Shown: positions 1 through 35,089 of the stretch, piece after piece | How the letters are laid out: every line of letters begins with the position of its first letter | Position numbering within the stretch: the stretch's first letter is position 1 | Source of the DNA: Candidatus Butyricicoccus avicola | Lineage (GTDB): Bacteria; Bacillota; Clostridia; Oscillospirales; Butyricicoccaceae | DNA: 35,089 nucleotides | Assembly (NCBI GenBank): GCA_019119435.1 | Contig: DWWZ01000154.1 | Location: 68,987 to 104,075, forward strand | Direction of reading: 5' to 3' | The notes under the pieces: model-generated | Told to the model about the DNA's origin: nothing | Database searches by the model: none | The model's input: only the letters and a program-made list of their open reading frames with translations | Translations under genes and position numbers: made by a program

Positions 1-305
1 CCGCGTGCGGCGTGGACCTGACCCAGATGCTGACCCTGCTGCGCAAGCTGGACTTCCCGCGCGCGCTGTTTGCGCGCGACATGGCCGGCTACTCCGCGGG
101 GCAGAAGAAAAAGGTGCTGCTCGCGCGCAGCCTGTGCGAGCGCGCCCACCTCTACCTGTGGGACGAGCCGCTCAACTACATTGACGTGTTCTCGCGCATG
201 CAGTTGGAGGCGCTCCTGCAGGAGGCGCAGGCGGCCATGGTCTTTGTCGAGCACGACCAGGTGTTCGTCTCCCGGACGGCCACGCAGGTGCTGACGCTCG
301 GATAG
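1..305 (+). CDS. ABC-F family ATPase, Lsa-like, 3' end only (5' truncated by window edge)
   Basis: YSAGQKKKVLLARSLCERAHLYLWDEPLNYIDVFSRMQLE: ABC signature, Walker B and the DEPLNxIDVxSRxQ motif typical of Lsa-type ABC-F proteins. Frame is open to the window start; TAG at 303-305. Confidence 0.85.
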   Translation, partial: ACGVDLTQMLTLLRKLDFPRALFARDMAGYSAGQKKKVLLARSLCERAHLYLWDEPLNYIDVFSRMQLEALLQEAQAAMVFVEHDQVFVSRTATQVLTLG

Positions 306-311
306 CGCAAA

Positions 312-342
312 AAAAGAGTCCGCCTAAAAAGCGGACTCTTTG
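312..342. terminator. bidirectional intrinsic terminator between convergent ABC-F gene and obgE
   Basis: AAAAAGAGTCCGC-ctaaaaa-GCGGACTCTTT perfect stem with A-run on one side and T-run on the other, between convergent genes. Confidence 0.85.
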
Positions 343-367
343 CTATCAGCGCCCTGGACGGGCTGTC

Positions 368-1645
368 TTAGTGGATATACTCGAACTCCATGTCGCCGAT
401 GACGACGATGCTGCCCTCCTCGACGCCCATCTGCTCCAGGCGGTCGTAGACGCCCGCGTTCTTGAGCATGCGGTCCATATAGAGGCGGGATTCGTAGTCG
501 TCGGTGTTGACGCTGCCCATGATCTTGTCGATCCAGGCGCCGCCCACGACGTAGTAGTCCTCGACCTTTTCGATCGTGATGTCGCGCTCGGTGACCGGCT
601 GGGCCTCGTCCTCGGGCGCAAACTCGGGCTCGTAGGTGAAGACCGGCGGCAGGTCCTGCAGGCGCTCCCAGGTCTGGTTGACCAGCTCGCGCACGCCCTG
701 ATTGGTCGCGGCCGACAGCTCCAAAAAGCCATAGCCGTGCGCGTCCGCGTATGCGCGGAGCTTGTCCAGCATGGCGCGGTCGTCGCCCAGCAGGTCGGTC
801 TTGTTGGCGACAATGATCTGCGGGCGGGAGGCCAGGAATTCGCTGTAGCCGGCGAGCTCGGCGTTGATGGCCTGCACGTCCTCCAGGGGATCGCGGCCCT
901 CGCTGCCGGCGGCGTCCACCAGGTGCAGCAGCAGGCGGCAGCGGTCGATGTGGCGCAGGAAGTCATGGCCCAGGCCGGCGCCCTCGGACGCGCCCTCGAT
1001 GATGCCCGGGATGTCGGCCATGACGAAGGACTGCTCCTCGGCCACGCGGACGACGCCGAGGTTGGGCACGAGGGTGGTGAAGTGATAGTTCGCGATCTTG
1101 GGGCGGGCGGCCGAGACCATGGACAGGAGCGTGGACTTGCCGACGTTCGGGAAGCCGATGAGGCCGACGTCGGCGAGCAGCTTGAGCTCGAGGGTGATCT
1201 CGCGCTCGGTGCCCGGCTGGCCGGGCTTGGCAAAGCGCGGCGCCTGGCGGGTGGGCGTTGCGAAGTGGGTGTTGCCCCAGCCGCCGTTGCCGCCCTTGGC
1301 CGCGACGAAGGGCGCGTCGTCCGACAGGTCCTTGAGGATGCGGCCGGTGGCGCGGTCGCGCACGATGGTGCCGCGCGGCACGCGGATGACGAGGTCGGCC
1401 CCGTCCTTGCCCTTCATGCGCTTGCCCATGCCGTTCTCGCCGTCCGGGGCGACATACTTCTTCTTGTAGCGGAAGTCCAGCAGCGTGGACAGGTTGTCGT
1501 CCACCCGGAAGACCACCGAGCCGCCGCGGCCGCCGTCGCCGCCGTCCGGGCCGCCCGAGGCCACGTATTTCTCGCGGTGGAAGCTGACCTTGCCGTCGCC
1601 GCCCTTGCCGGACGCGATCTTGATATTTGCTACGTCAATAAACAT
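368..1645 (-). CDS. obgE: GTPase Obg/CgtA
   Basis: MFIDVANIKIASGKGGDGKVSFHREKYVASGGPDGGDGGRGG Obg fold, GFPNVGKSTLL, DIPGIIEGA, NKTDLL. The track ORF starts at 1696, but ATG at 1645 has the canonical N-terminus and a GAGGAG RBS. Confidence 0.97.
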   Translation of the reverse strand: MFIDVANIKIASGKGGDGKVSFHREKYVASGGPDGGDGGRGGSVVFRVDDNLSTLLDFRYKKKYVAPDGENGMGKRMKGKDGADLVIRVPRGTIVRDRATGRILKDLSDDAPFVAAKGGNGGWGNTHFATPTRQAPRFAKPGQPGTEREITLELKLLADVGLIGFPNVGKSTLLSMVSAARPKIANYHFTTLVPNLGVVRVAEEQSFVMADIPGIIEGASEGAGLGHDFLRHIDRCRLLLHLVDAAGSEGRDPLEDVQAINAELAGYSEFLASRPQIIVANKTDLLGDDRAMLDKLRAYADAHGYGFLELSAATNQGVRELVNQTWERLQDLPPVFTYEPEFAPEDEAQPVTERDITIEKVEDYYVVGGAWIDKIMGSVNTDDYESRLYMDRMLKNAGVYDRLEQMGVEEGSIVVIGDMEFEYIH

Positions 1646-1738
1646 AAAACTCCTCACTTGGAAACAAGGGGTGAAAAACTTCCGGACATAAAACAAAATC
1701 CCGGAGGCATGTCCGGGATGTTGTCTTGCTTATTTGGA

Positions 1739-2020
1739 TTACTGAACTTCGTAAACCGAAACGCGCTTGCGGTCCTTGCCGACGCGCTCGAAGCGAACCA
1801 CGCCGGAAACCTTGGCGAACAGGGTGTCGTCAGAGCCTCTGCCGACATTGACGCCCGGATGGATCTTGGTGCCGCGCTGACGAACGAGGATGTTGCCAGC
1901 CGGGACAACCTGACCGTCCGCACGCTTGACGCCCAGGCGCTTGGCCTCGGAGTCACGGCCGTTCTTGGTCGAACCTACGCCCTTTTTATGAGCGAAAAAC
2001 TGTAAGCTAATCTGCAGCAT
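1739..2020 (-). CDS. rpmA: 50S ribosomal protein L27 with Firmicute-type cleavable N-terminal extension
   Basis: [44 protein letters not shown] precedes the mature N-terminus. Confidence 0.97.
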
Positions 2021-2348
2021 CGTTGTACACCTCCGTAACTTGGATAAACTCTGGATAATCTTGTGCCAGTTCGGACAGATGGAGCAGGAAGGCGCGCAGG
2101 GCGTCCTGCCCGTCCGGGATGCGGTCTTTGGGGAGGGTCAGGCGGATGTGTGCGCCCTCGTCCTCGATCAGGGTATCGACCGGGATGCGCTGCACGTCAT
2201 AGAGCAGGGCATGGATGAGCTGGACCGAACTGGATACCGCGGCGCAGACGATGTCCTCGCCCTCCTCGGCATAGCCGGCGTGGCCGGCCAGGTCGACGGC
2301 GGAAAGCGGGCCGTTTTGCGCGGTGCGGTAAAAGGTGACGCGGGTCAT
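2007..2348 (-). CDS. prp: ribosomal-processing cysteine protease Prp
   Basis: [19 protein letters not shown] His/Cys catalytic pattern; located between rplU and rpmA; overlaps rpmA start by 14 nt. Confidence 0.92.
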
Positions 2349-2353
2349 GCCGT

Positions 2354-2665
2354 TTAGGCGTGGATCGCGCTGATGGTTACCTTGGTGTAGGGCTGTCTGT
2401 GGCCCTGACGCTTTCTGTAACCCTTCTTCGGCTTCATCTTGAAGATGTTGATCTTCTTCTGCTTGCCGGTCTTGTCAGCGGTACCGGTTACGGTAGCGCC
2501 CTCGACGTACGGTGCGCCAACCTTGAGGTCTGCGCCCTCGCCGACTGCAAGCACCTTGTCAAACGTTACGGAAGCGCCGTCCTCTACGCCGAGCTTCTCC
2601 ACGTAGATCACATCGCCCTCGGATACCTTGTACTGCTTGCCACCAGTTACTAAAATTGCATACAT
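2354..2665 (-). CDS. rplU: 50S ribosomal protein L21
   Basis: [25 protein letters not shown]...[22 protein letters not shown] at 2665 preferred over the ORF-track start at 2701. Confidence 0.97.
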
Positions 2666-2757
2666 TGTGCGGTAGCACCTCTCTTTCGTTCTTAGAGTCA
2701 CGCTCTTGCGGGCGGCGACACATTTGGACGCACTTGATTTGCCCGATTCGATGCGGC
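2666..2757 (-). ncRNA. 5' leader of rplU, possible L21 leader (autoregulatory)
   Basis: About 90-nt UTR between a consensus promoter and the rplU ATG, ending ...AGAACGAAAGAGAGGTGCTACCGCACA(ATG). Resemblance to Firmicute L21 leaders is from memory; not checked with a covariance model. Confidence 0.45.
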
Positions 2758-2764
2758 TTCTGAT

Positions 2765-2793
2765 ATGATAGCAGACGGGCGGCGGCCTGTCAA
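2765..2793 (-). promoter_or_regulatory. sigma-A promoter for rplU-prp-rpmA-obgE
   Basis: Minus strand reads TTGACA (2793-2788), 17-nt spacer, TATCAT (2770-2765). Confidence 0.85.
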
Positions 2794-2859
2794 GGGGATT
2801 TTCATTTTTTCTTCAAAAAAAGTGCGGCGCGCGGACCGCCCTGGAGCCGGGCGGGCTGC

Positions 2860-2912
2860 AAAAAAAAGCGAAGGCCGGAAGCGAGGGGGCGTTCTCCCCT
2901 CCTCCGGCCTTC
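2860..2912 (-). terminator. intrinsic terminator downstream of folD
   Basis: GAAGGCCGGA ... TCCGGCCTTC inverted repeat (2870-2912), followed on the minus strand by T8. Confidence 0.8.
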
Positions 2913-2920
2913 GGCCATGC

Positions 2921-3766
2921 TTATCTTGCGGCCTTCTCCGCCGCCCGCAGGGTATTCTTCATGAGCATCGTGATGGTCATGGGGCCGACGCCGCCCGGCA
3001 CGGGCGTGAGATAGCCCGCGACCGCGGCGGCCGCCGGGTCGACGTCGCCGCACAGCTTGCCGTCGACGCGGTTCATGCCGACGTCGATGACGGCCGCGCC
3101 CGGCTTGACCATGTCGGGCGTCACGAAGTGCGCGCGGCCGACCGCCGCGACCAGGATATCGGCCTCGCGGCAGATGTCCGCCAGGCCCTGGGTGCGGCTG
3201 TGGCAGATGGTGACCGTGCCGTGCCGGTGCAGCAGCAGCATGGCCATGGGCTTGCCCACGATGTTCGAGCGGCCGATGACCACGCACCGCTTGCCCTTGG
3301 GGTCAATGCCGTATGCGTCCAGCAGCTCCATAACGCCGGCCGGCGTGCAGGGCAAAAAGTCGAAGTCCCCGATCATGATATGCCCGACGTTCGCCGGATG
3401 GAAGGCGTCCACGTCCTTCTCCGGGGGGATGGCCGCGATGACCGCCTGCTCGCTGATGTGCGCGGGCAGCGGCAGCTGGCACAGGATGCCGTGGATGCTC
3501 GGGTTGCGGCCGAGCTCCTCGACCAGCTCCAAGAGCGCCTGCTGGCTGGTCTCGGCGGGCAGCACGTACTTCTCGCTGTAGAACCCGCACTCGGCGCACG
3601 CCTTCTCCTTGTTGCGCACGTACACCTGGCTGGCCGGGTCCTCGCCCACCAGGATGACCGCAAGGCCCGGCCGCGTGCCGGCCGCGGTCAGCGCGCGCGC
3701 CTTCTCCAAAATCTCTCCTCTTACCTTGGCGGACAGCGCCTTGCCGTCCATCAAAACTGCACTCAT
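2921..3766 (-). CDS. folD: bifunctional methylenetetrahydrofolate dehydrogenase / cyclohydrolase
   Basis: [55 protein letters not shown]. Confidence 0.97.
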
Positions 3767-4629
3767 ATATCTTCGTTCTCCTTTACAGTTGGGTATCGAA
3801 TGGCACGCGGGTCGGCGTGCGGGTCAACAAGCTGGGTCAGCGTCCGGACGCCCCGGCGCAGGCACAGCACCAGAAGGACCAGGCCGGTGATGCACGACAC
3901 GACCGCGACCACCTGCGAGACCCGGATATCGGTCTGGCCGATGTACAGGCTGTCGGTGCGCAGGCCCTCGATGACCGCGCGCCCGGCCCCGTACCAGACC
4001 AGATAGGACAGGAAGATCTGTCCGCGGAAGCGATAAAAATAAACCGAAACCAGGTGCAGCACGACAAAGCCCAGGGCGGTCCAGACCGACTCATAGAGGA
4101 AGGTCGGGTGGAAGGGGCCGTACCCGTTGACCGTCATGCCGAGCACGCTGTCGGTCAGCGTGCCGTGCGCCTCGCCGTTTATGAAGTTGCCCCAGCGGCC
4201 AAGGCACTGGCCGATGAGCAGGCCGAGCGCGGCCACGTCGAACATGCCCGGGATGCTGGCCCGCTTGACCCGGCCGTAGATGGCCACGGCCACGAGCGCG
4301 CCGATGATGCCGCCGTAGATGGCCATGCCGCCGTGCCAGACCGCGATGATCTCGGACGGGTACTTGCTGTAGTAGTCCCACTCCCAGATGACGTAGTAGA
4401 GCCGCGCGCCCACGATGGCCGAGGGCAGGGCGGCGACCAGCGCGTCAAAGAACAGGTCGTTGTTGAAGCCGAAGCGGCGGATGCGGAGGCTGCAATAGAG
4501 GACGGCCAGGGCAAAGCCCAGGGCGATGATGACGCCGTACCAATAGATATCCTTGCCGAACACGTTGAAGGCCACCCGGTTGACGGTCACGGAGATGCCG
4601 AGGGCGGGAAAGGTGATGACATTTTCCAT
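3763..4629 (-). CDS. lgt: prolipoprotein diacylglyceryl transferase
   Basis: [46 protein letters not shown]; overlaps folD start by 4 nt. Confidence 0.95.
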
Positions 4630-4631
4630 AG

Positions 4632-5912
4632 TTATGCGTTCTCCTCATCCGTACACGGCAGGACGGCCGACAGCGACACGCGGCCGGGCTCGGCCCAGCG
4701 CGCAAACATCGCCTGCACGTCGGCCCCCGTGATGTCCTCGAGCGCCGCGGCAAAGTCCAGGCAGCACTCGCCCGCCGGGCTGAGCGCGGCCTGGGCCTGG
4801 CACAGCTCGTCCGGCTGGTCGAGCAGGCGCACGTTCAGGCCGTAGCACGCCTTTTTGATGCGCGTGAACAGGTCCTCGGGCACGCCGCGGGCGGCATAGT
4901 CCCGGCAGGCGGCCGCCAGCCGGTCGCGCACGGCGGCCGGGTCGCGGCTCTCGCCGCCGAAGGACACGGCCGCGGCCTCGGGCAGGATGGCATAGCTGCA
5001 CGCAAAGCGGCGGCTGATGAGCCGGTCGGCGTAGAGCGCGGCAAAGAGCGGCGCGGTCGAGCCGCACAGGATGCGCGCGGCCAGGTCGCCCAAAAGCTGG
5101 CGGCGCAGGCGGCTCTCGCCCGGGGCCAGCGCGGCGTCCTTGAAGCCCACAAGGCAGGTCGGCTGGGAGACCGCCATGCGCCGCTCGGTCACGGCCCGGG
5201 CGGCCTCCGGCCGGCGCGCGCCGTAATGGCGGACGACCGTGGGCGCGGGCGTGCGCGGCGTGAGCGCCTCGGCCTGCTGGACGAGCGCGTCAAAGTCGGC
5301 CGTGCCGCAGACGACCAGGCACATGTTGGACGGGGTATAAAAGGCGCGATGGCAGGCCAGGAGCACGTCGGGCGTGATGCGCGCGATGCTGTCCACGCTG
5401 CCCGCGATGGATTCGCGCACGGGGTGCTCGTGATAGAGCCCGGCGAACAGGCCGACGTAGGCTGCCCAGTCGGGCGTGTCCTCCATCATGCCGATCTCCT
5501 GGGCGATGATGCCCTGCTCCTTCCGGACGTTCTCCGGGGTGAAGTAGGGCGTAAAGACGAACTTGAGCAGGATCTCCAGGTTGTCGGCCAGGCGGTCGGT
5601 GCAGGAGAAGTGGTAGGCGGTCATGGTGTGGCTGGTGAAGGCGTTGGGCGAGGCGCCGGTCGCGCCGAACTTTTGCAGCGCGTTGCCGTCGGCGTCCTCG
5701 AACATCTTGTGCTCGAGAAAGTGGGCCACGCCCGCGGGCATGTCATAGCGCACGCCGTCCAGCGTGAAGGACGCGTCCACCGAGCCAAAGTTGGTCGCCA
5801 GCATGGCGAAGGTCTTGGAAAAGCCCGGGCGCGGGATGTAATAGATTTTCAGTCCGTTTGCAAGCTGGGCCTGCTGCATGACAAGGCCCAGGCGGTCGCT
5901 CTGGCGCATCAT
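4632..5912 (-). CDS. M16 family metallopeptidase, catalytic (YmfH-like)
   Basis: MMRQSDRLGLVMQQAQLANGLKIYYIPRPGFSKTFAMLATNFGSVD...VAHFLEHKMFED carries the HxxEH inverzincin motif. The 612-aa ORF in the track is a false upstream extension; the start overlaps the upstream gene's stop (ATGA). Confidence 0.9.
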   Translation of the reverse strand: MMRQSDRLGLVMQQAQLANGLKIYYIPRPGFSKTFAMLATNFGSVDASFTLDGVRYDMPAGVAHFLEHKMFEDADGNALQKFGATGASPNAFTSHTMTAYHFSCTDRLADNLEILLKFVFTPYFTPENVRKEQGIIAQEIGMMEDTPDWAAYVGLFAGLYHEHPVRESIAGSVDSIARITPDVLLACHRAFYTPSNMCLVVCGTADFDALVQQAEALTPRTPAPTVVRHYGARRPEAARAVTERRMAVSQPTCLVGFKDAALAPGESRLRRQLLGDLAARILCGSTAPLFAALYADRLISRRFACSYAILPEAAAVSFGGESRDPAAVRDRLAAACRDYAARGVPEDLFTRIKKACYGLNVRLLDQPDELCQAQAALSPAGECCLDFAAALEDITGADVQAMFARWAEPGRVSLSAVLPCTDEENA

Positions 5913-7204
5913 ACGCCCACCCCCTTCATAAAATAGACAAGGTCCAGGGCGACGCGGCGGCCGGCGGCCATGACCTGGCCGCGCTCGACCCGCGCAAGCT
6001 GCTCGATCAGCGCGTCGGGCGTCACCGAAAAGCCGGCGACCGCCTGACGGTGCCAGTAGTTTTCCAGCGAGAGCGGGCTGTCGCCCAGGGCGCGCACCTG
6101 GCCGATGAGCGTGCGGCGGGCGCGCTCGAGCTCGTCGCGGCCCAGGCCGCCGGCCTTGAGGTCGTCCATCTGGCGCAGGATCTCGCCCAGGGCCTCGTCG
6201 TAGTTCGCGTTGTCGATGCCCGAGGCCACCATCATAAGGCCCTTGACCTTGTCCAGGGCGGCCGAGGCGTAATAGCACAGGGACAGCTTTTCGCGCACAT
6301 GGACGAACAGGCGCGAGCCCGGATAGCCGCCGAGCGCGGCGCAAAAGAGCATGAGAGCCGGATAGTCCTCGTCCGCGCCGGTCAGGCCGGTGCGCAGGCC
6401 CAGGGTCAGCTTGCCCTGGGTGACCGGCATGTCCTCGGTGACCGTGCGCGGCTTGCAGTTGACGCGGCACACGTCGATCTCGGGCACGTAGCGCGGCTTG
6501 CCGCCCGGCAGGTCCAGGCCGGACTGGAAGGCCTCGGCGACCGCGTCCGGCGCGGCCGAGCCGCAGTAAAACAGCTCAACCTTGGCGTAACGGCGCACCT
6601 CCTCATAGGCCGCCCAGATGAGGTCCGGGGTCAGCTCGTCGACGCCCTCGAGCGTGCCGTACTCGCACGCGCCGAACGGCTCGTCGCGGCACATGATCTC
6701 CTGCGCACGGCGCACGGCGTAGGCGCGCGGGTTGTCGCGCAGCGCGCGGATGCGGTCGGCGAGATTGTTCCGCTCGCGTCCGGCCAGGTCCGCGCGGAAG
6801 CGGCCGGACTCCAGGCAGGGGCGGCACAGAAGGTCGCACAGGAGCGCGGCGATGCGCGCGGTCGGGTCCTCGCCCGCCGGGACCGAGGAGGGGTCCACGC
6901 CCACGGCGGCAAAGCCGAGGGACAGGCTCTCGCCCACCTTGCGCACGAAGGGCTCGACGCGCGCGCCGTACAGCCCGTCGAGCGCCGCGCCCAGGGCGGA
7001 CGGGTCCGGGCAGGACGCCGTGCCGCCGAAGAGCAGCGGCGGCAGGATGGCAAAGGGCGCATTCTGCGCGCCGAGCGGCAGGACGAATGCGGCCGAGAAG
7101 GCCGAGGTTTTGAATCGGCTGGTGGTGATGCAGGTCAGCTGGACGCCGTCCGCAAGGCGGCGCTGGGTCACAGCCTGCCTGTCGCATGTCAGGTCCGTAA
7201 TCAT
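5909..7204 (-). CDS. M16 family protein lacking HxxEH (YmfF-like, non-catalytic partner)
   Basis: RLADGVQLTCITTSRFKTSAFSAAFVLPLG...; C-terminal VREKLSLCYYASA typical of M16. The expected HxxEH position (ILPPLLFGGTA) is degenerate. Confidence 0.88.
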   Translation of the reverse strand: MITDLTCDRQAVTQRRLADGVQLTCITTSRFKTSAFSAAFVLPLGAQNAPFAILPPLLFGGTASCPDPSALGAALDGLYGARVEPFVRKVGESLSLGFAAVGVDPSSVPAGEDPTARIAALLCDLLCRPCLESGRFRADLAGRERNNLADRIRALRDNPRAYAVRRAQEIMCRDEPFGACEYGTLEGVDELTPDLIWAAYEEVRRYAKVELFYCGSAAPDAVAEAFQSGLDLPGGKPRYVPEIDVCRVNCKPRTVTEDMPVTQGKLTLGLRTGLTGADEDYPALMLFCAALGGYPGSRLFVHVREKLSLCYYASAALDKVKGLMMVASGIDNANYDEALGEILRQMDDLKAGGLGRDELERARRTLIGQVRALGDSPLSLENYWHRQAVAGFSVTPDALIEQLARVERGQVMAAGRRVALDLVYFMKGVGV

Positions 7205-7343
7205 AGAACATCCTTTCTATCTACCGTCTGCCGCGCAGTCGGCGGCAGGGATTTACCGTGGCCGGCACAAAGGCCCGCGGCCCGCACAGCGCGGCGCCTC
7301 GCAAAAAGATCGCAGGCAGCGCGCGGCGGAATTTGTCGGCTTT

Positions 7344-7379
7344 GCCGGCTTTGCGGCGGAAATACGCCGCAAAGCCGGC
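7344..7379. repeat. perfect 15-bp inverted repeat with 6-nt loop
   Basis: GCCGGCTTTGCGGCG-gaaata-CGCCGCAAAGCCGGC in the divergent intergenic region; no T-tract on either side. Confidence 0.9.
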
Positions 7380-7472
7380 GCCTCAATAGTATTAGTATAT
7401 CGCCTGCCACCGGCAAAGTCCAGAAGCCTTGCGATTTTCATAAAAATTTCAAAAAACTTTTGCCTTCTCCCC

Positions 7473-7501
7473 TTGACAAACGCCGCCCCTTCGTGTAATA
7501 T
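7473..7501 (+). promoter_or_regulatory. sigma-A promoter for ylxM-ffh
   Basis: TTGACA (7473-7478), 17-nt spacer, TAATAT (7496-7501). Confidence 0.85.
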
Positions 7502-7553
7502 AACTATCGTTGTAATTGTAAAGCCTTTGTCCTTTACACAAAGGAGGTCCCCC

Positions 7554-7919
7554 ATGAAGCAAAATCATCTGGAAATGTGCCTCCTGTTTGACTTCTACGG
7601 CGAGATGCTGACCGACAAACAGCGCGAGCTGTTCGACCTGTACTATAATGAGGACCTGTCGCTCTCCGAGATTGCCGAGCACGTGGGCATCACCCGCCAG
7701 GGCGTGCGCGACGCCATCGTCCGCGCCGAGCATACGCTCACCGAACTGGAGGAAAAGCTTGGCCTGGTCTGCCGCTACGGCAAGATCGACCAGCACATCG
7801 CGGCGCTGGCCCAGGAGGTCAAGATGCTCTCGCGCATCAACGCAAACTACATGCAAAACGACGAGATCGGCAAGATCCTCGCCCGCATGCACGAACACAT
7901 CCACGCCATCACCGGCTGA
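7554..7919 (+). CDS. ylxM: YlxM-family helix-turn-helix protein (SRP operon)
   Basis: MKQNHLEMCLLFDFYGEMLTDKQRELFDLYYNEDLSLSEIAEHVGITRQGVRDAIVRAEHTL; AAAGGAGG RBS; directly upstream of ffh. Confidence 0.93.
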   Translation: MKQNHLEMCLLFDFYGEMLTDKQRELFDLYYNEDLSLSEIAEHVGITRQGVRDAIVRAEHTLTELEEKLGLVCRYGKIDQHIAALAQEVKMLSRINANYMQNDEIGKILARMHEHIHAITG

Positions 7920-7957
7920 CCTGCGCCAGCCTTTGCTGAAAGGAGGGCCTTTCCCCA

Positions 7958-9322
7958 ATGGCATTCGAAGGCTTGACCGAAAAAATTTCATCCGCCTTTA
8001 AAAAGCTGCGCGGACAGACCCGCCTGACCGAGGCCGACGTCAAGGACGCCATGCGCGAGATCCGCCTGGCCCTGCTGGAGGCCGACGTCAACTTCAAGGT
8101 CACCAAGGATTTCATCAAGACGGTCACCGAAAAGGCGACCGACGCCGAGATCCTCGAGAGCCTGTCCCCCGCCCAGCAGGTCATCAAGATCGTAAACGAG
8201 GAGCTGGTCCAGCTCCTGGGCGGCAAGGGCGCGCGCATCACCATCGCCCCCAATCCCCCGACCATCGTCATGATGGCCGGCCTGCAGGGCTCGGGCAAGA
8301 CCACGAACGCGGCAAAGCTTGCCGGCCTGTTCAAAAAGCAGCAGCAGCGCCGCCCCCTGCTCGTCGCCTGCGACGTCTACCGTCCGGCCGCCATCGAGCA
8401 GCTCAAGGTGGTCGGCCGCCAGCTGGACATCCCGGTCTTTGACATGGGCCAGGGCGACCCGGTCGAAATCGCCAAGGAGGGCGTCATCCACGCGCGCAAG
8501 AACGGCTATGACATGGTCTTTCTGGACACGGCCGGCCGGCTGCACATCGACGAGGCCCTCATGGACGAGCTCAAAAATATCAAGGCCGCGGTCGGGCCGC
8601 ACGAGATCCTGCTCGTCGTGGACGCCATGACCGGCCAGGACGCGGTGAACGTCGCCAAGGTCTTTGACGAGGCCCTGGACATCAGCGGCGTGCTCATGAG
8701 CAAGATGGACGGCGACGCCAGAGGCGGCGCGGCCCTGTCGGTCAAGGCCGTCACGGGTAAGCCCATCATGTACATCGGCACGGGCGAGAAGCTCGACAAC
8801 ATCGAGCCCTTCCACCCCGACCGCATGGCCTCGCGCATTTTGGGCATGGGCGACGTGCTCACCCTCATCGAGAAGGCCCAGCAGGCCGTCGACCAGAAGC
8901 AGGCCGTGCAGGTGGCCAAAAAGATGTCGGCGGGCAAGCTGACGCTGACCGATTTCTACGAGCAGCTGCAGCAGGTCAAGAACATGGGCTCCATGGAGGA
9001 CATGCTCGGCATGATCCCCGGCCTGGACGCCAAGGCGCTCTCGGGCGCGCAGCTGGACGGCTCGGCCATGCGCCGCACCGAGGCCATCATCCAGTCCATG
9101 ACCCCCAAGGAGCGCGACAACCCCTCCATCATCAACTACAGCCGCAAAAAGCGCATCGCCGCCGGCTGCGGCCTCAAGATCGAGGAGGTCAACAAGCTCT
9201 TAAAGCAGTTTGAAGCCATGCAGAAGATGACAAAGCAGCTCGCCGGCATGCAAAAACGCGCCAAAAAGCGCCGCGGCAAGGGCGGCTTCCCCGGCTTTGG
9301 CGGCTTCAAGCTTCCGTTTTAA
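7958..9322 (+). CDS. ffh: signal recognition particle protein Ffh
   Basis: MAFEGLTEKISSAFKKLRGQTRLTEADV, GLQGSGKTTNAAKLA, DTAGRLHID, Met-rich M domain. Confidence 0.98.
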   Translation: MAFEGLTEKISSAFKKLRGQTRLTEADVKDAMREIRLALLEADVNFKVTKDFIKTVTEKATDAEILESLSPAQQVIKIVNEELVQLLGGKGARITIAPNPPTIVMMAGLQGSGKTTNAAKLAGLFKKQQQRRPLLVACDVYRPAAIEQLKVVGRQLDIPVFDMGQGDPVEIAKEGVIHARKNGYDMVFLDTAGRLHIDEALMDELKNIKAAVGPHEILLVVDAMTGQDAVNVAKVFDEALDISGVLMSKMDGDARGGAALSVKAVTGKPIMYIGTGEKLDNIEPFHPDRMASRILGMGDVLTLIEKAQQAVDQKQAVQVAKKMSAGKLTLTDFYEQLQQVKNMGSMEDMLGMIPGLDAKALSGAQLDGSAMRRTEAIIQSMTPKERDNPSIINYSRKKRIAAGCGLKIEEVNKLLKQFEAMQKMTKQLAGMQKRAKKRRGKGGFPGFGGFKLPF

Positions 9323-9379
9323 CCGTTGTTGTAAATGAACTTTACAAATAGAACCACCATTTCAAGGAGGTGAAAATCC

Positions 9380-9619
9380 ATGGTAAAGATTAGACTTCGC
9401 AGAATGGGCGCCAAGAAGAACCCGTTCTACCGTGTCGTTGTCGCTGATTCCCGCTTCCCGCGTGACGGCCGCTTCATCGAGGAGCTCGGTACCTACAACC
9501 CGATGACTTCCGAGGACGCAGTCAAGATCGACGCAGAGCGCGCGCAGGCTTGGATCAAGAAGGGCGCGCAGCCGACCGATACCGTTCGCGGTCTGCTCAA
9601 GAAGGCCGGCGTGCTCTAA
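9380..9619 (+). CDS. rpsP: 30S ribosomal protein S16
   Basis: [53 protein letters not shown]. Confidence 0.98.
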
Positions 9620-9636
9620 GGATGAGTGAGGTTATT

Positions 9637-9873
9637 ATGGATATGAAAGAACTTTTAACCTACATCGTGGCAAACCTGGTCTCGGACCCCTCGGCCATCT
9701 CCATCGAGGAGAACACCGAGGGCGATGAGGTGACCTATTCCCTGCGCGTCGCGCCGGAGGACATGGGCCGCGTCATCGGCCGTCACGGCCGCATTGCCAA
9801 GGAGATCCGCACGCTCATGAAGGCGGCAGGCAATCGTGAAAACAAGAAGGTCACGGTCGACATCTGCGACTGA
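9637..9873 (+). CDS. khpA: KH-domain RNA-binding protein KhpA (YlqC)
   Basis: MDMKELLTYIVANLVSDPSAISIEE...MGRVIGRHGRIAKEIRTLMKAAG; GxxG in GRHGR. ATG at 9622 is an alternative start. Confidence 0.92.
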   Translation: MDMKELLTYIVANLVSDPSAISIEENTEGDEVTYSLRVAPEDMGRVIGRHGRIAKEIRTLMKAAGNRENKKVTVDICD

Positions 9874-9911
9874 GGGCCGCGGCCGGCGGGGTCTGTTCCC
9901 CCGGTCAAACC

Positions 9912-9940
9912 AGACCTGTCTTTTGGCAGGTCTTTTCTTT
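9912..9940 (+). terminator. weak intrinsic terminator / possible attenuator between khpA and rimM
   Basis: AGACCTG-tcttttgg-CAGGTCT followed by TTTCTTTT. Confidence 0.55.
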
Positions 9941-9974
9941 TGGCGGCAAGGCCGCACAGATCCGGAGGTTTTTT

Positions 9975-10481
9975 ATGCGAAAACAATTTCTCGAGGCCGG
10001 CAAGATCGTCAACACCCACGGCGTCTCCGGCGACGTCAAGGTACAGTCCTGGTGCGACACGCCCGAGGTGCTGGCCCAGTTTGACACCCTGTACTTTTCC
10101 CCGTCCGAGCCGGTCCAGGTGCGCAAGGCCACCGTGCACAAGGGCTGCGTCATCATGCGCCTTGCCGGCGTCTCCACCTGCGAGGCGGCCGAGGCGCTCA
10201 AGGGCCGCGTGCTCTACCTCAACCGCGCCGACGTCGACCTGCCGGACGACCTGGCGTTCATCCAGGACATGATCGGCCTGACGGTCTACGACGTGCGCAC
10301 CGAAAGCGTCATCGGTACGCTCAAGGAAGTGCTGACCACCAACCCGGCGCACGACATGTACGTCATCCGCCGCGAGGGCGCGCCCGACGCGCTCATCCCG
10401 GCCTGCCCGCCCTTCCTCGTGTCGGTCGACCTGGACGCGGGCCGGCTGACCGTGCGCACGATCGAGGGGCTTTTGGAATGA
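9975..10481 (+). CDS. rimM: 16S rRNA processing protein RimM
   Basis: GKIVNTHGVSGDVKVQSWCDTPE ... HDMYVIRREG...LIPACPPFL; position before trmD. Confidence 0.94.
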   Translation: MRKQFLEAGKIVNTHGVSGDVKVQSWCDTPEVLAQFDTLYFSPSEPVQVRKATVHKGCVIMRLAGVSTCEAAEALKGRVLYLNRADVDLPDDLAFIQDMIGLTVYDVRTESVIGTLKEVLTTNPAHDMYVIRREGAPDALIPACPPFLVSVDLDAGRLTVRTIEGLLE

Positions 10482-11212
10482 GGATCGACATTATGACGCT
10501 GTTCCCCGGCCTCATCGACGGGGTGATGCGCGAGAGCATCATCGGCCGGGCGCAGGCCAAGGGCCTGGTGGAGATCCGCGCGGTCAACATCCGCGACTAC
10601 GCGCTGGACAAGCACCACAAGGCCGACGACGCGCCCTACGGCGGCGGGCGCGGCATGGTCATGCTGCCCGAGCCGCTCTATCTGTGCCACCAGGCGCTGA
10701 CCGGCGGCGCGCACGTGCACACGGTCATGATGAGCGCGCAGGGCGCGCCCTTCTGCCAGGCCAAGGCGCGCGAGCTCTTGGCGCGCGAGCGGTTCATCCT
10801 CGTGTGCGGGCACTACGAGGGCATCGACCAGCGCTTCATCGACACCTGCGTGGACGAGGAGATCTCGATCGGCGACTTTGTGCTGACCGGCGGCGAGATC
10901 CCGGCCATGGCGGTGGCCGACGCAGTGTGCCGGATGGTGCCGGGCGTGCTGCCCGACGCGGCCGCCTTCCAGGAGGAGAGCCACTGGAACGGGCTGCTGG
11001 AGTACCCGCAGTACACCCACCCGGCCGACTGGCGCGGCCGGGCGGTGCCCGAGGTGCTCTTATCCGGCCACCACGCAAACATCGCGCGCTGGCGGCGCAA
11101 GATGTCGCTCGCGCGCACGCGGCGCGACCGGCCCGACCTCTTTGCCGCCTGGCAGCCGCAGGACAAGCAGGACAAAAAGATCCTGCAGGAGATCCTCGAC
11201 GAGGAGCTTTGA
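10478..11212 (+). CDS. trmD: tRNA (guanosine(37)-N1)-methyltransferase TrmD
   Basis: MRIDIMTLFPGLIDGVMRESIIGRAQ, DDAPYGGGRGMVM, CGHYEGIDQRFID, SIGDFVLTGGE. Confidence 0.98.
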   Translation: MRIDIMTLFPGLIDGVMRESIIGRAQAKGLVEIRAVNIRDYALDKHHKADDAPYGGGRGMVMLPEPLYLCHQALTGGAHVHTVMMSAQGAPFCQAKARELLARERFILVCGHYEGIDQRFIDTCVDEEISIGDFVLTGGEIPAMAVADAVCRMVPGVLPDAAAFQEESHWNGLLEYPQYTHPADWRGRAVPEVLLSGHHANIARWRRKMSLARTRRDRPDLFAAWQPQDKQDKKILQEILDEEL

Positions 11213-11244
11213 GCCGCCCCGCCAGGGGCCGGCCGGCTTCCACC

Positions 11245-11277
11245 CGCCCCTTCGGGGCGCGGTAAAATTTTATTTAC
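11245..11277 (+). terminator. possible intrinsic terminator of trmD operon
   Basis: CGCCCC-ttc-GGGGCG followed by an imperfect T/A tract (ggtaaaattttattt); overlaps the next promoter's -35. Confidence 0.45.
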
Positions 11278-11301
11278 ATTCCCCCGCGCATTCGGTATAA
11301 T
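11273..11301 (+). promoter_or_regulatory. sigma-A promoter for PfkB-family kinase
   Basis: TTTACA (11273-11278), 17-nt spacer, TATAAT (11296-11301). Confidence 0.85.
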
Positions 11302-11337
11302 AAAACTATAAGATTGTGCACGCAGGAGGAACCCCTC

Positions 11338-12279
11338 ATGATTATTACCATCACGCTCAATCCCGCCATGGACCGTACCCTGCGCATCGAGCATCCGCTC
11401 GTGCCCAACAAGCTCAACCGCGCCTCCAGCACATCGGTCGAGCCCGGCGGCAAGGGCATCAACGTCTCCCGCGCCCTCAAGGCGCTCGGCGGCGAAAGCG
11501 TCGCCCTGGGCTTCAGCGCCGGCAACAACGGCCGCTCCATGAAGGATGCGCTGACCTCGGTCGATATCCACCACGACTTCGTTGACGTGCCCGGCAACAC
11601 CCGCGTCAACCTCCAGATCATCGACCTCGACGGCAACCACACCGAGATCAACGAGCCCGGCTTCAAGATCGCCGACGGCGATTTCCTGCGCTTTTTGGAG
11701 CGCGTCGAGTTCTACCTCGACGGCCAGAACATCTTCGTCATCTCCGGCTCGGTCCCCCCTGGCTTCCCCATGCACAACTTCTCCGAGCTCATCAAGACCA
11801 TCAAAAAGGCCGGCTGCCGCCTGATCGTCGATGAGCCCGGCGACCTCATGCGCGAGGCCCTCAAGTACGAGCCCGACTTCGTCAAGCCCAACATCTTTGA
11901 GCTGGCCGAGCTCGTGGGCGACGAGCCCACCGTCGACCCCGACAAGCTCGCCCCCAGCGCCCGCAAGCTGCTGGGCATGGGCGCGCAGGCCGTCTGCGTC
12001 TCCATGGGCCCCGAGGGCGCCCTGTTCATCTCCAAACGCGAGCCCGAGGTGCTCTACGTCAACAGCAACCCCAAGATCTACGACGAGGGCGCGGTCGGCA
12101 CCGGCGACGCCATGGTCGGCGCCATCGCAAACTCCATGGACAAAAACCTGAGCTTTGTCGAGATGGCCAAGTTCACCGTCGCCACCGGGCGCGCCTGCGC
12201 CCGCCTGGCCGGCACCGAGATGGCCTCCCTCAAGCGGGTCTATGAGGTCTATGAGAGCCTGCTCGTCTACACCGTCTGA
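11338..12279 (+). CDS. PfkB-family hexose kinase (1-phosphofructokinase-like; substrate not assignable)
   Basis: MIITITLNPAMDRTLRIE, VEPGGKGINVSRALKALGG, GTGDAMVGA (PfkB signature 2 variant, catalytic Asp kept). Confidence 0.88.
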   Translation: MIITITLNPAMDRTLRIEHPLVPNKLNRASSTSVEPGGKGINVSRALKALGGESVALGFSAGNNGRSMKDALTSVDIHHDFVDVPGNTRVNLQIIDLDGNHTEINEPGFKIADGDFLRFLERVEFYLDGQNIFVISGSVPPGFPMHNFSELIKTIKKAGCRLIVDEPGDLMREALKYEPDFVKPNIFELAELVGDEPTVDPDKLAPSARKLLGMGAQAVCVSMGPEGALFISKREPEVLYVNSNPKIYDEGAVGTGDAMVGAIANSMDKNLSFVEMAKFTVATGRACARLAGTEMASLKRVYEVYESLLVYTV

Positions 12280-12333
12280 CCGGCGGTATCTTTCTTCATA
12301 CAGCCCGTTTCTTGTTTGTCCTATCCTAAATCA

Positions 12334-12380
12334 GCGTGCGCCGCGTTCCGGTCCGTCCGGGGCGCGGCGTGCGCTTTTTT
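12334..12380 (+). terminator. strong intrinsic terminator after PfkB-family kinase
   Basis: 18-bp stem (4 G-U wobbles) GCGTGCGCCGCGTTCCGG-tccgt-CCGGGGCGCGGCGTGCGC followed by T6. Confidence 0.88.
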
Positions 12381-12445
12381 GCGCCCTTTTCCGGACATCT
12401 TTCGCAGGGGCATGTCCTGTGACACCGCTCTGCGAACCGTGTCAG

Positions 12446-12474
12446 TAGACAAAAGCGGCCGGATGTAGTATAAT
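12446..12474 (+). promoter_or_regulatory. sigma-A promoter for replisome-organizer-like gene
   Basis: TAGACA (12446-12451), 17-nt spacer, TATAAT (12469-12474). Confidence 0.75.
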
Positions 12475-12527
12475 AGATCCAGAACATTCGTTCGCTATTT
12501 CATCTGTCAAAAAGGAGGTGCCGCACG

Positions 12528-13421
12528 ATGGCAATGCGACGCATGATCTCCAGGCGGCTGGCCGAGAGCGACCGCTTCCTGGACCTTCCCCTGGCCGCCC
12601 GCGGCCTGTACCTGCACCTGGTCACCTCGGCCGACGACGACGGCCTGCTCGGCGGCGTGCGCGCCCTGCTGCGCATGGCCGGGGCGACCGAGCGCGAGCT
12701 CTCCGCCCTGGTCGAGGGCGGCTTCCTGCTCGCCCTGCCCGACGGCGTCTATGCCGTGCGCCACTGGCTCAGCCAGAACAGGATGCGCCGGGACCGCTAT
12801 ACCCCCACCATCTATACCGCGCAGTTTGAAGCCCTCGGCGTGGACGCGAGCGGCAATTATTTTTTGAAATCTTCCTGGCAACCCAGTATAGGTCAGTCTA
12901 AGTCAGGTCAGGATAGTCCAGGTCAGTCTAGTCCAGGTCAGTCTAGGTCAGATCAGGACAGCCCAGGCCAGCGTTGTCCGGCGCAGGCGCCCCCTGCCCC
13001 GGACGACGCGCCGGATGGGCGGATGGATGGAGCGGATGAAGGCGATGATGGGACGGCGGACGGACGGATGCCGCGCGAGCGCGCAGCGGATACGCCGGAC
13101 GGCGGCCAGCTTGCGGACTACTTTGCCCGGCTGTTTGGCTGCGCCATGGGCCGCAGCCTGCGGCAGGCGCTCGATACCCGCCTTGCGGAGGGCGTGCCCG
13201 CCACGGATATCCGGCAGGCCATGGACCGCGCCCACGCCTTCGGGCCGCGCGACCCCTGCGCCTATTTCCGCACGCTGCTGCGGCGGCTGACGCCTGCCCC
13301 GCCGGCCGCAGCCCTGGCAGCGCCCGCGCCCCTGGCCGACTGGGAGAAGGACTGGCTGGACGGCATGCGCCAGCGCCAGCGGCAGATGTCCGAGGTCGCC
13401 GCCCGGCCCGCCGCCCCTTGA
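12528..13421 (+). CDS. phage-type replisome-organizer / DnaD-like protein with low-complexity pentapeptide linker
   Basis: N-terminus MAMRRMISRRLAESDRFLDLPLAARGLYLHLVTSADDDGLLGGVRALLRMAGA...LSQNRMRRDRYTPTIY resembles the N-terminal domain of phage replisome organizers; then a GQS-rich repeat linker and a C-terminal helical domain (LADYFARLFGCAMGRSLRQAL). AAGGAGGTG RBS. Confidence 0.72.
   Translation: MAMRRMISRRLAESDRFLDLPLAARGLYLHLVTSADDDGLLGGVRALLRMAGATERELSALVEGGFLLALPDGVYAVRHWLSQNRMRRDRYTPTIYTAQFEALGVDASGNYFLKSSWQPSIGQSKSGQDSPGQSSPGQSRSDQDSPGQRCPAQAPPAPDDAPDGRMDGADEGDDGTADGRMPRERAADTPDGGQLADYFARLFGCAMGRSLRQALDTRLAEGVPATDIRQAMDRAHAFGPRDPCAYFRTLLRRLTPAPPAAALAAPAPLADWEKDWLDGMRQRQRQMSEVAARPAAP
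12881..12970 (+). repeat. degenerate pentanucleotide tandem array, consensus GGTCA, about 18 units, inside CDS
   Basis: accca gtata ggtca gtcta agtca ggtca ggata gtcca ggtca gtcta gtcca ggtca gtcta ggtca gatca ggaca gccca ggcca: A at unit position 5 throughout, five exact GGTCA, and an internal 14-nt direct repeat (CCAGGTCAGTCTAG at 12919 and 12934). Confidence 0.9.
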
Positions 13422-13444
13422 TCGTGTCCGGCTGCCAAGGGCAC

Positions 13445-13479
13445 AAAAAGCCCGGACGCCGTGCGGGCGGCATCCGGGC
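13445..13479 (-). terminator. intrinsic terminator of the metal ATPase gene
   Basis: Minus strand: GCCCGGATGCC...GGCGTCCGGGC followed by TTTTTG; a single internal mismatch. Confidence 0.8.
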
Positions 13480-13516
13480 CGGAAATGTACGGGTTTTTCA
13501 TGCAGGGATGGCCCGG

Positions 13517-15391
13517 TTAGCCGTCCCGCCTTCCCCATCCCAGCAGCAAGGCCGAGTTGACGATGACCAGCACCGAACCGGCGTTGTGCACGAGCGCGCC
13601 CACGACCGGCCCCAGAACGCCCGTGATGGCCAGAATGATGGCAACGAAGTTGAGCGCCATGGAAAAGGTCAGGTTGCAGCGGATGGTGACCATCATCCGC
13701 CGGGCCAGGCGCAAGAGATGGGGCAGAACCGAAATATCATCGCCCACCAGGGCAATGTCGGCCGCATCGACCGCGATATCGCTGCCCACGCCGCCCATGG
13801 CAATGCCGACGAGCGCCTTTTTGAGCGCGGGCGCGTCGTTGATGCCGTCGCCGATCATACAGACCGGATGGCCGGCCCGCTGGGCCGCGTCGATGTATTC
13901 CAGCTTATCCTCCGGGCGGCAGCCTGCGTGCACCTCGCGGATGCCGATCTGCTGCGCGATGCGCCGGGCGGCGGCTTCATGGTCGCCGGTCAACAATACG
14001 GGCGTAACCCCAGTCGCCTGCACGCCCGCAATCATACGGGCTGCGTCCTCGCGCAAGGTGTCGGCCAGGGCAATGGTCCCGGCCGCGCGGCCGTCCACGG
14101 CCAGATAGATGACCGTGCAGCCCGCAGCGCAGTCGGGCGCGGCCAGCGCCGTAAGCGCCGCGGCGTCCGGGACACCCTGGGCTGTGAGCAGCGCGGGGTT
14201 GCCCGCCGCGATCCGCCGGCCGTCCACCTGCGCCACGACGCCCTGGCCGGGCAGCATGGCGAACGCAGTGGGCTCCAGCACGGCCTGCGCACGGTCCGCG
14301 CGGTATCCGCGCACGACCGCCCGGCCCAACGGATGCTCCGAGCGCAGCTCGGCCCCAGCAGCCAGGGCGTAAAGCCTATCTGCGTCCACCCCATCCAGAG
14401 CACGCACAGCAGTCACCTGCGGCGTGCCGTAGGTCAGCGTGCCGGTCTTGTCAAAGGTCACCGCGCGCACCATGGACAGGCGCTCCAGCGCGTCGCCCTC
14501 ACGCACAAGCACACCGCGTCCGGTGGCGTTGCCGATGGCCGCCATGATGGCGGTTGGCGTGGCCAGCACCAGGGCACACGGGCAAAAGACGACCAGGATG
14601 GTAACCGCGCGGATCACCTCGTGCGTAAACAGCCCGGTCAGGATGGCGGCCGACAGCGCGATGACTACAATCCAAGTGGCCCAGCGGTCTGCCAGGCCGA
14701 CGATCTTGGCCTTGTCCGCGTCAGCCGACTGCACGAGGCGGATCATGCGCTGCAGCGCGCTGTCCTCGCCCACGCGCGTGGCACGCATGTCGAACGCGCC
14801 GAACTGGTTGACTGTGCCGCTTGAGACCGCATCGCCCGGCGCTTTATCGACTGGCAAGGACTCGCCGGTCATGACCGCCTGATTGATCGAGGTCTGGCCG
14901 GCCGTGATGACGCCATCGACCGGGATGGTCTCGCCGGGCGCAACGCGCAGGATGTCCCCGACCGCAACGGCCTCGGCCGGGATGACCTCCTCCCCGCCTG
15001 CGGGCGTCAGGCGGCGCGCCGTGCGTGGGGTCAGGTGGACAAGTTTCTCGATGCCCGCGCGGGCCTTCTGCACGGTCAGATCTTCGAGCAGGCCGCCGAG
15101 CTGCATGATGAAAGCGACCTCGCCCGCGGCAAAGTCCTCGCCGATAGCGACCGAGGCCAGGAGCGCAATGGACACGAGCACATCGGCCTTGATGTCAAAG
15201 GACGTGACCAGGCCAATAACCGCCTCCAGGATGATCGGGATGCCGCACAGGACGATGGCAATCCAGGCCGCGTCAAACGGCAGCGGGACCAGATCAAAGA
15301 TGCTCACGAGCAGCGCTACGCCCGACACGGCCAAGCAGGCGATCTCGCGCCGGGTGCCGCCCCATGCAAGCAGGGCTTCCAGTTTTTTCAT
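13517..15391 (-). CDS. P1B-type heavy-metal-translocating ATPase without N-terminal HMA domain
   Basis: FCPCALVLATPTA (CPC), TFDKTGTLTYG, SEHPLG, MIGDGINDAPALKKA, TGESLPVDK; C-terminal VGALVHNAGSVLVIVNSALLL. ATG at 15391 preferred over the track start at 15445. Confidence 0.94.
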   Translation of the reverse strand: MKKLEALLAWGGTRREIACLAVSGVALLVSIFDLVPLPFDAAWIAIVLCGIPIILEAVIGLVTSFDIKADVLVSIALLASVAIGEDFAAGEVAFIMQLGGLLEDLTVQKARAGIEKLVHLTPRTARRLTPAGGEEVIPAEAVAVGDILRVAPGETIPVDGVITAGQTSINQAVMTGESLPVDKAPGDAVSSGTVNQFGAFDMRATRVGEDSALQRMIRLVQSADADKAKIVGLADRWATWIVVIALSAAILTGLFTHEVIRAVTILVVFCPCALVLATPTAIMAAIGNATGRGVLVREGDALERLSMVRAVTFDKTGTLTYGTPQVTAVRALDGVDADRLYALAAGAELRSEHPLGRAVVRGYRADRAQAVLEPTAFAMLPGQGVVAQVDGRRIAAGNPALLTAQGVPDAAALTALAAPDCAAGCTVIYLAVDGRAAGTIALADTLREDAARMIAGVQATGVTPVLLTGDHEAAARRIAQQIGIREVHAGCRPEDKLEYIDAAQRAGHPVCMIGDGINDAPALKKALVGIAMGGVGSDIAVDAADIALVGDDISVLPHLLRLARRMMVTIRCNLTFSMALNFVAIILAITGVLGPVVGALVHNAGSVLVIVNSALLLGWGRRDG

Positions 15392-15411
15392 TGGGTGGTT
15401 CCCCCTTTCTG

Positions 15412-15464
15412 TATACCCCCTAGGGTATGCTTTCATTATACTCATAGGGGTATACCCATGTCAA
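15412..15464 (-). promoter_or_regulatory. sigma-A promoter with two CsoR-type operators driving the metal ATPase
   Basis: Minus strand TTGACA (15464-15459), 18-nt spacer, TATAAT (15440-15435). Palindrome GGGTATACCC (15448-15457) lies in the spacer; ATACCCCCTAGGGTAT (15413-15428) lies just downstream of the -10. Confidence 0.85.
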
Positions 15465-15485
15465 GCGAGGCAGGCGGTTTCCGGC

Positions 15486-15515
15486 AAAAAAAATCCACCC
15501 CGCGTCTGGGGGTGG
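15486..15515 (-). terminator. intrinsic terminator of csoR
   Basis: Minus strand CCACCCC...GGGGTGG A TTTTTTTT. Confidence 0.82.
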
Positions 15516-15533
15516 GTACTGTTTGGCTTCCCG

Positions 15534-15809
15534 TTATATCATGTTGGCGAACCGCTCAACCGCCTTGGTGAAATTCGCGATGGTCTGATCGGCGTCACCG
15601 TGCTCGATGCCATCGCGCACGCAGTGGTTGATGTGCCCTTCGAGCACGACCTGCCCCACCTTATGCAGCGCCGACTTGGCTGCGTTGATCTGCGCCAAGA
15701 CATCCTCACATGGCACGTCCTCATCCACCATGCGGTCGATGGCCTGTACCTGCCCAATGATCTTCTTGAGCCGGCGATGCAGGTTGTCCGCATCCATACA
15801 CTGTCTCAT
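15534..15809 (-). CDS. csoR: CsoR/RcnR-family metal-sensing transcriptional repressor
   Basis: LHRRLKKIIGQVQAIDRMVDEDVPCEDVLAQINAAKSALHKVGQVVLEGHINHCV. C34-H59-C63 has the same spacing as the C-H-C ligand set of Cu(I)-sensing CsoR. Confidence 0.92.
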   Translation of the reverse strand: MRQCMDADNLHRRLKKIIGQVQAIDRMVDEDVPCEDVLAQINAAKSALHKVGQVVLEGHINHCVRDGIEHGDADQTIANFTKAVERFANMI

Positions 15810-15851
15810 AGCTGACCTCCTCTTGTCCGGGGCGCTTGCGCCTTTTGCCTG

Positions 15852-16334
15852 TTATTTGTGATATTTGCCGCCCTCTAGGATGTTGAGCGCGCGGTAGAGC
15901 TGCTCGAGCACCATGACGCGCGCGAGGTGGTGCGGGAAGGTCATGGGCGACATGGAGAGGCGCAGCCGCGCCCCGCGCTTGACCGACTCGGCCAGGCCGC
16001 ATGAGCCGCCGATGACGATGGCCAGCCGGCTCGTGCCCGACACGGCCAGGTTGCCGATGGTCTGGGCGAGCTGCTCGCTCGACAGGGCCTTGCCCTCGAT
16101 GCACATGGCGATGACCGCCGCGCCGGCCGGGATCTTCTCCTGGATGAGCCGGGCCTCGCGGTCCAGGGCGTTCTCGATCTGGCCGGGCGTCGGGGCCTGG
16201 GGCAGTTTCTGCTCGGGCAGCTCGACGACCTCGATCTTGCAGAAGCCGCCCAGGCGCTTGACGTACTCGTCGCACGCCTGCTTCCAGAACTTTTCGCCCA
16301 GCTTGCCCACGCAGATCAGGCGGACGGACAGCAT
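15852..16334 (-). CDS. rlmH: 23S rRNA (pseudouridine1915-N3)-methyltransferase RlmH
   Basis: MLSVRLICVGKLGEKFWKQACDEYVKRL...IGGSCGLAESVK...LSMSPMTFPHHLARVMVLEQLYRA. Confidence 0.97.
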   Translation of the reverse strand: MLSVRLICVGKLGEKFWKQACDEYVKRLGGFCKIEVVELPEQKLPQAPTPGQIENALDREARLIQEKIPAGAAVIAMCIEGKALSSEQLAQTIGNLAVSGTSRLAIVIGGSCGLAESVKRGARLRLSMSPMTFPHHLARVMVLEQLYRALNILEGGKYHK

Positions 16335-17131
16335 ACGCGCGCCTCCTCCCGGCAGAGCGCCACGGGCGCCGCCATCTCCTCCTTGGGCGCGACCGTCACC
16401 GCGCAGCCCGCGGACACATCCGCCAGCGCGGCCTCGGTCTGCCGGCGCGCCAGGACGGGCGTGTTGTTCTTGTCGCTCAGGTGGGACAGGATGAACTGCC
16501 GCGTGCCCTGCCCGGCCAGCTCGGCCGCAAAGCGCGCGCAGTCCGGGTTGGACAGATGGCCGCGCGGGCCGGCCACGCGCTGCTTGAGCGCGTACGGATA
16601 GGGCCCCTCGCGCAGCATGTCCGGGTCGTGGTTGGACTCCAGGACCACCGTGCCGCAGCCGACCAGCGCCGCGCGCACCGGGCCCGGCACAAAGCCGAGG
16701 TCGGTGGCATAGCCGAAGCGCGCGCCGCCGCCCTCCAGGACGTAGCCCGTGCTGTCGGCCGCGTCGTGCGGTGTTGGAAAGGCCGAAACCTTTACATTGC
16801 CGACGGTAAAGGATGCGCCGCTGTAAAAGGGGCGAAAATGGTCTTTTGCCTGGGGAAATTTCTCCAAAAGGGCCTGCGCCGTGCCGATCGTGGTGTAAAG
16901 GGGCACGCGATGGCGCTTGACAAAGGTGGCGAGGCCCTTGATGTGGTCGACGTGCTCGTGGGTCAAGAGGACGGCGTCCAGGTCGTCCGCCGTCAGGCCG
17001 AAGGGGCGCAGCAGCGCGGTCAGCCGCCGCACGGACACGCCGAGGTCGATCAAAAAGCGCGCCCCGCCCAAAAGCAGCAGGCCGCAGTTGCCCGACGAGC
17101 CGCTCGCCAGGCTGTAATACAAGTTATCCAT
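16316..17131 (-). CDS. walJ: metallo-beta-lactamase fold hydrolase YycJ/WalJ
   Basis: MDNLYYSLASGSSGNCGLLLLGGARFLIDLGVSVRRL, LLTHEHVDHIKGL, ESNHDPDMLREGPYP, ILSHLSDKNNTP. Confidence 0.93.
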   Translation of the reverse strand: MDNLYYSLASGSSGNCGLLLLGGARFLIDLGVSVRRLTALLRPFGLTADDLDAVLLTHEHVDHIKGLATFVKRHRVPLYTTIGTAQALLEKFPQAKDHFRPFYSGASFTVGNVKVSAFPTPHDAADSTGYVLEGGGARFGYATDLGFVPGPVRAALVGCGTVVLESNHDPDMLREGPYPYALKQRVAGPRGHLSNPDCARFAAELAGQGTRQFILSHLSDKNNTPVLARRQTEAALADVSAGCAVTVAPKEEMAAPVALCREEARVCCPSA

Positions 17132-17254
17132 GGACGCCCTCCCTGTGCGCAGGACTGCGCGCGGCAGGCCGCGCATACGATGAAACTGTAGTGGGAACGC
17201 CGCACGCCCCGCCGCCGCAGAGGGCGCCGGGGACGGACGGGAAAAATTTTTTTC

Positions 17255-18556
17255 TCAGTTGGCAGCGGCCATGGAGTCGTCGATGGTCTCGGGGATCTCG
17301 GCGCGGTAGATGTCCACGCCCAGGCCCTGGAGCTTTTCGACCAGGTTTTCATAGCCGCGCTCGATGAAGGTGACCTGCTCGACCTCGGTCACGCCCTTGG
17401 CGGCCAGGGCCGCGATGACCATGGCAGCGCCCGCGCGCAGGTCAAAGGCGCGCACCGGGGCGGCCTTGAGCTCGGGGACGCCCTCGACGACCGCGATCTT
17501 GCCGTCCACGTGGATGTTCGCGCCCATGCGCACGAGCTCCTCGGTGTAGCGGTAGCGGTTGTCCCAGACGCCCTCGGTGATGATGCTCGTGCCCTGGGCC
17601 AGGCACAGGGCCGTGGTCATCTGGGGCTGCATATCGGTCGGGAAGCCGGGATAGGGCAGGGTCTTGATGTTGGTGCGGTGCAGGGGCCCGGTGCGGCGCA
17701 CGAGGACGGCGTCGTCGAACTCGGTGATCTCGACGCCCATCTCGGTGAGCTTTGCGGTGATGCACTCCAGGTGCTTGGGGATGACGTTCTTGACCAGGAC
17801 CTGGCCGCCGGCCGCGGCCACGGCCGCCATGAAGGTGCCGGCCTCGATCTGGTCGGGGATGATGGAGTGGGTGCCGCCGTGCAGCTTTTTGACGCCGCGG
17901 ATCTTGATGACGTCGGTGCCTGCGCCCTTGACATCGGCGCCCATGGCGTTCAAAAAGTTGGCCAGGTCGACGATGTGGGGCTCCTTGGCGGCGTTCTCGA
18001 TGACCGTCATGCCCTCGGCCAGGACGGCGGCGAGCATGATGTTGATGGTCGCGCCGACCGAGACCACGTCAAAATAGATGTGCGCGCCGTGCAGGCCGTT
18101 CGGGGCCTCGGCGTGGATATAGCCGCCCTCGCGGATGGACACCGTGGCGCCCAGGGCCTCAAAGCCCTTGATGTGCTGGTCGATCGGGCGGATGCCGCCG
18201 AAGTTGCAGCCGCCGGGCATGGCGACCTCGGCGCGGTGGTATTTGCCGAGCAGCACGCCGATGAGGTAATAGGATGCGCGGATCTTGCGCATGAGCTCAT
18301 AGGGGATCTTTGCGTCCGGGACGCAGTCGCCGCAGACCTCCACGGTGGAGGCGTTGAGCAGGCGGATGGAAACGCCGAGCTCCCGCAGGATCTCGAGCTG
18401 CAGGGTCACGTCGATGATTTGGGGTACATTCTCTATGCGGCACGGGCCGTCAACCAAAAGGGCGGCCGGGACGATGGCCACCGCGGCGTTCTTTGCGCCG
18501 CTGATGGTCACTTCGCCGTTGAGGGGCTTGCCGCCGTTAATTACATACTTCGTCAA
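17255..18556 (-). CDS. murA: UDP-N-acetylglucosamine 1-carboxyvinyltransferase, TTG start likely
   Basis: TKYVINGGKPLNGEVTISGAKNAAVAIVPAALL, MPGGCNFGGIRPIDQHIKG, GYENLVEKLQGLG. TTG at 18556 preceded by AAGGAG; the track start at 18676 lacks support. Confidence 0.95.
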   Translation of the reverse strand: MTKYVINGGKPLNGEVTISGAKNAAVAIVPAALLVDGPCRIENVPQIIDVTLQLEILRELGVSIRLLNASTVEVCGDCVPDAKIPYELMRKIRASYYLIGVLLGKYHRAEVAMPGGCNFGGIRPIDQHIKGFEALGATVSIREGGYIHAEAPNGLHGAHIYFDVVSVGATINIMLAAVLAEGMTVIENAAKEPHIVDLANFLNAMGADVKGAGTDVIKIRGVKKLHGGTHSIIPDQIEAGTFMAAVAAAGGQVLVKNVIPKHLECITAKLTEMGVEITEFDDAVLVRRTGPLHRTNIKTLPYPGFPTDMQPQMTTALCLAQGTSIITEGVWDNRYRYTEELVRMGANIHVDGKIAVVEGVPELKAAPVRAFDLRAGAAMVIAALAAKGVTEVEQVTFIERGYENLVEKLQGLGVDIYRAEIPETIDDSMAAAN

Positions 18557-18685
18557 GATAACCGTCTCCTTAACGTCTATTCCAATCTCAGGCAAGGGGG
18601 CCGGGCGCCGGATGCGCGCCCGCTTTCCCCAATATATGAAAGCGGTTCTGGAACCGTTCTTATGTGCAAATTTCATGCAGTATTC

Positions 18686-18714
18686 ATTTTACCACAACCT
18701 GCCGTCGATTGCAA
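18686..18714 (-). promoter_or_regulatory. sigma-A promoter for murA, with about 120-nt leader
   Basis: Minus strand TTGCAA (18714-18709), 17-nt spacer, TAAAAT (18691-18686). Confidence 0.7.
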
Positions 18715-18742
18715 AACTTTTTCCAGCCGTCCGTGCATATTT

Positions 18743-19564
18743 TTACAGCAAAACGCTGGAGATTTTGAGCGAATCGACGAAAAAAGAACCGGCGTTCGTC
18801 TTGACGCGCCAGCCGGGCGTCATCTGCATCCGGCCGCTGCCGCTCTCGCCCAGCAGGAAGCCGGCCGTGAGGCTGTCGATCTGCGTGACCTCCTCGCGGG
18901 AGATCAGCGTAAACAGCGCGTCTGTGGCGGCAAAGGTGACGTAATTGCCGCTTTTTGTGATATAGGGCGTGTCGAACGTCCACAGGCCGGACAGGCGCAC
19001 GCGGTCCGCGGCGAAGTCCAGCGTCAGGGCGCGGTTAAAGACCGGCACGCCCGCGGTCGGGAAGGAGGCGGTGACGGTCAGGCCGTCGGCCTGCAATGAG
19101 AGGTTGGCGGCGGCCAGGCCGGCCTGGGTCAGCAGCGTGCGGGCCAGGCGCAGGGCCTCCCCGCTGTCCGACGGGGCGGCATAGCCCGCGGGCACGAACG
19201 CGCCCGTGACCTGCCCGCCGCCCTGCCACGACACCGTGCCCGCCTCCGACGTATAGCGCACCGTGCCCGAGCCGTCCTGCTCCTCCTGGCGCAGGGCGTC
19301 CTCGCCCAGAAGGCCATAGCTAAAGCGGTCCTCGTCGGCCCGGCTGCGGTCGATCTGCAGCACGGGCAGGGTGTGCGCGTCGGGCAGCGAGAAGCCCGCG
19401 CCGACCCGGATGCCCTGCCCGCTCAGGATCTCGACAATATTATGTGCATTTTCCGCCTGGCGATAAGAGCGCGACACATATTTTCCCGCGATATTCAAAC
19501 ATAAAAATCCGTCCACCAGCAAGAGGATGACCAGGAAGATGGACTTGACACGGCTCCACTGCAT
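18743..19564 (-). CDS. YycI-like regulatory membrane protein (WalK-associated)
   Basis: MQWSRVKSIFLVILLLVDGFLCLNIAGKYVSRS single N-terminal TM, C-terminal TPGWRVKTNAGSFFVDSLKI; position after the YycH-like gene in the wal cluster. Confidence 0.75.
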   Translation of the reverse strand: MQWSRVKSIFLVILLLVDGFLCLNIAGKYVSRSYRQAENAHNIVEILSGQGIRVGAGFSLPDAHTLPVLQIDRSRADEDRFSYGLLGEDALRQEEQDGSGTVRYTSEAGTVSWQGGGQVTGAFVPAGYAAPSDSGEALRLARTLLTQAGLAAANLSLQADGLTVTASFPTAGVPVFNRALTLDFAADRVRLSGLWTFDTPYITKSGNYVTFAATDALFTLISREEVTQIDSLTAGFLLGESGSGRMQMTPGWRVKTNAGSFFVDSLKISSVLL

Positions 19565-19580
19565 AAACTTCCTCCTCTGG

Positions 19581-20897
19581 TCAGTCTGTCAGGTAATAGC
19601 GCCTGGGGACAAGGCTGGTCCCCTCGGCGAAGTAGCCGGCGGCCAGGCCGTACGGCCCGCCGCCCGCGGCGGCGGCCGCCGCCGTGCGCGTGGGCAGCAG
19701 CGTGTGGCTGACGCCCGACTGGACAAAGGTGCGCAGGTGCAGCTCGGCCGAGACCAGCACGTTGTCCGCGTAGTCGATGACGGCCAGCACACCCTCCTCC
19801 CCCTCGACCGGCACGCTGCCGACGAGGTAGCGGAAGACCAGGCGCGCGGTGTGGCCGTCGCCGACCTGGGTGCAGCTGTCAAAGGCGAAGGCCGCGTCGG
19901 CCGAGAAGGACTGGAACACGCTCTCGAGCAGGCTGCGCGCGTAGTCCACCTGGTAGGTCAGCGGGCCGTTCTCGCCGATCTCGCTCTCGAGGTAGGCCTC
20001 GAGGCCGCCCTGGGCCGTGCCCGCGCGGAAGGACAGCTCGCCGTCCTCGCCCACGCGCAGCGTGCTCTGGCTGTTGACAAAGACGCGCTGGCCGGTGGTC
20101 TTGTCGGTGTAGTTCGAGACGTAGGCGTCATAGCCGAAGGCCTCGAGCAGGACCGACAGGCTGCCCGTGCTCTCAAGGTCCAGGGCGGGCGCGCGGCTCA
20201 GGACGGCCGGCAGGGTCAGCGTGCCGTCGAAGAGCAGCGTCTCGGGCCGCATGCCCTGGGCCCCGGGCACGGCCGCCGCGAAGGCGCAGGCCTGGCCGCT
20301 GATCTCGTCGGCCAGGGCCGGGTCCGGGGCGCTGTGCAGGTCGGCGCGGTAGACCGCGCCGTCCGCCGCGCGCACCCAAAGCGTGCCGTCCGCGCCGAAA
20401 AAGAGCGCGCAGACGGTCGGGTCATCGGGCGCGGTGTAGGTCCCGCCCATCCAGCCGGCCACGAGCGAGAGCGGCAGCGCCGCGTCATAGCGCAGGAAGA
20501 CGCCCGGCTGGGTCAGCGCCTCCGCTAGGGCGGCCTCGTCCGCCGCGCGCAGCTCGCCCGTCAGGCTGAGCGCCGCGCCGAGCGGCTGCTCGAAGGCCGA
20601 CAGGAAGGCGCCGACCGCGGACTCGCTGTACTGCGCGCCCTTCATGCCGGCGTCGGTCTGCACGGCGAACTCGGCCGGCTGCGCCGCCGCGATCTCGCCC
20701 GAGCGCAGCTCAAACCCGCCGCCCTGGCCGTAGCTGAGGCTGATGTACAGCCGGCCCAGCCACGAGCCCGCCGGGATGGTGTCGAGGTTCAGGTCGCCCA
20801 CCCAGCCAAGGCCGGTCAGCGCCACGAGCAGCACGGTCAGCACGACGAGCGCCGCGTTCTTCATGCGGTTTTTCAGTTTGGGACTCAGATGTTTCAT
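19581..20897 (-). CDS. YycH-like regulatory membrane protein (WalK-associated)
   Basis: N-terminal TM and large extracytoplasmic region; directly downstream of walK. Assignment rests mostly on synteny. Confidence 0.68.
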   Translation of the reverse strand: MKHLSPKLKNRMKNAALVVLTVLLVALTGLGWVGDLNLDTIPAGSWLGRLYISLSYGQGGGFELRSGEIAAAQPAEFAVQTDAGMKGAQYSESAVGAFLSAFEQPLGAALSLTGELRAADEAALAEALTQPGVFLRYDAALPLSLVAGWMGGTYTAPDDPTVCALFFGADGTLWVRAADGAVYRADLHSAPDPALADEISGQACAFAAAVPGAQGMRPETLLFDGTLTLPAVLSRAPALDLESTGSLSVLLEAFGYDAYVSNYTDKTTGQRVFVNSQSTLRVGEDGELSFRAGTAQGGLEAYLESEIGENGPLTYQVDYARSLLESVFQSFSADAAFAFDSCTQVGDGHTARLVFRYLVGSVPVEGEEGVLAVIDYADNVLVSAELHLRTFVQSGVSHTLLPTRTAAAAAAGGGPYGLAAGYFAEGTSLVPRRYYLTD

Positions 20898-20903
20898 AGC
20901 GCG

Positions 20904-22697
20904 TTATACCATACCGTCTGCGTCGGCCGGCAGGTTGGTCGGCAGGATGATGGTGAAGGTCGTGCCCACGTCCAGCTTGGAGGTGAGCGAGATGGTGCCG
21001 CGGTGGGCCTCGACCATCTCCTTGGCGATGGCAAGGCCCAGGCCGCTGCCGCCCTTGGCGCGCGAGCGCGCCTTGTCCACGCGGTAAAAGCGCTCAAACA
21101 GGCGGGGCTGGTCGGCCTCCGGGATGCCCATGCCGTCGTCCCGGACGGCGATCTTGACGTGGGTGCTGTCATAGGGGGCGGCCGACAGCTCGATGTGCCC
21201 GCCGCGCGGGGTGTACTTGACGGCGTTGGACAGGATGTTGATGACCACCTGCTCCAGGCGCTCGCGGTCGCCGTTCATGACCGGCATCTCCCCCGCCAGG
21301 CGCAGCTTGAGCGTCAGGCCGTTGTTCTCGGCCTCCAGGGCCATGGCGTTGTACACGCCCTCCAGCATGTGCTGCATGGAGAAGCGGTGGAAGTGCAGGT
21401 CCATCTTGCCGCAGTCCAGCTTGGACAGGGTCAAAAGGTCCTTGACGATGCGGGTCATGCGGTCGGTCTCGCCCGCGATGACCGAGAGGAACTTGACCTC
21501 GGTGTCGGCCGGCAGGTCGCCGGCGGCGTCGAGCAGGGTCTCGGTGTAGCTTTTGATGTTGGTCAGCGGGGTGCGCAGCTCGTGCGAGACGTTCGCGATG
21601 AACTCCCGGCGGGAGTCGTCCAGCTTGCGCTGCTCGGTGATGTCGTGGATGACAGCGACGATGCCGCGCTCGTTCTCGCCCGCGCCGTAGGGCGCAAACA
21701 GGACCGACAGCGTGCGGCCCTGCCGCTCCATCTCCATCTGCACGAAGCCCTGCTTGCCCGCCTTCTGCGGGGTCGGGATCTCGATGCCCTCAAACAGGTC
21801 GTTGAAGTGCTCGTCCTCGCGGTAGGGCACGCCCAAAAGGCGCTCGGCCGCCGGGTTCATCTGGACGAGCTTGCCGTCGGCGCTGAAGGCAGAGACGCCG
21901 TCGGCCATGTGCAGGAACATGGTGCCGAGCTTGTCGCGCTCGCCAGCGACCTCCTCGAGCGTGTCGTGCAGACGGTCGGCCATGTGGTTGAAGGTGGCGG
22001 TCAGCTCGCCGATCTCGTCGTTCGACTGGATCTCCAGCCGGTGGCTGAAGTCGCCCGAGGCCACCATCTGCGCGCGGGTGCGGATGTTCTCGATGGGGGT
22101 CGTGATGGTCTTGGACAGCAGGAAGGACAAAAACACCGCGACCAGCAGGCCGAAGGTCATGGCCTTGAGCACGATGCCGAAGAAATTCCAGGACAGGTCG
22201 CGGGTCTCGCGCTTGTCGTCGAAGAAGTAGACGATGTAGCGCGGGTCCTTGCCGTCCTCGTCCAGCGAGAGCGGGATGGCATAGTCCATGTAGCTGTCGA
22301 TGGTGGTGTTGTGCGAGCCGACCGCGCCGTTCATGGCGGTGATGATGTTGGGCGTGCGGGTCAGCTCGCTGGCAAACGCCTCGTTCCGGCCGGCCACAAA
22401 GGCGCCCGTGCCGTCCAGGACGGCGTAGGTGCGGTAAGTATCGATGCCCAGGCGGCCGTCATAGGCCGACAGGATCTCCAGGATGCGCGCCGGGCCGTCC
22501 TCCCCCGCCGCGGCCTGCTCAAGCGAGCGCAGCGTCTCGCTGCCGTTCTCGGTCATGACGCTCTCGATCTGGGTCTCAAAGTCGTTGAGGTAATAGCTGC
22601 CGACGCTGTTGACCAGGAACGTGCCCATGACGGCCATGACCGAGACGATGAGCAGGATGAGGATGAGCACCAGCTTCATATGCAGACTGCGGAACAT
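20904..22697 (-). CDS. walK: WalK-type sensor histidine kinase
   Basis: Two TMs flanking a sensor domain, HAMP (TITTPIENIRTRAQMVASGDFS), PAS, FIANVSHELRTPLTNIKSY, GMGIPEADQPRLFERFYRVDKARSR, GGSGLGLAIAKEMVEAH. Confidence 0.93.
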   Translation of the reverse strand: MFRSLHMKLVLILILLIVSVMAVMGTFLVNSVGSYYLNDFETQIESVMTENGSETLRSLEQAAAGEDGPARILEILSAYDGRLGIDTYRTYAVLDGTGAFVAGRNEAFASELTRTPNIITAMNGAVGSHNTTIDSYMDYAIPLSLDEDGKDPRYIVYFFDDKRETRDLSWNFFGIVLKAMTFGLLVAVFLSFLLSKTITTPIENIRTRAQMVASGDFSHRLEIQSNDEIGELTATFNHMADRLHDTLEEVAGERDKLGTMFLHMADGVSAFSADGKLVQMNPAAERLLGVPYREDEHFNDLFEGIEIPTPQKAGKQGFVQMEMERQGRTLSVLFAPYGAGENERGIVAVIHDITEQRKLDDSRREFIANVSHELRTPLTNIKSYTETLLDAAGDLPADTEVKFLSVIAGETDRMTRIVKDLLTLSKLDCGKMDLHFHRFSMQHMLEGVYNAMALEAENNGLTLKLRLAGEMPVMNGDRERLEQVVINILSNAVKYTPRGGHIELSAAPYDSTHVKIAVRDDGMGIPEADQPRLFERFYRVDKARSRAKGGSGLGLAIAKEMVEAHRGTISLTSKLDVGTTFTIILPTNLPADADGMV

Positions 22698-22709
22698 AAG
22701 CGGTTCTCC

Positions 22710-23396
22710 TTAGTTCTTTGCGAAGTAATAGCCCAGGCCGCGCTTGGTGATGATGTACTTGGGCTGGGCCGGTTCGTCCTCGATCTTCTCGCGCAGGCGG
22801 CGGATGGCCACGTCGACCGCGCGCAGGTCGCCGTAGTACTCAAAGCCCCACACCTTTTCCATCAGCTCCTCGCGCGAGACCACGCGGCCGGGCTCGGCGG
22901 CGAGGTACGAGAGGATGTCAAACTCGCGCACGGACAGGTCGATGGGCTTGCCGTCCTTGTAGACGGCCGTGTCCTCCTCGGAGATCTCAAGGCCCTTGTG
23001 CCCCTCGGCCTTGGCCGCGGGCGCCTCGGCCGCCGAAAAGCGGCGCATATTGGCCCGGATGCGCGCGATGAGTTCGCGGTTGGAGAAGGGCTTTGTGACG
23101 TAGTCGTCCGCGCCGAGCTCCAGGCCCAGGATCTTGTCCGCCTCCTCCTCGCGGGCGGTCAGCATGATGATGGGCACCTGGGACTGCGCGCGCACGCGGC
23201 GGCAGATTTCAAAGCCGTCCATGCCGGGCAGCATGACGTCGAGCAGGATGAGGTCGGGCGCCTGTTCGAGCGCCATCTTGAGCCCGGTCGGCCCGTCGTA
23301 CGCCACCAGCGTGTCAAAGCCGTTGCGTTTCAGGTTAAAGCTGATGATATTGGCAATGTCCTGCTCGTCCTCGACGACGAGAATCGTTTTTGCCAC
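22710..23396 (-). CDS. walR: WalR-type OmpR/PhoB family response regulator
   Basis: KTILVVEDEQDIANIISFNLKRNGFDTLVAYDG, DLILLDVMLPGMDG, C-terminal winged helix VDVAIRRLREKIEDEPAQPKYIITKRGLGYYF. GTG at 23396 is better spaced from GGAGGTGA than TTG at 23402. Confidence 0.93.
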   Translation of the reverse strand: MAKTILVVEDEQDIANIISFNLKRNGFDTLVAYDGPTGLKMALEQAPDLILLDVMLPGMDGFEICRRVRAQSQVPIIMLTAREEEADKILGLELGADDYVTKPFSNRELIARIRANMRRFSAAEAPAAKAEGHKGLEISEEDTAVYKDGKPIDLSVREFDILSYLAAEPGRVVSREELMEKVWGFEYYGDLRAVDVAIRRLREKIEDEPAQPKYIITKRGLGYYFAKN

Positions 23397-23402
23397 CCTC
23401 AA

Positions 23403-23957
23403 TCACCTCCGTGTGTCCAGAAGCCCCAAAAGCCGCGCGCGGTACATCGCGGCCACGGTCTTTGCGTCGCGGATCTCGCCCGCAGCGATGCGCCGCTCGA
23501 GCTCGTCCGCCGGGATGCGCACAAGCTCCAAAAATTCGCCCTCGTCGGGTTGCATCTCGCCCGCGTGCAGGCCGCGCGCGGCGTACAGGTGGGTCACCTC
23601 GGTCAAAAAGCCGGGCGACGGGTAGATGCAGCCGAGGTAGGTGATCTCGTCGGCCGTGCAGCCGGTCTCCTCGCGCAGCTCGCGCACGCCGCAGGCGTAG
23701 TGGTCCTCGCCCGGGCCGTGGTCGAGCTTGCCCGCCGGGATCTCGAGCAGCAGCTCCCCGAACGGATAGCGGAACTGGCGCACCAGGAGGACCTGGCCGT
23801 CCGCGTCGATGGGCAGGATGCCCACGCCGCCCAGGTGCTCGCACACCTCGCGCGTGGCGCGGCCGCCGCCGGGCAGCTCGACCTCGTCGACGCGCGCCTT
23901 CATGATGCGGCCCTCAAAATAGTACTGTTCGGACAGTTTTTTCTCGGTAAAGTCCAT
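23403..23957 (-). CDS. NUDIX hydrolase (ADP-ribose pyrophosphatase-like)
   Basis: NUDIX box GxxxxxEDHYACGVRELREETG; LEIPAGKLD; YPSPGFLTE. Confidence 0.92.
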   Translation of the reverse strand: MDFTEKKLSEQYYFEGRIMKARVDEVELPGGGRATREVCEHLGGVGILPIDADGQVLLVRQFRYPFGELLLEIPAGKLDHGPGEDHYACGVRELREETGCTADEITYLGCIYPSPGFLTEVTHLYAARGLHAGEMQPDEGEFLELVRIPADELERRIAAGEIRDAKTVAAMYRARLLGLLDTRR

Positions 23958-23972
23958 GGGATGTCCCTCCTC

Positions 23973-25856
23973 TCACTCGATGACGCGCAGGATGCGGGCC
24001 GTGCAGGCCGGCATGCGCAGCGCGAGCGCCTCGGCGTCGGCCGTGATGCGCGTGCCGCCGTCCAGAAGGTCCTGGACCTCGTGGCAGGCCAGGCGCACGA
24101 CGGCCTCCTCGTCGCGGTTGATGACGACAAACAGCCGCTCGTCGGCGTCCCAGCGCTCATAGACGAGCACGCCGGCCTCGGCGCGGCGGAAGGCGATCTC
24201 GCCGTCCGCGAGGGCGGACGAGCCCGCGCGCACGGCGCACAGGCGGCGGTAAAAGTCCAAGAGCGAGCCGTCCTCACTGCCCCAGGGATAGGTGCGGCGG
24301 TTGAACGGGTCCTCAAAGCCCTGCACGCCGGCCTCGTCGCCGTAATAGATGGTGGGCGAACCGGGCATGGTGAACTGGATGGTCGCGGCCAGGTACATCT
24401 TGCGCCGCGCGGCAACCAGGGCGTCGCCGGTCAGGCGGGCGTGGGCGCGGTGGTCGCGCGAGCCGCTCCAGTCCTCCGGCCGGGCGCCCATGACGGTCAG
24501 GGCGCGCGGCGTGTCGTGGGTGCCGATGATGTTCATGAGGTTATAGAAGACCGCGCGCGGGTAGTTCTCGCGCAGGCACTCCATCTTTTCGGCAAAGTCC
24601 TCGGCCGGCGAGCCGCCCAAAAAGCTCATGACGCCGTCGCGCAGCGGATAGTTCATGACGCTGTCGAGCTCCCCGCCCTGGAAATAGCGGCGGCGGACCG
24701 AATAGCTGACCTTGTTTGAGGCGTCCTCCCACACCTCGCCCACGATGAGCGCATCCGGCTTTTCGCGGCGGGCGGCCGCGTTGAGCTTCTGGATAAAGGC
24801 GTCTGGCAGCTCGTCGGCCACGTCCAGGCGCCAGCCCGACGCGCCCAGCGCCAGCCAGCGGCGGATGACGCTGTCCTCGTCCTCGATGATATAGTCCAGG
24901 TACTTGGGGTTGAGCTCGTTGACCTGTGGCAGCGTGTAAATGCCCCACCACGAGCTGTACTGGTCGGGCCAGTGCGAGAACTCGTACCACTCGTAATAGG
25001 GCGAGTCCTGCGATTGGAAGGCGCCGACGCTGTCATAGTGGCCGCGGGCGTTGAAGTAGAGGCTGTCATAGCCGTTGTGGCTGAACACGCCGTCCAGGAT
25101 GACGCGCATGCCGCGCTTGGCCGCCTCGGCGCACAGCGTCTTGAAGTCCTCCTCGGTGCCCATCATGGGGTCGATGGCCTTATAGTTGCCGGTGTCATAG
25201 CGGTGGTTGGAGTAGGCCTCGAAGATGGGGTTAAAGTAGATGGTCTGCACGTGCAGGGATTGCAGATAGTCGAGCTTGGACAGCACGCCCTTGAGGCTGC
25301 CGCCGAAGAAGTCGTTGTTCAGGATCTCGCCGTGGGCGTCCGGCTGATAGACCGGGATGTCGTTCCAGTCCTCGTGCACGACGCGCGGCGCGCGGTAGCC
25401 CTCCTTGGGCGGCACCTCGGTGCGGCAGAAGCGGTCGGGGAAGATATTGTAGGTGATGCCGCGGCCGAACCAGCCCGCGACCTGGTAGGCGCCGTCATAG
25501 ACGGTGAGCTGGTAAAAGTTTTCGGGCGCGGCGCTCTCATAGCCCACGCCGCCCGTGCCCCGGCAGATATACTGCCGCTCGGTGCGGCTGTCGGCCTGGA
25601 AATAGTACCAGTACAGGCCGGGCTCTGCGGGGGTGAAGCAGGCGGTGTAGCGGTCGCACGCGCCTGCCAGGCCGTCCCAGTGCATGGGGATGGCCGTGGG
25701 CTGGTCGCCGTCCGCGCCGATATAGAGGGTCACGCCGCGCAGGAAGACCTCCCGCGGCGGATAGACCGAAAAGCGCACCGCGGTCCCGGCCGGCACGGCG
25801 CCATAGGGCTGCTTGCAGGCGGGGTCCCGGGACTGAAAAATTCGCTGTTCAAACAT
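23973..25856 (-). CDS. GH13 alpha-glucan hydrolase (neopullulanase / alpha-glycosidase-like)
   Basis: DGVFSHNGYDS, GWRLDVADEL, IVGEVWED, NIIGTHDTPRAL: conserved GH13 regions with the Asp/Glu/Asp triad; next to glg genes. Confidence 0.9.
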   Translation of the reverse strand: MFEQRIFQSRDPACKQPYGAVPAGTAVRFSVYPPREVFLRGVTLYIGADGDQPTAIPMHWDGLAGACDRYTACFTPAEPGLYWYYFQADSRTERQYICRGTGGVGYESAAPENFYQLTVYDGAYQVAGWFGRGITYNIFPDRFCRTEVPPKEGYRAPRVVHEDWNDIPVYQPDAHGEILNNDFFGGSLKGVLSKLDYLQSLHVQTIYFNPIFEAYSNHRYDTGNYKAIDPMMGTEEDFKTLCAEAAKRGMRVILDGVFSHNGYDSLYFNARGHYDSVGAFQSQDSPYYEWYEFSHWPDQYSSWWGIYTLPQVNELNPKYLDYIIEDEDSVIRRWLALGASGWRLDVADELPDAFIQKLNAAARREKPDALIVGEVWEDASNKVSYSVRRRYFQGGELDSVMNYPLRDGVMSFLGGSPAEDFAEKMECLRENYPRAVFYNLMNIIGTHDTPRALTVMGARPEDWSGSRDHRAHARLTGDALVAARRKMYLAATIQFTMPGSPTIYYGDEAGVQGFEDPFNRRTYPWGSEDGSLLDFYRRLCAVRAGSSALADGEIAFRRAEAGVLVYERWDADERLFVVINRDEEAVVRLACHEVQDLLDGGTRITADAEALALRMPACTARILRVIE

Positions 25857-25942
25857 ACAGTGTGATACTCCTTACTTGGAAAGTGCTTTTGCCAAGGCCA
25901 AATCCGGCCCGGCCTTCGCAAAAACACATTCAAACGAAAGCG

Positions 25943-25971
25943 AGGACTGCCCAGCCAGGCCGGGCAGTCCT
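25943..25971 (-). terminator. stem-loop between glgA and the GH13 gene (terminator or processing site)
   Basis: AGGACTGCCC-agccaggcc-GGGCAGTCCT, 10-bp stem; only an interrupted T tract on the minus strand. Confidence 0.45.
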
Positions 25972-25991
25972 GTACGCTTACTTCTATCATA

Positions 25992-27419
25992 TCAAATCGA
26001 CTGATAGACCTCAACATATTTTTCGGCAGATTTCGTCCAGCTGAAGTCGGTCTCCATGCCGCCCTGGACCAGTTTTTTCCACGCCTTGGGGTTAAAGCGG
26101 TAGACCTCGCAGGCCTCACGGATGACGTGCAGCATGTCGTGCGCGTTGTAGCTGAAGAAGGTAAAGCCGTTGCCCGTGCCCTTGTAGTCGACAAAGGCCG
26201 TGACCGTGTCCTTGAGGCCGCCGGTCTCGCGGACGATCGGGATGGTGCCGTAGCGCAGGGCGATCATCTGCGCCAGGCCGCACGGCTCGGTCTTGGAGGG
26301 CATGAGGAACAGGTCGGCGCCGGCGTAGATCTTGTTGGCCAGCTCGCCCGAGAACAGGATGGACACCGAGATCTTGTCCGGATAACGGCGCTTGGCGTCG
26401 AGGAACATCTGCTCATAGCGCCAGTCGCCCTTGCCCAGGACGATCAGGCGGATGTCGTCCTGCAGGATGTCGTCCAGCACGGCCTCGACAAGATCCAGGC
26501 CCTTCTGGTCGGTCAGGCGGCCGATCATGCCGATGACCGGCGTGTCCGGGCCGCCCTCCAGGCCGCACAGCGACAGCAGGTCGGCCTTGTCGGCCTGCTT
26601 GCCCGCGAGGCGCGTCGGGGTATAGTGCTTTAGGATGGCCGGGTCGGTCGCCGGGTTGAAGGCCTCCATGTCGATGCCGTTCAAGATACCGTGCAGCTTA
26701 TAGCTGTTGTTGCGCAGGATGGAGTCCAGGCCGTGGCCGTAGTAGGGCGTCTGGATCTCCTCGGCATAGCTCGGGGACACGGTCGTGACCGCGCCCGACG
26801 CCAGGATGGCCGCCTTCATGAGGTTGACATCGCCGTCCATCTCCATAAAGCCCGAGCGGAAGTGGGCGTCGTCGATGCCCATGACGTACTCGAGCACGTC
26901 CCGGCCATAGCGGCCCTGGAAGGCGATATTGTGGATGGTGAAGACGGTCTTGATGCCGGCGTAGTCCGGCCGGCCGGCGAACATGAGGTTGTAGTAGACC
27001 GGGACGAGCGCGGTCTGCCAGTCGTTGCAGTGGATGACGTCGGGCTTCCAGTCGAGGTCGGGCAGGATCTCGAGCACGGCCTTACTAAAGTATGCGAACC
27101 TTTCGGCGTCGTCATACTCGCCATAGAGCTGGGTGCGGGCAAAATAGTACTCGTTGTCGATGAAGTAATAGGTGGCGCCGCCCTTGTCATAGCGGAAGAT
27201 GCCGCAGTACTGGTTGCGCCAGCCAAGCTGGACGTAGGCGTTTTTGACGTGGGTCATCTTGTCGCGGAAGTTCTGGCCGATGGCGCTGTACAGCGGGCAG
27301 AAGACGCGCACGTCATGCCCGGCCCGGGCCAGCGCCTCGGGCAGCGCGCCGGCCACGTCGCCAAGGCCGCCGGTCTTGATAAAGGGGGCGACCTCCGAGC
27401 TGACAAACATAATTTTCAT
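25992..27419 (-). CDS. glgA: glycogen synthase (ADP-glucose)
   Basis: MKIMFVSSEVAPFIKTGGLGDVAGALPEALARAGHDVRV; VFTIHNIAFQGRY; PSKTEPCGLAQMIALRYGTIPIVRETGGL. Confidence 0.97.
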   Translation of the reverse strand: MKIMFVSSEVAPFIKTGGLGDVAGALPEALARAGHDVRVFCPLYSAIGQNFRDKMTHVKNAYVQLGWRNQYCGIFRYDKGGATYYFIDNEYYFARTQLYGEYDDAERFAYFSKAVLEILPDLDWKPDVIHCNDWQTALVPVYYNLMFAGRPDYAGIKTVFTIHNIAFQGRYGRDVLEYVMGIDDAHFRSGFMEMDGDVNLMKAAILASGAVTTVSPSYAEEIQTPYYGHGLDSILRNNSYKLHGILNGIDMEAFNPATDPAILKHYTPTRLAGKQADKADLLSLCGLEGGPDTPVIGMIGRLTDQKGLDLVEAVLDDILQDDIRLIVLGKGDWRYEQMFLDAKRRYPDKISVSILFSGELANKIYAGADLFLMPSKTEPCGLAQMIALRYGTIPIVRETGGLKDTVTAFVDYKGTGNGFTFFSYNAHDMLHVIREACEVYRFNPKAWKKLVQGGMETDFSWTKSAEKYVEVYQSI

Positions 27420-27446
27420 AGCAGTATCCCCTCTCCAGAGAGTTCA

Positions 27447-27483
27447 AAAGCGGGAGCTTCCCTTTGTTGGACGCTCCCGCTTT
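27447..27483 (-). other. intercistronic stem-loop between glgD and glgA
   Basis: AAAGCGGGAGC ... GCTCCCGCTTT, 11-bp perfect stem. Confidence 0.75.
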
Positions 27484-27580
27484 GCAAACGGTATCAGAAA
27501 TAGAACATCCAGAACGCGTTCTGAAAGTTTGGTCCCATCCACGCGCGGCGGGGCACTCCCCCGCGGCGGCCGGCGCTTTT

Positions 27581-28708
27581 TTAGACGACCGAGCGCTTGG
27601 CGACGACGACCGGGTAGTTTTCGTGGCCCATCATGGTGCGGCCCTCGCGGATGGTGACGCCGCGGTCCAGCACCATGTGCGCCAGCGACGCGCCGGTCAG
27701 GATGCGGCCGTTCTCCATGATGATGGAATCCTTGATCTCGGCATCCTTCTCGACGAGCACGTCGCGGAACAGGATGGAGTTTGTGACCTTGCCCTCGATG
27801 TGGCAGCCGTCGGCGACGAGGCAGTCGCTGACCTCGGCCTGGTCGCCGTAGTAGGCGGGCGACTCGTCATAGATGCGGGTGAAGATCGGGCGGGTGCGCA
27901 GGAAGAGCTCGTCGCGGCAGTCCTTGTCCAGGATGTCCATGTTGGCCTGGAAGTAGTCCTTGGCGTCAAAGACTTTCATGTTGTACTCGTTGAATACGTA
28001 CGCGCCGATGTTGCTGTCGTTTAATGCGCGGGCGAGCAGCTCGCGCTCGAAGTGGATGCAGTTGTGGGTGACGCAGTCGGCGATGAGGTGGATGAGGTAC
28101 TGGCGGGACATGACGTACACGCCGAGGGCCGAGTACTTGCACTTGCCGTCGTTGTTGTCGCCCACGCGGATGTCCACGATCTCGCGCTTGCGGTTGAGCT
28201 CGCAGTAGGTGGTGTACGGGTTGTCGGCCGACTTCTTGGTGACGACCATGGTGATGTCGTTGCCGCCGGCCTCGTGCGCCTTGAGCACCTCGCGCAGGTC
28301 GATGTTGGCGATGAGGTCGCCGTCGGCCAGCACGACGTAGTCGGCGCGGGTCTTTTGCAGGTAGTCGATGGCGCCGGCCAGGGCGTCGATCTTGCCGCGG
28401 TATTCGCCCGTGACGAGCGGCGACGCCTTCTTGGAGAAGGAGTACGGCGGCAGCAGCGTAATGCCCCCGTTCTTACGGGACAGGTCCCAGTCCTTGCCCG
28501 TGCCGATGTGGTCGATGAGCGACTGGTACTTGTCCTTCATGAGCAGGCCGATGCGGAAGATGCCGGCGTTTGCCATGTTCGAGAGCATGAAGTCGACGAT
28601 GCGGTAACGGCCGCCAAAGGGGACCGCGGCCACCGTGCGGTGGTCGGTCAGCTCGCGCAGGTCGTTGTCGGTGTCAAAAGCGATGATAAGTCCTAAAACA
28701 TTTTTCAT
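27581..28708 (-). CDS. glgD: glucose-1-phosphate adenylyltransferase-like subunit GlgD
   Basis: MKNVLGLIIAFDTDNDLRELTDHRTVAAVPFGGRYRIVDFMLSNMANAGI; paired with glgC. Confidence 0.93.
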   Translation of the reverse strand: MKNVLGLIIAFDTDNDLRELTDHRTVAAVPFGGRYRIVDFMLSNMANAGIFRIGLLMKDKYQSLIDHIGTGKDWDLSRKNGGITLLPPYSFSKKASPLVTGEYRGKIDALAGAIDYLQKTRADYVVLADGDLIANIDLREVLKAHEAGGNDITMVVTKKSADNPYTTYCELNRKREIVDIRVGDNNDGKCKYSALGVYVMSRQYLIHLIADCVTHNCIHFERELLARALNDSNIGAYVFNEYNMKVFDAKDYFQANMDILDKDCRDELFLRTRPIFTRIYDESPAYYGDQAEVSDCLVADGCHIEGKVTNSILFRDVLVEKDAEIKDSIIMENGRILTGASLAHMVLDRGVTIREGRTMMGHENYPVVVAKRSVV

Positions 28709-28725
28709 GGTTTTTTATCCCCTCT

Positions 28726-29940
28726 TTACGATTCCTGGTCGGGCAGGTCCTCGCCCGCCATCTCCTTGGCGCCGAGCTTTGCGTTCTTGCCGATGCGCAC
28801 GCCGGACGCGACGACGGCGACGCCCCAGTCGTCGGCGGCGACTTCGCTCGGCGCGGCGCCGACCGAAGCGCCCGCGCAGATGTGCGCGTTCTCGGCGACG
28901 ATCGCATAGCGCACGGACGCGCCCTTCTCCACGACGGCGCCCGGCATGAGGATCGAGTACTCGACCTTGGCGCCCTTCTCGATGGTCACGTCCGAGAACA
29001 GGATGGACTCGGACACCTCGCCGTAGATCTCACAGCCCTCGGACACGAGCGAGTGGGTGACCTTGGACTGCTTGCTGGTGAAGTGCGGGGGTGCGCCGTT
29101 GTTGCGGCCGTAGATCTTCCAGGTGTCGTCCGAGAGGTTGAGGCCGGACTTGGGCGAGAGCAGGTCCATGTTGGCCTCCCACAGCGACTCGATCGTGCCG
29201 ACGTCCTTCCAGTAGCCCTCAAAGCGGTATGCCACCAGCTTTTCGTTGGCGTTGAGCATGGCCGGGATGATGTCCTTGCCGAAGTCGTTCGACGAGTTCG
29301 GGTTGTTCTCGTCGTCGATGAGGTACTGGCGCAGCTTCTTCCAGGTGAAGATGTAGATGCCCATGGAGGCCAGGGTGCTCTTGGGGTGCTTGGGCTTCTC
29401 CTCGAACTCGTAGATGGTGCCGTCCTCGTGGCAGTTCATGATGCCAAAGCGGGAGGCCTCGTCCATCGGCACGTCCATGACGGCGATGGTGGCGTCGGCG
29501 CCCATCTTCTTGTGATGCTGGAGCATCTTGTTGTAGTTCATCTTGTAGATATGGTCGCCGGACAGGATGAGCACGTAGTCCGGGTCATACTCCTCGATGA
29601 AGGCGATGTTCTGATAGATGGCGTTTGCCGTGCCCTTGTACCAGTCCGCGCCCTTGCCGCGCTGATAGGGCGGCAGGGTGTAGACGCCGCCGCGCATGCG
29701 GTCGAGGTCCCAGGTCTGGCCCGAGCCGATGTAGGCGTTGAGGGCATGGGGCTCATACTGCGTCAGCACGCCGACCGTATCGATGCCGGAGTTGACGCAG
29801 TTCGAGAGCGGGAAGTCGATGATCCGGTACTTGCCGCCAAAGGGGACGGCCGGCTTTGCGACCTTTGTGGTCAGGACATACAGTCTGCTGCCCTGGCCGC
29901 CGGCCAGCAGCATGGCAACGCATTCTTTTTTCCGATACAT
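28726..29940 (-). CDS. glgC: glucose-1-phosphate adenylyltransferase
   Basis: [82 protein letters not shown]. Confidence 0.96.
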
Positions 29941-30048
29941 GATTACTCTCCGTTTCTCCTCACTTGTTGAAATATATCTCAGCCTGCGCCCCCTCCTTGT
30001 GCGCAGGGACGCGGCGGTAGTTCCCGCCGTGCGGCGGGAAGAACGGTC

Positions 30049-32142
30049 TTACTCTTCGGCCTTGGGCGCGCGCGTGCGGCGCGCGGCCTGGGTGCGGGGC
30101 TTTTCGCCCTTGCCCTTGTCGTTCTTGCGGCTGTCGGCCGTCTTGCTCTCGGCCTTGGCGGTCTTGCCGGCCGGGGTGGCCTTGGCGCGGCGCGCCACGC
30201 GCGGCTTGCCCTTGAGGTAGATGACCGACAGGGGCGCAATCTCGAGGTCGATGAGGTCGGCATAGCCGTGCATCTTGGCCGGCGTGAGCTTGCCGGTCTC
30301 CTCGTCGATGACCTTGGGCAGGACGGACGCGGCCGCCTTGGAGCGGACCTTGCCGTTCTTGACGCCCGAGCCGCCGAAGCGGACCTCGTCGGACGAGAAG
30401 ATCTCCTCATAGGTGCCGGGATAGGGCACGCCGATGCGGTAGCTCGGGTGATAGACCGGGGCGAAGTTGACCACGCAGATGAGGTCGGTGCCGTCCGAGG
30501 CGATGCGGCGGAAGGCGATCATGTTGTTGCGGTTGTCGTCGTGGGAGATCCACTCGAAGCCCTGCCAATCCATGTCGTTTTCCCACAGCTGCTTGTTGGC
30601 CAGGTACATGGCGTTGAGCGCCTTGACGTAGGTCTGCATCTGGCGGTGCGCTTCGTAGTCGAGCAGCATCCAGTCCAGGCCGCGGTTTTCGTTCCACTCG
30701 GCGAACTGGGCGAACTCGCCGCCCATAAACAGCATCTTCTTGCCCGGGTGGGCCATCATATAGCCATAGAGCGTCCGGAGCGACGCGAACTTATTTTCAT
30801 AGGGGGCGGGCATCTTGTCGATGAGCGACCGCTTGCCGTGCACGACCTCGTCGTGCGAGAGCGGCAGGATATAGTTTTCGGAGAACGCATACATGAACGA
30901 AAACGTGATCTTGTCATGCATGTCCTTGCGGAAGAACGGGTCGGCCGACATGTAGCACAGCATGTCGTTCATCCAGCCCATGTTCCACTTGAAGTTAAAG
31001 CCCAGGCCGCCGACCGCGCCCGGCTTTGTGACCATGGGCCAGGCGGTGGACTCCTCGGCGATCATCATAACGTCGGGGTGCTCGCTCAAGACCAGGTGGT
31101 TCAAAACGCGCAGGAAGTCGACTGCCTCGAGGTTCTCGCGCCCGCCGTAGATGTTGGGGCGCCATTCGCCCTGGCGGTTGTAGTCCAGGTAGAGCATGGA
31201 GGCGACCGCGTCCACGCGCAGGCCGTCGATGTGGAACTGCTCGATCCAGAACATGGCCGAGGAGAACAGCAGGTTGCGCACGGACACCTTGCCATAATCG
31301 AACACGCGCGTGCCCCACTCCTTGTGCTCCATCTTGAGCGGGTCGGAGTACTCATAGAGATAGGAGCCGTCGAACTCGACCAGGCCCTGCCCGTCCTTGG
31401 GGAAGTGCGCGGGCACCCAGTCCATGATGACGCCCAGGCCGGCCTCGTGGCACTTGTCCACAAAATACATGAGGTCGTGCGGCGTGCCATAGCGCGAGGT
31501 GGCGGCGAAGTAGCCGGTGACCTGATAGCCCCAGGAGCCGTCGAGCGGATGCTCGGTCAGGGGCATGCACTCGATGTGGGTGTAGCCCATCTCCTTGACA
31601 TAGGGAATGAGCTCGTCGGCCAGCTGCCGGTAGGAATAGAAGTTCCCGTCCTCATGGCGCTTCCACGAGCCCATGTGCACCTCATAGATATTGACGGGCG
31701 CGGTGTAGGGCAGGTGCTTGCCGCGCCAGTCCATCCAGCTGCCGTCGTGCCATTCGTAGCCGGCAAGATCGAAGGTCTTGGAGGCGTTGGCCGGCCGGGT
31801 CTCGGAGTGGAAAGCGTAGGGGTCGGCCTTGTCCAGGAACTGGCCGTCCTGCGTGTGGATCGAATACTTATACGAATCGTACTGCTTCACGCCGGGAATA
31901 AAGCACTCCCATATGCCTGTTTCATCCCGCTGCATGATATTCGCATTCCGACTCCAGCCGTTGAACTCGCCCATGACGGCGACCTCGACGGCGTTCGGCG
32001 CCAATACAGAAAAGTAATAACCTTCCTGTCCATCGCGGGTCTGCGGATGGGCGCCCATAAACTCGTAGGCGCGGCAGTCCCGGCCGGACTGAAACAAGGC
32101 GGCATGATCTTCTTTGGTTGTCATCCTTGTTTGCAAAGCCAT
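30049..32142 (-). CDS. glgB: 1,4-alpha-glucan branching enzyme with basic C-terminal tail
   Basis: PVNIYEVHMGSWKRHEDG, MDWVPAHFPKD, DGLRVDAVASMLYLDY, MIAEESTAWP, LSHDEVVHGKRSL. ATG at 32142 preferred (GAGGGAG RBS). Confidence 0.97.
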   Translation of the reverse strand: MALQTRMTTKEDHAALFQSGRDCRAYEFMGAHPQTRDGQEGYYFSVLAPNAVEVAVMGEFNGWSRNANIMQRDETGIWECFIPGVKQYDSYKYSIHTQDGQFLDKADPYAFHSETRPANASKTFDLAGYEWHDGSWMDWRGKHLPYTAPVNIYEVHMGSWKRHEDGNFYSYRQLADELIPYVKEMGYTHIECMPLTEHPLDGSWGYQVTGYFAATSRYGTPHDLMYFVDKCHEAGLGVIMDWVPAHFPKDGQGLVEFDGSYLYEYSDPLKMEHKEWGTRVFDYGKVSVRNLLFSSAMFWIEQFHIDGLRVDAVASMLYLDYNRQGEWRPNIYGGRENLEAVDFLRVLNHLVLSEHPDVMMIAEESTAWPMVTKPGAVGGLGFNFKWNMGWMNDMLCYMSADPFFRKDMHDKITFSFMYAFSENYILPLSHDEVVHGKRSLIDKMPAPYENKFASLRTLYGYMMAHPGKKMLFMGGEFAQFAEWNENRGLDWMLLDYEAHRQMQTYVKALNAMYLANKQLWENDMDWQGFEWISHDDNRNNMIAFRRIASDGTDLICVVNFAPVYHPSYRIGVPYPGTYEEIFSSDEVRFGGSGVKNGKVRSKAAASVLPKVIDEETGKLTPAKMHGYADLIDLEIAPLSVIYLKGKPRVARRAKATPAGKTAKAESKTADSRKNDKGKGEKPRTQAARRTRAPKAEE

Positions 32143-32264
32143 GCGTTCATCTCCCTCTAAAATGCGCAAATCCGCGCGTTTTCCTCAGTATTGCAGAACT
32201 TTCCTGTCGAACTTTGTCGTTTTTATACAGTTTCTCCAGGGGAAAAATCTGTTTTACTAGGTAT

Positions 32265-32293
32265 AGTATACAACCAGCGCAAAAAAAAGTCCA
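32265..32293 (-). promoter_or_regulatory. candidate promoter for glgB-glgC-glgD-glgA cluster
   Basis: Minus strand TGGACT (32293-32288), 17-nt spacer, TATACT (32270-32265). Confidence 0.6.
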
Positions 32294-32333
32294 GTGATAT
32301 TTCGCTTTTTATGCAAACACTGGACAATTTTTT
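32281..32333. terminator. stem-loop upstream of glgB with T-runs on both strands; not downstream of any plus-strand gene and lying just downstream of cinA stop
   Basis: GTCCAGTG-21 nt-CACTGGAC (32289-32325); T8 follows on the minus strand (cinA transcript) and AATTTTTT follows on the plus strand. Confidence 0.8.
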
Positions 32334-32357
32334 ATGAACTTTTTGCGCGCCTTTTGG

Positions 32358-33599
32358 TTAGACTGACTTTTCCGGCAGCATGCGGCGGATGAGGTCGAGC
32401 GCGGTCGACGCGGCCTGGTTGCGCACGCGGTCGCGGCCCAGGCTCGAGCGCATGCGGCGGGTCTCCACGGCGTCGCCGCGGCAGACGCTGATATAGACCA
32501 AACCGACCGGCTTTTCGTCGGTGCCGCCGCCCGGACCGGCCACGCCCGTGATACCGACGCCGAAGTCGGTGCCCATCAGACGGGCCACGCCGCGGGCCAT
32601 CTGTTCGGCCACCTCGGGCGAGACGGCGCCCTTGTCGGCGAGGGTCTGCTCGGAAACGCCGAGCACGTGCACCTTGACCTCGTTGGCGTACGAGCACACG
32701 CCGCCCTTATAGTAGTCGGACGCGCCGGGCAGGTCGGTGATGCGCTTGGACAGCAGGCCGCCCGTGCAGCTCTCGGCGACCGCGAGGGTCATGCCGCGCG
32801 CGCGCAGGCCGTCGCCCACCACCTGCTCAAGCGAATCGACGTCCACGCCGTAGACGCTGTCGCCCAGCATGGACACCACCTGCTCGACGACCGGCGCCAG
32901 CATGCGCTCGGCCTGCTCGGGGGTGTCGGCCTTGGCCGTGACGCGGGCGAAGCACTCGCTGGTCTTGGCGTAGGGCGCGATGGTCGGGTTGCGCATGGAG
33001 GCCATCATGTCGTGCAGGATGTCCTCCATGGCCGACTCGCCCAGGCCGAACACGCGCACGTTGTGCGAGACGATGCAGCCGCCGGCGAGCTTGTAGAGAT
33101 AGGGCATGGCGCGGTACTTGAACATGGGCTCGCACTCGCGCGGGGGGCCGGGCAGCATGATGACGTGGGTGCCGTCGGCCTCAAAGGCGCAGCCCGGCGC
33201 CGTGCCCCAGTCGTTTTGCAGCGGCACGCAGCCCTCGGGCAGCCAGGCCTGCTTTTCGTTGTTCGGGGTCATCTCGCGGCCGATGCCGTCAAAGAAGGCG
33301 CGGATGCGGTCCAGTGCCTCGGTGTTGAGGGCCATCCGCTTGCCGAACACCCGGGCCAGGGTCTCCTTGGTCAGGTCGTCCAGGGTGGGCCCGAGGCCGC
33401 CGGTGGTGATGATGATATCGGCGCGCTCCTTGGCCTCGCGGATAACGCGCTCGAGGCGCTGGGGGTTGTCGCCGACGACGGTCTGGTAATAGACGTCGAT
33501 GCCGAGCTCGGACAATCCCTGGGAAATAACCTGGGCGTCGGTGTTGACGATATCGCCGAGCAGGATCTCGGTGCCGACTGCGATCAGTTCTGCTTTCAT
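32358..33599 (-). CDS. cinA: CinA-family protein (MoCF-like plus C-terminal nicotinamide-nucleotide amidohydrolase domain)
   Basis: MKAELIAVGTEILLGDIVNTDAQVISQGLSELGIDVYYQTVVGDN; TTGGLGPTLDD; MLPGPPRECEPMF; AVAESCTGGLLSKRITDLPGASDYYKGG. Confidence 0.96.
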   Translation of the reverse strand: MKAELIAVGTEILLGDIVNTDAQVISQGLSELGIDVYYQTVVGDNPQRLERVIREAKERADIIITTGGLGPTLDDLTKETLARVFGKRMALNTEALDRIRAFFDGIGREMTPNNEKQAWLPEGCVPLQNDWGTAPGCAFEADGTHVIMLPGPPRECEPMFKYRAMPYLYKLAGGCIVSHNVRVFGLGESAMEDILHDMMASMRNPTIAPYAKTSECFARVTAKADTPEQAERMLAPVVEQVVSMLGDSVYGVDVDSLEQVVGDGLRARGMTLAVAESCTGGLLSKRITDLPGASDYYKGGVCSYANEVKVHVLGVSEQTLADKGAVSPEVAEQMARGVARLMGTDFGVGITGVAGPGGGTDEKPVGLVYISVCRGDAVETRRMRSSLGRDRVRNQAASTALDLIRRMLPEKSV

Positions 33600-33721
33600 A
33601 ATCTAGTCTTTTTCCTTCCTTCCGGCATAGGCCGGTATGGTACACGTTTACAATACCACGCCGGGAGATGCCGGTGCAATCAAGTTTTGGTAAAATTTTT
33701 GTAGCGGCAGGCGCCCGCGCC

Positions 33722-34888
33722 TCAGAGGATCACGCGCTCCGTGCCGGCGACCGCCTGGTCCACCAGCGCCTGCACGTCCAGATTCTTTTCGGCCTCCACG
33801 ATCTTGGCCATCTTGGGCTTGGTGTTCGGGTGCTTGGGCGTAAAGACCGTGCAGCAGTCCTCATACGGCAGGATCGAGGTCTCAAAGGTGTCGATCTTGC
33901 GCGCGATCTGCACGATCTCCTCCTTGTCCATGCCGATGACCGGCCGGAAGACCGGCAGCGTCTGGCACACCGCGTTCGTGACCGCCATGGCCGGCATGGT
34001 CTGGCTGGCCACCTGGCCCAGGCTCTCGCCCGTGATGAGGCCGCCGCACTCGTACTGGATGGCCAGCTTTTCGGCGATGCGCATCATGAAGCGGCGCATG
34101 ATAAGGGTGAAGAGCTCCTCGTGACACTTGTCGCGGATCTCCTCCTGGATCTTGGTGAACGGCACGACCAGGACGGGCATGCGGCCGCAGTAGGCGGTCA
34201 GCTTCCGGCCGAGGGCAAAGACCTTCTCCTTGGCCCGCTCGGAGGTGTAGGGATAGCTGAAAAAGTGCACGCCGACGAGCTCCAGGCCGCGCTTTGCCAT
34301 CATGTAGCCCGCGACCGGCGAGTCGATGCCGCCCGACAGCAGCAGGGCCGCGCGGCCGTTTGTGCCGACCGGCATGCCGCCCGCGCCCGGCACCGGGCCG
34401 GCGTGCACGAAGGCGTACTGGTCGCGGATCTCAAAGTGGATGGTCAGCTCGGGATGGTGCATGTCCGGCTTCATGTGCGGGTACTTCTCGGCCAGCTCGC
34501 CGCCCAGGTGCTGGGAGACCTGCACCGAGGTCATTGGGAAGCGCTTGTCGCCGCGCTTGGTCTCGACCTTGAACGAGCGCGCCTGCGCGATGCGCTCGGC
34601 CAGGTAGCTCTCGGCCATCTGCTGCATGCTCTCGAGCGTCTTGTCACACACAGCCGCGCGGCAGATGAGCGCGATGCCGAAGATCTTCTGCACGGCCTCC
34701 ATGACCGCGTCGCCGTCGGCCTCCGCGGGGATCTCGACGTAGATGACCGACTGGCGCATGGTCACGGCGCTGACGCCCAGGGGCTTCAGGCGGCGCTTGA
34801 TGTTGGCCAGCAGGCGGTCCTCAAATTTCTTGCGGTTTAGGCCCTTGAGCACGATCTCGCCGCACTTGAGCAGGAATACCTCTTTCAT
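33722..34888 (-). CDS. thiI: tRNA 4-thiouridine synthetase ThiI (no rhodanese domain apparent)
   Basis: MKEVFLLKCGEIVLKGLNRKKFEDRL; ALLLSGGIDSPVAGYMMAKRG PP-loop; GESLGQVASQT. Confidence 0.96.
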   Translation of the reverse strand: MKEVFLLKCGEIVLKGLNRKKFEDRLLANIKRRLKPLGVSAVTMRQSVIYVEIPAEADGDAVMEAVQKIFGIALICRAAVCDKTLESMQQMAESYLAERIAQARSFKVETKRGDKRFPMTSVQVSQHLGGELAEKYPHMKPDMHHPELTIHFEIRDQYAFVHAGPVPGAGGMPVGTNGRAALLLSGGIDSPVAGYMMAKRGLELVGVHFFSYPYTSERAKEKVFALGRKLTAYCGRMPVLVVPFTKIQEEIRDKCHEELFTLIMRRFMMRIAEKLAIQYECGGLITGESLGQVASQTMPAMAVTNAVCQTLPVFRPVIGMDKEEIVQIARKIDTFETSILPYEDCCTVFTPKHPNTKPKMAKIVEAEKNLDVQALVDQAVAGTERVIL

Positions 34889-34909
34889 CGATCTATCGTT
34901 TCCTTTCTG

Positions 34910-35089
34910 TTATCTTCGCAGCATGCGCGCGCCCGCCTCCAGGCCGGCGATCAGCGCATCCACATCCTCTTGGGTGTTAAACGGCGCGAACGAGACGCGC
35001 AGCGCGCTGTCGATGCGCTTTTTGTCCAGGCCCATGGCGCGCAGGACCGCGCTCTCCTTGCCCTTGGAGCAGGCCGAGCCGGCCGAGAC
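34910..35089 (-). CDS. cysteine desulfurase, C-terminal fragment (runs off window)
   Basis: Translates to VSAGSACSKGKESAVLRAMGLDKKRIDSALRVSFAPFNTQEDVDALIAGLEAGARMLRR*; SAGSACS is the catalytic Cys loop of NifS/IscS-like enzymes. Confidence 0.9.
   Translation of the reverse strand, partial: VSAGSACSKGKESAVLRAMGLDKKRIDSALRVSFAPFNTQEDVDALIAGLEAGARMLRR

What the first reader, a model, noticed from the sequence alone, without database searches (positions are those of the whole stretch)
12881..12970. Pentanucleotide (GGTCA)n array inside a replisome-organizer-like gene
Seen directly: about 18 consecutive 5-nt units with A fixed at position 5 and consensus GGTCA, encoding IGQSK/SGQDS/PGQSS/PGQSR/SDQDS/PGQ between the N- and C-terminal domains. 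The periodicity is at DNA level (5 nt, not 3), which suggests DNA-level function or slippage rather than selection on the peptide alone. Several phage initiators (lambda O is the textbook case) carry origin iterons inside their own gene. From memory, Firmicute phage replisome organizers often show comparable 5-residue repeats (GKDSI/GKVRL-like) at this position. Hypothesis: this is an intragenic iteron array or origin remnant recognised by the encoded protein.
Basis: partly seen in the sequence, partly recalled or inferred. Interest (0 to 1): 0.72.

Follow-up and report, generated by a model that had tools for sequence, protein, structure and literature searches.

The report
Phage replication origin inside initiator gene
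A gene for a phage-type DNA-replication starter carries, hidden in the stretch between its two domains, a run of 18 five-letter DNA repeats that related phage genes share next to a second set of repeats, so it is most likely part of a replication start site written inside the gene, here probably a partly decayed copy left in a bacterial chromosome.

Summary
In detail: window 12885-12974 is 18 tandem AGNNN units (A 18/18, G 17/18), encoded with codons that are almost unused elsewhere in this GC-rich genome. The gene (12528-13421) encodes a DnaD-like phage replisome organizer related to Tuc2009 Rep, whose record states that it contains the replication origin, and to r1t Pro1. Comparative tests support a DNA-level function. 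Most full-length homologues carry (AGNNN)5-27 at the same place. Synonymous recoding does not reproduce the arrays. In an unbiased scan of 388 genomes, half of the listed perfect 10-unit arrays lay in this gene family. A second organizer family (Lin1244_N) has 21-nt phased boxes plus AGDAA units; a third (Phage_rep_org_N) has 11-nt boxes plus mostly 6-nt units. I conclude that the array is one half of a two-part intragenic phage origin, probably the unwinding or assembly track. The window copy keeps the array, one iteron and an AT-rich stretch, has lost the other iterons, and stands alone in a small chromosomal insert: probably a partly decayed relic. Binding and origin activity are inferred, not shown.

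The parts
12446..12474 (+). sigma-70-type promoter TAGACA-17-TATAAT (11 of 12 matches)
   Evidence: 0.2 expected in shuffles
12512..12520 (+). ribosome binding site AAGGAGGTG before the ATG at 12528
   Evidence: sequence
12528..13421 (+). gene of a DnaD-like phage replisome organizer, 297 aa
   Evidence: phrog_5708 E 6e-37, phrog_8489 E 1.3e-33; 126 phage records by tblastn
12528..12869 (+). N-terminal domain shared with Tuc2009 Rep and r1t Pro1; presumed origin-binding domain
   Evidence: alignment A1, 35-45% identity; no solved relative
12854..12873 (+). AT-rich stretch CAATTATTTTTTGAAATCTT, the lowest-GC 20-mer of the gene (15% GC in a gene of about 74%)
12877..12884 (+). GGCAACCC, the one remaining 11-nt-type iteron box, abutting the array in the register of the homologues (G at -8, C at -3)
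12885..12974 (+). array of 18 AGNNN units (the finding)
13095..13382 (+). C-terminal helical domain, aa 190-285, presumed helicase-loading part
   Evidence: AlphaFold model, blocks of pLDDT 76-92 over about aa 190-260; weak phrog_23113 match E 3e-5; fold search gave no significant match
12280..15851 (.). insert of about 3.57 kb (this gene, a P-type ATPase, a CsoR-type repressor) absent between pfkB and rlmH in two species of the same genus
   Evidence: Pfam
12333..12375 (+). terminator-like hairpin between pfkB and this gene

Best explanation
The array is one half of a two-part replication origin of the kind that phages write inside their own replisome-organizer gene. The other half is a set of helically phased 11-nt iterons directly 5' of it. 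Proposed mechanism: several copies of the encoded protein bind the phased iterons through the N-terminal domain (binding inferred for this family from published Rep2009 work), extend along the adjoining AG-headed, AT-richer repeats, about one contact per 5 nt, and help open the duplex there (inferred). The C-terminal domain and a helicase loader then bring in the replicative helicase (inferred). In the window only the array, one iteron and an AT-rich stretch remain, in an orphan gene with its own promoter in a small chromosomal insert. It is therefore most likely a relic of a prophage or satellite origin with reduced or no activity.
For: Homology to Tuc2009 Rep, annotated as containing the origin, and to r1t Pro1; literature on intragenic ori (PMC8965321). 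Array at the same site in most full-length family members, GC 30-74%. Synonymous recoding fails to give the array (at most 5 of 500) in 17 of 18 array genes found by protein search alone. Unbiased (AGNNN)x10 scan: about 15 of 30 listed loci lie in this family. 11-nt iterons abut the array in fixed register: mean lag-11 identity 0.458 against 0.275 in control regions, best lag in 31 of 35, 0 of 1000 codon shuffles. A separate family, Lin1244_N, shows the same plan with 21-nt boxes and AGDAA units. AG always on the coding strand and 3' of the iterons; no CT arrays. Local GC minimum at the array in GC-rich members. The same-genus prophage copy, beside terminase and portal genes, has 4 iterons and 12 units.
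Against: The window copy has no detectable 11-nt iteron series (lag 11 = 0.25), and no helicase-loader, SSB or other phage gene lies next to it. Three full-length homologues (L014, L052, L078) have no array, so it is not essential to the protein family. Protein-DNA contact and strand opening are not shown. The primary papers on Tuc2009 and r1t origins were not readable here, so which of the two repeat types was footprinted or mutated is unknown to me.
Confidence: 0.75

Rival explanations
1. Peptide-level selection: the linker needs a G-[KQ]-x-[SR]-x repeat and the DNA period is a by-product.
For: Peptide repeats GKDSI, GKVRL, GQSSP recur; any (AGNNN)3 encodes [SR]-x-[GADEV]-[KQE]-x, so peptide and DNA patterns cannot be fully separated.
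Against: Synonymous recoding that keeps the peptide fails to give the arrays. Ultra-rare codons are used in the GC-rich window, and Lys is AAG in nearly all informative positions even in AT-rich genes (one search is conditioned on arrays chosen for AG). The neighbouring 11-nt period is also out of step with codons.
Confidence: 0.07
2. A microsatellite that grew by slippage, without function.
For: 15-nt near-copies exist, and G414 (L031) has a 27-unit array with near-perfect repeats.
Against: AG is kept while NNN drifts; the same array sits at the same place in diverged genes, next to phased iterons, and units stay exactly 5 nt.
Confidence: 0.06
3. RNA-level element: a TRAP-like ring protein binds NAG triplets with 2-nt spacers in the mRNA.
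For: TRAP sites are 11 (G/U)AG with 2-3 nt spacers (PMC3913778), the same pitch; the unbiased scan also found arrays before trpE (L021, L040).
Against: TRAP (PF02081) is not found in the window's genome or its genus and is absent from most array genomes; both trpE-leader genomes have it. The Lactococcus control genome, host genus of Tuc2009, has none. Arrays lie inside coding regions beside duplex iterons.
Confidence: 0.04
4. The window copy is still an active origin or a domesticated gene.
For: Open frame, strong promoter and ribosome site, 18 intact units.
Against: Iterons lost, orphan gene, absent at this site in two species of the genus.
Confidence: 0.12

Closest known systems
Tuc2009 Rep2009 intragenic origin (McGrath 1999, cited in PMC8965321)
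   Same: Homologous N-domain, 12 AGNNN units and four to five 11-nt iterons in the linker, record annotated as containing the origin
   Different: Complete iteron set and a phage replication module around it; the window has one box, 18 units and no module
r1t Pro1 (Zuniga 2002, cited in PMC8965321)
   Same: Same N-domain family, four 11-nt GGAACC boxes then 8 AGNNN units
   Different: Different C-terminal domain (Phg_2220_C); iterons intact; helicase loader follows
TP901-1 ORF13 intragenic origin (Ostergaard 2001, cited in PMC8965321)
   Same: Repeats inside the replication gene serve as origin
   Different: Different N-domain (HTH_36) and no AG array; not a direct homologue
B. subtilis oriC: DnaA boxes, DnaA-trios and the DnaD recognition element (PMC10201434)
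   Same: Works-like comparison: duplex boxes followed by short-period repeats; DnaD prefers one strand
   Different: 3-nt trios and spacing-tolerant TnnT pairs, against a strict 5-nt AG unit inside a phage gene
phage lambda ori inside gene O
   Same: Origin lies inside the initiator gene, with iterons and an AT-rich part (textbook knowledge)
   Different: No strict 5-nt array; unrelated initiator sequence (own knowledge, not tested)
TRAP binding site
   Same: NAG repeats at 5-nt pitch
   Different: RNA leader element needing TRAP, which was not found here

Membership tests
Tuc2009/r1t-type intragenic phage origin | Homologous N-domain of the replisome organizer | tested here: met
Tuc2009/r1t-type intragenic phage origin | AGNNN array between N- and C-terminal domains | tested here: met
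Tuc2009/r1t-type intragenic phage origin | Series of 11-nt iterons abutting the array | tested here: not met
   Only one box in register; lag 11 = 0.25
Tuc2009/r1t-type intragenic phage origin | Phage replication module around the gene | tested here: not met
   Flanked by pfkB, a P-type ATPase and CsoR
Tuc2009/r1t-type intragenic phage origin | Binding by the encoded protein and origin activity | not testable with these tools
   Needs bench work
TRAP RNA site | NAG triplets at 5-nt pitch | tested here: met
TRAP RNA site | TRAP gene in the genome | tested here: not met
   PF02081 not found in G000-G005; G000 is 80% complete
DnaA-trio element | 3-nt repeats next to DnaA boxes | tested here: not met
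   The pitch is 5 nt; DnaA boxes were not searched for
Simple microsatellite | Equal decay at all unit positions | tested here: not met
   A 100%, G 94%; the commonest base at positions three to five makes up roughly 40-70%

The most novel reading that the evidence does not exclude
AG-headed short-period arrays are a general second code of phage origins in Firmicutes: a strand-specific track, one initiator subunit per 5 nt (6 nt in another family), that starts where helically phased duplex iterons end and drives opening, a phage counterpart of DnaA boxes plus DnaA-trios with a different pitch.
Probability: 0.35. Interest if true: 0.85.

Novelty: new variant of a known kind. Interest (0 to 1): 0.62.

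Why it matters
Origins inside phage initiator genes are known from a few lactococcal phages. Here one sequence rule (phased iterons, then AG-headed 5-nt units in fixed register) marks such origins in a large share of replisome-organizer genes of two families, and a looser version in a third. If it holds, origins could be read directly from sequence in many prophages and satellites, and the question of how DnaD-like phage initiators open DNA becomes testable with short synthetic fragments. It also explains the odd repeated peptides (GKDSI, GQSSP) in these linkers as a by-product of DNA code.

Tried and rejected
Pattern and protein scans of viral contigs and genome contigs gave no answer. PDB sequence searches found no significant relative of the N-domains. 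The single-sequence AlphaFold model is poor for the N-domain (pLDDT 28-54) and the fold search was uninformative. Direct TP901-1 homology was rejected: different N-domain, no array. Family phrog_5708 alone was too narrow a query (6 of 398 genomes), so alignment A1 was used. The codon count is biased because arrays were chosen for AG; it was replaced by the recoding test. The 6-nt AGANNN pattern is not specific: it is codon-synchronous, reads the same backwards, and also hits Glu-rich and other repeat proteins, so the Phage_rep_org_N case is weaker. Rfam: no hit. tRNA attachment site: no tRNA in the window.

Full report
WHAT IS THERE. Window 12885-12974 holds 18 tandem AGNNN units, A in 18 of 18 and G in 17 of 18. 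Nine-unit matches occur only here; shuffles give none. The units are coded by GGT, ATA, AGT, TCA, CCA and AGG, each 1.8-3.2% of its synonymous set in the genes of this window. GC falls to 45-52% in 60-base windows over 12841-12960 in a gene of about 74%. Each unit position samples all three codon positions, so the strong AG and weak NNN conservation cannot be a codon-position effect.

THE GENE. 12528-13421 encodes 297 aa. The first 145 aa match phrog_5708 and phrog_8489, DnaD-like helicase loaders; Pfam and NCBIfam give nothing significant. tblastn finds 126 phage records, mostly of Streptococcus, Lactococcus and Lactobacillus. The Tuc2009 relative is annotated 'Rep; contains origin of replication'. 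A review passage states that TP901-1 ORF13 and Tuc2009 Rep bind direct-repeat regions inside their own genes that serve as ori (PMC8965321). TP901-1 itself has another N-domain and no AG array; Tuc2009 and r1t are the proper relatives.

HOMOLOGUES. In 39 distinct hits, 33 have an array score of at least 5; other ORFs of 200 aa or more in the same loci reach at most 4, except two Lin1244_N genes, one Phage_rep_org_N gene and one simple repeat. Of ten further phage records and three plasmids fetched, TP901-1 was fetched for its own sake and is not a relative; of the other twelve, ten have 6-15 units, one has two short runs and one has none. C-terminal domains differ (Rep_Org_C, Phg_2220_C) while N-domain and array stay. 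Recoding each gene synonymously with its own codon usage gave at most 5 of 500 arrays as good as observed in 17 of 18 array genes found by protein search only; the exception is L017, 53 of 500. In Javan264 a frameshift or sequencing error ends the annotated ORF just before the array, and the 17 units continue.

UNBIASED SCAN. A perfect 10-unit AG pattern was sought in 388 genomes of the class: 29 genomes matched. Fifteen of the 30 loci returned lie in this gene family. L032 and L047 are in Lin1244_N genes (Pfam), and L022 and L024/L050 lie just downstream of such N-domains by inspection. Two are trpE leaders (by inspection), the known TRAP RNA site with the same pitch, and both those genomes encode TRAP while the window's genome does not. 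The others are simple repeats or unassigned. The family search of the same genomes found the gene in 20.

THE SECOND REPEAT SET. Directly 5' of the array most homologues have 11-nt iterons in fixed register, for example Tuc2009 CTTGGCAACCA AGTGTCAACCA TTCCGCAACCA AATGACAACCA AATGTCCGCAC then AGGAT. In 35 non-redundant genes lag 11 is best (of 7-16) in 31; mean identity is 0.458 upstream, 0.272 downstream and 0.275 in N-domain controls, and 0 of 1000 shuffles reach it. At the junction G at -8 is present in 35 of 39 and C at -3 in 37 of 39. Iteron sequences differ between members while the 11-nt period stays. Lin1244_N genes show lag 21 (0.519) and AGTAA/AGGAA/AGAAA units: 12 of 30 score at least 5, 7 at the strict recoding limit. 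Phage_rep_org_N genes show lag 11 (0.389) and mostly 6-nt AGA units, rarely 5 or 7; this third case is weaker because 6 nt is codon-synchronous and the pattern also hits unrelated proteins. Profile comparison gives weak links between N-domain families (A-C E 3e-4 over 39 columns, B-C 1e-4, A-B none), so shared descent of the arrays is open.

THE WINDOW COPY. It has the array, one box GGCAACCC in register, and the AT-rich CAATTATTTTTTGAAATCTT, but no iteron series (lag 11 = 0.25). In two species of the genus pfkB is followed directly by rlmH; here 3.57 kb with this gene, a P-type ATPase and a CsoR-type repressor lies between them. A same-genus prophage carries the gene with 4 iterons and 12 units beside terminase and portal genes. 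The window gene has its own promoter and ribosome site.

MECHANISM. Shown: anatomy, conservation, DNA-level constraint, fixed order and strand. Inferred: N-domain oligomers on the phased iterons, extension over the AG units, opening, helicase loading. Whether the AG units are read as duplex or single strand is open; host DnaD prefers a specific single strand at oriC (PMC10201434), which makes a single-strand reading plausible.

LIMITS. Related sequences are not independent. Arrays were partly defined by an AG score. The genome is about 80% complete. The viral and genome contig collections did not answer. The primary papers on the lactococcal origins are not held, so the novelty of the AG rule is judged only against the papers I could search.

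Noticed in passing
L021 (G275) and L040 (G165), locus position about 1501-1547: Perfect AGNNN arrays in the leader before trpE, in genomes that encode TRAP: known (G/U)AG RNA sites, recovered as a positive control.
   Followed up: yes
L026 (G071), 1501-1547, minus strand of the locus: A (T/C)AG array at 5-nt pitch about 460 nt before an ORF that looks like dapA (assigned by inspection); a possible TRAP-like leader, TRAP not checked in that genome.
   Followed up: no
window 12280-15851: Small insert between pfkB and rlmH with a P-type ATPase and a CsoR-type metal repressor beside the phage-type gene; absent in two sister species.
   Followed up: partly
L118 (G237), L009 (G001), L120 (G297): Phage_rep_org_N genes with 7-nt (L118) or 5-nt (L009, L120) AG units instead of 6-nt ones; L009 has palindromic TCACAATGTGA boxes before the array.
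   Followed up: partly
L170 3748-4566 (TP901-1 rep): Linker has TTTCCAGATGTGG repeats followed by ACTAAT/ACTGAT-like repeats, recalling the DnaD recognition element; may be another origin code.
   Followed up: no
L182, 10.4-kb Limosilactobacillus reuteri plasmid, gene 1501-2535: The same organizer gene with a 15-unit array on a small plasmid record; the plasmid may be a phage satellite or use this origin.
   Followed up: no
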